From Adhaeribacter swui (GTDB taxonomy: Bacteria > Bacteroidota > Bacteroidia > Cytophagales > Hymenobacteraceae), in assembly GCF_014217805.1 (NCBI RefSeq), contig NZ_CP055156.1, positions 2,238,585 to 2,302,584 of the forward strand: DNA of 64,000 nt, given 5' to 3'. Below are positions 1 to 64,000 of the stretch, one piece after another. The notes under the pieces were generated by a model, which was not told the origin of the DNA, made no database searches, and saw only the letters and a program-made list of their open reading frames with translations. The position numbers and the translations under genes are program-made. Positions within the stretch are counted from its first letter, which is position 1, and each line of letters begins with the position of its first letter.

Positions 1-1
1 C

Positions 2-460
2 TTCCATAATAACAACGAGCCCAAAGTTTTTGGCGGCAGCGCCGACATGATGGTGCGCAGTTTCGATCGCCGCATTGAAGCTTTGTTTTTAATCGTAGAT
101 GAACAACTCAAAAAAGAAGCGATTACAATTTTAAAATATAATTTAAAAGACAACAAAAACACTTACGTGATGCGCGAAGATGGGGCCTACATTAAAAAAC
201 AGGAACCCGGAGATACCTTTAACCTGCACCAGGAGTTTTATAAGCTAACCCCTGAAAAATTAGAAGATAGCGTATCGTTGCACCAGTACTTGCAGCAGAA
301 AACCGTTATTCCGGCTTATCCCCGAGCCGCTGATGGCAAAAACATTTCTCACGCAGATGATATCACAGACGAAGGCTCAGAGCCAGATGATGAAGTAGAC
401 TTAACCGACGAAGAACTGGAGGCCGTTTCTAACCCAGAGCCGGAAGCCGGGTTAGAGTAA
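2..460 (+). CDS. ppk1: Polyphosphate kinase 1, C-terminal fragment
   Basis: The reading frame is open from the left edge, so this is the 3' end of a longer gene. The visible part contains the GGSADMMVRSFDRRIEALF block typical of the C-terminal catalytic domain of Ppk1, which reversibly transfers the ATP gamma-phosphate to polyphosphate. The catalytic histidines lie upstream and outside the window. The last 35 or so residues are an acidic tail (DEGSEPDDEVDLTDEE) beyond the usual domain end. The gene faces a Ppx/GppA phosphatase on the other strand, so a polyphosphate-making and a polyphosphate-degrading enzyme are side by side. The first ATG in view (47) is internal, not a start. Confidence 0.9.
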   Translation, partial: FHNNNEPKVFGGSADMMVRSFDRRIEALFLIVDEQLKKEAITILKYNLKDNKNTYVMREDGAYIKKQEPGDTFNLHQEFYKLTPEKLEDSVSLHQYLQQKTVIPAYPRAADGKNISHADDITDEGSEPDDEVDLTDEELEAVSNPEPEAGLE

Positions 461-515
461 GTTATTTATTATTTTTTAAATTTTTACATTTCGGAATAAC
501 TCATCTACCATAATG

Positions 516-550
516 GCCGAAGTAAATCCTTAAATGGGAGTTACTTCGGC
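516..550 (+). terminator. Hairpin ending ppk1, overlapping the ppx stop
   Basis: GCCGAAGTAA (516-525) pairs perfectly with TTACTTCGGC (541-550), and TCC/GGA extends the stem inside. It is followed by a weak T-rich run (TTTGTGCTTTT). The right arm lies inside the last codons of the opposing ppx gene. It probably terminates ppk1. Confidence 0.5.
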
Positions 551-1417
551 TTTGTGCTTTTCGTACAGGGCTTGCAACATACCATCTTTTAAACCCACGG
601 TAGGTACCAGCATGCTCTCTACCCGGGCCCATTGCATCGCCGACAAATAAATCCGGGCCGCCGGTACAATCACATCGGCCCGGTCGGGGTTTAAAAGCAA
701 AATGGTTTGCCGTTCTTCCATGGTCATGTTTTCCAGCTGGTCTACAATTTCTTCTATTTGCTTTTTAAAGATGGGTTTACCGGCCATTTTACCGGCTAGC
801 TCGTAAATCTTGTTAATGTTACCACCGGTGCCTACGGCGCGGGTTACGTTGTTTTTACGGGCATTTTCTTTTACCCATTCTTTCATAACGCCCCATATTT
901 CGCTGCGGCCATCTTGTTGCAATTGCCGGATAGAACCTAACTCAAACGATTGCGAGGCTACTTTTTGGTGGTTCACGTACACGTTAAACTCGGTGCTACC
1001 GCCACCCACATCAATGTGCAGGTAATTTTTATCGTCGAGTAAGTTATGTATTACTTTGTTAATGTACTCCGCTTCGCTAAAACCATCAATTACTTCAATC
1101 CGCATATCCAGTAAATCGTAAACGCGTTTAATTACCTCCGGGGCGTTTTGCGCCATACGCATGGCCGAGGTGGCACAAACCAGATAATGGTCTACTTCGT
1201 GTACCTCCATAAGCAGCTTCAGGGCGTGCAAAAATTTAATAAATTTAGTTTCGCGGGCTTCCGAAATTACCCCGGTGGCAAACACATCCTGGCCCAGCTT
1301 CATGGGATACCGGATGTATTCGATGCGTTTAAATACCGGATTATTGTGGTAAATAAAAACGTTGGAAATCTGGCACCGGATCGCATTGGACCCAATATCT
1401 ATAGCGGCTAATTTCAA
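530..1417 (-). CDS. ppx: Ppx/GppA-family phosphatase (exopolyphosphatase)
   Basis: This 295-residue protein belongs to the ASKHA fold. The phosphate-binding motif DIGSNAIR is at residues 7-14 and the second nucleotide-binding motif DVGGGSTEF is near residue 137. The length fits the short two-domain form without the HD extension of long enzymes such as E. coli Ppx. The family hydrolyses terminal phosphate from polyphosphate or from pppGpp, and the sequence alone does not separate these. Convergence with ppk1 supports a polyphosphate role. The protein has no signal peptide and should be cytoplasmic. The ATG at 1417 gives the conserved MKLAAIDIGSN start. Confidence 0.88.
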   Translation of the reverse strand: MKLAAIDIGSNAIRCQISNVFIYHNNPVFKRIEYIRYPMKLGQDVFATGVISEARETKFIKFLHALKLLMEVHEVDHYLVCATSAMRMAQNAPEVIKRVYDLLDMRIEVIDGFSEAEYINKVIHNLLDDKNYLHIDVGGGSTEFNVYVNHQKVASQSFELGSIRQLQQDGRSEIWGVMKEWVKENARKNNVTRAVGTGGNINKIYELAGKMAGKPIFKKQIEEIVDQLENMTMEERQTILLLNPDRADVIVPAARIYLSAMQWARVESMLVPTVGLKDGMLQALYEKHKAEVTPI

Positions 1418-1693
1418 GCGTAATGTAGATTATATGGTTAAAGTGCCGTAAAGATAATAAATGGCCTATAAATTTATTTAGACGTGGCAAGCCTGCTGCA
1501 GATTTAAGTGGTTTATCTCTAAACTTTAATTTAGGTTGTGCATAGCTACTGGAATTTAAAATTTTTAAAAAATAGGTCTTACAAGTAGTTACATTAAAGG
1601 CTAAAACTTTAAAAAGAGGAAGCGTAAATTTTAGAAAGGCTTATTTGTCCGGGTTCTTACTTTATAGTAACTTACTAAATCTAACACCGCCCC

Positions 1694-2542
1694 ATGAAAC
1701 TAATTGAATGCCCCCGCGATGCCATGCAAGGGTTTTTTCGTAACATTCCTACTGCCACTAAAATTAGCTATTTGCAGCAATTACTGGCCGTTGGTTTTGA
1801 TACCCTGGATTTCGGGAGTTACGTTTCGCCGAAGGCTATTCCGCAAATGGCCGATACGCCGCAGGTGTTAGAAGCTTTAAATTTAAGCGCCAGCACTACC
1901 CAATTATTAGCCATTGTGGCCAACGTACGCGGTGCCGAACAAGCTGCTCTGCAGGAAAAAATCACCTGCCTCGGTTATCCTTTATCTTTATCCGAAACTT
2001 TTCAGCAACGAAATACCCGCCGCTCTATCCAGGAGGCTTTTACGGACGTGGCCCAAATTCAGGAGTTATGTTACCGGCACCATAAAACACTGGTTATTTA
2101 CTTATCCATGGGCTTCGGTAACCCGTACCAGGAACCTTGGAATCCTGATTTGGTGGTAGCGTTTACACAGAAATTAATAAATTTAAAAATTTCAATTATT
2201 TCGCTTTCCGATACGGTAGGCATAGCGCAACCTGCTGATATTCAAGAATTATTTAGTTATTTAATTCCTGCTTTTCCAGAAGTTGAGTTTGGCGCGCATT
2301 TGCACGTGCAGCCGCATAACTGGCAAGAGAAAGTGGCGGCGGCGGTAGCCGCCGGATGCCAGCGATTTGATGGGGCTTTAAGAGGATTTGGGGGCTGCCC
2401 CATGGCTACGGATCACCTGACGGGTAATCTGGCAACCGAAAATTTGGTGGCTTATTTCGAAAATATTGCCGTACCTTTGAAAATTAATAAACAAGCTTTT
2501 AGATCGGCGCTAACCCTGGCCGAAACTGTTTTTATTCCCTGA
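1694..2542 (+). CDS. mvaB: Hydroxymethylglutaryl-CoA lyase family protein
   Basis: This is a 282-residue TIM-barrel protein of the HMG-CoA lyase family. It carries ECPRDAMQG near the N-terminus (usually GPRDGLQNE), SYVSPKAIPQMADT at about residues 43-56, an HLHVQPHNW metal-binding block, and GFGGCPMATDHLTGNLATE with the mobile-loop cysteine. The family splits HMG-CoA into acetoacetate and acetyl-CoA in leucine degradation. The first motif deviates (DA instead of DG), so a relative acting on another acyl-CoA is possible. Its TGA directly abuts the next ATG at 2543, which implies co-transcription and coupled translation with the LutA-like protein. Confidence 0.82.
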   Translation: MKLIECPRDAMQGFFRNIPTATKISYLQQLLAVGFDTLDFGSYVSPKAIPQMADTPQVLEALNLSASTTQLLAIVANVRGAEQAALQEKITCLGYPLSLSETFQQRNTRRSIQEAFTDVAQIQELCYRHHKTLVIYLSMGFGNPYQEPWNPDLVVAFTQKLINLKISIISLSDTVGIAQPADIQELFSYLIPAFPEVEFGAHLHVQPHNWQEKVAAAVAAGCQRFDGALRGFGGCPMATDHLTGNLATENLVAYFENIAVPLKINKQAFRSALTLAETVFIP

Positions 2543-3283
2543 ATGATGGCGAAACCTGTAGTTGATATATTTATTCCTTGTTTTATAGACCAATTGTATC
2601 CGGAAACCGGCTTAAACATGGTAAAAGTGCTGGAAAGGGTAGGTTGCGACGTGCGTTATAACCCTAACCAAACCTGTTGCGGGCAACCTGCCTACAATGC
2701 CGGTTTTTTAGATGAAAGCTGCCAGGTGGCGCACAAATTTCTAGATGATTTTTCCGCCGAAACTTCGGATTATATTGTTAGCCCCTCGGCTTCGTGCGTG
2801 GGTATGGTGCGCAACGCCTACGCCGATATGTTTGTGACTACCTCTAAGTTTATTAACTACCGCAACATGGAACGCAAGGTATTTGAGTTTACCGAGTTTC
2901 TGGTGGATGTGTTGTTAATTGATACTGTGCCGGGAGCCCGTTTAGATGGTACTGTTACCTACCACGATTCGTGCAGCGCTTTGCGCGAATGCGGCATTAA
3001 AGAAGCGCCCCGGCGCCTGCTCCAGAATGTAACTGGTTTGCAATTATTAGAAATGCCCGAAACGGATACCTGCTGTGGTTTTGGGGGAACATTCGCGGTT
3101 AAGTTTGAGTCTATTTCGGTGGCCATGGCCGAGCAAAAAGTAGAAAACGCGTTAACCACCGGAGCCAACTACATTGTATCTACCGATACCAGTTGCCTGA
3201 TGCACCTGGATGGTTACATTCAACGGAACAATAAACCCATTAAAACCATGCACATTGCCGATGTGCTGGCTAGTGGCTGGTAG
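2543..3283 (+). CDS. LutA/YkgE-like (Fe-S)-binding protein with two CCG domains
   Basis: This 246-residue protein has two cysteine-rich CCG domains. The first has FIPCF, then NQTCCGQPAYNAGF. The second has YHDSC, then ETDTCCGFGGTFAVKF. These are the ligands for iron-sulfur or disulfide chemistry in LutA, GlpC and heterodisulfide reductase proteins. LutA works with LutB and LutC in L-lactate oxidation, but neither partner is visible here. The gene starts directly after the mvaB stop. There are two adjacent ATGs (2543 and 2546). The function next to an HMG-CoA lyase is unclear. Confidence 0.82.
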   Translation: MMAKPVVDIFIPCFIDQLYPETGLNMVKVLERVGCDVRYNPNQTCCGQPAYNAGFLDESCQVAHKFLDDFSAETSDYIVSPSASCVGMVRNAYADMFVTTSKFINYRNMERKVFEFTEFLVDVLLIDTVPGARLDGTVTYHDSCSALRECGIKEAPRRLLQNVTGLQLLEMPETDTCCGFGGTFAVKFESISVAMAEQKVENALTTGANYIVSTDTSCLMHLDGYIQRNNKPIKTMHIADVLASGW

Positions 3284-3310
3284 TTAAGTAAAATTTTTTA
3301 AGCAAAAGAA

Positions 3311-3340
3311 AGCCCGGTTAATGCGTTAACCGGGCTTTTT
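3311..3340 (+). terminator. Intrinsic terminator after the mvaB/lutA-like pair
   Basis: AGCCCGGTTAA (3311-3321), loop TGCG, TTAACCGGGCT (3326-3336), then a T run. The 11-bp stem is perfect. It also lies 3' of dapA on the opposite strand and could serve both genes. Confidence 0.85.
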
Positions 3341-3387
3341 GTTTATTCTAGAAATGTAAAATTTTAAAAATTTATGAAGGCGGGCCT

Positions 3388-4251
3388 TTACAGTAGCTTC
3401 TGCAACTTGGTTTTTAAAGCCATAGTAGCTTCCAGTAATGGTAAACGTACATACGGGCGGGCAATGCCTAAAATCTCCAGGACTGCTTTAATGCCAACCG
3501 GATTGCTTTCTTCGTACATCAGCGGGTTAATTTCGGTAAAATCCAGCAGTAATTTCGTAGCTTCCGGAAAGTTATGGTCCAGAGCCAGTTTTACCATCTG
3601 GCAATATTTTTCGGGAAAAGCATTGCCAAGAACCGAGATAACGCCTTCGGCCCCAACGGAGATTAAAGGTACCGTAAGCATGTCGTCGCCGCTGATCAGC
3701 ATAAAATCGGCGGGTTTATGCTTTACTATTTGTAGGCACTGTTCCAGATTACCCGAAGCTTCTTTTATCCCGATAATATTGGGGTGCTTGGCTAATTTTA
3801 GCGTTGTTTCAGCGGTTAAATTGATAACGGTTCGGCCGGGCACGTTGTACAAAATAACCGGAACCGGGCTGGCATTCGCTATTTCTAGGTAATGCTGGTA
3901 TAGGCCTTGCTGCGTAGGTTTATTGTAATAGGGGCTTACCGAAAGAATGGCTGTAACTCCGGTAAAATCGGTGCGCCGGATAACATCTACCACTTGATGG
4001 GTACTGTTGCCGCCAATGCCAAAAACAACAGGAACTCTACCGGCCGCAAAATCTTTTACGTAGGTCAAAATTTCTATCTTTTCGGTATCCGTTAGTGTAG
4101 GCGATTCGGCGGTAGTACCATTTACCACTAAATAATCCACGCCACCTTCCAAATTAAAATGGAGCAGCTTTTTTAAACTGTCATAATCAACGGCTAAGTC
4201 CTGGGTGAAGGGGGTAATAAGCGCTACTCCGGTGCCGCGTAATATTTTCAT
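3388..4251 (-). CDS. dapA: 4-hydroxy-tetrahydrodipicolinate synthase
   Basis: This 287-residue aldolase condenses pyruvate with aspartate semialdehyde in lysine and diaminopimelate synthesis. The tyrosine of YNVPGRT is at residue 135 and the Schiff-base lysine of GIKEASGN is at residue 163. NGTTAESPTL at 44-53 contributes the conserved threonines. Length and motifs match canonical DapA; a related N-acetylneuraminate-lyase family enzyme is less likely. It has its own promoter immediately upstream (4300-4330), separated from ligA by a hairpin. The protein is cytoplasmic. Confidence 0.93.
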   Translation of the reverse strand: MKILRGTGVALITPFTQDLAVDYDSLKKLLHFNLEGGVDYLVVNGTTAESPTLTDTEKIEILTYVKDFAAGRVPVVFGIGGNSTHQVVDVIRRTDFTGVTAILSVSPYYNKPTQQGLYQHYLEIANASPVPVILYNVPGRTVINLTAETTLKLAKHPNIIGIKEASGNLEQCLQIVKHKPADFMLISGDDMLTVPLISVGAEGVISVLGNAFPEKYCQMVKLALDHNFPEATKLLLDFTEINPLMYEESNPVGIKAVLEILGIARPYVRLPLLEATMALKTKLQKLL

Positions 4252-4270
4252 GCCTTAAATTTTGAAAAAA

Positions 4271-4293
4271 GAAGCTCTTGGGGTAAGAGCTTC
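4271..4293 (-). terminator. Hairpin between ligA and dapA; also first bases of the dapA leader
   Basis: On the minus strand GAAGCTCTT, loop ACCCC, AAGAGCTTC is followed by TTTTTTC, an intrinsic terminator for ligA. It sits exactly where the predicted dapA transcript would begin. Confidence 0.7.
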
Positions 4294-4299
4294 ATTTTT

Positions 4300-4330
4300 C
4301 AAAAGTACATAGCACCTTAAAAATATCAAA
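4300..4330 (-). promoter_or_regulatory. Bacteroidota-type promoter for dapA
   Basis: Read on the minus strand, TTTG (4330-4327), a 19-base spacer, then TACTTTTG (4307-4300). Both elements match the Bacteroidota consensus TTTG/TAnnTTTG exactly. The start of transcription would fall around 4293, about 42 bases before the dapA ATG. Confidence 0.65.
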
Positions 4331-4436
4331 ACAGAAAATCCGGTTGAGCTACTTTTACCGTACAAATCCGGAGTTTCTGGCTGATAAGTAGGTTTTCTTA
4401 AAGGCTGATTGTTAAATTTTTTAAAAATTTATCGAT

Positions 4437-6467
<2,031 letters not shown>

Positions 6468-6512
6468 CTACAAATCCTACGTTTATTTCGGTAGCCGGAA
6501 TACCCAAAAATT

Positions 6513-6540
6513 AAAAAAGCTACTGGTAAGTAGCTTTTTT
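6513..6540 (-). terminator. Bidirectional hairpin after the DUF4920 gene
   Basis: AAAAAAGCTAC (6513-6523), loop TGGTAA, GTAGCTTTTTT (6530-6540). It lies just downstream of the minus-strand DUF4920 gene and upstream of ligA. Confidence 0.75.
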
Positions 6541-6556
6541 TAAAATAATGGTTTGA

Positions 6557-7045
6557 TTATCTTAATTGTACGCCATCGGCTACAAACGTTATTTCTTTTT
6601 TTGGTTTTATCACGGCTTGAATTTCTGCTGCCGACTTGCCGGCATCTTTTAAATAATGCTGTTGGTCGGCCACCGAAATAACTTCCTGGTAAGCGGTACC
6701 TTCAAACACTACTTCTTTGCCGGTTAAGTTTTTGGGTACAAAAAAGCCGTAATCGCGGAAGCGTACTTTCATACGGGTGTCGTTGCTTAGTTTTACGTCC
6801 ATCCAGCAGCCTTTTACCTGGCAAACATCCTGCACTACGCCGGTTACAGTGGCTTGCACCGAATCTTTACCAGCTAAAACTTGGGGTAGTTGCGTAGACG
6901 GAATAACCTTGCTCGCCGAAACTGGCTGGCCAAAATGGGCTGCTTGCGGGTTTTTACCGGTGGCAGATGTAGTTTGAGCCTGAGCACTTATGAAAATGGA
7001 GGCAGCACCCAAAATAACGGTTAATAAAAAAACAGCCTGTTTCAT
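6557..7045 (-). CDS. DUF4920-domain exported protein
   Basis: The preferred start at 7045 gives 162 residues beginning MKQAVFLLTVILGAASIFISAQAQ, a clear signal peptide. An upstream in-frame ATG at 7066 would add seven residues before it. The mature part matches the DUF4920 family: VQDVCQVKGCWMDVKL, then FRDYGFFVPKNLTGKEVVFEG. The paired cysteines around KGCW and the small beta domain suggest a periplasmic OB-fold-like protein, possibly metal or cofactor related. No function is established for the family as far as I know. It is monocistronic and ends at a strong hairpin. Confidence 0.78.
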   Translation of the reverse strand: MKQAVFLLTVILGAASIFISAQAQTTSATGKNPQAAHFGQPVSASKVIPSTQLPQVLAGKDSVQATVTGVVQDVCQVKGCWMDVKLSNDTRMKVRFRDYGFFVPKNLTGKEVVFEGTAYQEVISVADQQHYLKDAGKSAAEIQAVIKPKKEITFVADGVQLR

Positions 7046-7516
7046 ATTTAAAATAATACGTTGCAATCTGGTAAATTTAATTAAACAAATTTAACCATTT
7101 AAAGCTGGAAACCAGCGGAATTATTGCGGAATTAAAACCATGGCCGACAAGCCAAAAAGTAATATTTGACTAAATTAATTAGTAGTTAAGTGCAGAAGCT
7201 CTTTTAATTTATTAGCCCGGTATATTCCTAAGTAAAATGGGTAAGGTAAACGCCGCACGATTTTTAAAAACTTAAAAAAACAGGAGCCATTCCTGGCGGT
7301 TTTTTGTTATACCTACGTTATAAGATAAGTGGCGAGTTGGATTAAAATCAATGCGCGTTGTTTGGTGGCAGTACGTTCTTAGAGCGCAAATAGGAAGTGT
7401 AAATCCTGCTTTTGCAAAGTATAAATATTTCGTAATTTGTCTGGTAATAAACGTAATGCGTAACGTTTAGCATTGTTCTTTTTAGTTTTTGTATTACCAG
7501 CAGAAGTGAGGCATAT
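7046..7516. other. Intergenic region between divergent genes
   Basis: This stretch of 471 bases is AT-rich. The only structure seen is a short hairpin CAGGA-GCCAT-TCCTG (7281-7295) followed by GCGGTTTTTTG, which resembles a weak terminator but ends no recognisable gene. No convincing promoter was found for the oxidase subunit gene. Confidence 0.4.
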
Positions 7517-8152
7517 ATGGAACCGGATAACAAAAATACGATAGGTACCTCCAGCAGTTCTACTTTTTCCCGCATCGAAAAGGTACATCCTTTTTTAATG
7601 ATGCTGTATTTGGTAATAGTAGGCATATCGGTGCTGTTTTTAATTTTAATGGTAGCTTACATCCGGACCCGTTTATTAGAAGAAGGCCCCATTAACCGGC
7701 ATTTCCCTCAGTTTTTTAGTTTCAGTACCATTTTAATCTTGCTCAGTAGTTTTGTAATTAGCCGCTCGTCTTACTTTTACCGCAAAGACGATCTGTTGAA
7801 ATTAAAGATTACATTGTGGGCCACCTTGTTGCTCGGAATGGGCTTTGTGTGGTCGCAGATTGCTGGTTGGCGCGAAATGGCGATGCACGGCATTCCATTT
7901 CAGGGGGGCGGCTCGGGTACGTATATTTACCTGATTTCGGCGCTGCACAGCGTGCACTTGCTGGGAGGGTTCTTGTATTTATCTTATATTTTGCTCAGAA
8001 CCTTGCATGCTTCCCTTAACCCTATCCGCACGTTAGTATTCATCCGGAACCCGTATCGCCGGCAGCAAATAACCATGTTGTGTACGTACTGGTATTTTAT
8101 GGATATTTTGTGGGTAGGTATTTACCTGGTTTTCCTGTTTTTTAATTACTAG
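7517..8152 (+). CDS. Heme-copper oxidase subunit III family protein
   Basis: This 211-residue membrane protein has five predicted transmembrane segments, starting near residues 28, 66, 93, 128 and 185. Family features include the SALHSVHLLGGFLYLSY segment with paired histidines, and WYFMDILWVGIYLVFLF at the C-terminus, typical of cytochrome c oxidase subunit III. Subunit III supports proton uptake and stability of the oxidase. No subunits I, II or IV and no assembly factors are nearby, so this is an orphan copy. The first 20 residues are a hydrophilic serine-rich extension (TSSSSTFSRIEK). Confidence 0.85.
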   Translation: MEPDNKNTIGTSSSSTFSRIEKVHPFLMMLYLVIVGISVLFLILMVAYIRTRLLEEGPINRHFPQFFSFSTILILLSSFVISRSSYFYRKDDLLKLKITLWATLLLGMGFVWSQIAGWREMAMHGIPFQGGGSGTYIYLISALHSVHLLGGFLYLSYILLRTLHASLNPIRTLVFIRNPYRRQQITMLCTYWYFMDILWVGIYLVFLFFNY

Positions 8153-8290
8153 CTAAAAGGTTGCCCCTACAATGGCGCAGACCCGGATATAGTAAATATC
8201 TCCATATAATTGTTCGTGCCGCTGGCTTTGTTTTCCGAAAAAGCAAAAATTTAAAAATTTCTTATCCTGAATTTTAAAAGCGGCTAACGG

Positions 8291-10474
8291 CTAATGCACT
8301 AAGGTTACGGAGCCCCGGTACTCTTTATCCGAAAACTTGATTAAGTAAAAGTAAACGCCATCGGTTGCATCTTTACCGGTCCATTTAAATGCCCGGTCGT
8401 TGCTGGTATATACCTGGTTGCCCCACCGATTAAATATTTTAATGCTGGCGAAAACGCTTTCGCAAAAATCAGGGGGTAAGTTGGGTAATTCAAAAAAGTC
8501 GTTTAAACCATCGCCGTTCGGGGTAAATATATTGGCTGGTTTAAAGGTATCGGACTTTTGTGGCTCAATTATAAACGTTACACTTTTTATGGCGGGCGGG
8601 TAAGCCTGGCAAGCATTTTCCTGCACTGCAAAATCTACCTTAAAAGTTTCTCTATCCAAAGACTTGCAATCGGGTGTCCAGGAAAATAAGGTTCTCGCGG
8701 AGCCGTTGCCGGAAGCCGGGGTAAATTGCATGCCATAATCGGCCATGTTAAACCCGTCGCCGGTTGCCGACAAAATAATCGCATTTACATCCGGGTCCAG
8801 GCCAAAAACAGAATCTTTAACCGAACCACCGTACGGAATTTTAATGGTTTGTCCGGCCAGTAAGGTACGTATTTCGGGCGGACCGTTTTGGTTTTCTGGT
8901 CGTACTTCGATGGTGGTGGTTTTGGTTACGGGTTGGTTACAATTTAAGGTAGTAGCTTCGAAATCGAGTAAATAACTGCTTTGACCCATGGCAGCACAAT
9001 CAATTTCCCACCGGAAAGGTACGGTTACGGTGCCGGCGGCGGAAGCTGCCGGAAAAGTGATTTTCTGACCGGGTAGTTTAAAATTACGGGGTTTTAATTT
9101 TACAGATACTACTTCATTATCCGGGTCGCTGCCAATAACATCAAAATTTAAAATATCGCCCGTTTTGGCCAGTATAATAGTATCGGGAGCAGTTGTACGA
9201 ATAGCAGGAGGTTGATCGGGTAAAGGTTCGGCAATTATGGCCAGCCGAATGGTATCTATTTTGGGTAAGCTGCAACCATTATCTTTTACCATTACGTCCA
9301 GCAAATACACTTTACCCTGCGAATTCAGACACGTTGGGAAACATACCGTAGCTTGCAAAGAGTCTTTGGCACCGTTCCGGTTTACTACGCCCTGCGTAAT
9401 GCTTAAAATCTGATCGGATAAGGCAAAGTTAACCGGCCGGTAAGTAATAGTAAGTGGTTCATCTGGGTCGGGATCGGTCATAAAAATATCGATGCAGCGA
9501 TTGCTGGTGGGCGTTAACCGCAAAGTGTCGCCTTCGTGGTAAAAGGTTGGGTTGCCTTGCTCGCGGGCCAGTATCTGGGGCTTGGCATTAGAGGGGCAGT
9601 TTAAAACCAGCAATTGAAAGTCGCGGCGGGTTTCGCCGATTTTTACATTATCGCGGTACTCGCTGCACCGCACCCCAAATACAAACAAACCTACGTGGTT
9701 GGGGTTAACCGTTAACCGGCCCGTAAACCGATCGATGGAAATACTGGGATTACCCGGAATTTGGTTGTTTACCCCTAAACCATCGGACCAGCGAACAGTA
9801 GGGTAGGGGCCGGCATACGGATCCGGAGGTAGAGGCGTAGCAGGCGTGCTATAACCATTTAAAGGAGTAATCATTTCATAAACCAAGGAGTCCTGGTCTT
9901 TGTCGGTGCCGGCAAAATCAAAATAGAAAAGTTCGTTTACGCAGGCATAATCGCTGAGTGGCGGGAATAACTTGGGCGAGGAGTTAATAAATGGTTGATT
10001 ATTTTTTACCACGGCCGGAAACTCCATATAAAAAGCCTGGCCGGCATCCTGGGGCCTTTGGATGTTAGTTATAACATTGTTCCGGCAGCATCTTTCCCAG
10101 ACTACGTAGTAACCGGCGGGGCTGTCGTAATAATTCTGGTTTAACTGTAGCGTATTGGTATAAACCAGTTTGCTGGTACTTAAAGCAGCATTGGTGCAGG
10201 CAATAGAGGTATAGGCAACTGGTGTAACGGAGGCAAGCGGCATAAATACTTGCTGCATGAGTAAGTTGGTGCGCTTATCAAAAATGCTGGCAATAACCGA
10301 ATGATCCAAGGCACCCGGGTTGCCGTTGTAATTATCAAAGTACATGTTTAAGGTAAGCTGGTAACTGGAGCCAGAACGGTGTTCTAATTCAAATTCGCCG
10401 CCAACAATATGCGTGGCCCGGGCAAGCTGCGCGAAACAAAATAAAATGAATAAAAAAAGTAGCCGTTTTGCCAT
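8291..10474 (-). CDS. T9SS type B sorting-domain surface protein (gliding-motility-associated C-terminal domain)
   Basis: Starting at 10474 gives a 727-residue protein opening with MAKRLLFLFILFCFAQLARA, a signal peptide; the ATG at 10489 adds five residues. The body consists of immunoglobulin/PKD-like beta domains with PDPDEPL and DPDNEV motifs. The last 85 or so residues form the CHU_C/type B sorting domain (FTPNGDGLNDFFELPN, IKIFNRWGNQVY, KWTGKDATDGVYFYLI). This domain directs export across the outer membrane by the type IX system and surface attachment. Many cysteines occur throughout. The ligand is unknown; adhesion or a structural surface role is the likeliest guess. Confidence 0.85.
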   Translation of the reverse strand: MAKRLLFLFILFCFAQLARATHIVGGEFELEHRSGSSYQLTLNMYFDNYNGNPGALDHSVIASIFDKRTNLLMQQVFMPLASVTPVAYTSIACTNAALSTSKLVYTNTLQLNQNYYDSPAGYYVVWERCCRNNVITNIQRPQDAGQAFYMEFPAVVKNNQPFINSSPKLFPPLSDYACVNELFYFDFAGTDKDQDSLVYEMITPLNGYSTPATPLPPDPYAGPYPTVRWSDGLGVNNQIPGNPSISIDRFTGRLTVNPNHVGLFVFGVRCSEYRDNVKIGETRRDFQLLVLNCPSNAKPQILAREQGNPTFYHEGDTLRLTPTSNRCIDIFMTDPDPDEPLTITYRPVNFALSDQILSITQGVVNRNGAKDSLQATVCFPTCLNSQGKVYLLDVMVKDNGCSLPKIDTIRLAIIAEPLPDQPPAIRTTAPDTIILAKTGDILNFDVIGSDPDNEVVSVKLKPRNFKLPGQKITFPAASAAGTVTVPFRWEIDCAAMGQSSYLLDFEATTLNCNQPVTKTTTIEVRPENQNGPPEIRTLLAGQTIKIPYGGSVKDSVFGLDPDVNAIILSATGDGFNMADYGMQFTPASGNGSARTLFSWTPDCKSLDRETFKVDFAVQENACQAYPPAIKSVTFIIEPQKSDTFKPANIFTPNGDGLNDFFELPNLPPDFCESVFASIKIFNRWGNQVYTSNDRAFKWTGKDATDGVYFYLIKFSDKEYRGSVTLVH

Positions 10475-10600
10475 GTAGTAATAAACCAAAGTACTGGTCT
10501 AAACTACAAAATTTTTAAAAAAAATACTTGTGGGCTACAAATAAAAGAACGGGTATTCCGTTGATTTCAAGAGCTTATCCGGGCTTATTGAATTAAAAGG

Positions 10601-11224
10601 TTAAGCTTGATTTTTATCGGAGCGAGTCAGCAAATAATCCAACAGTTCCTCAAAAGGTTGAGCTTGGGAGAAAGCACAGCTGAGGTAAGAATTAGCTATA
10701 ATCCGGATAAAAGAAGGTTGCGCATCCAGTACAATATAATCGAGGCTTACATTACCATACATTTGATTACAGATGGCGGAGTTGTTTAAACAAGCCGGCG
10801 GCGGCGTAAAGTAGTACTTATAAATAGTTTCGGATAAATTATCTTTTTTAGTAGTGCGCATATCGGCGGAGTGTAGCCGGTAGCCTAGTTGCAACACCTG
10901 GTCTTTAAATAACTCATGCAGAAAGCGGAAATTTTGTTCGCCAATGCGATCGTCGAAAAAGAAAATAACCCCGTTTTTGCCGGGATGCTGCAATCGTTCT
11001 AACTTATAAGCTGGCCTGATACCGGCTTTATCAAAATGGTAGGCTTTAAAAAGGTCGGGAGTCCAGTTTAAATAAGTTTTACTCTGCCGCCATTGGGCAT
11101 AGGCCTCCTGGTCGGCGCTGGTAAAGCCCGATTGCCGTTTACAAGTGGTTTGTGAACCTTTGCTTTTGCCAAAAAGATTTTTAAAAGTAAGTAACAAAGC
11201 CCTGCCAGAGTTAAAGCCAAACAT
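10601..11224 (-). CDS. Hypothetical protein
   Basis: I do not recognise this 207-residue protein. It has no signal peptide, and the N-terminal 40 residues are basic and possibly disordered. The rest looks globular with mixed alpha and beta content, including GVIFFFDDRIGEQNFRFLHELF, a YKYYFTPPP segment, and SLDYIVLDAQPSFIRIIANSYLSCAF. It is flanked by unrelated genes and has over 300 bases of apparently empty DNA upstream. The ATG at 11224 is the only well-placed start. Its length and codon use are consistent with a real gene. Confidence 0.6.
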   Translation of the reverse strand: MFGFNSGRALLLTFKNLFGKSKGSQTTCKRQSGFTSADQEAYAQWRQSKTYLNWTPDLFKAYHFDKAGIRPAYKLERLQHPGKNGVIFFFDDRIGEQNFRFLHELFKDQVLQLGYRLHSADMRTTKKDNLSETIYKYYFTPPPACLNNSAICNQMYGNVSLDYIVLDAQPSFIRIIANSYLSCAFSQAQPFEELLDYLLTRSDKNQA

Positions 11225-11542
11225 TCAGTTTTGTAAAATAAATAACATTTCCGGATTTAAATAGTTTAACATTTACTTAACAATAACCAAATAATAAGGC
11301 TAAAGCGGGCAGAATGAAGTAAGAAGCAAACTTGTAAAAATAACGAAAGGCCAATGTTACTAGCCTGTACTTGTTTTGTTTAAACGTCATAAACATCATG
11401 CCATTAGCAAGTAATAAAGTAGTATTCCGGTTTCGTTAATATTTAATCCCGATTACGAAACAGTTTTTCTTATTAATAGTAATATAGGTTCCTTTTGCTA
11501 GCTGTAAGATTTAATGGATATAAAGAGTAATTATTTTAAATT
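11225..11542. other. Intergenic region, nothing recognised
   Basis: This 318-base AT-rich spacer separates two divergent genes. I saw no hairpin, RNA gene or exact promoter consensus. Confidence 0.4.
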
Positions 11543-12013
11543 ATGTTAGTAACGTCAAAAAATTTAGAAATAAAACAGCGTTTACTTAGCGAATGCCTGC
11601 GCATTCAGAATGTGCAGATTCAAACGGCTAAAAGCGCCATGGATGAGGCGCAGGAAAGTGCCAACGAACACCAGGGCGCAGGCATAGAAGATAAATTTGA
11701 ATCTTTCCGGGAAGCCTGCCAGATACAGCGCGATATGTTTGCCAAGCAAATGGATGAGGCTATTACGGGCTTAGCTATTTTAAAAAGAATTGTAGCTACT
11801 AAAGAGAATAAGATTATTACGTTGGGCTCCGTGGTGCATACCAACTCGCAGAAATATTTTGTGTCGGCGAGCGTGGGCGAAATAAATTTAAACGGCGAAA
11901 AATACTACGCTATTTCTACCATGTCGCCTATTTTTAAAGCCATGGCCGATAAAACTTCCGGCGATACTTTTACTTTCCGGGATAAGCAATATAAAATTGA
12001 AGAAGTTTTTTAA
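11543..12013 (+). CDS. GreA/GreB-like coiled-coil protein
   Basis: This 156-residue protein has an N-terminal helical hairpin of about 85 residues (LLSECLRIQNVQIQTAKSAMDEAQ and a second helix to ILKRIVA). A small beta domain follows, with LGSVVHTNSQKYFVSASVG and a terminal FRDKQYKIEEVF. This arrangement resembles transcript-cleavage factors of the GreA/GreB type, in which a coiled coil enters the RNA polymerase secondary channel. Relatives in Bacteroidota have, to my knowledge, sometimes been mislabelled 3-oxoacyl-ACP synthase. The coiled-coil tip carries the acidic stretch ESANEHQGAGIEDKFE. The assignment rests on layout rather than a strong motif. Confidence 0.6.
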   Translation: MLVTSKNLEIKQRLLSECLRIQNVQIQTAKSAMDEAQESANEHQGAGIEDKFESFREACQIQRDMFAKQMDEAITGLAILKRIVATKENKIITLGSVVHTNSQKYFVSASVGEINLNGEKYYAISTMSPIFKAMADKTSGDTFTFRDKQYKIEEVF

Positions 12014-12074
12014 AAATTTGCTTTAGCCAGGTGTTTGTACCCACTGGGTGAGGCGGGTGTGCTGGTAAAAAATA

Positions 12075-12109
12075 AAGGGGAGCCGTTCTGCGTGCTCCCC
12101 TTCTTGTTT
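12075..12109 (+). terminator. Intrinsic terminator between convergent genes
   Basis: AAGGGGAGC (12075-12083), a 10-base loop, GCTCCCCTT (12094-12102), then CTTGTTTT. It ends the GreA-like gene and faces the DUF2147 gene. Confidence 0.8.
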
Positions 12110-12127
12110 TTGTTGGTAGTTAAATAC

Positions 12128-12565
12128 TTAATTTATTCTGGTCCAGTTTTGTGTGCGGCCAATCAAAGAGATGCCAATATATCCTTTTACCTCCATTTGA
12201 TTTTTATTTAAAACTTTCATGTAACACGAATAGGTTTTGCCGCTTTTAGGGTCGTAAATAGTGCCGTTATCCCATTTGTTATTGCCGGCAAATTCAAAAT
12301 CTTGCATAAAAGGCAAACCAAGTATGGGGCGGTTTTGTAAATTTTTGTCGGGGTTGGCGCGGTCTAACTTGGGTTTGCCTTCGCGTAGCGGTTCTTTTAG
12401 CCAGGCTATTTTGCCACACAGTTTGCTGCCGCATTTATAAATCTCGAAGCGGGCTTCTTTATCTTCGTTGGTCCAGGTGCCTACCGGAGAGTTGTCGGTG
12501 GTTTGGGCAAAGGTTAAACTACTGTAAATTAAAAAAAGAACCAGTGCCATTAATCGGTTTTTCAT
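12128..12565 (-). CDS. DUF2147-domain exported protein
   Basis: This 145-residue protein begins with the signal peptide MKNRLMALVLFLIYSSLTFA. It contains the family landmarks SPVGTWTNEDKEARFEIYKCGSKLCGKIAWL, with a CGxxLCG pair, and WDNGTIYDPKSGKTYSCYMKV, then a final IGRTQNWTR. The family folds as a lipocalin-like periplasmic beta barrel of unknown ligand. It is monocistronic, with about 480 bases of apparently empty DNA upstream. Confidence 0.85.
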   Translation of the reverse strand: MKNRLMALVLFLIYSSLTFAQTTDNSPVGTWTNEDKEARFEIYKCGSKLCGKIAWLKEPLREGKPKLDRANPDKNLQNRPILGLPFMQDFEFAGNNKWDNGTIYDPKSGKTYSCYMKVLNKNQMEVKGYIGISLIGRTQNWTRIN

Positions 12566-13047
12566 AAGTACATTTTTCCAAGTTAGATAAGTAATATAAC
12601 GGTTAGCTGGTCAATTTCCAAGTTTCAGCAATTTCTCCGTTACCTTTTTTTAGAACCCGTTTTTTATAAATTTAGTACGTGTGGGAAGTAACTTTAGGAC
12701 GGTATTTAATAATTTTTTAATTGCTACTAATGTGGAGTTAGCGTGTAATAACCGTTCCCTTGCTTCATTTAGAATGTTGTCCGGTTTTTTACTTAGCAAA
12801 AGCAAGCTATTATAAAGAAATAAATTCTTGGTTTTGATTTCTGATAGGATAACAGATCATACAAACTCCGGAAAACAAACTAATAATGGAAGGCCAAGAA
12901 GAATCTAATAAAATTATAACTTTCTATATTACAGGTAGTTGTATAAAAACAAGCTTTTTGCCTAATCCTACCGTTATAAAGTTGCAATTTTAAGGAGTTG
13001 ATTTTGATTCAGTTCCAAAAATATTTATAAAAAATTACCCGATTTTT
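12566..13047. other. Intergenic region, nothing recognised
   Basis: This 482-base AT-rich stretch separates the DUF2147 gene from the promoter of the orphan transcript at 13048. No ORF, hairpin or repeat stood out. Confidence 0.4.
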
Positions 13048-13077
13048 TTTGAACCTAATGGATAAAAATTATCTTTA
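13048..13077 (+). promoter_or_regulatory. Bacteroidota-type promoter of the orphan transcript
   Basis: TTTG (13048-13051), an 18-base spacer, TATCTTTA (13070-13077). The -33 element is exact and the -7 element has one mismatch to TAnnTTTG. A start near 13084 is expected. Confidence 0.6.
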
Positions 13078-13171
13078 TAACATAGTAGTGAGTGCTACGG
13101 CTTACCGGCCGCGCCATAAGGTGCTTGGCAACCCCGGTGAGATATGTCGGATTTAAAGAAAGGAGGTACAA

Positions 13172-13240
13172 ATGTCTAGTCCCAAACAAATTTTATCAGG
13201 TTTGAATAATGTTGTATCCTTCAACGGAGGTCTGTTGTAA
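13172..13240 (+). CDS. Candidate 22-residue small protein
   Basis: An ATG at 13172 lies four bases after a perfect AGGAGGT (13161-13167), which is unusual in this genome, where Shine-Dalgarno sequences are rare. The ORF encodes a short peptide beginning MSSPKQILSG and ending SFNGGLL. An overlapping eleven-codon ORF begins at 13145 and its stop overlaps this start region, which could allow coupling. A second GGAGGT (13226-13231) lies near the end. The peptide has a hydrophobic C-terminal half but no clear membrane helix. Coding is inferred only from the ribosome binding site and the transcript context. Confidence 0.35.
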   Translation: MSSPKQILSGLNNVVSFNGGLL

Positions 13241-13344
13241 TCCGGTTTTACCGGCTAAAACAGATGAACATTATTTTTAAGATCTGAGAAGATCACTGGT
13301 CTGGAAACAGTCGGTAACTTGGTAAGATTTTAAAGGATTTATAG

Positions 13345-13384
13345 CCTGCCTGCTTCATGTCTAATGAAGCAGGCAGGTTTTTTT
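13345..13384 (+). terminator. 14-bp intrinsic terminator of the orphan transcript
   Basis: CCTGCCTGCTTCAT (13345-13358), loop GTCTA, ATGAAGCAGGCAGG (13364-13377), then seven T. The stem is perfect. Confidence 0.9.
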
Positions 13385-13646
13385 ATGCCCGGGCCAACCC
13401 AAATTCTGTTTCCGCCAAAGTGCAGGCATCAATTATTTAAAAAATTTAATTCCTGATTTTTCCTGTGGTTGATTTGGTTCTGCTGGGCGAAGCTTTATTT
13501 CAAATTGCAATTAGCTGGAAACTTCGTTCGCATGCTGTATATTTACCCGGCACCCCACACCAGAGCAGATTTACTGATAAAGCTAGCTGAATAGGTATTT
13601 CTCTGCCGAGGTGATTTTTAATTTTTTTTGTTTTAGTTCTTTCGTA

Positions 13647-15455
13647 ATGATGCAGCATTCCTTCCGGCAAGTCTATTTGCTTCTGTTTTTTTTAATTTTT
13701 TTATTTTCTCCGGTTAAGTTGTGGGCCTTGGCTAAGGTAAATTATACCTTAAGCATGCCCGAGCCGCAAACGCATTATTTTGAGGTAGAAATGGTGTTTG
13801 ATAATCCCGGTAAAGAGTACCTGGATGTAAAAATGCCCGTCTGGACGCCGGGTTCTTACCTAGTGCGGGAGTATGCCAAGAACGTGGAAGGTTTTACTGC
13901 AACCGCCAACAATCAACCGATCCGGTTTGAGAAAATAACGAAAAATACCTGGCGGGTTTATGCCGCTAAAGCTCCGCAAGTAAAAGTAACCTACAAAGTT
14001 TATGCTTTTGAACTAACCGTACGCACCAGCTTTTTAAACGCCGAGCACGGTTATGTAAATGGCGCCAGCATGTTTATGTACCCCGATGGCTTGCAAAACG
14101 AAGCTTCCGAAATTAAAGTAGTTCCTTACAAAACCTGGAAAGTAGTTTCAACGGCACTGCCGGCAGTGGCTAATCAACCTTTTACTTTCCGGGCCGCTAA
14201 TTACGACGAAGTGGTAGATTCGCCAATTGAAATTGGCAACCACGAGGTATGGCAGTTTGAAGTAAACGGGGTGCCGCACCAGGTAGCTATGTTCGGCGAA
14301 TCGAACGTAAACAAAGAAAAGTTTTTAGCTGATTTAAAAAAAGTTACTTCCACAGCAGCGCAGGTTATAGGCGAAATGCCCATAGACCGGTATTTATTTA
14401 TTATTCATAATTTACCTATTGGCGGCGGTGGCCTGGAACATAAATTTTCTACTACGTTGCACGTTAAAAAATGGAGCTATGGTTCACCGGCCGGGTATAA
14501 CTCCATCATGGGCTTAGTGGCGCACGAATATTTTCATCTCTGGAACGTAAAACGTTTGCGGCCCGCCGGCTTAGGTCCGTTTAACTACGATGCCGAAACA
14601 TACACCAATTTACTTTGGGTTTCAGAAGGATTTACGAGTTATTACGGCAGCATTATTGTGCGGCGAAGCGGATTTCTGACGAACGAACAATATTTAAAAG
14701 CCCAAGCCGACGATATTACTGCTTTAGAAAATGCACCGGGTGTTCGGGTGCAATCAGCGGCTGAGGCCAGTTTTGATGCCTGGATTAAGTATTACCGCCC
14801 CAACGAAAACTCTAATAATGCCGGTACTTCGTATTATTCCAAAGGATCGGTTATTGGCTTGTTGTTAAATCTGGAAATTATGTATCGTACTAAGGGCCAG
14901 AAAAGCCTGGATGATGTGATGCGCCAAATGTATCAACAGTATTACAAAAAGCTGGACCGCGGTTTTACAGAAGCGGAGTTTAAGCAAGCCGCCGAAAGTA
15001 TTGCGGGTGTCAAACTGGATGCTTTTTTCAACGATTACGTGTACGGTACCAAAACACCGGATTATGCTACTTACTTTAATTACGCGGGTTTAAATTTTGT
15101 AAATCAAAACGCCGGTAAGCAAGAAGCGGTGCTGGGGGCTAAATTTTCTTTAACGAGCGGACGGCAAATAGTAACTTCGGTAACGCGGGATGGCAGCGCC
15201 TGGAAGGGAGGCCTGAACGTAAATGACGAAATTCTGGCTTTAAACGGCTACCGCATAACCGATGATGTTAATCAGTCGTTAGCCGGGGCAAGACCAGGGC
15301 AGCAAATAAACTTACTGGTAAACCGCGATGGTCAGATATTAAATTTAGAATTTCCGCTGGTGCCTACCGAAATCCGCAGCTACAAAATTACTCCCTTGGA
15401 AAAGCCAACCAAAGAGCAGGCAAAAATCCTGGCAAATTGGCTGAACGGTAAATAA
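13647..15455 (+). CDS. Exported M61 (glycyl aminopeptidase) family peptidase with PDZ domain
   Basis: The start at 13647 (or the adjacent ATG at 13650) yields about 602 residues with a signal peptide (HSFRQVYLLLFFLIFLFSPVKLWA). An ATG at 13611 would add a non-signal-like lead. The N-terminal beta domain has MPVWTPGSYLVREYAKNVE. The thermolysin-like domain has zinc motif HEYFH followed by WNVKRLRP at about residue 293, and the downstream glutamate in WVSEGFTSYY. A C-terminal PDZ domain contains GGLNVNDEILALNGYRI. Characterised M61 enzymes cleave N-terminal glycine or alanine. It should act in the periplasm. A second M61 gene lies 3 kb downstream on the other strand. Confidence 0.88.
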   Translation: MMQHSFRQVYLLLFFLIFLFSPVKLWALAKVNYTLSMPEPQTHYFEVEMVFDNPGKEYLDVKMPVWTPGSYLVREYAKNVEGFTATANNQPIRFEKITKNTWRVYAAKAPQVKVTYKVYAFELTVRTSFLNAEHGYVNGASMFMYPDGLQNEASEIKVVPYKTWKVVSTALPAVANQPFTFRAANYDEVVDSPIEIGNHEVWQFEVNGVPHQVAMFGESNVNKEKFLADLKKVTSTAAQVIGEMPIDRYLFIIHNLPIGGGGLEHKFSTTLHVKKWSYGSPAGYNSIMGLVAHEYFHLWNVKRLRPAGLGPFNYDAETYTNLLWVSEGFTSYYGSIIVRRSGFLTNEQYLKAQADDITALENAPGVRVQSAAEASFDAWIKYYRPNENSNNAGTSYYSKGSVIGLLLNLEIMYRTKGQKSLDDVMRQMYQQYYKKLDRGFTEAEFKQAAESIAGVKLDAFFNDYVYGTKTPDYATYFNYAGLNFVNQNAGKQEAVLGAKFSLTSGRQIVTSVTRDGSAWKGGLNVNDEILALNGYRITDDVNQSLAGARPGQQINLLVNRDGQILNLEFPLVPTEIRSYKITPLEKPTKEQAKILANWLNGK

Positions 15456-15538
15456 ATATTGCTTGCTATTCTGGTTAAGGCAACAAAGTAACCGGGTGCT
15501 TTAAAAACCAGATTAAGCCGAGGTATTAATTATTATCC

Positions 15539-15546
15539 TATTTTTG
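15539..15546 (+). promoter_or_regulatory. Possible -7 element for the PfkB kinase gene
   Basis: TATTTTTG matches TAnnTTTG exactly and lies 43 bases before the ATG. No good TTTG is present at the expected -33 distance. Confidence 0.3.
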
Positions 15547-15589
15547 CCCTTTGTATTGATTGGAAAATTTAAAATTTTAAAATTATAGA

Positions 15590-16504
15590 ATGAGTTTATT
15601 AGTAATTGGGTCAGTGGCTTTCGACGCATTAGAAACCCCTTTTGGTAAAACCGATAAAATTTTGGGCGGAGCGGGAATGTTTATCGCGCTGGCAGCTTCC
15701 AATTTCGTGAAGCCGGTTAATTTAGTATCGGTAGTAGGCGGTGATTTTTTAAAATCCGACATTGCCATGATGCAGGAACACGGGGTTAATACCGAAGGCT
15801 TACAGGTGAAAGAAAACGAAAAATCGTTTTTCTGGAAAGGCCGCTACTTTAACGATATGAACAGCCGCGAAACGCTGGTAACGGAACTAAACGTACTCGG
15901 CAACTTTGACCCGGTTATTCCGGAAAGTTACCAGGATTGTTCGTATTTAATGCTGGGCAACTTGGCCCCACAGGTGCAGAAGCAAGTAATTGAGCGGTTA
16001 AAAAATCGTCCGAAGCTGATTGTAATGGATACCATGAACTTCTGGATGAATATTGCGCTGGAAGATTTAATGCAAACCATTGCCCTGGTAGATGTGCTGA
16101 GCATTAACGACGAAGAAGCCCGCCAATTGGCCGGCGATTATTCCTTACGGAAAGCTGCCAAGAAGATTATGGCAATGGGTCCTAAATACTTAATTATTAA
16201 AAAAGGCGAACACGGCGCGTTATTGTTTCACGAGGAACAAGTGTTTTTTGCCCCGGCTTTGCCTTTAGAAGAAGTATTTGACCCCACCGGTGCCGGCGAT
16301 ACTTTTGCCGGGGGCTTTATTGGTTACTTAGCTAAAACCGACGATTATTCTTTCGCAAACATGAAACGCGCGGTTATACATGGTTCGGCTTTAGCGTCGT
16401 TCTGCGTCGAAAAGTTTGGCCCCGAACGGATTATCAACTTAACCGAAACCGAAGTGCAGGAACGCGTACAGCAATTTGTAAAATTGGCTTCTTTTGAGAT
16501 TTAG
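15590..16504 (+). CDS. PfkB-family carbohydrate or nucleoside kinase
   Basis: This 304-residue ribokinase-fold protein begins GSVAFDALETPFGKTDKILGGAGMFIALAAS, the substrate-binding region with the GG lid signature. The PfkB signature 2 is DPTGAGDTFAGGF at about residues 231-243, containing the catalytic aspartate and anion hole. The family phosphorylates sugars or nucleosides with ATP. The substrate cannot be read from the sequence; ribokinase, adenosine kinase-like and inositol kinase types all remain possible. It is cytoplasmic and monocistronic, ending next to a heptamer-repeat/terminator unit. Confidence 0.85.
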   Translation: MSLLVIGSVAFDALETPFGKTDKILGGAGMFIALAASNFVKPVNLVSVVGGDFLKSDIAMMQEHGVNTEGLQVKENEKSFFWKGRYFNDMNSRETLVTELNVLGNFDPVIPESYQDCSYLMLGNLAPQVQKQVIERLKNRPKLIVMDTMNFWMNIALEDLMQTIALVDVLSINDEEARQLAGDYSLRKAAKKIMAMGPKYLIIKKGEHGALLFHEEQVFFAPALPLEEVFDPTGAGDTFAGGFIGYLAKTDDYSFANMKRAVIHGSALASFCVEKFGPERIINLTETEVQERVQQFVKLASFEI

Positions 16505-16509
16505 ACATA

Positions 16510-16542
16510 GGATATTAGATGTTGGATATTAGACGTTAGATG
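16510..16542 (+). repeat. Heptamer array (TTRGATR), left arm
   Basis: Tandem degenerate heptamers TTAGATG, TTGGATA, TTAGACG, TTAGATG follow the PfkB gene stop. The inverted partner lies at 16627-16666, and a terminator sits between the arms. Confidence 0.8.
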
Positions 16543-16566
16543 ATGATTTTTTAAAATTTTAAAAGA

Positions 16567-16600
16567 AATAGCCGCGGTTTACTTGTAAGCCGCGGCTATT
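16567..16600. terminator. Bidirectional terminator between convergent genes
   Basis: AATAGCCGCGGTTTAC (16567-16582) pairs with GTAAGCCGCGGCTATT (16585-16600), with one wobble and an almost closed loop. A run of T follows on the plus strand and A-rich DNA precedes it. Confidence 0.88.
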
Positions 16601-16626
16601 TTTATACTGTTATTATATTTAAAAAA

Positions 16627-16666
16627 TCTAACATCCAATATCCAATATCCAATATCTAACATCTAA
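16627..16666 (-). repeat. Heptamer array (TTRGATR), right arm, inverted
   Basis: Read on the minus strand: TTAGATG, TTAGATA, TTGGATA, TTGGATA, TTGGATG, TTAGA. It ends two bases from the transporter stop codon. Confidence 0.8.
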
Positions 16667-16667
16667 A

Positions 16668-17117
16668 CTAATACTTCTGAACCAGGAAAATACCGAGCAA
16701 CAGCAGCGCTACGCCTAAAAGACGCATGGGACTGACGGCGTGCGCTTGAAAGCCCAACCAGCCAAAATGGTCGAACAGCACGGCAAATATTAACTGGCCT
16801 GCCATTACAAAACCTAAGGTATTAGCAGCCCCAATCTTAGGTGCTGTAATTACTACCGAGCAAATGTAAAAAGCGCCCATAATACCACCTAGCCATTTCC
16901 ACCAGGCAATATGCGTAAGTACTTGCCACGAAGGTAATTCCCTGGATGCCGTAGCAATCACCAGAGCAATTAAAGCAAAAGTGCCCACCAAAAACGATAG
17001 TAAAGCGGTAATTAAAGGGTTATTAATCAAGAGCCGCAATTGGGCATTGGCCCCGGACTGAACCGCTATACCACTACCGGCAATAAAGGCAATAAAAAAG
17101 TAAAGTTCTTTGGGCAT
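16668..17117 (-). CDS. YdcZ-type (DUF606) small DMT transporter
   Basis: This 149-residue protein has five hydrophobic segments (starting near residues 5, 35, 72, 99 and 130). It has the N-terminal family motif AGSGIAVQSGANAQLRLLINNPLITALLSFLVGT and a later FVMAGQLIFAVLFDHFGWLG. It is half the length of standard DMT exporters, so it probably works as a dimer. The substrate is unknown. It lies upstream of no operon partner: the cupin/monooxygenase pair is 67 bases away on the same strand and may be co-transcribed with it. Confidence 0.85.
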   Translation of the reverse strand: MPKELYFFIAFIAGSGIAVQSGANAQLRLLINNPLITALLSFLVGTFALIALVIATASRELPSWQVLTHIAWWKWLGGIMGAFYICSVVITAPKIGAANTLGFVMAGQLIFAVLFDHFGWLGFQAHAVSPMRLLGVALLLLGIFLVQKY

Positions 17118-17183
17118 ATTGCAATAAATTAAAAGGCTTAAAGCTACTGGATTAGGAGCAAGTTACAGCTAGAAGGTTGTAAA

Positions 17184-17525
17184 TTAGTTTACTTCCACGC
17201 GGTCGCCGCGGCTAGTGGGTTGCGACGTAACGGTAAACAGTAAATCTGTATCTGTTTGATTTATGATTTGGTGCACCTGACCAGGTAAAATATGTAAGCC
17301 GTGTTGTGCCGGCACCATAAGGGTTTGTCCGTTTACTACAAACGTGGCGGTGCCCTCCAGAATAAAAAAGAACTGTTGCGCCAACTCATGATAATGTAAT
17401 TGCTCAGAAGTATTCGGTGGCATGCGTTCCTGAATAATGCTTAACGCGGGTGTTTTTACCAAGTGCCAGCCTTCGCAGTTCTCTCCCCAGATATAGTGTT
17501 CGGCAGTAGCAATGCTCGTGATCAT
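17184..17525 (-). CDS. Cupin-domain protein
   Basis: This 113-residue single-domain cupin has motif 1 ERMPPNTSEQLHYHELAQQFFFILEGTATF (metal-binding H, H and E) and motif 2 HGLHILPGQVHQIIN. Small cupins of this type bind a metal and act as oxygenases, isomerases or sensors; the substrate is unknown. Its ATG overlaps the stop of the upstream monooxygenase-like gene by four bases, indicating translational coupling. It is cytoplasmic. Confidence 0.85.
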   Translation of the reverse strand: MITSIATAEHYIWGENCEGWHLVKTPALSIIQERMPPNTSEQLHYHELAQQFFFILEGTATFVVNGQTLMVPAQHGLHILPGQVHQIINQTDTDLLFTVTSQPTSRGDRVEVN

Positions 17526-17818
17526 GGCAAATTTATTTTTACAAAATGCTCTACTACCGGAAACGGATCATAGAAGTGGTGCAGTAATTTTTTCCAGTCC
17601 TGATACTCCGGTGACTGCCGAAAGCCAATGGTATGGTCTTCCAGGGTTTGCCATTGCACCAGTAAAACGTACCGGTTTTCTTTTTCCAGGCTACGCTGGA
17701 GTTCGTGCGATAAGTAACCCGGCATCCGGCTGATTATCTTTTGTGCCTGAGCAAATGCTTGTTCAAATTCCAGGGTTTGCGCCGGAATAACATCCAACAT
17801 AGCAATTTCCAAAATCAT
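17522..17818 (-). CDS. Antibiotic biosynthesis monooxygenase (ABM) family protein
   Basis: This 98-residue ferredoxin-like alpha/beta protein contains AQAQKIISRMPGYLSHELQRSLEKENRYVLLVQWQTLEDH and then FRQSPEYQDWKKLLHHF, the usual ABM layout of a dimeric barrel. Members include quinol monooxygenases and heme-degrading enzymes; many have no known activity. It shares four bases with the cupin gene and the two probably act on the same small molecule. No heme-ligand pattern is evident. Confidence 0.8.
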   Translation of the reverse strand: MILEIAMLDVIPAQTLEFEQAFAQAQKIISRMPGYLSHELQRSLEKENRYVLLVQWQTLEDHTIGFRQSPEYQDWKKLLHHFYDPFPVVEHFVKINLP

Positions 17819-17914
17819 AAAAACGGATTTTTAACAGCGTAATTTATACTTTTAATCAAGGCTTCCGTATATCCATATTCTTAGTAATTACTCAAATTTA
17901 AAAAGGAGGATATC

Positions 17915-18193
17915 ATGAAAGGCAAACCGAAATTAACGAATATTCCTGATAACGTTTTTGACGATCCCAATAAGCAAGTTCTGAATAATAGCGGCGAAAT
18001 CATTAACGATAATGAGGACATGACCAAAAAAAGCGCCTTATCTAACGGTGATACGCAAGTAATGAATGCTGACCGCAACCAGGTATCACGCGAAGGTAAT
18101 AAAAATCGCGACCACGTGCAGGGCGATAACGACGATCATCATAACCGGTTAAACCGCCCCCGGAGCAACCCCAGCGACAACCAAGGCCGGTAA
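17915..18193 (+). CDS. Small hydrophilic protein of unknown function, strong SD
   Basis: This 92-residue protein is strongly hydrophilic and probably disordered. It is rich in N, D, R and K (for example NRDHVQGDNDDHHNRLNR) with no cysteine, tryptophan or membrane segment. The start is fixed by an unusually good Shine-Dalgarno AAAAGGAGGA five bases before the ATG. Such composition is seen in stress-related or desiccation-related small proteins, but I recognise no family. It ends at a heptamer-flanked terminator. Confidence 0.7.
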   Translation: MKGKPKLTNIPDNVFDDPNKQVLNNSGEIINDNEDMTKKSALSNGDTQVMNADRNQVSREGNKNRDHVQGDNDDHHNRLNRPRSNPSDNQGR

Positions 18194-18215
18194 TTTGGAT
18201 GTTGGATGTTAGATT
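18194..18215 (+). repeat. Heptamer array (TTRGATR), left arm
   Basis: TTGGATG, TTGGATG, TTAGATT begin directly after the stop of the small hydrophilic protein gene. The family is the same as at 16510. Confidence 0.75.
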
Positions 18216-18232
18216 TTTAGTTATAATATTCA

Positions 18233-18270
18233 AAAAAAAAACGGAGCCAGTTTGTGGTTCCGTTTTTTTT
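18233..18270. terminator. Bidirectional terminator between convergent genes
   Basis: An A run and ACGGAGCCA (18241-18249), loop GTTTG, TGGTTCCGT (18255-18263), then T7. One G-T wobble. Confidence 0.85.
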
Positions 18271-18301
18271 GTTTTTGAATGACTCTTTGATTTGTTTCTA
18301 A

Positions 18302-18330
18302 TTTCCAACATCTAATATCTAACATCCAGA
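18302..18330 (-). repeat. Heptamer array (TTRGATR), right arm, inverted
   Basis: On the minus strand: TGGATG, TTAGATA, TTAGATG, TTGGAAA. It stops one base before the M61 peptidase stop codon. Confidence 0.75.
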
Positions 18331-18331
18331 T

Positions 18332-20050
18332 TTAGAATTCCTGATTAATCCAATTTTTAAAATTTTCTTTTTGTGCCGGGCTGGATACCGGTAATTTGCG
18401 AACCAGGTATTTGGTTAAATAGGATTTGCTATCGGGTACGAGTGTTGCCGTGCGGAGCATTTTATTGCGGAAAAGCGTTAGTTCAACCGTTTCGGTTTGT
18501 TGCAGTAAACCAGCAAGATTGCCTTCTATCTTGCGTCCATTTAGGGCAACTAACTCGTCGTCGGTGGCTAATACTTGCGCGGCGGGGCTGTTAGGTTCAA
18601 TGTAACTAACGACTAAATGAGTGCCGTTAAAGGTAGTTTTAAAACCAAAACGTGCTTCCGTCATTCCTGCATTGGTTTCGGCGTGTAAAGTACAGCCTAC
18701 GTAGTTTAATGCTCGGTTTAACCACTCGTGCACGGGAACAATGCCGTTAATTACTTCATCAAAATAAGTTTGCAACGATTGCCCCGCTACTGCTTCAACC
18801 AATTGTTGGTAATCTTGTTCGGTGTAGCCCAAGTGCGTTTTGCCAAACTGCTGCCATAAACTCCGCATTACATCGTCCAAGGACTTTTGGTTCGCGGTTA
18901 TTTTTCTGATTTCTAAATCCAGAATAAGGGCCGCAATGCAGCCTTTGTGGTAGATAGATACTTTGCGGTCCGGAATGCCGGGTTTATAACCATCCAACCA
19001 TAAATCAAACGATGAATCAGCCACGGACAAATGGTATTGGCCAAAATCATCGAAATGCTTGCGCAGTACTTCATTTAGTTCGGTAAAATATTGGTCAACA
19101 GAAAATACGCCGCAGCGCGCCAGCAGGTAATCGCCGTAGTAAGTAGTAATGCCTTCGGCCACGTACCCGGTCCGGAAATAATTTTCGCCGGTATAATCAT
19201 ATGGCATCATTTCGGCGGGCCGGATTTGTTTTATGTTCCAGGTATGAAATAACTCGTGGCAACTCACGCCCAGTAACTCTTTATACAAATCCTGCGTCAT
19301 TACTAATTCGCCGGGACCTAGCGTAATTACCGTAGAATTGCTGTGCTCCACGCCGTGGTAAAACCGGTAAGGTAAAATCTGGTTCAGAAAATGATAGTCT
19401 GTTACCGGGAAATCCTGAAATAAAGTAAGTTGCTCTTGCGTAAATTTTTTAAAATCCGAAAGAATAATCTCCCAATCGGGTTGGCAATCACCCTGAAACC
19501 ACACGTGAAAAGGAATATTGTTAACCAGGTATGCTTGGTGTTGCAAGCCAGTGCTGGCAATAAGCGGTGAGTCCACCAATTCTTCATAGGTAGCGGCTTC
19601 TAAGGTGTTTTGATTAATTTGCTTTAAGCCGCAGGCAATTTGCCAGTTGGTAGGTATAGCCAGTTGCAATTGACAAGGCTGATTTTCTTGGCCCACTACA
19701 CTCATCAAACAGTTTACCGGGTTAATATACAACTGCGTTTCATCGAGCCAAGAGCCACCGGCATCCATTTGGTGCGCGTAGAAGTTGTATAATACCGTCA
19801 GCTCAGTTGGTTGGCTTACCGGTATTTGCCAGCAATCTTTCGTTATTTTTTTAAATTTTACAGGTTGTTCCTGCGCATCCACTACCCGGAATTGCTGAAT
19901 TTTTTGCGCAAAATTTTGCAGTTCGTAGCGCCCCGGGCGCCAGGCGGGCAATTGCAATTGCACGGCTGCCGTATCCAGCGCAGGAATTACCATCCGGATC
20001 TGAATAAACGAAGTAAGCGGGTTAGTGTAAGAAATAAAGTATTGAATCAT
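18332..20050 (-). CDS. M61-family peptidase without signal peptide
   Basis: This 572-residue paralogue of the exported M61 enzyme has a beta domain with LPAWRPGRYELQNFAQ. The catalytic domain has HELFH at 265-269 followed by WNIKQIRPAE, and YVAEGITTYYGDYL supplies the third zinc ligand. A C-terminal PDZ-like part contains SPAAQVLATDDELVALNGRKI. It begins directly with MIQYFISYTNP and has no export signal, so it is probably cytoplasmic. Expected activity is removal of small N-terminal residues. It is monocistronic. Confidence 0.86.
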   Translation of the reverse strand: MIQYFISYTNPLTSFIQIRMVIPALDTAAVQLQLPAWRPGRYELQNFAQKIQQFRVVDAQEQPVKFKKITKDCWQIPVSQPTELTVLYNFYAHQMDAGGSWLDETQLYINPVNCLMSVVGQENQPCQLQLAIPTNWQIACGLKQINQNTLEAATYEELVDSPLIASTGLQHQAYLVNNIPFHVWFQGDCQPDWEIILSDFKKFTQEQLTLFQDFPVTDYHFLNQILPYRFYHGVEHSNSTVITLGPGELVMTQDLYKELLGVSCHELFHTWNIKQIRPAEMMPYDYTGENYFRTGYVAEGITTYYGDYLLARCGVFSVDQYFTELNEVLRKHFDDFGQYHLSVADSSFDLWLDGYKPGIPDRKVSIYHKGCIAALILDLEIRKITANQKSLDDVMRSLWQQFGKTHLGYTEQDYQQLVEAVAGQSLQTYFDEVINGIVPVHEWLNRALNYVGCTLHAETNAGMTEARFGFKTTFNGTHLVVSYIEPNSPAAQVLATDDELVALNGRKIEGNLAGLLQQTETVELTLFRNKMLRTATLVPDSKSYLTKYLVRKLPVSSPAQKENFKNWINQEF

Positions 20051-20291
20051 AAACAGTAGTTACGCATGCAGGAGCCAAGATAGTAGAAAAAGATGATGAA
20101 AGCCTTTCCCCAGTTGAAAACTGGCTCTTATTAAGCAGACACCAGTTACACTCCGTTAAACTGGCGTCATTTAAAAGTATCACTTACAAGCAATTCATTT
20201 TTAACCTTCAACCTTCCAAGTTTTTAACCTTCCAAGTTTTTAACCTTCTAACTTTTCAACCCTATCAACTTACAATTATTTACCCGCATTG
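20051..20291. other. Intergenic region upstream of rpmH
   Basis: It contains the 16-base direct repeats at 20213-20260. The remainder is AT-rich without ORF. Confidence 0.4.
20213..20260 (+). repeat. Three tandem copies of a 16-base repeat
   Basis: CTTCCAAGTTTTTAAC occurs twice exactly (20213-20228 and 20229-20244), then as CTTCTAACTTTTCAAC (20245-20260). Degenerate flanking pieces are on both sides. It lies about 30 bases upstream of the rpmH promoter. Confidence 0.8.
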
Positions 20292-20322
20292 TTTGTTATT
20301 TAAGAAAAGTGTCCTAATTTTG
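20292..20322 (+). promoter_or_regulatory. Perfect Bacteroidota promoter for rpmH-rnpA
   Basis: TTTG (20292-20295), 19-base spacer, TAATTTTG (20315-20322). Both boxes match the consensus exactly. The start of transcription is expected near 20329, about 22 bases before rpmH. Confidence 0.75.
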
Positions 20323-20350
20323 CAGGCCATATAAAAAGCTTTGGTTTAAA

Positions 20351-20509
20351 ATGAAAAGAACATTCCAACCTTCTCAAAGAAAAAGAAGAAACAAGCACGG
20401 TTTCCGCTCCAGAATGGAAACGGCTAACGGTAGAAGAGTGCTTGCCAGCAGAAGAGCAAAAGGTCGCAAAAAACTGACCGTTTCAGACGAAAGAAGACAC
20501 AAAGCTTAA
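20351..20509 (+). CDS. rpmH: 50S ribosomal protein L34
   Basis: This 52-residue, very basic protein begins [20 protein letters not shown] and contains the L34 core [25 protein letters not shown], followed by a short C-terminal extension [10 protein letters not shown]34 is a structural component of the large ribosomal subunit. It precedes rnpA, as in nearly all bacteria, and has a perfect promoter upstream. Confidence 0.97.
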
Positions 20510-20551
20510 TTTTTGCAGGACATTACTGGTCCTGATAAGGGGTATACGGGC

Positions 20552-20956
20552 ATGAATGCCGCGTCTGAAATTCCCGCCAGCAACAAAAACGCTACTAGTT
20601 TTACGAAAGAAGAACGCTTGTGCAGTAAAAAGCTAATCGAACAGCTTTTTCACGAGGGTTCTTCTTTTAATTTATATCCCCTGCGGTTTATCTACGTTAA
20701 GCAACCGGCGCCCGCAGCTATGATACCGCAAGTACTCATTTCGGTTTCTAAACGGAATTTTAAAAAAGCCGTGGATCGTAACCGGTTAAAGCGCCAGATC
20801 CGCGAAGCTTACCGCTTACACAAATCTATTCTGTTTCCGGCCGGGCAAAGTACCCTTCAATTACTTGGCATCCTGTATATTGCCAAAGAAAAAAAGCCTT
20901 TTAATATAATTGAAAAAAAACTAATTTCAGGTTTAGAACGTTCCTGTATGGAGTAG
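20552..20956 (+). CDS. rnpA: Ribonuclease P protein component
   Basis: The ATG at 20552 gives 134 residues. A TTG at 20513, four bases after the rpmH stop, would give 147, but its extra residues are not conserved in style. The protein has FTKEERLCSKKLIEQLFHEG, ISVSKRNFKKAVDRNRLKRQIREAYR (the RNR motif of the RNA-binding cleft) and a C-terminal ILYIAKEKKPF strand. It binds RNase P RNA to mature tRNA 5' ends. It is transcribed with rpmH. No RNase P RNA gene is in the window. Confidence 0.94.
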   Translation: MNAASEIPASNKNATSFTKEERLCSKKLIEQLFHEGSSFNLYPLRFIYVKQPAPAAMIPQVLISVSKRNFKKAVDRNRLKRQIREAYRLHKSILFPAGQSTLQLLGILYIAKEKKPFNIIEKKLISGLERSCME

Positions 20957-20986
20957 GCGCTTCTGTTGTTGCAAATCTGAAATACT

Positions 20987-22672
20987 ATGGTTAAAAAGTT
21001 TACTGCCGGTCTGCTGGTTTGTACAGCAGTAGGTTTCCTGGTTTCGTTTAAACCCGATGATAATGGACGATACTTTGAAATCGCCAAGAACCTCGACATT
21101 TTTGCCACCTTGTTTAAAGAGGTAAATACCTATTACGTAGACGAGGTAACCCCCACCAAAATGGTGAAAACGGGCATTGATGCCATGCTGAAGTCGCTGG
21201 ACCCGTACACCAACTACATTCCCGAAGACGATATTGAAGATTTCCGGACCATGACTACCGGCCAGTACGGAGGCATTGGGGCAAACGTGGGTAAACGCGA
21301 CGGCAAAACCATTGTGCAATTACCTTACGAAGGCTACCCGGCGCAAAAGGCCGGTTTGCTAGCCGGCGACGAAATTTTAAAAATTGACGGCGTTAACATC
21401 GAAAAGAAGTCGTCGACGGATGTAAATAAGTTACTAAAAGGCCAGGCCAACTCCATCGTGGAACTGGAAATTAAGCGCTACGGCGTAGACAAACCCATTA
21501 GTTTAAAAATTACCCGCGCCAAGATTCAGATCGATAACGTGCCTTATTTTGGTATGGTAAGCAACGATATTGGTTATTTGCAATTAGCCGGTTTTACCAT
21601 GGATGCTAGCCGCGAAGTGCGCAATGCCGTGGTTAAATTAAAAGAACAAGGTGCTAAAAAATTAATTATTGATTTGCGCGATAACCCCGGCGGTTTATTA
21701 AACGAAGCCATTAATATCTCAAATTTGTTTGTAGAGCGGGGTCGTGATATTGTAAGTACCAAAGGGAAAGTGGTAGAGTTTAATAAAATGTACAAAGCTC
21801 TGGACGAACCGCTGGATACCCAAATTCCATTGGCTGTTTTAACCAGTTCGCGCAGTGCCTCGGCATCCGAGATTGTATCAGGGGTTTTGCAGGACTACGA
21901 CCGGGCTGTGCTGGTAGGGGAGCGTACTTTTGGTAAGGGATTGGTGCAATCTACCCGGCCATTAACGTATAATGCGCAGCTAAAAGTAACTACCGCTAAA
22001 TATTACATTCCGAGTGGGCGCTGCATTCAGGCTATAGATTATACGCACCGCAAAGACGATGGCAGCTTAGGTAAAATTCCGGATTCGCTGCGGGTAGCTT
22101 TTAAAACCACCAGTGGCCGGGTAGTATACGATGGTGGTGGCGTAAGCCCAGATGTAGAAATTGTAGAAAAAGAATACTCGCAGATTGCGAAAACCCTGGC
22201 GAACAAAGGTTATTTCTTTGATTATGCCACTAAGTACCGCGCCGAGCACCCAACTATTGCCAGCGCCAAAGATTTTCACTTAACGGATGCCGAATATCAG
22301 AAGTTTGTTTCTTACTTATCGAACAAAGACATTACCTACTCTACCAGCGTAGAAAAAGCCATGGATGAGTTAGTGAAAAAATCAAAAGATGATAAGCACT
22401 TCGACGATATTAAAGCCGAAATTGAGGTAATTAAAAAGAAAGTTTCGACAAATAAAGCCAACGATTTAATCCGGTTTAAACCCGAAATTAGTGAATTGCT
22501 GGAGCAGGAAATTACGTCGCGTTACTTTTTCCAGAAAGGCATGATCGAATCTACTTTCGACGACGATCAGGATATTTTAGCAGCCATTAATTTGTTAAGC
22601 GACACTCCAAAATACAACGCGTATCTGCGGCCTTCCGATAATAACGCTACCACCGTCCGGAAGAATAAATAA
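20987..22672 (+). CDS. S41-family C-terminal processing peptidase
   Basis: This 561-residue protein starts with a short signal or anchor (MVKKFTAGLLVCTAVGFLVSF). The CtpA layout follows: an N-terminal helical part with LDPYTNYIPEDD, a PDZ domain (KAGLLAGDEILKIDGVNI), and the S41 protease core with IIDLRDNPGG. The nucleophilic serine is in SSRSASASEIVSG and the general-base lysine in GERTFGKGLVQS. A C-terminal helical extension of about 150 residues follows. The family cleaves C-termini of periplasmic proteins. It lies 30 bases after rnpA and is probably co-transcribed, a linkage I recall as common in Bacteroidota. Confidence 0.93.
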   Translation: MVKKFTAGLLVCTAVGFLVSFKPDDNGRYFEIAKNLDIFATLFKEVNTYYVDEVTPTKMVKTGIDAMLKSLDPYTNYIPEDDIEDFRTMTTGQYGGIGANVGKRDGKTIVQLPYEGYPAQKAGLLAGDEILKIDGVNIEKKSSTDVNKLLKGQANSIVELEIKRYGVDKPISLKITRAKIQIDNVPYFGMVSNDIGYLQLAGFTMDASREVRNAVVKLKEQGAKKLIIDLRDNPGGLLNEAINISNLFVERGRDIVSTKGKVVEFNKMYKALDEPLDTQIPLAVLTSSRSASASEIVSGVLQDYDRAVLVGERTFGKGLVQSTRPLTYNAQLKVTTAKYYIPSGRCIQAIDYTHRKDDGSLGKIPDSLRVAFKTTSGRVVYDGGGVSPDVEIVEKEYSQIAKTLANKGYFFDYATKYRAEHPTIASAKDFHLTDAEYQKFVSYLSNKDITYSTSVEKAMDELVKKSKDDKHFDDIKAEIEVIKKKVSTNKANDLIRFKPEISELLEQEITSRYFFQKGMIESTFDDDQDILAAINLLSDTPKYNAYLRPSDNNATTVRKNK

Positions 22673-22703
22673 TTTTGCTGTAGTTGTTTAAACCAGTTCA
22701 GGC

Positions 22704-22744
22704 AAAGCGTTAAGAATTTGTGATCAGCAAATTCTTAACGCTTT
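22704..22744. terminator. 17-bp bidirectional terminator
   Basis: AAAGCGTTAAGAATTTG (22704-22720), loop TGATCAG, CAAATTCTTAACGCTTT (22728-22744), then TCTTTTTT. It serves the S41 gene and the convergent gene at 22751. Confidence 0.92.
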
Positions 22745-22750
22745 TCTTTT

Positions 22751-23965
22751 TTATCTTTTAAGCAGCTTTCGTTGGGGCTGTTTTAACAATTGGTAAAATT
22801 GCTGGGCAGCGCGGGGCAACTGATTGCGTCGTTTTTTTAAATTTTTCTTTATTTCTTCGCCCACTAAGCGGTATACGCTAGCGGGTAATTGCTGCACTGC
22901 CCGGTTTATAGTGGTATCGGGTAGAGCTTGTTGGAGCTGGTGCGCTGTATTTTTAAAATTTTGCCAAGGTACCTGGCGCAGTACCAGGCTATCCAGGAAA
23001 GCGGCGTTTACCATTAAGCCATAAACGTTAGTTAAGGCACCCGAAAACTGCCCGAATTTAGGCATGGCCCAATTTTGAGTAGCCAGCCAGGGCAGCAAAC
23101 CATCGCGGTAATTACAAAAGGCCTGGTCGCGGTCTTTGGGGATGGGCACATACCAGGTTATGGAATCGCGCGGGTAAACTGCCCACATCCACTGGCCGTT
23201 ATGGCGGTCCCAGTCGCCAATTAAAAAATCAAATAAACGGCATTTCAGGTATTGGTCAGTAGCAATACGATGCGTTCTGGATTGTGAGTAATTTTTTAAA
23301 AAAGTTTCAGTATCTACAATAGCTCTGGCAGATTCCAAGCCGGGATAATGCCGGGGGTGATTCTGGTGTTTTTCTTCCAGCAAAAAAAGTTTACCGGCGG
23401 CCCGGGCAGCAAAAGGCCTAAATAAAGGATCGTTAGGCCGCACGTAACGCAATTGCGGGTGGGCGTGCGCAATACCGGTGGCCTGGGCGAGTACCGGTAC
23501 TATTAAGGCCCCGTAAGGATTTGCCCCCGAAGTTTGATCACGCACAAAATCGCCTAACCAGGTTTTTTGCCAGAAAGGAGACAACACGGAAGTAGGATCT
23601 TTATTTACGGACCGGAGTGCGTAAGTGCGGCCAGCCGAGTCGAGCAAGGTAAAGCTTAAGGTTTGCATCCCGCCCCCAACGGCGGCAATTTTTAATCCGC
23701 CAAAAGTTTTATTTAAATCCAGTACTTTTGCTTTAACTGGTTCCGTCCAGATTGGGCGGTTGTGTTGGCCTAAAAACCAGGTAGCCACCGCTGACCGGCG
23801 ATATTCCGGCCCGGAGCTTACCACCACACTATCGGGTAAACCCGCGGCTGTACGGGAAACAATTTTAACCGGAACTACCGGTACTGCAGATTTTTGGGAT
23901 AAAAGCCAGTAACTTACTAGTGCCAATACCAGTAAAACTAAAACGAGCCGTTTTTTCTTAATCAT
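22751..23965 (-). CDS. Membrane-anchored protein with DWDRH/DRD domain (atypical kinase-like?)
   Basis: This 404-residue protein has one N-terminal membrane segment (residues 6-23). Residues 55-390 align by eye with residues 365-720 of the 1197-residue protein encoded at 24675. Shared blocks are the YRRSAVATWFLGQHNRPIW-type start, GGLKIAAVGGGMQTLSFTLLDS, ALRSV, CRLFDFLIGDWDRHNGQW (DWDRH at 251-255) and PIPKDRDQAF (DRD at 278-280). DRHxxQ followed by DRD is reminiscent of the catalytic and metal-binding loops of HipA/Fam20-type kinases; this is inference. It should sit in the periplasm on an inner-membrane anchor. I know no named family for it. Confidence 0.6.
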   Translation of the reverse strand: MIKKKRLVLVLLVLALVSYWLLSQKSAVPVVPVKIVSRTAAGLPDSVVVSSGPEYRRSAVATWFLGQHNRPIWTEPVKAKVLDLNKTFGGLKIAAVGGGMQTLSFTLLDSAGRTYALRSVNKDPTSVLSPFWQKTWLGDFVRDQTSGANPYGALIVPVLAQATGIAHAHPQLRYVRPNDPLFRPFAARAAGKLFLLEEKHQNHPRHYPGLESARAIVDTETFLKNYSQSRTHRIATDQYLKCRLFDFLIGDWDRHNGQWMWAVYPRDSITWYVPIPKDRDQAFCNYRDGLLPWLATQNWAMPKFGQFSGALTNVYGLMVNAAFLDSLVLRQVPWQNFKNTAHQLQQALPDTTINRAVQQLPASVYRLVGEEIKKNLKKRRNQLPRAAQQFYQLLKQPQRKLLKR

Positions 23966-24124
23966 GTTTGCTCATGGCCAATACGTATTTAACGGTCGCA
24001 AGCAATAAAGTTTAGCTTTTGCCCGAAGAAAAATGCAAACAAAGGCTAACAGATTTTTTAAATTAGGGGTGAAAAGTAAAAGTATTAACCAGAAGAAATT
24101 AAACGAAAATTAAACCCGCGGGAG

Positions 24125-24152
24125 TTTGTATTCTTATTTGTTAGTAGATTTA
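24125..24152 (+). promoter_or_regulatory. Possible promoter of the 91-residue protein gene
   Basis: TTTG (24125-24128), 16-base spacer, TAGATTTA (24145-24152). The spacer is short and the -7 box has one mismatch. Confidence 0.35.
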
Positions 24153-24174
24153 TAAAAATTTAAAATTTTAGAAT

Positions 24175-24450
24175 ATGGCGAATAGTGCACAATATACCGG
24201 TATCAACGAATCGGTTTACAACAACTTAAAACAAAAATTATCGGGTTTCGGGATTGATTTAGAAGGCAATTCGGGCAAAGTATCCCAAAAAGGGGTTTCG
24301 GCGCAATATGCTTTTGACCCGGCTACGCAAACTTTAAAAATAAACGACGTAAACGTAAGTTTTCCGGCCAGTATGATGTTTAGCTCCGATAAAATTATTG
24401 GTATGATTTCGGAAGCGGTACAAGGAGCAGGCGGTTCTAAAGTTGCTTAA
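24175..24450 (+). CDS. Small hypothetical protein
   Basis: This 91-residue soluble protein has no signal peptide. It contains NLKQKLSGFGIDLEGNSGKVSQKGVSAQYAFDP, then TLKINDVNVSFPASMMFSSDKIIGMISEAV. The pattern suggests one helix followed by a small beta sheet and a helix. I recognise no family. It stands alone between divergent large genes and has its own strong terminator, consistent with a short, abundant transcript. Confidence 0.65.
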   Translation: MANSAQYTGINESVYNNLKQKLSGFGIDLEGNSGKVSQKGVSAQYAFDPATQTLKINDVNVSFPASMMFSSDKIIGMISEAVQGAGGSKVA

Positions 24451-24491
24451 TACTAGCACCGAAGGATAATTTTAAAATTTTACGATTATGG

Positions 24492-24532
24492 CACGAGAGC
24501 CTTCCGATTTAGCGGAAGGCTCTCGTGTTTTT
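24492..24532 (+). terminator. 15-bp intrinsic terminator
   Basis: CACGAGAGCCTTCCG (24492-24506), loop ATTTAG, CGGAAGGCTCTCGTG (24513-24527), then T5. It ends the 91-residue protein gene. Confidence 0.92.
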
Positions 24533-24674
24533 AAAACAGCTACTAATTTACGCCGTATATTACTCCTAATGCATTTAGAACCGTATTTTCGTTAGTTTTT
24601 CGGTTAATTCGCTTTAACCAATTTTGTCCTGCTCTGTTTAAGTAATCAATATCTATGCGCCAATTAGTGCTATT

Positions 24675-27600
24675 ATGATGCCTGTATCTTCTGTGTATTT
24701 TTTAAATTTTACCTTTTTTCTCGCTTTACTTAATTCGTTGTCTGGGTTGGCGCAAACGGGGGGCTTACCTGCAGAACCCATGCTCCCTAAAAGTGAAGTA
24801 ATGCACACCGTGTTTCTGGTGGGCAATACCGGGGCACCCCTCGATACCACCGCCGGCGCTAAATTGCGTTTGTTGCGGGAACAACTGTTGGCTTCGGGTA
24901 AAGCCAGTAACCTGGTATTTATTGGCAATACTTTCTACCCTCGCCTGTTACCGCCTCCCAATAACTCTGCGCGGGCCAGTGCCGAACAAGCTTTAAAAGC
25001 GCAATTAGCTACCCTGAAAGGTTATAAAGGCCAGGTGCATATTATTCCGGGCGATCATCAATTAAAAAAAGAGAAGAATACTGCTTCCCGGCGCGCCCGG
25101 TACCAAGAGCAATTTATCCGGGATTACCTGCAAAACGAAGCTGTTTTTATGCCCGAAAATAGCTGCCCTGGTCCAAGCCAAATCGAGATCAATGATAATA
25201 TTTTGTTACTGCTGCTGGATACCAAATGGTTTATGCCCCGTAGCCCCCAAATTGACGAGGATGCCGGCTGTGCGGCCAATAGCGCTGCAGCCGTGCTGGC
25301 CGAAGTAGACGATGCCCTTAAAAGCAATGCGCAAAAGCAAATAATTGTGGCCACCCACGTAGCCCAGGACATTAAGCCCTACCGCTACCGGGTTATGCAA
25401 AAAGCGTACACCCAAATTTACCGCCAGCACCCGGGTTTAATTCACGTGGAAGATAATAGCCCTGCTTTGGCGTACGCGTGGCAGGATAGCATTAATTACA
25501 TCCGCACGGGTTGGCGCTCGCTTTACCGGAATATCAGGCAAAAACCTGCCCCGCTATTTACCGCCTCGGAACCGGGTTTTTCTAAAATTATATTTTACGA
25601 AAACGGGGAAGCCTGGCTGGAGTTCTGGACTACTACGTTGGCGGCGCAACCCGCCGCCAAAATGGCTTACCGGCGCTTGCTCATGAAAAAAACAACTTTG
25701 GCCCAATTAAACGCTAAAATTAAACCATCGCGGGCTATAGATTATACCGATAGTACCGTAACGGTAAATGCCAGCAGTGTGTACCAGGTTAATGCGTTTA
25801 AGCGCTGGCTGCTCGGCGAAAATTACCGTGCTGAGTGGGCTACCCCGGTAACATTGCCGGTTTTTGATGTAGGTAAAATGAAGGGCGGGCTAAAGGTAGT
25901 GCAGCGCGGGGGCGGTTTTCAAACTAGGTCGTTGCGTTTGGTTGATTCTGAAGGGAAAGAATTTGTAATGCGATCTGTGGAGAAATACCCCATCGAGGCT
26001 ATTCCAAGAGCTTTGCGCCGCACGGTAGCCGCCGATATAGTTAAGGATCAAATTTCAGCTTCGCACCCCTATGCGCCGCTGGTACTGCCTTCTTTGGCGC
26101 AAGCGGCCGGAGTTTACCATACCAATCCGCAATACTTTTTTATCCCCGACGATCCGCGGTTAGGTAGTTTTAGAACGGGCTTAGCCAACACCATTGGCTT
26201 GTTCGAAGAGCGGCCTGACGACGATGAATCTAAATCGCCGCATTTTGGAAATTCTAAAAAAGTATACGGCACCGATAAAGTGCTCGAAAAAATTTACGAA
26301 GACAACGACGACCAGGTAGACCAGCAAGCTGTAGTGCGAGCGCGGCTATTCGACTTTTTTATCGGCGACTGGGACCGCCACGAAGACCAATGGCGCTGGG
26401 CCAGCTTTGAAAACGAAAACGGTAAAGGAAAAACGTATCAGCCTATTCCGCGCGACCGCGACATGACTTTTTTCGTGAACCAGGGCGTAATTCCAAAAAT
26501 TGCCAGCCGCAAATGGATTATGCCAAAAATTCAGGGCTTTGATGAAGCCATCCGGGATGTAACTACTTTTAATTTCAACGCCCGCTACTTCGATCGTACT
26601 TTTTTAACGGCGCTTTCTTTAAACGACTGGTTAAAATCGGCTACCGAGCTGCAGCAAAGCCTCACGGATGACGTGATTGAGGACGCCCTGAAAAAGCTGC
26701 CGGAACCTATTTACCAGATTCGGGGCGCTGCCCTAACCGCTACGCTTAAAGCCCGCCGCGCCCACTTAGTGAGAGATGCGGCTAAATACTATAAATTCCT
26801 GGCGCGTGCAGTAGATGTAGTAGGGTCCGATAAACGGGAGTTGTTTCGTGTAACCCGCCTGGATGATGAAAATACGCAGGTAGAAGTTTTTAAAATCAGT
26901 AAGAAAAATGAAGTAGAACAATCCATCTACAACCGGATTTTTAAAATTTCCGAAACCCGCGAGGTGCGGTTGTACGGCTTGGGCGGCGACGATACGTTTG
27001 AGGTAACCGGCACTGTTAAAAGAGGCATGCGCATCCGGATTATTGGGGGCGAAGGAGCCGATATAATTACGGATAGTTCGCGGGTAAAAAAAGGCAGTTG
27101 TAAAACCATTATTTACGACACCGCTACCGGTAACCAATTGCAGTTAGCCAGTGAATCTAAAAACGAAACCTCAGACCGCAACGAAGCCGTAAATGAATAC
27201 GACCGCAAAGCATTCCGGTATAACTACCTCGGGCCATTAGCTTCTATTGAATATAACAAAGACGATGGTTTTTATTTGGGTGGCGGCTTTCTGGCTACCC
27301 AACAAGGTTTCCGGAAAGATCCGTTTGCTTCTTCGCACCGGTTTGTGGCTAATTACGCCTTAGCTACGCATTCTTTTTTGTTTCGCTACGGTGGTTATTT
27401 TACCCAGGCTTTAGGCATTTTCGACGTTGGCTTAAACCTAGACGTAAAAACCCGGAATTTCGCCGATAACTTTTTTGGCTTGTCTAACGAATCGGTTTAT
27501 AACCGCGAAGTGGGCATTGATTTTTACCGGTACCGTTCGGAGCGTTATACTTTTAACGTTTTACTGGGGCGCCGGTGGGGCAAGTACCAGCGGCTTTTGT

Positions 27601-28268
27601 TTGGGCCAACTTATCAGTTTGTGCAGGTGCAGGAGCCCGTAAACCGTTATTTAGAGCAATTTAGCGCGGAGGAGCTAAGCCCCAACGACCCTTTTGCCTC
27701 CAAAAGTTACGCGGGGCTGCAAATGTCTTACGAACTCGATAGCCGCGATAATAAAACTTTACCCAGCCGGGGCGTGTACTTTTTAACGGAGGCCAGCGGT
27801 TACCTAGGTACCAACAACTATTCTACTAATTACTCGCGCATTAATTCGCAGCTATCGTTTTTCCAGACGGTGTATTTGCCGTTTAAAGTGGTGCTGGCCG
27901 GCCGCGTGGGCGGCGGTACTACCCTGGGCGATTTTGAATTTTTTCAGGCCAATACCCTGGATGGCTTGTACAACGTGCGGGGCTTCCGGCGGTCGCGCTA
28001 CTCGGGGCGTTCGAGTTTTTACAATAACCTCGAAGCCCGGATTCAATTATTTAATTTTCAAACGTATTTATTTCCGGGAGCCGCCGGCGTCATGGTTTTT
28101 CATGATAGCGGGCGCGTTTGGAACAGTAATGAGCAATCTAATAAATGGCACCGCGGCTACGGCGGCGGCTTTTGGTTTGCCCCGGTAAACTTAATTGTAA
28201 TTACGGCGGGCTACATGGTTTCCGACGAAAACCGGTTGCCTTTAATCAGTGCCGGATTTTTATTTTAG
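24675..28268 (+). CDS. Outer-membrane protein: degenerate metallophosphoesterase + DWDRH domain + BamA-like barrel
   Basis: This 1197-residue protein carries a signal peptide ending near LSGLAQ (residue 27). Residues 45-340 follow the calcineurin-type phosphoesterase layout, but the metal-ligand motifs look replaced: VGNTG for GDxG (49-53), IGNTFYP for GDNxYP (83-89) and PGDHQ for GNHD (125-129). Residues 365-720 match the 404-residue paralogue, with DWDRHEDQW at 565-573 and RDRD at 593-596. Residues 845-1197 form a beta-barrel of the surface antigen/BamA type ending in a typical aromatic ISAGFLF. A weak promoter (TTTT-N18-CAATTTTG, 24597-24626) precedes it. Similar long proteins are usually named metallophosphoesterase. 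Confidence 0.75.
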   Translation: MMPVSSVYFLNFTFFLALLNSLSGLAQTGGLPAEPMLPKSEVMHTVFLVGNTGAPLDTTAGAKLRLLREQLLASGKASNLVFIGNTFYPRLLPPPNNSARASAEQALKAQLATLKGYKGQVHIIPGDHQLKKEKNTASRRARYQEQFIRDYLQNEAVFMPENSCPGPSQIEINDNILLLLLDTKWFMPRSPQIDEDAGCAANSAAAVLAEVDDALKSNAQKQIIVATHVAQDIKPYRYRVMQKAYTQIYRQHPGLIHVEDNSPALAYAWQDSINYIRTGWRSLYRNIRQKPAPLFTASEPGFSKIIFYENGEAWLEFWTTTLAAQPAAKMAYRRLLMKKTTLAQLNAKIKPSRAIDYTDSTVTVNASSVYQVNAFKRWLLGENYRAEWATPVTLPVFDVGKMKGGLKVVQRGGGFQTRSLRLVDSEGKEFVMRSVEKYPIEAIPRALRRTVAADIVKDQISASHPYAPLVLPSLAQAAGVYHTNPQYFFIPDDPRLGSFRTGLANTIGLFEERPDDDESKSPHFGNSKKVYGTDKVLEKIYEDNDDQVDQQAVVRARLFDFFIGDWDRHEDQWRWASFENENGKGKTYQPIPRDRDMTFFVNQGVIPKIASRKWIMPKIQGFDEAIRDVTTFNFNARYFDRTFLTALSLNDWLKSATELQQSLTDDVIEDALKKLPEPIYQIRGAALTATLKARRAHLVRDAAKYYKFLARAVDVVGSDKRELFRVTRLDDENTQVEVFKISKKNEVEQSIYNRIFKISETREVRLYGLGGDDTFEVTGTVKRGMRIRIIGGEGADIITDSSRVKKGSCKTIIYDTATGNQLQLASESKNETSDRNEAVNEYDRKAFRYNYLGPLASIEYNKDDGFYLGGGFLATQQGFRKDPFASSHRFVANYALATHSFLFRYGGYFTQALGIFDVGLNLDVKTRNFADNFFGLSNESVYNREVGIDFYRYRSERYTFNVLLGRRWGKYQRLLFGPTYQFVQVQEPVNRYLEQFSAEELSPNDPFASKSYAGLQMSYELDSRDNKTLPSRGVYFLTEASGYLGTNNYSTNYSRINSQLSFFQTVYLPFKVVLAGRVGGGTTLGDFEFFQANTLDGLYNVRGFRRSRYSGRSSFYNNLEARIQLFNFQTYLFPGAAGVMVFHDSGRVWNSNEQSNKWHRGYGGGFWFAPVNLIVITAGYMVSDENRLPLISAGFLF

Positions 28269-28394
28269 AAAGTAGGCTTGGAATGAACACCAAATAAAGA
28301 GGTTTGCGTATAAAGTTTGCTAATGGCAGACCTAAGTCTGAAAAAGTGAATGAAAACAGTGACCAAAAAACACAAACATTAACGCATAAAACTC

Positions 28395-28664
28395 ATGAAA
28401 GATCAACAATTAGAGCAATTGAAAATACAGCCGGAAGACTTATCTAAAACTTTTGAAAACGTAATGCACGTGTTTCAGCAAGGTAATACCGAGCGTTTAC
28501 CCGATTTACTGCAAGATGCCGGTAACTTACTTATGAAAGCCAGCCGCAAATTATCGACTACCCAGTTGGTGTTGGCTGTTGCGGTAGTAGCCGTAGGCGT
28601 TATTTTCGTAGCTAAAAAGATAGAAGACGAACTGGAAGAAAACGACAATCAGATTGGTCAATAA
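28395..28664 (+). CDS. Small single-pass membrane protein
   Basis: This 89-residue protein has an amphipathic N-terminal half (QLEQLKIQPEDLSKTFENVMHVFQQGN). One transmembrane helix follows at about residues 56-75 (TQLVLAVAVVAVGVIFVAKK), then an acidic tail. It resembles small envelope or stress proteins, but I recognise no family. It is monocistronic and ends at a 21-bp hairpin. Confidence 0.65.
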   Translation: MKDQQLEQLKIQPEDLSKTFENVMHVFQQGNTERLPDLLQDAGNLLMKASRKLSTTQLVLAVAVVAVGVIFVAKKIEDELEENDNQIGQ

Positions 28665-28680
28665 GCGGCATAAGCTAAGC

Positions 28681-28727
28681 CTATAAACAAAAAAAGCTGC
28701 CTTGAGGGCAGCTTTTTTTGTTTATAG
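28681..28727. terminator. 21-bp perfect bidirectional terminator
   Basis: The arm at 28681-28701 pairs without mismatch with 28707-28727 around loop TTGAG. The core is AAAGCTGCC/GGCAGCTTT with T7. It serves the convergent small genes on both sides. Confidence 0.92.
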
Positions 28728-28739
28728 CTAATTACCGGA

Positions 28740-29000
28740 TTAGTTCAGGTAAATAGAAAATAGCTCGAAACGGTTAGAGGCAAAGCTCCAGTGCGAAGCC
28801 GATGGATGTATTTCCTGGCCATCGCGGTTTAAAATAGTAACGGCTACCCCTTCCGAAACATTTAAAGGCTCGGTAAAACATTTAACAGCATATATCCGGC
28901 CTGCTTCAATCCACTCATCCGGTTCGAAGCTGGGTAAAGAATCATCGATGCAGTGGGCATATAAGGCCACGTATTTGGGAGGAATGTTTAAATTTACCAT
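28740..29000 (-). CDS. Small hypothetical protein
   Basis: This 86-residue soluble protein begins MVNLNIPPKYVALYAHCIDDSLPSFEPDEWIEAGRIY and continues VKCFTEPLNVSEGVAVTILNRDG, then ends with an ELFSIYLN strand. It looks like a small all-beta domain. I recognise no family. The gene starts and stops cleanly and ends beside a strong shared terminator, which supports reality. Confidence 0.6.
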   Translation of the reverse strand: MVNLNIPPKYVALYAHCIDDSLPSFEPDEWIEAGRIYAVKCFTEPLNVSEGVAVTILNRDGQEIHPSASHWSFASNRFELFSIYLN

Positions 29001-29256
29001 AAAGCTAAAACTATTAATTATGCCTAAATGTTCCGGACTACTTCGGTTACTGCATTCACGTGAGATAGTCGGGCTGGTACTAATTATGTAAACAAAAGAT
29101 AAAAATTATTTTTTTAAGATCAAAAAATATCTCCCCGATTTTTGTAAGCTTTTTTGAAAAAATAGTTTTAATTTAAAAAAAAGAGAATAAATCAACCTGT
29201 TTATTGCAATATTAACTTTATTGTTCTTTTAGTTTACGCATACTTTTAAGATTAGG

Positions 29257-30246
29257 TTAGTCTGCTTGCATTTCTTTAAAACTACCAGCGGCATCGAATA
29301 AAAAGCTTAGCGGCTGCTGCGGATTTTTTAAAATTTCGGTTTCGGTAATGCCCCAGCGTTTCAGCATTTCTTCGAACATGTGGGTATAGCCGCTCAGTTG
29401 CCACGGATTAAACACAGAAGCCGTAATATCGTCGATTAAAGTATCTACCACCAGGGCCTGGTCGCCGGGTTTTACGGAGCGCACAAAATACTCCGGTATC
29501 ACATTTAACAGATAAGCAGCATAATATACCTGCGCTAAAAATTCGGCGGCTTGCTTGGGGTGCAACGCTTTGCCCGCCAGAGGGTGCCATAAACGTTGCT
29601 GCAGGGCTTCTTTAATAATACCGTTATCCAGGAGGCAGCAAACCAGTAAGGTATCGTCCATTTTTAAACTAATCATCATGGTGTACAAATCGTCGCGGAA
29701 CTCAAAAGCGGCGCTGCCGGCATCTGGCTGCAAGGGCACTACAAAAACCGAACAAGGTATAAAATCAGGAAACACCATGGGCACCCGTATAGATTGCAGC
29801 ACTTTAAAAAAAGACTGCATTTTATCGAGCATGTAAATATCTTCGGTGAGCACAAACTGGGGTTGTAAGAGCGGGTCTTGCTCGGCTTTTATTTCGCGCA
29901 CCAGCAAACCGTAGAAAATTTTACCCAGCCACCGAAAAATTACTTTCTCGTCGAGTTGCTGCCAACCAGTTAAACCTTCGGCGGCTACGGCTTGTACTTG
30001 TTCTTCCAAAGGCGCCAGGTGCTGGTGCTGGCAATTGGCGCAGCAAGGCAAGGTTAGCTCGGCGTAGGTTAATATGCTTTTATCTAGTAACAATATTTCT
30101 TGCTTAGCCAGGTTATACTTGGCCATGAGCCAATCCGGGAAAATAGGAATAACCTCCGTTGGGTTTACGGGCCGGCCGCACAAAAAACAGTTATCCTGAA
30201 TGATAGCAAGCTGCTGGAAAGGATTATATAAAGTTAAATCATTCAT
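29257..30246 (-). CDS. Hypothetical protein with N-terminal zinc-ribbon-like cysteines
   Basis: This 329-residue protein has an N-terminal CFLCGRP (residues 20-26) and, about 45 residues later, LPCCANCQHQH (66-76). Two CxxC-like pairs plus histidines suggest one zinc site, similar to HNH-nuclease or recombination-endonuclease treble-clef fingers, but the catalytic histidines of those enzymes are not obvious. The remainder is helical with no known motif. No signal peptide or membrane segment. The family is unknown to me; the zinc site is inferred from spacing. Confidence 0.6.
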   Translation of the reverse strand: MNDLTLYNPFQQLAIIQDNCFLCGRPVNPTEVIPIFPDWLMAKYNLAKQEILLLDKSILTYAELTLPCCANCQHQHLAPLEEQVQAVAAEGLTGWQQLDEKVIFRWLGKIFYGLLVREIKAEQDPLLQPQFVLTEDIYMLDKMQSFFKVLQSIRVPMVFPDFIPCSVFVVPLQPDAGSAAFEFRDDLYTMMISLKMDDTLLVCCLLDNGIIKEALQQRLWHPLAGKALHPKQAAEFLAQVYYAAYLLNVIPEYFVRSVKPGDQALVVDTLIDDITASVFNPWQLSGYTHMFEEMLKRWGITETEILKNPQQPLSFLFDAAGSFKEMQAD

Positions 30247-30267
30247 AATTTAAAAAATGCTAGGGCG

Positions 30268-30275
30268 CAAAGTTA
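30268..30275 (-). promoter_or_regulatory. Possible -7 element for the zinc-ribbon protein gene
   Basis: TAACTTTG on the minus strand matches TAnnTTTG exactly, 21 bases before the ATG. The matching TTTG at -33 is not seen. Confidence 0.3.
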
Positions 30276-30531
30276 CACAATCAGGCGCAGGAAGAGTATT
30301 TATCTTTAGTAGGTTAATTTTGGTTTAGGTGGTAGTACAGGAAATAAACCTAAAGTATAATGCAACCAATCCGTTTAGATCACGGTCTCTAATCGTAAAT
30401 GATTAGAAATTATCCGGGCTTTATACCTGTTGTTTGGGCTTTTGCGGGTGCTTGGTTAAACCCAGAAGTAGGCACGGTACTTGTCTTATTATTCATATTC
30501 TAAATAACCACTCTATACTTATCTAACACTT

Positions 30532-31251
30532 ATGAAAAGGACTATATTTTCGCTTTTAATTTTATTATTTATGCAGCAATTTACTTTTGCCCAGGTTCAG
30601 CCTACAACCGTTTTGCCGCCTTTGGTAAATGTATCGGGTTACGGCGAAGTAAAAGTACAACCCGATGAAATAAGCTTGCAGGTAGCCGTGGAAACCCGCG
30701 ATAAATCGTTGGACGAGGCTAAAAAGCAAAATGATAAAAACGTAGCCGCTATTCTGGCTTACCTTAAAAAAAGTGGCGTAGATGCTAAAAACGTGCAAAC
30801 AACTTACATGAGTGTGCAGCCTATTTACTCCGGTAATTTTGGACAAGCTACCCCGGATGTATATACCGCTACTAAAACCATAAATGTGCTGGTTAAAAAA
30901 ATAAGTTCTTTCGACGAATTAATGGCGGGCATTTACAAAGCCGGCGCTAACCGCGTAGATGGCATTGATTTCAGAACTTCAGATTTACAAAAACACCGCG
31001 AACAAGCCCGTAAATTAGCCGTGCAGGCGGCCCGCCAAAAAGCTACCGCGTTAACATCTGAGTTAGGCGCCAAAGTAGGCCGGGTGTATTCTATTAACGA
31101 ATCGGGCAATAATTATCCGGGCCCAATTGCTTACGGCCGGGCAAATAAAATGATGGAATCAGCCGCGTTTGATGGAGCTGGCGGATCAACCATTGCGGCC
31201 GGAGAAATTATAGTTTCGGCTAGCGTAGATGTAAGCTTTTTAATTGAATAG
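30532..31251 (+). CDS. SIMPL (DUF541) domain exported protein
   Basis: This 239-residue protein has the signal peptide MKRTIFSLLILLFMQQFTFA. The SIMPL/DUF541 domain shows VSGYGEVKVQPDEISLQVAVETRD, the YTATKTINVLVKKISSFDELMAGIYKAGANRVDGIDF block and a C-terminal VSASVDVSFLIE. Bacterial members such as BP26 and YggE are periplasmic proteins linked to oxidative stress resistance and can form channel-like oligomers. The gene is monocistronic and ends at a GC-rich terminator. Confidence 0.9.
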   Translation: MKRTIFSLLILLFMQQFTFAQVQPTTVLPPLVNVSGYGEVKVQPDEISLQVAVETRDKSLDEAKKQNDKNVAAILAYLKKSGVDAKNVQTTYMSVQPIYSGNFGQATPDVYTATKTINVLVKKISSFDELMAGIYKAGANRVDGIDFRTSDLQKHREQARKLAVQAARQKATALTSELGAKVGRVYSINESGNNYPGPIAYGRANKMMESAAFDGAGGSTIAAGEIIVSASVDVSFLIE

Positions 31252-31269
31252 CCCGCAATTTGCGGTTTA

Positions 31270-31304
31270 AAAAGCCCGGTCAGGTTTGCCTGAACCGGGC
31301 TTTT
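31270..31304 (+). terminator. Intrinsic terminator after the SIMPL gene
   Basis: AAAAGCCCGGT (31270-31280) pairs with ACCGGGCTTTT (31294-31304); CAGG/CCTG extends the stem inside. Confidence 0.88.
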
Positions 31305-31519
31305 AAATTTTTAACTTACCATATAGCAATAATCCTGCATTTTATAAAACATTTCTTTTAATGATGCAGTTAGTAAAAAGGTACTTAGCCTTAAGGCACG
31401 TAGAAATAATTAAAATCTAATAAACAGGCTGGTTATACGGCTAGAATTTAAAATTTTTAAAAAATAGGCGTATAAAGTAAACAAAGAAAAGGGTTGTAAT
31501 TGATTGAGGTGCTTGATAC

Positions 31520-31945
31520 ATGCGTTGTTTGTCAGAAAGTTTTTTACACATTGACTGGGACGAAGAATACGATATTCTTTACCTGGAATGGTATTACTAC
31601 CCGGGCCAAGAGGCTTACCGCGAAAGTCTAAATTCAACCCTGAACTTAGCCCGTCAGAAAGAAATAAGGTTTTTTATAGCTAACGTAAAACAACTTAAGG
31701 CTATAGAACCAACCGAAATATCCTGGTACATTGAAAACTGGTTTCCGGAACTGCTCACCTTACCCATCCAAAAAATAGCTTTTATTTTATCAACCAATAA
31801 TTTTGAAGAGAGTGCCGCCGGTTTTATACAAAAGCTGGATATACCGGTTTTACCTTTCGAAATGGAATTTTTCACGCAAATCGAAAAAGCTTATGCCTGG
31901 ATTAAAAATAACCCGTTGGCCGGACCCAGGTTATACACGGAGTAG
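31520..31945 (+). CDS. STAS-like hypothetical protein
   Basis: This 141-residue soluble protein consists of alternating strands and helices: LHIDWDEEYDILYLEWYYYPGQEAYRESLNSTLNLARQKEIRFFIANVKQLKAI, then IQKIAFILSTNNFEESAAGFIQKL and a final helix. The layout resembles SpoIIAA/STAS-like regulators found as short proteins in Bacteroidota, but no phosphorylatable serine motif is evident. It could be a small signalling protein. The family is not certain. It has no operon partner. Confidence 0.55.
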   Translation: MRCLSESFLHIDWDEEYDILYLEWYYYPGQEAYRESLNSTLNLARQKEIRFFIANVKQLKAIEPTEISWYIENWFPELLTLPIQKIAFILSTNNFEESAAGFIQKLDIPVLPFEMEFFTQIEKAYAWIKNNPLAGPRLYTE

Positions 31946-32290
31946 TTGTTGCGCCGGATTATTTTAAATAACAGGCTACGCTGAAATTTAAAAAATTTAA
32001 AAATTTATCCGCAAAAGTTAAAAGATTTAGCGCACTACGCTTGCTTTTAACTCAGCAGAAAGCCCGCTAAAGATTTGTGGCTGATTTTTAAAATTTTACT
32101 GCAGCAACTAGCTAAAATTACCAGAATACACCTAATGGGGCAATTATTTTAATAAGTAGCTAAACTCCAGAATTTAATAAAAAAGTTTAGCAGCTTGTTT
32201 CTAAAATGCTTTCATCCGGAATAAATGCCGAATAAATTTCTGGTATTAAGTTAAATTCAACATATTTGAAAGCTTAAGCGCAGAAAAAAC
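31946..32290. other. Intergenic region upstream of the ketogluconate cluster
   Basis: This is 345 AT-rich bases. A one-mismatch promoter candidate, TTTC-N20-CATATTTG, ends just before the SDR gene. No terminator or repeat was seen. Confidence 0.35.
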
Positions 32291-33052
32291 ATGGCATCAT
32301 CTCCTTTTGATTTAACTGGTAAACTGGCATTAATTACCGGGGGCGGCACCGGTTTAGGTTTAGGTATTGCCGAAGCATTTATTCAGGCGGGCGCCCGGGT
32401 AATAATTACGGGCCGGCGCGAAGAAGTGCTGCAACAAGCTTGTCAGCAGTTGGGGCCGCAAGTAAGCTGCGAGGTAAACGACGTAGCCGATTTAGATTCT
32501 ATTCCGGGGTTGGTACAAACCGTAGAACAAAAATACGGGCCGATTGATATACTGGTAAACAACGCCGGTATTAATTTAAAAAAACACACCCTGGAGGTGA
32601 ACGACGCCGAGTTTCAGGCGATTATTCAAACTAATTTATTGGGTTTGTTTGCTTTAACCCGCGAAGTAGCCAAAGGCATGACCCAACGCAAATCCGGTTC
32701 TATTCTCATGATTACGTCCATGGCGGCGTTGTACGGTTTGCCTTTGGTAAGCGCGTATGCGGCTTCTAAATCGGCGGTTTTGGGTATGGTGCGGGTACTC
32801 GCCAGCGATTTATCGCCCCACGGCATCCGGGTAAACGCCATTGCCCCGGGTTTTATTCAGTCGCCGATGTTGTTAAAAGCCCTGGAAACCGATCCGGAAC
32901 GTAAACGAAAAGTGTTGGGCCGCACGCCCTTGGGTGGTTTTGGGCAACCCGCCGATATTGGACACGCGGCCGTGTTTCTGGCCTCCGATGCTGCCCGTTT
33001 TATTACCGGCGTTAACTTGCCCGTTGATGGCGGCAATTCCATCGGTTTTTAA
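32291..33052 (+). CDS. Short-chain dehydrogenase (gluconate 5-dehydrogenase/KduD type)
   Basis: This 253-residue classical SDR has the cofactor motif TGGGTGLGLGIAEAF at residues 15-29, NNAGIN, and the catalytic serine, tyrosine and lysine of SMAA and SAYAASKSAVLGM. It has the C-terminal GVNLPVDGGNSIGF. The arginine after the glycine motif (ITGRREEV) suggests NADP preference. Its place before KDG kinase and KDPG aldolase points to interconversion of keto and hydroxy sugar acids, such as 5-ketogluconate or 2,5-diketo-3-deoxygluconate. The exact substrate is not readable. It is the first gene of the cluster. Confidence 0.82.
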   Translation: MASSPFDLTGKLALITGGGTGLGLGIAEAFIQAGARVIITGRREEVLQQACQQLGPQVSCEVNDVADLDSIPGLVQTVEQKYGPIDILVNNAGINLKKHTLEVNDAEFQAIIQTNLLGLFALTREVAKGMTQRKSGSILMITSMAALYGLPLVSAYAASKSAVLGMVRVLASDLSPHGIRVNAIAPGFIQSPMLLKALETDPERKRKVLGRTPLGGFGQPADIGHAAVFLASDAARFITGVNLPVDGGNSIGF

Positions 33053-33286
33053 ATTTAAGTGCAGCTAAGTGCACCCCAGAATCTAAGTTTTTGGTGCAAA
33101 TCTACATGAACCGGTTACAAGCTAAATTTTTAATTTTTTTGATTTCCGGAACCATTCAGTTGAGAAAAACAAAGCAAACTGATTGAAATGGAAAGTGGCC
33201 GATAGCGTTACCGGAAAGGTTGCCGTTAAAAAAATGCATATAAAAGCATAAAAGCTCTATTATTTACTATAAATTACCCGATAAAG

Positions 33287-34318
33287 TTGAATTCAAAAAC
33301 AAACTCTGTGCGTCAGGTTATTACTTTTGGCGAGATTATGATGCGGCTTTCTACGCCGGGTTTTGCCCGTTTTTCGCAGGCAAGCAGTTTTAATGTAACT
33401 TATGGCGGCGGCGAAGCCAACGTGGCCGTATCACTGGCTTATTTTGGTATTCCGGCCGGGCACGTAACCCGTTTCCCGGATAATGATTTAGGCCACGCCG
33501 CTACGGCTTTGCTGCGGCAACACCAGGTAGCTACCGAACATATTGTTTACGGCGGCGACCGCTTAGGCCTGTATTTTCTGGAAACCGGGGCCGTAGCCCG
33601 GCCCAGCAAAGTAGTTTACGACCGCGCCGATTCGGCTTTTGCTCAACTGGAACCCGGTATGCTAAACTGGGAAGAAATACTGGCCAATGCCCAATGGTTT
33701 CACTGGACCGGTATTACGCCCGCTATCTCGGAAGGAGCCGCCCAAAGCTGCCTGGAAGCAATTAAAGTAGCTAATAAGTTAGGTATAACCGTATCGGCAG
33801 ATATTAATTACCGTAAAAATTTGTGGCAATACGGCAAAAAAGCCCACGAAGTAATGCCCGAATTAGTAGCCGGCTGCGATATTATCGTGTCGAGCGTTGG
33901 CGATGCATCCGATATTTTAAAAATTTCTCCTTTCCAAGACGATGCGGATGAGTTTACTTCGGTGTGCCGGCAAATTATGCAGCAATACCCTAAAATTAAA
34001 AAAATTGTAAATACCAAACGGGGCTCGGTAAGCGCTTCGCATAATACCTTATCCGGTATGCTCTGGAATGGGCAGGAGTTGTTGCAAACCATAACCCACG
34101 ATATCACCCACATTATAGACCGGATTGGCGGCGGCGATGCGTTTATGGCCGGTTTAATTTACGGGTTGCTTACTTACCAAAACGACCAAAAAGCTTTGGA
34201 TTTTGCGGTAGCGGCTTCGGCGTTAAAACATACCATTGAAGGCGATGCCAACTTAGTAACCGTAGCCGAAGTGGAGCCCGTAATGGAAGGCGATAGCTCC
34301 GGCCGTTTAAAAAGATAA
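33287..34318 (+). CDS. kdgK: 2-dehydro-3-deoxygluconokinase (PfkB family)
   Basis: This 343-residue PfkB kinase has VITFGEIMMRLSTPGFARFSQASSFNVTYGGGEANVAVSLAYFG at the N-terminus, typical of KDG kinases. The GGGDAFMAGLIYGLL signature 2 with catalytic aspartate lies at about residues 284-298. It phosphorylates 2-keto-3-deoxygluconate to KDPG, the substrate of the next enzyme. There is no ATG at the front: a TTG at 33287 or a GTG at 33308 must be the start. It is separated from the aldolase gene by an inverted heptamer repeat. Confidence 0.88.
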   Translation: MNSKTNSVRQVITFGEIMMRLSTPGFARFSQASSFNVTYGGGEANVAVSLAYFGIPAGHVTRFPDNDLGHAATALLRQHQVATEHIVYGGDRLGLYFLETGAVARPSKVVYDRADSAFAQLEPGMLNWEEILANAQWFHWTGITPAISEGAAQSCLEAIKVANKLGITVSADINYRKNLWQYGKKAHEVMPELVAGCDIIVSSVGDASDILKISPFQDDADEFTSVCRQIMQQYPKIKKIVNTKRGSVSASHNTLSGMLWNGQELLQTITHDITHIIDRIGGGDAFMAGLIYGLLTYQNDQKALDFAVAASALKHTIEGDANLVTVAEVEPVMEGDSSGRLKR

Positions 34319-34386
34319 GTTGGTCCATAGTCCATGGTCGATAGACGATGGTCCATAGACCACGGTCGATAGACAATAGACGATGA
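34319..34386 (+). repeat. Heptamer array (WCSATRG), left arm
   Basis: Nine or so degenerate heptamers (TCCATAG, TCCATGG, TCGATAG, ACGATGG, TCCATAG, ACCACGG, TCGATAG, ACAATAG, ACGATGA) start at the kdgK stop. The inverted partner is at 34471-34513. Confidence 0.82.
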
Positions 34387-34470
34387 GAAACAGACATAGA
34401 ATATAAATTTTCATAGCTGTTATTTGATTCAATAATAAATTTTTAAAAATAAAATTATTAAAAAAATAAT

Positions 34471-34513
34471 CCGTGGACTATGGTCTATCGACTATCGACC
34501 AAGGACTGTCAAC
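34471..34513 (-). repeat. Heptamer array (WCSATRG), right arm, inverted
   Basis: On the minus strand the units are TCCTTGG, TCGATAG, TCGATAG, ACCATAG, TCCACGG. It ends eight bases before the aldolase ATG and creates a false N-terminal extension of that gene. Confidence 0.82.
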
Positions 34514-34520
34514 TAAAAAT

Positions 34521-35189
34521 ATGGCTCGTTTTACCCGATTGCAAGCTTACGCCAAAATGGCGGAAACCGGTTTAGTACCAGTGTTTTATCATTCAGATTT
34601 AGAAGTATGTCAGCAAGTATTGGCGGCTTCGTACCGGGCCGGCGTGCGCGTTTTTGAATTTACGAACCGCGGCGACTTTGCCCACGAAATTTTTGGCGAA
34701 CTCAACAAGTTTGCAGCCCAGCATTGCCCCGAAATGATCTTGGGTGCCGGAACCGTTTTTGATGCCGGAACTGCTTCTTTATACATGCAACTTGGCGCTT
34801 GCTTTATTGTGTCGCCGGTTTTAAAAGACGATGTGGCCATTACCTGTAACCGCCGCAAAGTAGGTTGGATTCCGGGTTGCGCTACCATGGGCGAAGTGTC
34901 GCGGGCTGAAGAATTAGGCGCCGAAGTAGTAAAAATATTTCCGGGCGATGTAGTAGGGCCCGCTTTTGTAAAAAGCTTACTAGCACCTATGCCTTGGTCT
35001 ACGGTAATGGTTACCGGCGGTGTTAAGCCCGAAGCCGAAAATTTAAAATCCTGGTTTCAGGCAGGCGTAACTTGCGTAGGCTTAGGCTCGCAGTTAGTAC
35101 CCTCGGACTTGTTAAAAAACAAGAATTACGCCGGTATCGAAGCGCACATGAAAGCCACCATGGATCTGGTGAAGCAAGTAAGAGCATAA
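34521..35189 (+). CDS. eda: KDPG/KHG aldolase
   Basis: The ATG at 34521 gives 222 residues. An in-frame ATG at 34473 would add 16 residues encoded entirely by the heptamer repeat and is rejected. The protein has RAGVRVFEFTNRG with the catalytic glutamate, LGAGTV, GWIPGCATMGE, VKIFPGDVVGPAF with the Schiff-base lysine, and a TGGVKPE phosphate loop. It splits 2-keto-3-deoxy-6-phosphogluconate into pyruvate and glyceraldehyde-3-phosphate. It forms a pathway with the preceding kinase and the transporter 35 bases downstream. Confidence 0.92.
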   Translation: MARFTRLQAYAKMAETGLVPVFYHSDLEVCQQVLAASYRAGVRVFEFTNRGDFAHEIFGELNKFAAQHCPEMILGAGTVFDAGTASLYMQLGACFIVSPVLKDDVAITCNRRKVGWIPGCATMGEVSRAEELGAEVVKIFPGDVVGPAFVKSLLAPMPWSTVMVTGGVKPEAENLKSWFQAGVTCVGLGSQLVPSDLLKNKNYAGIEAHMKATMDLVKQVRA

Positions 35190-35224
35190 TGAAAAAATAA
35201 ACGAGTAACTTAAACAAATAGCCT

Positions 35225-36541
35225 ATGCAAACATTAACTAAAACTGTTGCCACCGGAGTAGGTTCTTATCGCTGGACTATTTGTTCGCTCGTATTTTTTG
35301 CCACTACCATTAATTACCTCGACCGGGCGGTAATTAGTTTATTAAAATCTAACCTGGAAACCGAGTTCCGGTGGACCGAAACCGATTATTCTAACATTGT
35401 AATTGCTTTTCAGTTGTCGTACGCCTTGGGTATGCTGGGGGTAGGCCGGTTGATTGATAAACTAGGAACCAAATTAGGTTACGCTTTATCTATTACTTTG
35501 TGGAGTGTGGCGGCTATAGGCCACGCCTTAGTTAAAAGCACTTTTGGTTTTGTGATTGCCCGTTCGGCATTGGGTATTACCGAAGCCGGTAATTTCCCGG
35601 CGGCCATTAAAACGGTGGCCGAGTGGTTCCCGAAAAAAGAACGGGCTTTGGCTACCGGTATTTTTAATTCGGGTACCAACATCGGGGCTATTATTGCGCC
35701 TTTAACGGTGCCTTTTATTGCGGTGCAATGGGGCTGGCAATGGGCTTTTATTCTAACTGGTTTAATCGGATTTATCTGGCTGGTTGCCTGGTTTTTTATC
35801 TACGAAGTGCCTGCCCGGCACGCAAAGTTATCCCGTACCGAGTTCGATTATATTCATAGCGACGTGGATACCGCCACCGATACCGAGAATTCCGGGAAAC
35901 CGGTTTCCTGGTTAAAGTTGCTGGGTTTCCGGCAAACATGGGCTTTTGCTTTAGGTAAGTTTTTAACCGATCCGGTGTGGTGGTTTTATTTGTTCTGGCT
36001 GCCGGCTTTCTTAAAAGCCGAATATGGTGTAGAAGGTACAGCCATGGCAATGCCGGTAGCCTTGGTTTATACTTTATCTACTTTGGGCAGCATTGGCGGC
36101 GGCTGGTTGCCCTTAAAATTTATCCGGGGCGGTATGCCGGTGTTTAAAGCCCGCAAAACTTCCATGCTCATTTATGCTTTTTGCGCGTTGCCGGTGTTGT
36201 TTTCGCAGTACCTAGGTTCGTTTAACATGTGGTTGGCTGTGTTTATTATTGGTTTTGCGGCCTCGGCGCACCAGGCCTGGAGCGCCAACATTTTTACGAC
36301 GGTTTCGGATATGTTTCCTAAAAACGCTATTGGCTCGGTTACGGGCATTGGGGGCATGTTTGGCGGCTTAGGCGGCATGCTCATCGCGAAATTGGCCGGC
36401 TTGTTATTCGACCACTACAAAGCTTTAGGCTCCATCGAGATTGGCTATTACATTATGTTTTTGGTTTGCGGCAGCGCGTATCTGTTGGCCTGGTTGGTAA
36501 TGCATGTGTTAGCCCCCAAAATGAAGCAAGTGGCTGTTTAA
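35225..36541 (+). CDS. MFS transporter, hexuronate/sugar acid type (ExuT-like)
   Basis: This 438-residue protein has 12 hydrophobic segments and the ACS-family motif TTINYLDRAVISLLKSNL at the first membrane segment. It also has GVGRLIDKLGTKLG (the MFS loop 2-3 signature) and EAGNFPAAIKTVAEWFPKKERALATGIFNSGTNIGAI. Members such as ExuT and DgoT import hexuronates or aldonates with protons. The position after kdgK and eda supports uptake of a sugar acid that enters at 2-keto-3-deoxygluconate. It is the last gene of the cluster; no terminator hairpin was found. Confidence 0.88.
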   Translation: MQTLTKTVATGVGSYRWTICSLVFFATTINYLDRAVISLLKSNLETEFRWTETDYSNIVIAFQLSYALGMLGVGRLIDKLGTKLGYALSITLWSVAAIGHALVKSTFGFVIARSALGITEAGNFPAAIKTVAEWFPKKERALATGIFNSGTNIGAIIAPLTVPFIAVQWGWQWAFILTGLIGFIWLVAWFFIYEVPARHAKLSRTEFDYIHSDVDTATDTENSGKPVSWLKLLGFRQTWAFALGKFLTDPVWWFYLFWLPAFLKAEYGVEGTAMAMPVALVYTLSTLGSIGGGWLPLKFIRGGMPVFKARKTSMLIYAFCALPVLFSQYLGSFNMWLAVFIIGFAASAHQAWSANIFTTVSDMFPKNAIGSVTGIGGMFGGLGGMLIAKLAGLLFDHYKALGSIEIGYYIMFLVCGSAYLLAWLVMHVLAPKMKQVAV

Positions 36542-36569
36542 GTTTTCCAATAATTCATAATTTTAAAAT

Positions 36570-37871
36570 TTAAGGATTAAATTCCCAGAAATCGGAGGCG
36601 GGTTGGTATTCTTCTGCTCCGGCTAAACTAGGTTTTACCCGCAGTCCAATCCCTAAATAAGCTTTATCCCCGATGGTATTGGCGGTTACCTGCACGTTGC
36701 CAAGGCCGGGATAATCCGTGAATTTTTGCCAGGTATCCGCCTCCGGATTGTATTGCCAGATATCGCGTAAGCCATTCGGCGTATTCTTGGCCTGACCTAA
36801 GCCATAATAACCTTTGCCTTTCACCGAAAAGGCAACGCCATTTACACGGTCTTCGCCCGGAAAGTCTGCTTTTTGTAGCCAGGTATCTGTATCGGGGTTG
36901 TATTCGTACAAACTTTTGGTTTTGCCCGCCAAGGACTCTTCCTCGATTAATATGTAGCCTTTAGCTCCAATGGAGAAGCCAACAAAATTGCCCAGAAAAG
37001 GCCCCGGAAAATTATTTTGTTTGTGCCAACTCACTCCGTTTAGCAACATCCATACGTTGCGCTCGGCCCGGTTTTCTATTACATAAGTCCGGTTATCTAA
37101 AGTAAAATGGGTGAGGGTAGAATACCCAAAAGGAAAATCAGGATATTCTTCTTCGGTGCCCCCGTAGAAAAAGCCGTATTGCCAGAAATCTTTTTGGTAG
37201 ATGTATTTCCCGGGTATGTTTTCCCGGATCTGGTAGCCGCCGCCAAAGTAAGTAGCTTCATCGCCAAACTTGTTTAGCTTAAATAACAGCGGCTCAAACC
37301 GCGACGCTTTAAAAATAAGATCTTTTTGTTGCGCCCAAATGTTGCTGCCGGCAAAATAATACCATACTTCGGTAATAAACTCATCTGTTGGCCGAACTAC
37401 CACAATGCCATTGCCCAAGGCTACGCTACTCACCCAATTAGATTTATCCGACCATTCTATACCGGTTAACGACTGCCAGACAAACGGCGCCTGGTGCAAT
37501 AAACTAACTTCGTTGCTGTAATAATAAGCTTCGCCTAAACGAACGTAGGCCTTTACATAAAGGGTGGTACCTAAAGGTAATTCCGAAAATTGTAAAGCCG
37601 ATATTCCGTTTTCGGGGCGGGCAACAAAGGTTTTTTTATTAGCCGAAACAGTAGGATTGGGATTCTCGGACCAAACAACGCCATACTCTCCGTTTGGGTT
37701 TGTACTCATTCCGGATAATTCTATTTTGGCTTCGGCTTGGGTGGCATCGAGCGAGTACACCGACAGTAAGTTAATAACCGGATTGGAAGGCGTAACTTCT
37801 TTATCTGGTTTACAAGAGATAAAGCTCGAAACAAATAAGAAAAACCAGGCTATAGAACGGGGTATTTGCAT
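36570..37871 (-). CDS. Kelch-repeat lipoprotein
   Basis: This 433-residue protein has a lipoprotein signal ending SSFISC (residue 20). A fibronectin-like N-terminal domain contains EAKIELSGMSTNPNGEYGVVWSENPNP. It is followed by kelch propeller blades, for example DTWLQKADFPGEDRVNGVAFSVKGKGYYGLG and DTWQKFTDYPG, and a final DFWEFNP. It is probably displayed at the outer membrane. It follows the TonB receptor and DUF4249 genes on the same strand, so it may help bind the imported ligand. The catalytic residues of galactose oxidase were not seen. Confidence 0.82.
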   Translation of the reverse strand: MQIPRSIAWFFLFVSSFISCKPDKEVTPSNPVINLLSVYSLDATQAEAKIELSGMSTNPNGEYGVVWSENPNPTVSANKKTFVARPENGISALQFSELPLGTTLYVKAYVRLGEAYYYSNEVSLLHQAPFVWQSLTGIEWSDKSNWVSSVALGNGIVVVRPTDEFITEVWYYFAGSNIWAQQKDLIFKASRFEPLLFKLNKFGDEATYFGGGYQIRENIPGKYIYQKDFWQYGFFYGGTEEEYPDFPFGYSTLTHFTLDNRTYVIENRAERNVWMLLNGVSWHKQNNFPGPFLGNFVGFSIGAKGYILIEEESLAGKTKSLYEYNPDTDTWLQKADFPGEDRVNGVAFSVKGKGYYGLGQAKNTPNGLRDIWQYNPEADTWQKFTDYPGLGNVQVTANTIGDKAYLGIGLRVKPSLAGAEEYQPASDFWEFNP

Positions 37872-37996
37872 TGATTTATGAGGTAAAGCAGCCTTAGTAA
37901 AACAGAATGATGATGGTTAAATAATAAAGCCGAAATTCAAAATTTTTAAAATTTTATTAAACCAGCAGACTTTAGGTTCTTACTTATAAAGTACTT

Positions 37997-39016
37997 TTAC
38001 CAGCCTTCCGGTTGATAAATGCTGGCATCCGGGTAAGCCAAACGGCAATCTCCGGGAGAAATAAATTCTTTGTAGTAGTCCGGAAATAACTGCAAGGTAT
38101 CGCCGCTAATCGTAAGCCGTTTACGCGAAACGCAGGATGCGCCAAAGTAACCCAATGCCAATTCTGCTGGGTTTTCGGCATTGGCCATATTGCCTTCAAT
38201 GGGCGCCGGTAGCGGATCAAAAATACTGCCCACGCGGCTTTGCTGCTCCTGAAAACGTTTCCAGAACTGGTAGGCTGCGCGCGTAAGCGAATATTGACTG
38301 ACTTCGGCAAATAATTTACCGCGGGCGTAGTAAGGGGCAAAAAACACTTCGCGGTTTTTTATGTAATTGCCATTTATGAAGTCGTCGGTGTAAATATTGG
38401 TTCGGTTATCAAAAACCGGAATCCAGCAGTTGGTGCAGCAAATACCACCTGCTCGCGGCGCTCCCAACGATTCCCGGCGACTATAACCGTAGGCGGTCCA
38501 GCGGTAATAGTTTTCGGTTTCGGCGGGGTCTTTGGTATCGGCCATTACCTGGTAGCCACTGGGTTTACTGTAATCGGGTATTTCTTTAAAAACTGCCGTT
38601 AAATTTTCGATGGGTGGAACCGGTAAGAGCAACTCGGGGCTGGATATAAATGTTTTGCCCTGCGGTGTAACTACTTTTAACGTGTACGATTTTCCTACCT
38701 GGCCCACAAAACTAGAATCGGAGGTGCGGTAAATGCCAGGTTGCTGAATAATCGGCTTTAAGGTAACTGAGGCGCCGGTATTATCCGAAATAGTTACCAG
38801 GGCGCCGCTAACGGCTAACGAAGCAGGGGCAATGCGGCCCGCCATAAACGTTCCTGTATAGGTAAGCCGCACGCTGTAAGGCGGTTTTTCGTTCGTAATC
38901 AAGCCTTCTACTACTAATTTCTGCTCTTCGTTCCGGATAGGTAAATTTACTTCGTCGATGCAGGCAGTAAGCATGCCTAAGCCCAAAAACAAAACAGAAG
39001 CTATATACTTTAACAT
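37997..39016 (-). CDS. DUF4249 lipoprotein
   Basis: This 339-residue protein has the lipoprotein signal MLKYIASVLFLGLGMLTAC followed by IDEVNLPIRNEEQKLVVEGLITNEKPPYSVRLTYTG, the DUF4249 opening. A central CCTNCW cluster and later RLTISGDTLQLFPDYY complete the family pattern. Such proteins are encoded next to TonB-dependent receptors in Bacteroidota and probably form the extracellular lid or ligand-binding partner, in place of SusD. The gene starts seven bases after the receptor stop codon. Confidence 0.88.
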   Translation of the reverse strand: MLKYIASVLFLGLGMLTACIDEVNLPIRNEEQKLVVEGLITNEKPPYSVRLTYTGTFMAGRIAPASLAVSGALVTISDNTGASVTLKPIIQQPGIYRTSDSSFVGQVGKSYTLKVVTPQGKTFISSPELLLPVPPIENLTAVFKEIPDYSKPSGYQVMADTKDPAETENYYRWTAYGYSRRESLGAPRAGGICCTNCWIPVFDNRTNIYTDDFINGNYIKNREVFFAPYYARGKLFAEVSQYSLTRAAYQFWKRFQEQQSRVGSIFDPLPAPIEGNMANAENPAELALGYFGASCVSRKRLTISGDTLQLFPDYYKEFISPGDCRLAYPDASIYQPEGW

Positions 39017-39023
39017 CGATTTT

Positions 39024-41396
39024 TTAAAAATTAAAATTCCAGGTGAGCGATGGGATAATGGTTCCGAAAACGGAAAGCTTATAAGATTTAGTTAAGCTTC
39101 TGTCGTTGGTAAAGTAAATAGAATACGGGTTTTTGCGGGCATACAGGTTATAAAACGAGACTACCCATAACTGATACTTTTCCTGGTTTTTTGTTTTGCG
39201 GGTGTCTTTGGTAAAAGAAACATCCAACCGGTGGTAATCTGGTATTCGGTCGGCGTTGCGGCGGGAGTAATTAACTACCGGTACTTCGTTTAAAATATAT
39301 TTTCCATCGGGGTAAGTAGCTGGTCGGCCGGTAGTATAAACAAAATTGGTAGCCAGCGTCCAGCCTTTGCTTAAAAGGTATAACCCGGATAAAGCAAGGT
39401 TATGCGGCCGGTCGAAGGTAGCCGGAAAATAGTGGCCGTTATTTACTTGTTCTATAGCATAAGGCGTTTGCAAGGCTACCAACGACCGGGAAAAGGTATA
39501 ACTCCCCTGGCCGGTTAAACGACCGGTATTTTTATGTACGCTTAGTTCTACGCCGTAAGCTTTGCCTTTGCCCGGTAACAAGTCGGTTTCAATGGTAGGG
39601 TTTAGCAACAAGCGGGCGCCGTTTTTGTATTCCACTAAACTTTGCATATCCTTGTAAAACCCTTCGATGCTGGTTTCCCAGGTATTATTTTTTAAATTTT
39701 TAAAAAATCCAATTCCTACCTGGTCGGCAATTTGCGGGGGGACATACCGGTCGCTCACCTTCCAGAAATCTACCGGCGAAATGGCCGTAGTATTAGATAT
39801 TAAATGCAGGTACTGGCGGGTACGGTTGTAGTTTAGTTTAATAGCGGTTTTATCGTTAATGCCAATGCGTAAGGCTAGCCGCGGTTCCCAGCCGCCATAG
39901 GTTTTAATGCTTTGTCCTTTTCTAAAATGTAAGGTGTCCGAGATGGTTTCAGCGCTACGGGGTACGTTTTCTTCGTAAACATTTACCTGGCCGGCGCCTT
40001 TATTATTAAACCAGGAATACCGTAGCCCCATTTGCACCGAAACTTCTGGTAATAAATTCCATTGCTCGCTGAGGTAGGCGGCTTGTTCTACCCCAAATTC
40101 TTTTTCTAATTTTTGCGGATTAATGTTGGACTCCGAGCTGGCCGGTTTTATTTCTCCGGGACTTATTTGATACTGAATAACTGAGGCGCCCGCGTCTAGT
40201 TTATGACGGGGATTAGGCGTGTAGGAAAAATCTGCTTTAATTTCCTGGTGTTGGATAGCAGATGAAAGTTTAAAGCCATAATCCGCTTTTAAACCTTCGG
40301 TATTAAAGCCGTACTCGCTGTGAATTGCATTTATAGTAACAGCTATTTTATCGGATAATAAGCTATTCCACTGCCACGAAGCTGCGTTTGATTGCCAGGA
40401 ATAAAGGGTATCTTCCGGAAATTTAAAATTATCGAAACTGCGGTATAAAGTAAGAGAGGTGAAATTTTTGTCGTTTACTTTATATTGTAGTTTACCATTG
40501 AAATCATAAAAAAAAGCTTTGTTTTTCTTGGTATCCCCCGGAAATGCCCGAATAATCCAGTTAGGGTAAGCTATGCGCCCGCCCACCAGAAAAGTTAATT
40601 TATTTTTTAAAATCGGGCCTTCCAGCAACAAACGGGTACTTATGGGGCTAATACCACCCGATAGCATAAGTTTTTCGGGATTACCCGGCCGCATTTTTAA
40701 AGTGAGCAACGAAGATAGTCGCCCGCCGTATTGAGCCGGAATGCCTCCTTTATATAACGAAACATCCTGAATAGCTTCCGGACTAACGCTGGCAAAAAAA
40801 CCGAGCAAATGCGAGGTATTAAAAAGCGGCGCTCCTTCTAATAATATTAAGTTTTGATCTACGCGCCCGCCGCGCACGTTAAACCCGCCGGCGCCTTCGC
40901 CTACAGTAGTTACGCCGGGTTGCAGCATCAGCACTTTAATAATATCGCTTTCACCCAGAGCAACGGGTATTTTTTTAATGTCCAGCATATCCAGCTGAAT
41001 TTTACTCATCTGAATACTTTTAATATTCTGGTCGGCAGCTTTGCCCGTAATGGTTAATTCATCCATTTGCTTGTTATCCTGCAACAAAGCCACATCCAGG
41101 CGGGTGTCTTGGCTTATTTGCACCTGCCGGGTTTGCGGCTGGTACCCCACCGAAGAAAAAGTAATTTGATAATTACCGGCGGGTAGCAATAAACTAAAAT
41201 TACCTTGCTCGTTAGTGATGGCGCCTTTGCTGGTATTCTGCACTACAATATTAGCCGCCACTACAGGTTTTTGGGTTGCTTCATCCGTAAGGGTACCGGT
41301 TAGTTTAAATTGGGCAAACGCAGGTATGGTAACTAGCGCCAGAAATAAGTAAAAGCAAGCAAAAACCAGTAAATGCCGGTATTTAAATCCGTTCAT
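39024..41396 (-). CDS. TonB-dependent receptor with N-terminal carboxypeptidase-like domain
   Basis: The ATG at 41396 gives 790 residues beginning MNGFKYRHLLVFACFYLFLALVTIPAFAQ, a signal peptide; the longer frame back to 41543 lacks one and is rejected. A CarboxypepD_reg domain (FKLTGTLTDEATQKPVVAANIVVQ) is followed by the plug domain (GGFNVRGGRVDQNLILLEGAPLF). A 22-strand barrel follows, ending in WNFNF. Receptors of this kind import ligands too large for porins. The DUF4249 and kelch genes follow in the same operon. The substrate is unknown. Confidence 0.9.
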   Translation of the reverse strand: MNGFKYRHLLVFACFYLFLALVTIPAFAQFKLTGTLTDEATQKPVVAANIVVQNTSKGAITNEQGNFSLLLPAGNYQITFSSVGYQPQTRQVQISQDTRLDVALLQDNKQMDELTITGKAADQNIKSIQMSKIQLDMLDIKKIPVALGESDIIKVLMLQPGVTTVGEGAGGFNVRGGRVDQNLILLEGAPLFNTSHLLGFFASVSPEAIQDVSLYKGGIPAQYGGRLSSLLTLKMRPGNPEKLMLSGGISPISTRLLLEGPILKNKLTFLVGGRIAYPNWIIRAFPGDTKKNKAFFYDFNGKLQYKVNDKNFTSLTLYRSFDNFKFPEDTLYSWQSNAASWQWNSLLSDKIAVTINAIHSEYGFNTEGLKADYGFKLSSAIQHQEIKADFSYTPNPRHKLDAGASVIQYQISPGEIKPASSESNINPQKLEKEFGVEQAAYLSEQWNLLPEVSVQMGLRYSWFNNKGAGQVNVYEENVPRSAETISDTLHFRKGQSIKTYGGWEPRLALRIGINDKTAIKLNYNRTRQYLHLISNTTAISPVDFWKVSDRYVPPQIADQVGIGFFKNLKNNTWETSIEGFYKDMQSLVEYKNGARLLLNPTIETDLLPGKGKAYGVELSVHKNTGRLTGQGSYTFSRSLVALQTPYAIEQVNNGHYFPATFDRPHNLALSGLYLLSKGWTLATNFVYTTGRPATYPDGKYILNEVPVVNYSRRNADRIPDYHRLDVSFTKDTRKTKNQEKYQLWVVSFYNLYARKNPYSIYFTNDRSLTKSYKLSVFGTIIPSLTWNFNF

Positions 41397-42066
41397 GCGT
41401 ATTGCGGTTAAACCTAACTTACCAGGAGGGATTTTTATATGCATAACGCTATATACCTTTATGTAAAAGCCTGCCGGAGTTAAGTTTAGAATTATTAATG
41501 AAACCGCAGGATGTTTTAAATCTATTTTAAGCTCTGAAAACAAAAGGGTTAATGCTGTGAACGGTTTAATGAGCTGTTATTATTTATCTGCTTTAAAGAA
41601 AAAGCCTGAAGCACTCATACTCACCAGAAAGCTCTCAAGTTAATGGTAAATAGCTAATTATGTACTTTTCTGTATTGTTTTAACCGGAATTTTTAAAATT
41701 TTTTACTTCCAGCAGCAACAAAATCTATTTTAAACTTGTAGCAGGAGCAAAATGTAAAAAGTACAATAACTAGTAAATGGTATATTGCCAGATTCCAGCA
41801 AATTCCAATACTTGGTATTTACTGATAACGTTACCGAAGCGAGAGTTTAAAAAATAAAATTTCTTATTCTAGCAATCCGATATAGTTTTATTGTTATTAA
41901 ATATTTAGTTAAAAGGTGATAATTTTAAAAAATATTCAATGTATGTGAATCTATGTTTAATAAATTATATTTAATAAAATTATTGTTATAATTAGTTATA
42001 TACTCAAGAACCATCTTCGTATATTTATAAAATTTATATTCTCTTAACAAAAACAAGCTTTTGTCT
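41397..42066. other. Divergent promoter region of two TonB systems
   Basis: This 670-base, very AT-rich stretch controls two divergent outer-membrane uptake systems. Several TAnnTTTA-like boxes occur (for example TATATTTA near 42020), but none has a correctly spaced TTTG. No sigma/anti-sigma pair or hairpin was seen. Confidence 0.35.
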
Positions 42067-45000
42067 ATGAAAAACGTTACTCAACGTTGGCAACGGAATA
42101 GTTGCTTACTTTTATTATTAGCACTAGGAAGCCCGGGGTATTCCAGTACGCTATTAAATCCTACCTACTCTTATCTAAAAGTTATTAATTGGGAGCTTAC
42201 CGGTAAAGTTACCGATGAAAAAGGAGAGCCTATTCCGGGTGCTACCGTAGTTTTAAAAGGTTCTTCTGCAGGTGCCGCCACCGGGGCCGATGGTACCTTT
42301 ACTCTATCGGTGCCGGAAACGGCGGGTACTCTGGTAATTTCGTTTATTGGTTATACTACTCAGGAAAAAGCGTTTACCGGACCAGGGGCAATTAATGTTA
42401 CGCTTGCGGAAGATACCAAAACCTTACAGGAAGTAGTGGTAGTGGGTTACGGAACGCAGCAAAAGAAAGATGTAACCGGATCAGTAACCCAGGTTACAGC
42501 TAAGGAATTTAACTCTGGTGTAAATCCTAATCCGCTGCAAGCCATTCAAGGGAAAGTAGCCGGCTTGGTTATTACGCAACCTAACGGCGACCCTAACCAG
42601 AATCCTACCATCCGTTTAAGAGGTTATACTTCCCTGGCTGGGGGTAGCGATCCGCTTTACGTGGTAGATGGAATTATTGGCGTGCCTATCAACAGTATTT
42701 CTCCAACCGATATTGAAACCATGGACGTGCTGAAAGATGCCTCCGCATCGGCTATTTATGGTTCCCGGGCTGCAAATGGGGTAATTATTATTACTACTAA
42801 AAGAGGTAAAGCCGGTACTACCAGCGTTAGTTTCAACAACTATGTAGCCGCTGATATTATCTCTAATCGGCTCGACTTGTTAGATGCGAATGCTTACCGG
42901 GAACAAGTAGCTAAAATTAAAGGCGAGGGTTCCTTAAATGATAACTTACGTTTTCCTAAGGATCCCAGCGGACAAGGTTATAACACCGATTGGTTTGATC
43001 AAATCAGCCGCACCGGTATGACGAATAACCATGACCTGTCTATTATGGGTGGTAGCGAAGCTTTTTCTTACCGGGGCTCTATTAACTATATTAAACGGGA
43101 AGGGGTAATTAAAAATACGGGCTTCAACCGCTTAACCGGTAGAATTAACTTAGACCAAAAAGCGCTGAATAACCGCTTAAATGTGCAGTATAGCTTATCT
43201 TATACGCAAACCGACCAGGAAAACCGGAACGATAATATTATTGCCCGGGCTACCTTGTTTTTACCTACTTTGCCTGTTAAAAACCCAGACGGTTCTTACT
43301 ACGAAATTCCCGGAACGCAAGACCTTTACAATCCGGTGGCGATGCTGAATAATTACCAGAATAATGATTTTAAACGGGTAATGATTGGCGCTATGAACAT
43401 TAAATACGAAGTGCTGGATGGTTTTGTAGTGGGCGTAAACGGGGCCTTAAAAAATGACAATACGGTAAATAGCCAGGCTTATAACCGAAACGTATTGGCT
43501 TATACTTCTAACCAAGGTAATACTTCCCGCAACTTGTATCAAACCAATAATAAGTTATTAGAAATTACCGGTTCTTATACCAAGTCATTAGGTGGCGTAA
43601 ACAACTTTAATGTTTTAGGTGGTTATTCTTACCAAGATAACGTGGATGATGGTTTTGGTGCCAATAACAACAACTATATCAGTGGTTTATATGAGCAGTT
43701 TGGTTATAACAACTTATCAGGTGGTCGGGGTACTTTATTATCTGGCCGTTCGGATTATGCTACTTCTTACCGCAACCGCACTACCCTGGTATCTTTCTTT
43801 GGCCGGGCAACTGTGAATTTACAAGACAAATATAACCTGACTGCCACCGTGCGTCAGGATGGTAGCTCTAAGTTCGGGGCTAATAACAAATGGGCGGTTT
43901 TCCCTTCCTTTGCCGCCGGATGGACTATTTCTAACGAAAGCTTCCTGCAAGGCAACAAAGCGCTTAGTTATTTAAAATTGCGGGCTGGCTGGGGACAAAC
44001 CGGTAACTCCGAAGGTATTTCTCCTTATCAGTCTTTATTCTTGTATGGCCGCCAAGGAACTTATTATGATGGTAGCATTGGCGATTTTGTACCGGGTTAT
44101 GCCGTTACGCAAAATAGTAACCCTAACCTGAAATGGGAAATTATTCAGCAAGCTAACATCGGTATCGACTTTACTTTATTCGGACGGATAAACGGTACTG
44201 TGGATGTGTACGACAAGCGTACCAAAGACATGTTGTATAACTACAACGTACCTTCTAACGGACAGTACTTTGTAAATACCATTACCGCTAACGTAGGCGA
44301 AATGAGTAATAAAGGGATTGAGTTGTCTTTAAGCTCCGACATTGTTAAAACCGATAACTTCTCCTGGAATGCCCGGATTGTAGGTACTGCTTACAAAAAC
44401 AACATTGAAAGCTTACAGAACGACATGTTTGACGTAGGTATTATCCGGTACAATGAGTTTGGTGGACGGGGATTATCGGATGTGTTTGCTTCGCAGCTGC
44501 GGGAAGGTCATCCACTGGGAGAGTTTTTTATCCCTAAATTTGAAGGCTTTAGCACCGATGGTAAAGTTTTAATGGAAGGCCAAGACGGAACTCCAACTAC
44601 TGATTATACTAAAGCCAAGTTATACGAAGCCGGCGTAGCCCAACCTCGTTTATCTGCTTCGTTTATAAATACTTTCCAGCATGGTAATTTTGACTTAAAC
44701 TTCCAGTTGCGCGGGGTATTTGGTAACAAAATCATGAACAACCTGCGTTCTAACTTAACCATTCCGGGTAGTATCCTGGAAAGTAACCAGCTTACCGAAA
44801 TTGCTAACTACCAAACGAACTATAGCGCCAACCAATTATCTGATTTATGGCTGGAAAGTGGCGCCTTTGTTCGGTTAGATAATTTCCAGTTAGGTTACAA
44901 TGTTCCTGTTAATGCTAAAATTGTTAAAAATGCCCGCGTGTATTTTGGCGGTAATAACTTATTTGTAATTACAAAATACAAAGGCATTGACCCTGAATTA

Positions 45001-45123
45001 GAAGTACGCGGCGACTTACGGGATAATGGCAGAAGCCAACGGCCTAACACCCTTGGTTTAGATAATACCGGTATTTATCCAAAAACCAGATCTTTCCAGT
45101 TGGGTGTAAACTTAACTTTCTAG
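42067..45123 (+). CDS. SusC/RagA-family TonB-linked outer-membrane protein
   Basis: The ATG at 42067 gives 1018 residues. A TTG two codons upstream is less likely. After a signal region (SCLLLLLALGSPGYSS) comes a CarboxypepD_reg domain (LTGKVTDEKGEPIPGATVVLKG), the TonB-interaction and plug region with EVVVVGYGTQQKKDVTGSV and LRGYTSLAGGSDPLYVVDG, the SusC signature DVLKDASASAIYGSRAANGVIIITTKRG, and a large barrel. It pairs with SusD 66 bases downstream and forms the import channel of a nutrient-uptake complex. The ligand is unknown. Confidence 0.95.
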   Translation: MKNVTQRWQRNSCLLLLLALGSPGYSSTLLNPTYSYLKVINWELTGKVTDEKGEPIPGATVVLKGSSAGAATGADGTFTLSVPETAGTLVISFIGYTTQEKAFTGPGAINVTLAEDTKTLQEVVVVGYGTQQKKDVTGSVTQVTAKEFNSGVNPNPLQAIQGKVAGLVITQPNGDPNQNPTIRLRGYTSLAGGSDPLYVVDGIIGVPINSISPTDIETMDVLKDASASAIYGSRAANGVIIITTKRGKAGTTSVSFNNYVAADIISNRLDLLDANAYREQVAKIKGEGSLNDNLRFPKDPSGQGYNTDWFDQISRTGMTNNHDLSIMGGSEAFSYRGSINYIKREGVIKNTGFNRLTGRINLDQKALNNRLNVQYSLSYTQTDQENRNDNIIARATLFLPTLPVKNPDGSYYEIPGTQDLYNPVAMLNNYQNNDFKRVMIGAMNIKYEVLDGFVVGVNGALKNDNTVNSQAYNRNVLAYTSNQGNTSRNLYQTNNKLLEITGSYTKSLGGVNNFNVLGGYSYQDNVDDGFGANNNNYISGLYEQFGYNNLSGGRGTLLSGRSDYATSYRNRTTLVSFFGRATVNLQDKYNLTATVRQDGSSKFGANNKWAVFPSFAAGWTISNESFLQGNKALSYLKLRAGWGQTGNSEGISPYQSLFLYGRQGTYYDGSIGDFVPGYAVTQNSNPNLKWEIIQQANIGIDFTLFGRINGTVDVYDKRTKDMLYNYNVPSNGQYFVNTITANVGEMSNKGIELSLSSDIVKTDNFSWNARIVGTAYKNNIESLQNDMFDVGIIRYNEFGGRGLSDVFASQLREGHPLGEFFIPKFEGFSTDGKVLMEGQDGTPTTDYTKAKLYEAGVAQPRLSASFINTFQHGNFDLNFQLRGVFGNKIMNNLRSNLTIPGSILESNQLTEIANYQTNYSANQLSDLWLESGAFVRLDNFQLGYNVPVNAKIVKNARVYFGGNNLFVITKYKGIDPELEVRGDLRDNGRSQRPNTLGLDNTGIYPKTRSFQLGVNLTF

Positions 45124-45189
45124 AACTAACTATTAAGAATCCGGCACATACATATTTCTTTGATTCATAAAAAATTAAAAAATACTCAG

Positions 45190-46671
45190 ATGAATAAATA
45201 TATTAAACCTTTACTTTTCGCTGGTTCGGCACTTGGGCTGCTATTTGTCCAATCCTGTACCGATCTGGACGAAGAAGTAAGTGATCAGCTTTCGCAGGAT
45301 GCTTTTGGGAATAATCCCGAGCAACTTAGCGCATTAATCGGGCCGCTTTACGGCGAATTGGGCGGTTACTTCGACCGGTATCAGCAGCTTAATGCTACTA
45401 CCGATGAACAAATTGTACCTACCCGCGGTGGTGACTGGAAAGATGGCGATGCCTGGAAACGCCTTTACCAGCATACCTGGAACCCATCGCAGGACGATGG
45501 TGCCTTTAACGGGCTCTGGACCTGGGTTTACAATAACTCTACTGCTATTAACCGGCAATTAGCTAACCCGGCCATTACCGATAAAGCCACTATTGCGGAA
45601 TTAAAAACCCTGCGGGCATTTTACCATTACATCGCTATGGATCATTTTGGCAACGTAATTATTGCCGAAACGGTAGGTACCGAAAGCCCGGAGCAAAAAT
45701 CCAGAGCCGAAGTATATGCCTGGGTAGAAAAAGAATTGCTGGCCGCTTTACCAGATTTACCGGAAACAGTAGGTGCGGTGCAGTACGGCCGGATGAACAA
45801 GTATGTAGCCAACATGATTTTAGCGAAGCTGTACCTAAACGCGCAAGTATATACCGGTACACCCCAGTGGGCTAAAGTTATTGAGCAAACCGATTTGATA
45901 ATCAACTCGGGTAAATACCAGATGGCTACCGACTTTTTATCTAATTTCAGTATCACTAACCAAACTTCGCCTGAAATTATTCTGGCTACGCCTTTCGATA
46001 AAAGTAAACGGGGTGGCATGAATATTCAGATGCGGACGCTGCATTATTTAAACCAGCAAACGTATAACATTGGTACTGCTCCCTGGAATGGTTACGCTAC
46101 TTTAGCTGAGTTTTATAACTCCTTCGAAGATAAAGACGTGCGTAAAAAAATGTGGATTGTGGGCCAGCAGTATAAAGCCGATGGTACGCCGCTGTTAGAC
46201 GATGGCCAGCCTTTAGCTTTTACTCCCGAAATTCCAGCCTTTGAAATGCCAGCCGGCCCTGTAGCCCGGGCCGCCGGGGTAAGAAGCCAGAAGTACGAAA
46301 TTCAAAGAAATAACCCAAACACCGACCAGGACAATGACTTTGTTATCTTCCGTTTAGGCGATGTTTACCTTATGCGGGGCGAAGCTCGTTTCCGGAATGG
46401 GGATCTGGCCGGAGCTCTGGAAGATTTTAACTTTATCCGGGAATTAAGAGGCGTAGATCCGTTTACAACGCTTAATGAAGATATGATTTTAGCGGAGCGT
46501 GGCCGCGAACTCGCCTGGGAGTATCACCGCCGGCAAGATTTAATTCGTTTCGGAAAATATACTGCCGCCAGAAGGTTTAAGGAGCAATCAGAAGATTTTA
46601 GAAATTTGTTCCCGATACCAACCAGCCAGATTTCATTAAATCCGAAGCTGAAACAAAATCCGGGTTATTAA
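45190..46671 (+). CDS. SusD/RagB-family lipoprotein
   Basis: The ATG at 45190 gives 493 residues with lipoprotein signal MNKYIKPLLFAGSALGLLFVQSC. An upstream ATG at 45160 would put ten residues before it. Helical repeat and SusD regions include ELKTLRAFYHYIAMDHFGNVII, NKYVANMILAKLYLNAQVY, FVIFRLGDVYLMRGEA and ERGRELAWEYHRRQDLIRFGKY. SusD caps the SusC channel and binds ligand on the cell surface. The gene ends at a clear terminator, but the following FG-GAP lipoprotein genes may belong to the same uptake locus. Confidence 0.95.
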   Translation: MNKYIKPLLFAGSALGLLFVQSCTDLDEEVSDQLSQDAFGNNPEQLSALIGPLYGELGGYFDRYQQLNATTDEQIVPTRGGDWKDGDAWKRLYQHTWNPSQDDGAFNGLWTWVYNNSTAINRQLANPAITDKATIAELKTLRAFYHYIAMDHFGNVIIAETVGTESPEQKSRAEVYAWVEKELLAALPDLPETVGAVQYGRMNKYVANMILAKLYLNAQVYTGTPQWAKVIEQTDLIINSGKYQMATDFLSNFSITNQTSPEIILATPFDKSKRGGMNIQMRTLHYLNQQTYNIGTAPWNGYATLAEFYNSFEDKDVRKKMWIVGQQYKADGTPLLDDGQPLAFTPEIPAFEMPAGPVARAAGVRSQKYEIQRNNPNTDQDNDFVIFRLGDVYLMRGEARFRNGDLAGALEDFNFIRELRGVDPFTTLNEDMILAERGRELAWEYHRRQDLIRFGKYTAARRFKEQSEDFRNLFPIPTSQISLNPKLKQNPGY

Positions 46672-46690
46672 TTCTAATAAAACAATTTAG

Positions 46691-46724
46691 AAAAGCAAGC
46701 TCGGGAACGGGCTTGCTTTTTTTA
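46691..46724 (+). terminator. Intrinsic terminator after susD
   Basis: AAAAGCAAGCTCG (46691-46703), loop GGAA, CGGGCTTGCTTTT (46708-46720), then a T run. One G-T pair. Confidence 0.85.
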
Positions 46725-46819
46725 TATTCATTAAAATCTTTACTGTTTAATAATTACGGTCTAGGGCTTATTTTACTTGTAAGTTTTAATTACATTTATA
46801 GACTGTTTGAATTACGCGT

Positions 46820-49800
46820 ATGCGCAAAATTTTAATTTTTGTTTTTCTTACTCTGCTGGGGTGTCGCGATAAAAGTCAAAATTCCGAATCTAACCCGAAA
46901 ACGCCCACCGATCCTCTGTTTGAAACTTTATCTCCGCAACAAACCAATATTTATTTTACCAACCAGGTAACTGACGATAAAGAGTTTAATATTTTTAATT
47001 ATCGCAATTTTTATAACGGCGGTGGCGTAGCCCTCGGTGATGTAAATAATGATGGGTTGTCCGATGTTTTCCTGATTTCGAACATGCAGGAAAATAAATT
47101 ATTCCTGAACAAAGGAAACTTTACCTTTCAAGATATAACGGTAGAGGCCGGGGTAGCTGGTAAACGGGCCTGGAGTACCGGGGCTACTTTTGCCGATGTA
47201 AATGGCGATGGCCTGATAGATATATACGTGTGCAATTCCGGTAACCGAAGCCAGGACGACCGCGCGAATGAATTGTATATCTGCACGGGCTTATCTGATA
47301 AAGGCATTCCTACTTATACCGAAAAAGCGGATGAATATAGATTAAATGATAAGGGCTACTCTACCCACGCCGCTTTTTTTGATTATGACCGCGACGGCGA
47401 CTTAGATATGTTTTTGCTGAATAACAGCTTTATTCCGGTGGGGCGCCTGCAGTACAGCAATTTGCGCGAACAGCGCGACTCGCTGGGTGGGCATAAGTTT
47501 TTCCGGAACGATGGTGCACGCTTTACCGATGTAAGCGAAGAAGCTGGTATTTACGGCAGCATTATTGGTTTTGGCTTGGGCATTACGGTAGGCGATGTAA
47601 ATAACGATAATTGGCTGGATATTTACATTTCTAACGATTTTTACGAGCACGATTACCTATACATCAATAACAAAAATGGTACTTTCACGGAATCGTCGAA
47701 AGATTGGATGCAGCACCAGAGCTTATCATCTATGGGGGCCGATATAGCGGACATTAACAACGACGGTAACCTGGATATTTTTGTAACGGATATGCTGCCC
47801 GGCAACGACCGCCGCCTGAAAACCATGTTTACTACCGATAGTTATGAGCTGTTTCAACTAAAACTTTCCCGCGATTTTCATTACCAGTACTTACAGAATA
47901 TGTTGCACCTGAATAACGGCGATGGTGCTTTTAACGAAGTGGCCCGTTTAGCCGGGGTGCAGGCCACCGATTGGAGTTGGGGCGCTTTGCTCTTTGACAT
48001 GGACAATGATGGCCTGAAAGATATATTCGTCGCCAATGGTATTGCCAAAGATATTACCGATCAGGATTTTGTAAATTTTTTAGCCGACGAAAATAATATG
48101 CGGCAAATGGCGGCCGGTAAAAAATTTAATTTTAAAGAATTTCTAGATAAGATACCGGCTACTCCTATTCCGAACTACGCTTTTAAAAATTACGGAAATT
48201 TAAAATTTAAAAATCACTCCTTTGATTGGGGCTTAGGCGAACCGAGTTTCTCTAATGGGGCGGCTTACGGCGATTTAGATAACGATGGCGATTTAGATCT
48301 GGTAGTAAATAATGTAAATACCCCGGTTTCTATTTTTCGTAACCAAACTACCGAAAAATTAAAAAATGCCTTTTTACGGGTAAAGTTAAAAGGCCCGGAT
48401 AAAAACCCGAATGGCGTAGGAGCTAAGGTTTATATATATCAAAAAGACAAAAAAATATACCAGCAGCAAATCCCCAATCGAGGCTTTGAGTCATCCGTAG
48501 ATCCGGTTTTAGTTTTTGGCCTGGGTAAAACGGCTGCCATCGATTCGGTACGTATTATCTGGCCCGATGATAAAATGCAGGTTTTGCCGCAGGTAAAATC
48601 TAACCAAGACTTATTGCTCGATTATAAACAGGCTAACCAAACGTATAAATTTAAAAATACACCGGTTAAGAAAACTTTTACCGATGTAACCGACCAAGTA
48701 AAGCTCAACTACCAGCACGTAGAAAGCAATTTTGTAGATTATAACCGCGACGGCTTATTAAAGCAAATGCTCTCGACACAAGGCCCCGCCTTAGCTACCG
48801 GCGACGTAAACGGGGATGGCCTGGAAGATGTGTTTGTAGGGGGGGCAGCTGGTTCTGCGAAAAAACTTTACATTCAACAAAAGAACGGTACTTTCACGGA
48901 TAAATCGCCGGTTGCTTTTAAAGCCGATAGTATCTACGAAGATGTAGACGCTGTTTTCTTTGACGCCGACAACGACCAGGATCTGGATTTGTATGTAGTA
49001 ACCGGAAGCAACGAATTTGAAGCGAATGCGCCGGAACTGCTGGACCGGTTTTACCGGAATGATGGTAAAGGTAATTTTACCCGGGATGATCGTTTGCCCA
49101 ATATTGCCGAAAATGGTTCCTGCGTAGCCGCCGCAGATTTTGACCTGGACGGCGACATAGATTTGTTTATTGGCAGCCGCATGATTTCGGGCAAATACGG
49201 CTACGACCCACCGAGCTTTTTGTATATAAACGACGGAAGCGGAAATTTTAAAAATTATACCAAACGCTACTTGCCCAAAAATGAATTGGGCATGGTTACC
49301 GACGCTGTCTGGGCCGATGTAGACGGCGATAAATATCCGGAGTTAATTGTAGTGGGCGATTGGATGTCCGTTGAAATTTATAAAAACAATAAAGGCCGCC
49401 AGTTATTAAACAGTAAACCAGCCGAATTTAAAAATTTAACAGGCTGGTGGAATACCATTAAAGCTGCCGATGTAGATGGCGATGGCGATGTAGACTTTAT
49501 CTTGGGTAACGCCGGTAGAAACAGCCGCATTACGGCTACCGCCCAGCAACCTGCCGAATTATACGCCGGTGATTTCGATAAAAATGGTTCGGTAGAACAG
49601 ATTATATCGTGTTATTCCGAAGATGGGAAAAGCTACCCCATGGTTCTGAAACACGATTTACAAAAACAGGTGCCCGGCATTAAAAAGAAATTTATTAAGT
49701 ACGCCAACTTCGCTAATAAACAAGTAACTGATATTTTCTCGGAAGAAGATTTACAAGATGCCATTGTAAAAAAAGTTGCCAACCCCAATACTACCATCCT

Positions 49801-50155
49801 GATTAACAACGGAAATTTTAAATTTTTACCCAAAGCTTTACCCATCGAAGCACAATTTTCTCCTATTTACGGCATCGAAACCTTAGATTATAACCACGAT
49901 GGGATTACCGATTTGCTGCTAACCGGTAACTTTTTTGATGTACTCCCGGAACTTGGCCGTTACGATGCTAATTTGGGTTTAATGCTGCAAGGCTTGGGCA
50001 AAGGCAACTTTAGCGCGGTACCCCCGCAAAAATCCGGATTACATGTGAAAGGACAGGTGCGCCGTTCCCAAATTATAACAGGAGCCAACGGCCAGCCACT
50101 TCTTATTTTAGCTAAAAACAATGACAAATTACAAGTATATCGTTACCAAAAATAA
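46820..50155 (+). CDS. FG-GAP/VCBS repeat lipoprotein with ASPIC/UnbV domain (CRTAC1-like), copy 1
   Basis: This 1111-residue protein has a lipoprotein signal (MRKILIFVFLTLLGC). Many calcium-binding propeller repeats of the form DVNNDGLSDVFLIS, DVNGDGLIDIYV and DLDNDGDLDLVV follow. Near residues 530-600 lies the ASPIC/UnbV segment (NGVGAKVYIYQKD, PNRGFESSVDPVLVFGLG, VRIIWPD). A second propeller follows. Such proteins are common after SusC/SusD in Bacteroidota and are thought to be surface binding proteins. It overlaps its paralogue by 35 bases. Confidence 0.9.
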   Translation: MRKILIFVFLTLLGCRDKSQNSESNPKTPTDPLFETLSPQQTNIYFTNQVTDDKEFNIFNYRNFYNGGGVALGDVNNDGLSDVFLISNMQENKLFLNKGNFTFQDITVEAGVAGKRAWSTGATFADVNGDGLIDIYVCNSGNRSQDDRANELYICTGLSDKGIPTYTEKADEYRLNDKGYSTHAAFFDYDRDGDLDMFLLNNSFIPVGRLQYSNLREQRDSLGGHKFFRNDGARFTDVSEEAGIYGSIIGFGLGITVGDVNNDNWLDIYISNDFYEHDYLYINNKNGTFTESSKDWMQHQSLSSMGADIADINNDGNLDIFVTDMLPGNDRRLKTMFTTDSYELFQLKLSRDFHYQYLQNMLHLNNGDGAFNEVARLAGVQATDWSWGALLFDMDNDGLKDIFVANGIAKDITDQDFVNFLADENNMRQMAAGKKFNFKEFLDKIPATPIPNYAFKNYGNLKFKNHSFDWGLGEPSFSNGAAYGDLDNDGDLDLVVNNVNTPVSIFRNQTTEKLKNAFLRVKLKGPDKNPNGVGAKVYIYQKDKKIYQQQIPNRGFESSVDPVLVFGLGKTAAIDSVRIIWPDDKMQVLPQVKSNQDLLLDYKQANQTYKFKNTPVKKTFTDVTDQVKLNYQHVESNFVDYNRDGLLKQMLSTQGPALATGDVNGDGLEDVFVGGAAGSAKKLYIQQKNGTFTDKSPVAFKADSIYEDVDAVFFDADNDQDLDLYVVTGSNEFEANAPELLDRFYRNDGKGNFTRDDRLPNIAENGSCVAAADFDLDGDIDLFIGSRMISGKYGYDPPSFLYINDGSGNFKNYTKRYLPKNELGMVTDAVWADVDGDKYPELIVVGDWMSVEIYKNNKGRQLLNSKPAEFKNLTGWWNTIKAADVDGDGDVDFILGNAGRNSRITATAQQPAELYAGDFDKNGSVEQIISCYSEDGKSYPMVLKHDLQKQVPGIKKKFIKYANFANKQVTDIFSEEDLQDAIVKKVANPNTTILINNGNFKFLPKALPIEAQFSPIYGIETLDYNHDGITDLLLTGNFFDVLPELGRYDANLGLMLQGLGKGNFSAVPPQKSGLHVKGQVRRSQIITGANGQPLLILAKNNDKLQVYRYQK

Positions 50156-53100
50156 CATTTCATTTACCATTTTCGGAGCATTGTTTAGTGTGTTGTGCCT
50201 GTTTGCGGCGTGCACCAATACTAAAAAAAACACACCCGCCGGTAAACCGCTTTTTCAGGCATTAGATTCTGCCAAAACCCACGTTACGTTTGCCAATAAT
50301 TTAAAAGAAACAGATGATCTTAATATTCTGGATTACCTGTACTTCTATAATGGGGCCGGCGTAGCTGCCGGCGACTTAAATAAAGATGGGCTAACAGATT
50401 TGTTTTTTGTCTCAAACCAGGGCAAAAACCAGTTATACTTAAATAAAGGCAATTTCCAGTTTCAGGATATTTCGGAGCAGGCCGGAATTGGCGGATTTGC
50501 CGATTGGAAAACCGGCGTTACTATGGTGGATATAAACGGCGATGGCTGGCTCGATATTTACGTGAGTGCCGTGGGTAATTTTAAAGGCCTGGAAGGGGCG
50601 AACGAGTTGTACATTAATAATGGCGCCGAACCTGATGGAAGCGTAACGTTTACCGAAAAAGCCGCCGATTATGGTTTAGATTTTACTGGTTTTGCCACCC
50701 AGGCCGCCTTTTTTGATTACGACCACGATGGCGATTTAGACGTGTATTTATTGAACCATGCGGTACATACCTCGCGCAGCTACGACCGGGTTTCTACGCG
50801 CCATTTACGCAACAACGAAGCTGGAGATTATCTTTTAGAAAACCAATTAATTTCAGGTGGTAAAGTTGCTCCTTCAAACAAGCCGGTAAAATTTAAAGAT
50901 GTGAGCCAAAAGGCCGGTATTTACGGCGCCGCCATGGGCTACGGCTTAGGCATTGTGGTGGGCGATTATAACAACGATGGCTGGGAAGATATTTACGTAA
51001 CCAACGATTTTCACGAAGATGATTATTATTACCTGAACAATGGCGACGGCACTTTTACCGAAAGTGTTAAAAATCATTTTCAACATTTAAGCCGGTTTTC
51101 GATGGGTTGCGATGCCGCCGACATGAACAACGACGGCTACCCGGATATTATGACTCTGGATATGTATCCGGAAGATGAAAAAATTGAAAAATCATCGTTG
51201 GGCGAAGATTCTTACGACATTTACCAGTATAAACTTCAGTTTGGTTACCATAACCAATACAGCCGTAATTGCTTGCAGTTAAATATGGTGGGTCAGAAGT
51301 TTTCCGAAATAGGTTTAATGGCCGGTGTAGCCGCCACCGACTGGAGCTGGAGCACGCTGCTGGCTGACTACGATAATGATGGGATCAAAGATATTTTTGT
51401 AACCAACGGCATTGTGCACCGCCCGAATAACCTGGATTATGTGAAGTTTGCTTCTGATGATTCGCTGCGCTATGCTATGAAAACATCCAGCAGTCTCAAT
51501 CAAAAAGCCATCAGTATGATGCCGGAAGGGAAAGTGCATAATTACATATACCGTGGTACCAGCAGTCTGCGCTTTCAGGATGAATCGACGAATTGGGGAT
51601 TTGCCGAACCAAATATTTCTAATGGGGCCGTTTACGCCGATCTGGATAACGACGGCGATTTAGATTTAATTACGAATAACATTAATGCGCCTGCCAGCAT
51701 TTACCAAAACCAAAGCGACAAATTAAGCAAGCACCATTTTTTAAAAATTAAGCTGCAAGGCGAACAACTAAATACCTACGGGCTGGGAGCGAAGGTGTTT
51801 GTAAAGCACGCTGGCCAATTGCAATACCAGCAACTTACACCAACCCGCGGGTTTTTATCTTCGGTAGAGCCCGTTTTAAATTTTGGCTTAGGCAAAGCCT
51901 CCCAAGCCGATACTGTGATTGTGATCTGGCCGAACCAAAAAGTGCAAGTCAAAACCAATGTAAAGGCGAACGCTACCCTAAATTTAAAACAAGCCGAGGC
52001 CCAGGAAGAAGCCACCAGGTACTACGCGCAATTATTCCCGAAAACGCCGCCGGTTTTTGAAGATATTACAAAAACGACGGGCATCGATTATAAACATCAG
52101 GAAAATAACTACCTCGATTTTTACCGCGAAAGTTTAATGCCGTTCCAGGTTTCTACCGAAGGGCCTAAGCTGGCAGTAGGCGATGTAAACCAAGATGGGT
52201 TAGATGATTTTTACGTGGGCGGCGGCAAATGGCAGGCCGGTAAATTGTTTGTGCAGCAGAAAAACGGAAAGTTTCTGGCCACTAACCAGGCGCTTTTTCA
52301 GGCTGATTCTACTTTTGAAGACGTGGATGCCGCTTTGTTTGATGCTGATAAAGACGGCGATTTAGATTTATACGTGGTAAGTGGCGGCAACGAGTTTTAC
52401 GGCAAAATGCCTGAGCAATTCGACCGGTTATATCTGAACGATGGGAAAGGAACATTCACCAAAAGCGCCAACCTGCCGCCCATGTACGATAATAAAAGTT
52501 GCGTGAAAGTAGCTGATTATGACCAAGATGGCGACTTAGATCTTTTTGTCGGCGGGCGTGTGGTGGGCTATCAATATGGTAATTCGCCGCATTCGTACTT
52601 GCTTATTAATAACGGTCAGGGAAAGTTCAGCGACCAAACCGCGCAGTTGGCTCCGGCTCTTCAGCAAGCCGGCATGATTACCGATGCTGCCTGGGCTGAT
52701 TACGACCAGGACGGCGATTTAGATTTAATTGTGGTGGGCGATTACATGCCCATCCGCATTTTTGAAAATCAGAAGAACCGCTTAGTAGAAACTACCGCTC
52801 CGAACGGTTTGGCGCAAACCAATGGCTTGTGGCAAACTATTCAGGCCGCCGATTTTGATAAAGACGGCGATCTGGATTTTGTAGTGGGCAACCTGGGAAC
52901 TAACACCAAGCTGCGCAAACAGCCCGATACCAAACTGCGGCTGTACGTAAAAGACCTCGACGGTAACCAAACCCTCGATCATATTCTGGCTTATAGTTTA
53001 GGCGATAAATGGTTTCCTGTAGCCACCAAAGACGAAATGGGCAAGCAGATGCCGTTCATCAATAAAAAGTTTACCAACTACAAAGAATTTCCGGGTAAAA

Positions 53101-53564
53101 CCATTGAAGAAATATTTGACAAAGACGAATTGAAAGAAGCTAAAGTATTAGAAGTAAATCAGTTTGAGTCGGTGTATTTAGAAAATAACGGTAAAAAACA
53201 GTTTAAAGTAGTGCCTTTGCCCCTGGAGGCCCAGGTTTCTAAAATTTTTACTTTTTACCCCACCGATGTTAATCAGGACGGGAATTTAGACGTTTTACTG
53301 GGCGGTAATTTTTACGGGGTGAGCATGTACCAGGGCCGCTACGATGCCAGTTACGGGTTAATGTTACAGGGCAACGGCAAAGGCGCCTTTAAGCCGGTAA
53401 TGCCTACCAGCAGCGGTTTTCTGCTTAACGGCGAAGTTAGGGATATTAAAACTTTAAAAACGGCTACTGGTCTTATTTATCTGGTTTCCCGCAACAATGC
53501 TCCTTTGCAAGTATTTCGCCCAAAAAATTCTGCTGGCTCGGTAAATGCTCTGGTTAGTAAGTAG
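50121..53564 (+). CDS. FG-GAP/VCBS repeat lipoprotein with ASPIC/UnbV domain (CRTAC1-like), copy 2
   Basis: This 1147-residue paralogue of the preceding protein has a lipoprotein signal ending LCLFAAC. The only suitable ATG (50121) lies inside the last 35 bases of copy 1 in another frame, implying coupled translation. The layout matches copy 1: calcium-loop repeats (DLNKDGLTDLFFVS, DINGDGWLDIYVS, DYDHDGDLDVYLLN), the ASPIC/UnbV part (YGLGAKVFVKHAGQ, TRGFLSSVEPVLNFGLG), then a second propeller. Identity between copies looks moderate, so the duplication is old. Confidence 0.9.
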   Translation: MTNYKYIVTKNNISFTIFGALFSVLCLFAACTNTKKNTPAGKPLFQALDSAKTHVTFANNLKETDDLNILDYLYFYNGAGVAAGDLNKDGLTDLFFVSNQGKNQLYLNKGNFQFQDISEQAGIGGFADWKTGVTMVDINGDGWLDIYVSAVGNFKGLEGANELYINNGAEPDGSVTFTEKAADYGLDFTGFATQAAFFDYDHDGDLDVYLLNHAVHTSRSYDRVSTRHLRNNEAGDYLLENQLISGGKVAPSNKPVKFKDVSQKAGIYGAAMGYGLGIVVGDYNNDGWEDIYVTNDFHEDDYYYLNNGDGTFTESVKNHFQHLSRFSMGCDAADMNNDGYPDIMTLDMYPEDEKIEKSSLGEDSYDIYQYKLQFGYHNQYSRNCLQLNMVGQKFSEIGLMAGVAATDWSWSTLLADYDNDGIKDIFVTNGIVHRPNNLDYVKFASDDSLRYAMKTSSSLNQKAISMMPEGKVHNYIYRGTSSLRFQDESTNWGFAEPNISNGAVYADLDNDGDLDLITNNINAPASIYQNQSDKLSKHHFLKIKLQGEQLNTYGLGAKVFVKHAGQLQYQQLTPTRGFLSSVEPVLNFGLGKASQADTVIVIWPNQKVQVKTNVKANATLNLKQAEAQEEATRYYAQLFPKTPPVFEDITKTTGIDYKHQENNYLDFYRESLMPFQVSTEGPKLAVGDVNQDGLDDFYVGGGKWQAGKLFVQQKNGKFLATNQALFQADSTFEDVDAALFDADKDGDLDLYVVSGGNEFYGKMPEQFDRLYLNDGKGTFTKSANLPPMYDNKSCVKVADYDQDGDLDLFVGGRVVGYQYGNSPHSYLLINNGQGKFSDQTAQLAPALQQAGMITDAAWADYDQDGDLDLIVVGDYMPIRIFENQKNRLVETTAPNGLAQTNGLWQTIQAADFDKDGDLDFVVGNLGTNTKLRKQPDTKLRLYVKDLDGNQTLDHILAYSLGDKWFPVATKDEMGKQMPFINKKFTNYKEFPGKTIEEIFDKDELKEAKVLEVNQFESVYLENNGKKQFKVVPLPLEAQVSKIFTFYPTDVNQDGNLDVLLGGNFYGVSMYQGRYDASYGLMLQGNGKGAFKPVMPTSSGFLLNGEVRDIKTLKTATGLIYLVSRNNAPLQVFRPKNSAGSVNALVSK

Positions 53565-53591
53565 AGTATTATTTAGTTACAGGTAGTCAGG

Positions 53592-54143
53592 ATGAAGTAC
53601 GCCTCCATTATAGCCTTATTTTACTTCTGTTTAGTTTCGTGTACGCCTAAACCAGAAGAATATTTTATTAAAAGAATATTGGTGGGGCAAAGAACGATTG
53701 ACACAATTAAAGTTATTGTTGAAAAAAAAATCCAGGCAAATAGCATTCTTTTTTCTTATAAAACTGCTTTTGATACTGTTTCTTATAGGATTGATAAAAA
53801 AGCTAAAACAAAATTAAAGTTAGTTAGCCCTTATTTTGATGCAGATACCATTCACCTTGTAAAAGAATATTTCATTAAAATAGGAAGCAAAAATTATAAA
53901 ATAGATCATTTTACGGCCTCCAATGGAGCAATAGATAGTGGCGTCGAATTCTATTGGAATGAAGATTTAGGAATGTTCTTTACTCGTGGCAGAACATGGC
54001 GGAATTACTCTATTTTACAATCTACCAATGAAAACAAGAATAAAGTTATCTGGGAAATAATTAAAAAAGTTTACCCTCCGATTAATGATCAACTGCTCTA
54101 TTTGGAACAATTAAAGGAAGAAGGTTTAATTATAGAAAGATAA
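53592..54143 (+). CDS. AT-rich hypothetical lipoprotein
   Basis: This 183-residue protein has a lipoprotein signal MKYASIIALFYFCLVSC. The mature part is lysine- and isoleucine-rich, with FIKIGSKNYKIDHFTASNGAIDSGVEFYWNEDLGMFF. The second half resembles small uncharacterised Bacteroidota lipoproteins, but I recognise no domain. Codon use is much more AT-rich (runs of AAA and ATA) than the neighbours, which suggests separate acquisition. It begins 28 bases after the second FG-GAP gene and could be co-transcribed with it. Confidence 0.6.
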   Translation: MKYASIIALFYFCLVSCTPKPEEYFIKRILVGQRTIDTIKVIVEKKIQANSILFSYKTAFDTVSYRIDKKAKTKLKLVSPYFDADTIHLVKEYFIKIGSKNYKIDHFTASNGAIDSGVEFYWNEDLGMFFTRGRTWRNYSILQSTNENKNKVIWEIIKKVYPPINDQLLYLEQLKEEGLIIER

Positions 54144-54357
54144 AGTTGCAGTTATTAAGGTAAAGAACTTAAGCGTTATCATTCTAATATTTCTTACTCT
54201 TTTCTCAATTACTTAAATTGCTACTAAGCAAAGCAGTTTTTTAAATTTTTATCAATTTAACCTTTGTTATTTATTTAGTATCTTTAATAAAATATACCAA
54301 TGCCGCCTTTGCCAGAACTGAGGTAATTTCTGGTGAAAGCGCATTGTTTTTCTTGTG

Positions 54358-55716
54358 ATGCGTCTATTTAAATTTATTTTAGTTGCCCTTGTTTTACTAG
54401 TCGGAGTAAGTTGCCAGAAAAAAAAGGCTGACGAAGCTACGCTGGCCAATCCGGATGTGATGCATACTACCGTGCGGAAGCTAACCGACGTAATGGTGCA
54501 CGATATTTTTTCGCCGCCTGTAGCCAGTCGCATTTACGCTTACGCCAATATTGCGGCTTACGAAGCTTTGGTGCCGGGGCATCCGGATTACCAATCGTTA
54601 GCCGGGCAATTAAAAAATTTAAAAAATTTACCGCAACCAGCGCCCAATCAGGAATATTGCTACCCCTTGGCTAGTTTGCGCGCTTTCTTAACGGTGGGCC
54701 GTACCTTAACATTTTCCGGCGACAAAATAGATGAATTTGAACCCTTGGTTTACCAAAAATACAAAGAAGCCGGCCTAAACGAAGAAGTGTATAACCGTTC
54801 TATGGCGTTTGGCGAAGCCGTAGGTAAAACTATATTGGAATGGGCCAACGAAGATGGTTACCGCCAAACCCGCGGCCAGCGTTATACCGTGGTTACCGAC
54901 CCCGGAAAATGGCAACCTACGCCGCCCGCTTACATGGATGCCGTAGAACCTTTCTGGTACAAAATCCGGCCGTTTGCTTTAGACTCCTGCAGCCAATTTA
55001 AACCGGCAGTGCCCAGCAAATTTGATGTAAGTAAAAACAGCGATTTTTATAAAGAAGTAATGCAGGTATACGATGCCGGTATAAACCTTACCGAAGAACA
55101 ACGGGCCATTGCTTCTTTCTGGGATTGTAATCCGTTTGTGATGCATAACACGGGCCACGTGATGTACGCTACCAAAAAAATTAGCCCGGGCGGCCATTGG
55201 GTTAATATTGCCGCGGTAGCCGCTAAAAAGTCGAAAGCCGATTTTATGAAAACCGTAGAAACGTATACGCTGGTATCGGTGGCGGTGGCCGATGGCTTTA
55301 TATCGTGCTGGGACGAAAAATACCGCAGCGCCCTCATCCGGCCCGAAACTGTTATTAACACCTACATCGATAAAGATTGGGTACCCTTACTGCAAACTCC
55401 GCCTTTTCCGGAGTATCCGAGTGGGCATAGCGTTATTTCTACAGCGGCAGCGGTTGCGCTTACCGAATTATACGGCGACAACTTTGCTTACACCGACTCT
55501 ACCGAAATAGTATTTGGGTTGCCTCCCCGCCAATTTAAGTCGTTTCACCAGGCCGCCGAAGAAGCAGCCGTTAGCCGGTTGTACGGCGGTATTCATTACA
55601 TACCATCCATTACAAACGGCCAAACCGAAGGCCGGCAGGTAGGAGAATTGGTGGTAAACAAAATTAAAACCCGGAAAGCAGATAATACCCGGAAAGAAAT
55701 TGCCCGCGCCGAATAG
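54358..55716 (+). CDS. Vanadium-dependent haloperoxidase-like/PAP2-superfamily lipoprotein
   Basis: The ATG at 54358 gives 452 residues with signal MRLFKFILVALVLLVGVSC; a GTG directly before it is in frame. Vanadate/phosphate-site residues are visible in order: KYRSALIRPET (lysine and arginine), PEYPSGHSVIS (the PSGH serine and histidine), and SRLYGGIHYIPS (arginine and histidine). Members are bacterial haloperoxidases or acid phosphatases; the sequence does not say which. It should be anchored outside the cytoplasmic membrane. It is monocistronic. Confidence 0.85.
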   Translation: MRLFKFILVALVLLVGVSCQKKKADEATLANPDVMHTTVRKLTDVMVHDIFSPPVASRIYAYANIAAYEALVPGHPDYQSLAGQLKNLKNLPQPAPNQEYCYPLASLRAFLTVGRTLTFSGDKIDEFEPLVYQKYKEAGLNEEVYNRSMAFGEAVGKTILEWANEDGYRQTRGQRYTVVTDPGKWQPTPPAYMDAVEPFWYKIRPFALDSCSQFKPAVPSKFDVSKNSDFYKEVMQVYDAGINLTEEQRAIASFWDCNPFVMHNTGHVMYATKKISPGGHWVNIAAVAAKKSKADFMKTVETYTLVSVAVADGFISCWDEKYRSALIRPETVINTYIDKDWVPLLQTPPFPEYPSGHSVISTAAAVALTELYGDNFAYTDSTEIVFGLPPRQFKSFHQAAEEAAVSRLYGGIHYIPSITNGQTEGRQVGELVVNKIKTRKADNTRKEIARAE

Positions 55717-56081
55717 CCAAAATTTTAATTTTTAAAAATTTGATTTTTTAACCGGCCGGAATATGGGATCCGGTATAAATTGCATTGCCAAGAATCAACC
55801 AACTTACTATATAAATAGGCAAAGGCGTCGCATGTTTTACGTGGTAACTTCCTGTTCCAGCCCTTCGCCTTATTACAACCCCATTTTTAAAAAAATTTAA
55901 AAAATAAGATTTTGCAGAAGTAGCCACCTGGTTTACAAGCCTGGTAATTGATTTAATCCGGTGTGGTGAAGCAAAAGGCAAGAATCAACCTTTCTATTTC
56001 TTTTTTCTAAAGCCCAAATTTAAACTTGTGGGAAGTTTCGGGTAATTCTGTTTATCTTTTAAGCGAAAATAGAAAAATTTT
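55717..56081. other. Intergenic region with a 12-base direct repeat
   Basis: This is 365 bases without a credible gene. CAAGAATCAACC occurs at 55789-55800 and again at 55979-55990. No inverted ends or transposase fragment was seen. Confidence 0.4.
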
Positions 56082-57350
56082 ATGCGCTTACTTTACCGCA
56101 ACCTTACTTTCCAGGTTTTACTCGCGATTGCCTTAGGTATTCTTACGGGTGTACTTTTTCCGGAAACGGCGGCCCAACTCCGGCCCATCAGCGAGATTTT
56201 TATTAACCTGATTAAAATGGTTATTGCGCCCATTATTTTTTTAACCATTGTGCTGGGCATCGGCAACATGGGAAATTTAAAAAAAGTAGGTCGGGTTGGC
56301 GGCAAAGCGCTGTTGTATTTTGAGGTGGTAACTACGTTTGCTTTAATAATTGGTGTAGTAGCCGCTAATTCTTTAAAACCGGGCCACGGTATTAATCTGG
56401 CAGCTCTGGCTAAAGGCGACATTAGTACCTACACCAAACAAGCCGCCGAAATTAATTGGGTCGAATATTTCATGCACATTATTCCGTCCAGCGTTGTCGA
56501 TGCTTTTGCCAAAGGCGATATTTTACAAGTTTTGTTTTTCTCGGTGTTGTTTGGGGTGGCTTTAACCAAAGTAGGCGAAGCTGGTCGTTCTATTATCGCG
56601 GTTTTCGAAAAACTGGCGGCGGTATTTTTTCGGGTGCTGGCTATTATCATGAAACTGGCACCGCTGGGCGCTTTTGGCGGCATGGCTTTTACCATTGGCA
56701 AATACGGCATAGATACTTTATTGCCTTTAGGTAAACTCATGCTTACGGTTTACCTTACCATGTTCCTGTTTATTTTTGTGGTGCTCAACCTGATTATGGC
56801 TTATTATAAAGTCAGCCTGTGGCAATATTTAAAATTTATTAAAGAAGAACTGCTGCTGGTACTGGGTACTTCTTCTTCAGAGTCGGCGTTGCCGCAGCTC
56901 ATGCGCAAACTGGAAAAAATGGGTTGCTCGAAACCGGTAGTGGGCTTAGTAGTGCCTACGGGCTATTCTTTTAACCTCGATGGTACGAGTATTTATCTGA
57001 GTATTGCGGTTATTTTTCTGGCGCAGGTTTTTGATATTAACCTCACGCTGGCCCAGGAAGCCACCATTATTGCCATTCTGATGCTTACCTCCAAAGGGGC
57101 CGCCGGTATTACCGGCAGTGGTTTTATTGTGCTGGCATCTACCATTACAGCTACCAAAATTATTCCGGTAGAAGGGCTAGCTTTGCTGCTCGGTGTAGAC
57201 CGGTTTATGTCCGAAGCGCGGGCCATCACCAATATTATCGGCAACGGGGTAGCTACTATTGTAATTGCCAAAAGCGAAAACGAGTTTAACACCACTAAAC
57301 AACAACTGGCATTTTCGGGCGTAGTAACGGAGGAAGAAGTGCTGGTTTAA
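56082..57350 (+). CDS. Dicarboxylate/amino acid:cation symporter (DAACS family)
   Basis: This 422-residue protein has the GltPh/DctA fold. It has TM1-TM6 (QVLLAIALGILTGVLFP onward), the first hairpin loop LGTSSSESALPQLMRKLEKMG, TM7 NLDGTSIYLSIAVIFLAQ, the second hairpin KGAAGITGSGFIVLASTI, and TM8 LGVDRFMSEARAITNIIGNGVATIVIAK. The serine-rich SSSE and the arginine in TM8 are typical of C4-dicarboxylate (DctA) carriers. It imports succinate, fumarate, malate or acidic amino acids with cations. It is monocistronic. Confidence 0.92.
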   Translation: MRLLYRNLTFQVLLAIALGILTGVLFPETAAQLRPISEIFINLIKMVIAPIIFLTIVLGIGNMGNLKKVGRVGGKALLYFEVVTTFALIIGVVAANSLKPGHGINLAALAKGDISTYTKQAAEINWVEYFMHIIPSSVVDAFAKGDILQVLFFSVLFGVALTKVGEAGRSIIAVFEKLAAVFFRVLAIIMKLAPLGAFGGMAFTIGKYGIDTLLPLGKLMLTVYLTMFLFIFVVLNLIMAYYKVSLWQYLKFIKEELLLVLGTSSSESALPQLMRKLEKMGCSKPVVGLVVPTGYSFNLDGTSIYLSIAVIFLAQVFDINLTLAQEATIIAILMLTSKGAAGITGSGFIVLASTITATKIIPVEGLALLLGVDRFMSEARAITNIIGNGVATIVIAKSENEFNTTKQQLAFSGVVTEEEVLV

Positions 57351-57703
57351 TGTGTTAATTTAAGTAAGTAGCTTTCGAAGCTACTTTTGAATTAAGTTAA
57401 TTATTAAATATTTAAAAATTATTGAGTTAGTAGCTGTATTTGTTCAAAATAGCCTTGCTTTGGATGATAGAATTACTTACTTTAAAACTACAGAACTGAT
57501 AGCCAGTATTATACCCTTAAGTGTAATTTTTTAAATTCCTGGTAAATATCTAATCTGCTGGTACCAGCAAGCAGTTACGCGTAAGCTTACCTGAGTAATT
57601 GCCTGTTATTATGTCTATTTCCTGCTTTTATTTTAAAAATATAGGCGGTTTACTCCAAAGCTGCTTTAGTTACCTTCCGTGTTTTACTTCTTAACATCAT
57701 TTT
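57351..57703. other. Intergenic region with a short terminator
   Basis: Apart from the hairpin at 57366-57388 this 353-base AT-rich stretch shows no ORF, repeat or clear promoter. Confidence 0.35.
57366..57388 (+). terminator. Hairpin after the symporter gene
   Basis: AAGTAGCTT (57366-57374), loop TCG, AAGCTACTT (57378-57386), then TT. The stem is 9 bp and the T run is short. Confidence 0.55.
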
Positions 57704-60664
57704 ATGGTACCGCCTTACCTTTCTGTAACTGTTATTTTACCTAGATATTATGGCTGGTTTACAAAAGCTAGTCTGCTGTTATTAATAATGAGTAGTATTT
57801 GCTCTACGGTAATAGCGCAAACTCTTGAATGGCAACAAAGCATATCCGCCCAGTACGCTGGCCCCCAGCCTATTATTGCCACCCCGGATGGCGGGTATTT
57901 AATAGCCAGCCCCGGGGTTCGGGTTATTCGTTTTACTAAAATCAGCAAAGATGGAAAATCTCTTTGGCAGAAAACGGTGGCCAGTAGTAATGGAGCTATG
58001 ACTACCTTAATTGCTACCCACGATAACGGCTACCTAATAGGCGGCAATTTCAATAACAATTATTGGGTATTGAAAATCAACCAAAACTGGGCAAAAGTGT
58101 GGGAAAAAACTTTTGGCGGCGATAGCACCGAAACCCTCTCGAGCTTGATAGCTGATGAAAACGGTAATTTTTTATTAGGCGGTACTTCTTACTCGGGTAA
58201 AAGCGGCGATAAAACGCAACCCCGAAAAGGATATTCGGATTATTGGATAGTTAAAATAAATAAGAACGGCCAGAAACTTTGGGATAACTCTTTTGGCGGA
58301 GTTATCCGGCCAGCGCTCACTTATTATTATGGCCCGGATGGCGAACCACAAGCCGATACCATTACTACCGGCCATTCTTATTTTAAGACAATGCTAGCTA
58401 CTCCCGATGGTAATTACGTATTAGGCGGTTCTACCAACTCTTTTGCCGGTAACGATAACACAAGCAGTAACCCGATTACCGAAGAATATCCTACCTGGTC
58501 TAGCTGGGACAATTGGATCATAAAAATAGACCCGGCGGGCCGTAAAATATGGGATAAAGCATACGGTACCGGCAGTTATGTTCCCGCTTTTGCCACCATG
58601 ATCTTAACACCCGACAAGGGCTTATTGCTGGGGGCAACCGAGTATTACGACAATAATAATTCTGAATTTGGTTCTTACTACGCAGTATCAAAGATTTCGA
58701 ATACCGGAGATTTTCTCTGGCGTAATTCGTACGGCAGTCCTGTTGGTTTTAATAAGGAACTCACCACTTTGTTAAATACTCCGGATGGCGGTTACCTGAT
58801 TGGCGGGCAGTCGTCGGATGATGGCTCGGAATGGGGCGATAAAAGTGAGCCTAGCCGAGGGCTCGACGATTATTGGGTTATTAAGGTAACTAGCCAGGGC
58901 AATAGAGTTTGGGATAAAACCATTGGGGGCGATGGCCATGATAACCTAACAACTTTGTTTACTACCCCGAATAATGGCTATTTACTAGCCGGGCTTTCTT
59001 TCTCGGAAATAAGCGGCGATAAAACCGTTGACCTGAAAGACACCACTGATTTTTGGTTAGTAAAAATAAAAGAAAATAATCCGCTTACTACAACCTGGGA
59101 TCTGCGCTACGGAGCCCCCGGCAACGAAAATTTAACAACGCTCATTGAAACTCCCGATGGCGGCTTTTTAGCGGGCGGGTACACTAACTCAGACGTGAGC
59201 GGCGATAAGGCCCAACTTAGCCAGGGCAAAAACGATTACTGGGTGGTAAAAAGTGATAAGTACAACCGAAAAATTTGGGAGTACCGGTATGGGGGCACCC
59301 AGGACGATTATTTAAACCGGATTCTTCGAACCAAAGACGGCGGTTACCTTTTAGCCGGTTCTTCCCGCTCGGGCATTGGTGGGGATAAAACCCAAGCAAG
59401 CCGCGGCGACCGCGATTACTGGATTGTGAAAATAAATAACGCCGGCGAAAAACAATGGGATAAACGCTTTGGCGGCTCAGGTTACGATGAACTTAAAAAA
59501 GTAATTCAGCTTACCACTGGCGAGTTTATCCTGGCGGGTTACAGTAACTCTCCGGCCAGTGGCGATAAAAGCCAGGGAAGCCAAGGAGGAACTGACTTCT
59601 GGCTCGTTAAAGTCAGTGCTACGGGTACCAAAATCTGGGATAAACGCTACGGCGGCAATTTAAATGAAACGCTAACGGGAATTGTAGAAACAGCAGATAA
59701 AGGTTATTTGCTCGGAGGTAGTTCCGTATCGGGTAAAAGCGGCGATAAAAGCCAGGTGAGCCAAGGCGGTAGCGACTTTTGGTTGATCCGGGTAGATAAA
59801 AACGGTGAAAAAATCTGGGACAAAACGTACGGTGGCGGCGGCCAGGACGAGGCTTATGCTTTAGGCCGAAATGGGAAAGAATTTTTTATCTCCGGACAAA
59901 GTGATTCTCCGGCGGGCGGGGATAAAACCCGGGGAACACAAGGAGGTTTAGACTTCTGGTTTTTGAAGCTAACCAGTACCGGCGAAAAAGTGTGGGATAA
60001 ACGCTTTGGGGGTAGCCAAAATGATGAACTACGGGCCAGTATTCAGACCCAAGATGGCGGGTACTTGTTAGCCGGTAAATCGTTCTCGGGCAAGAGTGGT
60101 AACAAGACGCAAGAAAGCCGGGGAGATAGTGATTATTGGATCGTAAAAACAGATAAAGACGGCATGTACCAGTGGGATAAACGTTTTGGCGGCAGTGGCG
60201 CCGAAGAGCTCCGGGTTGTTACGCAAACCCCGGATGGTGGTTTGCTTTTGGGTGGAAAGTCTGATTCTGGGGTAAGCGGCGATAGAACGCAGTTTAGTCA
60301 GGGTGGTATGGATTATTGGCTAGTTAAAGTGGCTCTGGAAGCTAAAGCAATCGTTGCCACCCGAAAATCTGACTTGTCAGAAAAAACAAGTACCCAAACA
60401 GAACAAATTATTTTAAAAATTTCTCCTAATCCGGTGTTTAATAAAACAATGGTAAGTTTTGCCTTACCCCAAACTCAAATGGCCGCTGTAAAAGTATATA
60501 ATAGCCAAGGTCACGAGGTTGCCATCTTGTTTCAGCAAGAAGTAAAGGCAAATAAAAATTACCAGGTAGAGTGGCAAACCAGTAACAATACCAGCGGCAT
60601 ATACATCCTACAATTACAAACCCCGGTAAAACACCTGCAGCAAAAACTGCTTTTAATAAAATAA
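57704..60664 (+). CDS. Repeat-rich secreted protein with T9SS type A sorting domain
   Basis: This 986-residue protein has a signal peptide (TKASLLLLIMSSICSTVIA after a 20-residue lead). The body is a series of about a dozen 60-residue repeats of the form WDKRFGG, then DGGYLLAG, then SGxKSGDKTQ, then DYWIVKINxxG. These are probably propeller blades or a repetitive beta solenoid. The last 85 or so residues form a type A sorting domain (ISPNPVFNKTMVSF, VKVYNSQGHEV, SGIYILQLQ, KLLLIK) for type IX secretion. The ligand or substrate is unknown. Repeats are most alike in the C-terminal half. Confidence 0.88.
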   Translation: MVPPYLSVTVILPRYYGWFTKASLLLLIMSSICSTVIAQTLEWQQSISAQYAGPQPIIATPDGGYLIASPGVRVIRFTKISKDGKSLWQKTVASSNGAMTTLIATHDNGYLIGGNFNNNYWVLKINQNWAKVWEKTFGGDSTETLSSLIADENGNFLLGGTSYSGKSGDKTQPRKGYSDYWIVKINKNGQKLWDNSFGGVIRPALTYYYGPDGEPQADTITTGHSYFKTMLATPDGNYVLGGSTNSFAGNDNTSSNPITEEYPTWSSWDNWIIKIDPAGRKIWDKAYGTGSYVPAFATMILTPDKGLLLGATEYYDNNNSEFGSYYAVSKISNTGDFLWRNSYGSPVGFNKELTTLLNTPDGGYLIGGQSSDDGSEWGDKSEPSRGLDDYWVIKVTSQGNRVWDKTIGGDGHDNLTTLFTTPNNGYLLAGLSFSEISGDKTVDLKDTTDFWLVKIKENNPLTTTWDLRYGAPGNENLTTLIETPDGGFLAGGYTNSDVSGDKAQLSQGKNDYWVVKSDKYNRKIWEYRYGGTQDDYLNRILRTKDGGYLLAGSSRSGIGGDKTQASRGDRDYWIVKINNAGEKQWDKRFGGSGYDELKKVIQLTTGEFILAGYSNSPASGDKSQGSQGGTDFWLVKVSATGTKIWDKRYGGNLNETLTGIVETADKGYLLGGSSVSGKSGDKSQVSQGGSDFWLIRVDKNGEKIWDKTYGGGGQDEAYALGRNGKEFFISGQSDSPAGGDKTRGTQGGLDFWFLKLTSTGEKVWDKRFGGSQNDELRASIQTQDGGYLLAGKSFSGKSGNKTQESRGDSDYWIVKTDKDGMYQWDKRFGGSGAEELRVVTQTPDGGLLLGGKSDSGVSGDRTQFSQGGMDYWLVKVALEAKAIVATRKSDLSEKTSTQTEQIILKISPNPVFNKTMVSFALPQTQMAAVKVYNSQGHEVAILFQQEVKANKNYQVEWQTSNNTSGIYILQLQTPVKHLQQKLLLIK

Positions 60665-60702
60665 CTTCTGCTAAAAAGGAAAAATTTAAAAAATCAGGAA
60701 GG

Positions 60703-62262
60703 TTACTTTAATAAGTAATTACGGGCTAGTTTCGTGTATTCCTGCACTTGTTGGTGTTGCCAGGTTTCGGGTAAGTTTAGTTCCTGGGCCATCAGGCGGA
60801 CAGTTTCGGGTGCCATCCGGATGCTTTCCTGGGCATCCAGCAACAACGCTCTAACGCGTCGGGCCAAAAAATCTTCCACGGTGCGCGCCATTTCTTCTCT
60901 AACCGCCCAAATTACCTGCGCTTTTAAAATTCCTAAGGAAGTGCTTAGATATGCTCCTAATTCGGGTTGCTCGGCTATTAACTTTTGAATAAGTACAGCA
61001 TCGGTACCATAGTTACTTAGCTGGTTTGATGGATCAGGTTCTGCTGCCGCATGAATTTTTAAATTATGGGTTACCGATGGCTGGTGCGGCCAGTTAGCGG
61101 TAGTTTCTATTTGGTCTATAGCTTCTTCTGCCATTTTGCGGAAGGTAGTCCATTTACCGCCCAAGATAGAAACTAAGCCTGATGAGGACACCATAATTTT
61201 ATGACTGCGCGATACCTCTTTGGTGCGTTGCGAGTTTTGGTTTACTGCCGCCAAAGGCCGCAAACCAGCAAATATACTCCGCACATCTGTCCGTTGGGGT
61301 GCCCGGGTTAAGTATTGACCAGCCGTTTTTAAAATAAATTCAATTTCGCTTTCCAGCGCCTGAGGTTCCAACGAAGCTTCCGCAATTGGGGTATCGGTGG
61401 TGCCCACAATTACTTTGCCGTACCAGGGTACCAAAAATAAAACCCGGCCATCTTCGGTTTTAGGAACCATTAAGGCATGGTTGCCGGGCAAAAAATCTTT
61501 ATCCAGTACCAAATGCACACCTTGGCTGGGCCGAATGCTAGGGGCATTGCCCGGGTTATCTAATCTTAAAATCTGATCGGTAAAAACCCCCGTCGCATTT
61601 AATACCATTTTGCATTGCAAAGTATACGCCTGGTGGTTTTCGGAATCATATGCTTGTATCCCATTTATTTTACCCGCCGCATCTTTCAGCAGGTTAGTTA
61701 CGGCCATGTAATTAATGGCGTAACCGCCTTGCTCAAAAGCCGTTTGCAAAACATTTATGGCTAGCCGCGAATCATCGAATTGCCCGTCGTGGTACAATAC
61801 GCCACCCCGTAAATTCTCGGGTTTAATAGTTGGTAAATGGGCGATGGTGGCAGCTTTAGAAATAGCCACCGAGGCGCCCATACTCAGTTTACCGGCTAAA
61901 AAATCGTATAATTTTAAACCTATTGTGTACCAGGGTCGGCCCCACCAGGTATAACTTGGTATTATAAAGATTTGATTTTTAACTAAATGCGGTGCGTTTC
62001 GGTACAATAATCCCCGTTCCATACTGGCTTCGCGCACTAATTTTACATCACCTTGCGCCAGGTAACGCACCCCGCCGTGTACCAATTTGGTACTTTTACT
62101 AGAAGTCGATTTTGTAAAATCCGATTGTTCCAGCAATAAAGCTTTGTAACCCCGCGAGGCTGCTTCCAGCAAAGCGCCAATACCGGTAGCCCCACCGCCA
62201 ATAATTACTAAATCCCAGGTAATGTTGCTTTTAATAATTTCTAAAACGGAATCTCTGTCCAT
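60703..62262 (-). CDS. glpD: FAD-dependent glycerol-3-phosphate dehydrogenase
   Basis: This 519-residue protein has the FAD-binding LVIIGGGATGIGALLEAASRGYKALLLEQSDF near the N-terminus, the GlpD block SSKSTKLVHGGVRYLAQGDVKLVREASMERGLL, and GKVIVGTTDTPI. The C-terminal helical cap contains EEMARTVEDFLARRVRALLLD. It oxidises glycerol-3-phosphate to dihydroxyacetone phosphate and passes electrons to quinone at the inner membrane. No glpK or glpF is adjacent. A perfect TAnnTTTG box lies at 62317-62324 upstream, though without a good -33 box. Confidence 0.94.
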   Translation of the reverse strand: MDRDSVLEIIKSNITWDLVIIGGGATGIGALLEAASRGYKALLLEQSDFTKSTSSKSTKLVHGGVRYLAQGDVKLVREASMERGLLYRNAPHLVKNQIFIIPSYTWWGRPWYTIGLKLYDFLAGKLSMGASVAISKAATIAHLPTIKPENLRGGVLYHDGQFDDSRLAINVLQTAFEQGGYAINYMAVTNLLKDAAGKINGIQAYDSENHQAYTLQCKMVLNATGVFTDQILRLDNPGNAPSIRPSQGVHLVLDKDFLPGNHALMVPKTEDGRVLFLVPWYGKVIVGTTDTPIAEASLEPQALESEIEFILKTAGQYLTRAPQRTDVRSIFAGLRPLAAVNQNSQRTKEVSRSHKIMVSSSGLVSILGGKWTTFRKMAEEAIDQIETTANWPHQPSVTHNLKIHAAAEPDPSNQLSNYGTDAVLIQKLIAEQPELGAYLSTSLGILKAQVIWAVREEMARTVEDFLARRVRALLLDAQESIRMAPETVRLMAQELNLPETWQHQQVQEYTKLARNYLLK

Positions 62263-62651
62263 TATTTATTTTGTAGAGGTGTAGTAGCGCAAGGCAATTT
62301 AAAGTATTTACTAACGCAAATTTAGTTTGATTCTGCAACAGCCTGCATAGTTACTGATAAGGAATATAAGAATAAAGGTTTATTCTGAAAATAGTAAAGA
62401 ACCGTGCTTACCCAAAGAGAACCAATTAATGCCAGGTAGTTTTTGCCTGACCGAAAAGAAAATTTTTTAAAAATTTAAGCAATAAACCCCAGCTTCGGAA
62501 AACTTTTAACAGGCAAACATTTTTTCTGTTTTTTAGCAACCTGCCAAAAATAATAACGAAAACCAAGAATTAGGAGTAACATCTATAACTTGAATCTGTT
62601 TACATTTTTACAGATTGGTAAAGAACTAAAAATTAATTTATTATTCTTATT
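62263..62651. other. Divergent intergenic region
   Basis: The 389 bases between glpD and the sorbosone-type gene hold a candidate -7 element for glpD (TAAATTTG on the minus strand, 62317-62324). No other structure was recognised. Confidence 0.35.
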
Positions 62652-63992
62652 ATGAAGAAAGTGCAATTAGTAGAATGTAGTTTTTTATTGGCGCTTGCCT
62701 TGGGGGCGTGTAACTCCAAACCGCAAACAGAAAATAGCACCACCAGCGCCACCGAAACTACCGATTCAACGGCTACCACCGCCGCCAACGATACCTTACC
62801 TAAACCTTTTGCTACCCCACCAACTGCCAAAAACAGCAAAGTAATTGGTTGGCCGGCCGGTAAAATGCCGCAGGCGCCCGATGGTTTTACGGTTACTAAA
62901 TTTGCCGAAAAAATGCGCAACCCGCGTTGGATTTACGTAGCGCCCAACGGCGATATTTTAGTGGCCGAAGCAAGCACCGAAGAAAGTATTTTTAAAAAAG
63001 TACAAAACGTAGGTACCGGTAAAAGCGAAAAAGTAAATACTGGCGGCAGTGCCAATCGGATTACGCTGTTCCGGGATACCAACCAGGATGGAAAACCCGA
63101 GGTACATAAAACGTTTCTGGAAAATTTAAATCAGCCTTTGGGCATGTTAATTTTAAACAATGCCTTTTACGTAGCCAACACCGATGGCCTTTGGAAGTAT
63201 CCTTACAAAGAAGGTCAGGACCAGATTACCGGTAAAGGCGAAAAGATTTTGGATTTACCCGCTGGCGGCTACAATAACCACTGGACCCGTAATATTATTG
63301 CCAACAGCGATGGTTCTAAAATTTATATTTCGGTAGGATCGGGCAGTAACGTAGCCGAAAATGGTTTAGATAATGAAAAACGCCGGGCAAATATCCTGGA
63401 AATAAACCCCGATGGTTCCGGCGAACGCGTGTATGGCAGCGGTTTACGAAACCCGGTTGGGATGGATTGGGCACCCGGCACAAAAACCTTATACACCGTA
63501 GTAAACGAACGCGATAATTTAGGCGACGACTTAGTACCTGATTATTTAACCAGCGTAAAAGATGGCGGGTTTTACGGTTGGCCGTTTGCCTACTGGGGAC
63601 CTCACCCCGACCCCCGTATGGAAAAAGAACAACAACCCGACATGGTAAAGAAAACCATTGTACCGGATGTAGCTTTGGGATCGCACACGGCTAGTTTGGG
63701 TTTAACTTTTTACGATGGTAAAACTTTTCCGGAGAAATACCGCAATGGCGCTTTCGTAGGGCAACACGGTTCCTGGAACCGCTCAGAATTTGTGGGGTAT
63801 AAAGTGGTATTTGTACCGTTTAAAGATGGCAAACCGGCCGGTAAACCCGAAAGCTTTTTAACAGGCTTTATTGCCGATGCCGCTAAAAGCGAAGTGTACG
63901 GTCGTCCGGTAGGTTTAGCCGTGTTGCCCAGTGGTGCTTTGTTGGTAGCCGATGATGCCGCTAATACCATCTGGCACGTGCAGGCTAAGTAA
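62652..63992 (+). CDS. Sorbosone/PQQ-dependent sugar dehydrogenase-like lipoprotein
   Basis: This 446-residue protein has a lipoprotein signal (MKKVQLVECSFLLALALGAC) and a low-complexity TTSATETTDSTATTAAND linker. A six-bladed propeller follows, with GFTVTKFAEKMRNPRWIYVAPNGDILVAEA, NHWTRNIIANSDGSKIYISVGSGSN and GLRNPVGMDWAP. The later FVGQHGSWNRSEFVGYKVV is typical of L-sorbosone and PQQ sugar dehydrogenases. Expected activity is periplasmic oxidation of a sugar or alcohol with PQQ, but no PQQ biosynthesis genes are visible. The protein is complete; the stop lies 10 bases from the window end. Confidence 0.87.
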   Translation: MKKVQLVECSFLLALALGACNSKPQTENSTTSATETTDSTATTAANDTLPKPFATPPTAKNSKVIGWPAGKMPQAPDGFTVTKFAEKMRNPRWIYVAPNGDILVAEASTEESIFKKVQNVGTGKSEKVNTGGSANRITLFRDTNQDGKPEVHKTFLENLNQPLGMLILNNAFYVANTDGLWKYPYKEGQDQITGKGEKILDLPAGGYNNHWTRNIIANSDGSKIYISVGSGSNVAENGLDNEKRRANILEINPDGSGERVYGSGLRNPVGMDWAPGTKTLYTVVNERDNLGDDLVPDYLTSVKDGGFYGWPFAYWGPHPDPRMEKEQQPDMVKKTIVPDVALGSHTASLGLTFYDGKTFPEKYRNGAFVGQHGSWNRSEFVGYKVVFVPFKDGKPAGKPESFLTGFIADAAKSEVYGRPVGLAVLPSGALLVADDAANTIWHVQAK

Positions 63993-64000
63993 ACAGCACA

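Follow-up and report, generated by a model that had tools for sequence, protein, structure and literature searches.

A conserved structured RNA of Cytophagales with an extended Shine-Dalgarno sequence and a short open reading frame, possibly read by ribosomes with an exposed 16S tail

In Bacteroidia, the anti-Shine-Dalgarno sequence of 16S rRNA is intact yet hidden. In Flavobacterium johnsoniae, the 16S tail is sequestered by bS21, bS18, and bS6, and normal initiation is favored by low secondary structure (PMC9976891). In this species, depletion or mutation of bS21 increases the output of reporters with a strong Shine-Dalgarno (SD) sequence, an effect that requires the extended SD; its bS21-poor ribosomes prefer extended-SD messages, and its ribosomes retain an mRNA of this kind when initiator tRNA is absent (PMC9976891). 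The only gene with an obvious SD in F. johnsoniae, and likewise in many Flavobacteriales, is rpsU, and the rpsU SD pattern is found in only ~20% of Cytophagales (PMC9976891). The screen described in that study covered genes.

Other described RNAs join structure to a short reading frame. tmRNA has a short reading frame inside a structured RNA. SgrS/SgrT and RNAIII are dual-function bacterial RNAs. The yfr6 or downstream-peptide RNAs of cyanobacteria (PMC2864571), ~250 nt long, carry a short conserved open reading frame (ORF) behind a 5′ part of conserved structure.

The locus reported here lies in a window of 64,000 nucleotides (the whole stretch of DNA that was analyzed; NZ_CP055156.1, positions 2,238,585 to 2,302,584 of the forward strand) from Adhaeribacter swui, family Hymenobacteraceae. 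The RNA unit occupies window positions 13085-13384, about 300 nt on the + strand, with the following features.

13048-13051, + strand: -33 promoter box TTTG, in the context TTTTTGAACC, conserved in the alignment of relatives
13070-13077, + strand: -7 promoter box TATCTTTA, 18 nt after TTTG
13085-13098, + strand: P1, hairpin at the 5′ end (GTAGT-GAGT-GCTAC), supported by covariation
13101-13141, + strand: P2, second hairpin, with conserved pairs between 13101-13105 and 13137-13141
13114-13128, + strand: P2a, apical hairpin CCA-UAAGGUGCU-UGG, supported by covariation
13157-13167, + strand: extended SD AGAAAGGAGGT, complementary to 11 nt of the 16S 3′ tail (ACCUCCUUUCU)
13172-13240, + strand: 22-codon ORF (ATG at 13172, TAA at 13238-13240), peptide MSSPKQILSGLNNVVSFNGGLL
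13178-13182, + strand: 5′ strand of outer P3, AGUCC, in codons 3 and 4; predicted to pair with 13335-13339
13188-13200, + strand: 5′ strand of inner P3, inside the ORF
13318-13330, + strand: 3′ strand of inner P3, in the segment ahead of the terminator
13335-13339, + strand: 3′ strand of outer P3, GGAUU, in the invariant (A/G)GGATT block
13343-13384, + strand: intrinsic terminator, 14-bp stem CCTGCCTGCTTCAT/ATGAAGCAGGCAGG followed by T7 (U7)

Several of these features had been called in an initial annotation of the stretch. Its TTTG-N18-TATCTTTA promoter held, position included, and is conserved in relatives; its 22-codon ORF and its 14-bp terminator with T7 held as well. The early paired elements that it claimed proved to be P1 and P2, while the long-range helix P3 had been missed. 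The claim of AGGAGGT four bases before an ATG was also correct, but the true SD is longer (11 nt), and what had been seen as an ordinary SD is an extended one, in a group where SDs are scarcely used.

Among the own-family relatives that were aligned, the promoter boxes TTTTGAACC...TAACTTTA are kept. A hairpin terminator is present at the 3′ end of every member read, and its sequences are unrelated among members. The RNA has a promoter of the Bacteroidota type. A transcription start at ~13083-13085, adjoining P1, and a transcription end at the terminator hairpin are inferred from sequence alone; there are no expression data. The promoter scan was of the E. coli type, with Bacteroidota promoters outside its scope, and the terminator scan called 2 terminators, the one at 13343-13384 included, versus 3.2 expected in shuffled sequence. 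Since the two scans alone are at chance level, promoter and terminator alone are weak proof. The unit stands above chance because of its fold energy (for the predicted fold of 13081-13385, z = -5.8, with 0/100 shuffles equally stable), its conservation in relatives, the conserved promoter boxes, and covariation of P1, P2, and P3.

All 6 tested pairs of P1 showed compensatory changes, with 96.6% of cells paired. Changes on both sides were found at 5/5 pairs of P2 and at 4/4 tested pairs of P2a, whose loop (UAAGNU..) is kept in most members and which is missing altogether from the shortest ones. When P1, P2, and P2a were taken together in 49 diverse members, both-side changes occurred at 15/15 pairs and 86% of cells were paired; the covariation score was 0.567, versus 0.253 for shuffled and at most 0.206 for slid controls. 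Inner P3 behaved likewise, with both-side changes at 12 of its 13 pairs (90% paired) and a score of 0.401 (0.226 shuffled, ≤0.181 slid). Cognate P3 strands formed a duplex with a mean energy of -24.4 kcal/mol, versus -15.9 kcal/mol for strands from other clades and -14.9 kcal/mol for shuffled strands. Overall, compensatory changes were found at 27 of the 28 pairs tested in P1, P2, P2a, and inner P3. In the predicted fold, outer P3 can extend inner P3, a pairing supported only by invariance and by G-U/A-U alternation. A Nafulsella member (L104) has a shorter RNA yet keeps the SD, ORF, P3, and terminator. These results show that the RNA is a conserved structured gene with three covarying domains.

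A blastn-type search recovered the unit from 34 of 59 relatives. With a covariance model of its 5′ part, 54 of 291 genomes of the order gave a match, each with a single copy and with E-values down to 1e-32, and there was no match outside the order in the phylum and class samples. A second model, built from more diverse members, concurred; its one additional weak match, in genome G254 (E = 6e-4), was rejected as a false positive, lying inside an apparent protein-coding stretch. All 45 own-family (Hymenobacteraceae) genomes sampled have exactly one copy, and there are members in three further families. Among named genomes, a search for an exact pattern gave at least 120 stretches. Eighty of these loci, all with Bacteroidota titles, are nearly all from Cytophagales, one coming from a metagenome-assembled genome titled "uncultured Bacteroides sp."; genera include Hymenobacter, Adhaeribacter, Pontibacter, Rufibacter, Rhodocytophaga, Chryseolinea, Ohtaekwangia, Chryseosolibacter, Dawidia, and Nafulsella. 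The short ORF is present at all 80.

The SD of this RNA is exceptional. Its 11 contiguous base pairs before the start codon meet the criterion of 9 to 13 bp for an extended SD, and the predicted SD:anti-SD energy is -17.7 kcal/mol. For 35 large genes of the window the median is -0.9 kcal/mol, no better than at mock sites (-1.9 kcal/mol). In the whole genome AGAAAGGAGGT occurs at six sites: three are antisense of 16S 3′ ends, two others have neither an adjacent ATG nor a long frame, and the last is in this RNA, which is thus the sole start-codon-linked copy. AGGAGGT (13161-13167) forms part of it. Nothing else in the RNA is as invariant as the SD region, the AUG, and the first codons. In the predicted fold of the A. 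swui copy, the SD and AUG are only about half unpaired, which weighs against the reading preferred below. One copy (L078, G113:C188) has a damaged SD (GAAAGGTGCTATG) with P1 and the ORF start intact, which could be a real loss or an artifact of assembly, the genome being 75% complete.

The ORF has the marks of a coding sequence. Some genomes are doubly represented in the copy counts, so numbers of distinct sequences are given as well. All 107 copies, which comprise 72 distinct sequences and 60 distinct peptides, have an ORF of 18 to 23 codons that starts with ATG or GTG and ends in a stop, while over the same stretch frame +2 closes immediately and frame +1 at scattered positions. The Hymenobacter copies are three times as variable at third positions as at first or second ones, and their frame 0 has 19 synonymous versus 18 nonsynonymous changes (19/37; expected fraction, 0.29; p = 0.004), with no synonymous excess in frames +1 and +2; one serine codon alternates between TCG and AGT. 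Other clades show bias in the same direction that is individually nonsignificant. The usual N terminus of the peptide is M-S-(S/N)-P-x-x-(I/V)-L; the remainder varies between genera, and the C-terminal half is strongly divergent. RNA pairing alone could explain part of the N-terminal conservation, because the N-terminal half overlaps P3. No peptide match was found in Pfam or NCBIfam up to E = 5, a search with little power for 22-residue queries. We infer that the ORF is probably translated and that its bases are also constrained by RNA pairing; there are no peptide data.

The initial annotation had proposed that covariation or conserved codons would decide between an RNA and a peptide and that a lack of conservation would refute the unit. 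Conservation was found, and both signatures are present (the covarying pairs on one side, the Hymenobacter codon bias and conserved ORF length on the other). Its suggestion of a regulatory RNA, a dual-function RNA, or a small-protein mRNA is supported, and it had left the function open. Its statements that the unit is no simple riboswitch leader and bears no signature of a housekeeping RNA or common riboswitch also stood, there being no conserved codirectional downstream gene, no Rfam match, and a tmRNA gene elsewhere.

Within the family, the neighbors of the RNA are shared: a divergent upstream gene, which we take by eye, without a family search, to be DUF2147-like; usually a convergent gene of ~200 codons; and then a peptidase gene, taken in the same way to be of M61 type. 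The nearest downstream gene within the family is usually on the opposite strand. Outside the family the neighbors are different. That neighbors are shared only within the family speaks against the RNA being the leader of a neighboring gene. In the A. swui window the convergent gene usual in relatives is absent (13384-13611). Two M61-like genes, both of which we take by eye to be of the glycyl aminopeptidase type, lie on opposite strands within 5 kb (13611-15455 and 18332-20050).

No Rfam 15 family scored above its gathering threshold in the window, and at E-values up to 10 there were only chance-level matches (PyrR, miRNA, and similar), far below threshold. The RNA forms a well-supported family, with its three covarying domains, that is missing from Rfam 15. 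The region did not match RF01685 (6S-Flavo), for which a genome-wide search was silent, controls included. tmRNA was considered and rejected: there is no RF00023 or ARAGORN match in the window, and the tmRNA of this genome (RF00023) is located elsewhere. No description of the RNA was found in the open-license literature searched.

Compared with tmRNA, this RNA shares a structured body with a short internal reading frame but has an SD and start codon, and no tRNA-like ends were seen. Like SgrS/SgrT and RNAIII, it is a stand-alone unit of a few hundred nucleotides with its own promoter and terminator and a conserved short ORF in a structured RNA; it differs in that no antisense target was found (rpsU was tested), the ORF lies largely within a covarying long-range helix, and the SD is exceptional for the group. 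It shares the layout and approximate length of the yfr6 or downstream-peptide RNAs but occurs in another phylum and has no Rfam match to them. With the rpsU system it shares a 9- to 13-bp SD against the whole 16S 3′ tail and singularity, rpsU being the single gene with an obvious SD in F. johnsoniae and this RNA having the single start-linked AGAAAGGAGGT; here, however, the SD belongs to a structured RNA of its own, with an ORF of 22 codons. We infer that the RNA, distinct from rpsU and without a match among catalogued families, is akin both to an extended-SD message reporting ribosome state and to a dual-function RNA.

The rpsU gene of A. swui (G000:C3:2436381) is separate from the RNA locus and has no SD. 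Its product, bS21, has a tyrosine at position 54 (counted by hand), the residue mutated in PMC9976891. A strong rpsU SD is absent from all 39 RNA-bearing genomes checked and present in 5 of 24 RNA-free Bacteroidia genomes; the other 19 RNA-free relatives also lack one. This exclusion is consistent with a division of labor but is confounded by relatedness. Since RNA and strong rpsU SD are both missing from most RNA-free relatives, the RNA does not simply take the place of rpsU autoregulation. In three RNA-free Cytophagales genomes of one family, f19 (G134, G069, and G254; L264, L272, and L277), rpsU has a Flavobacteriales-like SD of about -19 kcal/mol.

The reading that we prefer, with as much confidence as doubt, is that of a structured small mRNA, probably dual function, on which ribosomes with a 16S tail free of bS21 initiate. 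Transcription of the RNA, its reading by bS21-poor ribosomes, and P3 or the peptide as the signal are all inferred, without expression data, and the dependence on bS21 is carried over by analogy from Flavobacterium. The stand-alone gene would give a short, strongly folded mRNA with, probably, two roles, as peptide and as RNA. The SD and AUG would lie just outside P3, which would enclose the ORF from codon 3 on. Ordinary Bacteroidia ribosomes would be expected to start poorly here, because their 16S tail is hidden under bS21 and they prefer unstructured start sites. Ribosomes with a free tail (lacking bS21 or its C-terminal contacts) would form the 11-bp SD helix and reach the start codon. Elongation over ~22 codons would then open P3 and free the 3′ half, so that translation or RNA unfolding would provide a readout of ribosome composition; the further step may be action of the peptide, action of the RNA, or sequestration of free-tail ribosomes. 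A bolder and more tentative version is that, in lineages without an extended SD on rpsU, the RNA serves as a dedicated sensor of ribosome composition, conceivably read only by exposed-tail ribosomes, with output via the peptide or the opened 3′ half. The RNA offers a direct, testable handle on exposed-tail ribosomes outside Flavobacteriales, in lineages whose rpsU has no full-length SD.

Two rival explanations are unlikely but merit consideration. First, the RNA could be a ribosome-binding regulator whose extended SD mainly captures 30S subunits (as a decoy, for storage, or as a guide for maturation of the 16S 3′ tail), the short ORF being incidental or merely positioning the 30S subunit. In its favor, the SD, AUG, and first codons vary least of the whole molecule and are surrounded by strongly covarying structure, and F. 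johnsoniae ribosomes hold such mRNA without initiator tRNA (PMC9976891). Against it, the ORF closes at 18 to 23 codons in 72 distinct sequences, whereas a pure decoy needs no frame, and synonymous bias is found in its own frame only, including the TCG/AGT serine switch. Second, the unit could be a plain small-protein gene: a stable mRNA with end-protecting hairpins and a strong SD for high output, without any sensing of ribosome state. The conserved ORF, its own promoter and terminator, and the coding signature support this view. A 5′ hairpin and a terminator are typical stabilizing elements, and both are present. However, compensatory changes keep P3 through the ORF, which a simple gene does not need, and conservation of the C-terminal part of the peptide is weak across genera. 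Furthermore, the full-length SD is no ordinary output booster, since SDs are generally unused in this group (window energies; PMC9976891).

We consider it very unlikely that the RNA is a trans-acting sRNA whose 3′ segment pairs with target mRNAs, with the ORF as a second product. A conserved block lies beside P3, where passage of a ribosome through the ORF could open it, and the tail of one relative (G005) has 13 nt complementary to the rpsU leader; however, the conserved block is predicted to pair inside the RNA itself, as outer P3. A role as leader or attenuator for a downstream gene is all but excluded: attenuators do combine a structured leader with a terminator, as here, but downstream genes vary by family, the nearest is usually on the opposite strand within the family, and the terminator sequence changes freely.

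Further candidates were tried. For rpsU as an antisense target, tail/leader energies were compared with those of shuffled leaders, and only 4 of 26 genomes reached p ≤ 0.05, with no systematic excess; the candidate was not supported. The ATCC common to the tail match and the rpsU leader looks like a piece of the ordinary start region after a TTTGC promoter box. A possible pseudoknot between the P2a loop (CAUAA) and UUAUG ahead of the SD is compatible with some members only. A type I toxin mRNA was rejected because the peptides, as read from sequence, are polar or mixed, with no long hydrophobic stretch. A similar extended-SD short ORF was sought in 27 RNA-free Cytophagales and rejected, as the GAAAGGAGGT-N-ATG matches precede unrelated or implausible frames. 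In two genomes of another Cytophagales family (L304 and L319, in G092 and G064), GAAAGGAGGTTTTT-ATG stands before an apparent ABC-transporter ATPase gene, an instance of an extended SD on a nonribosomal gene.
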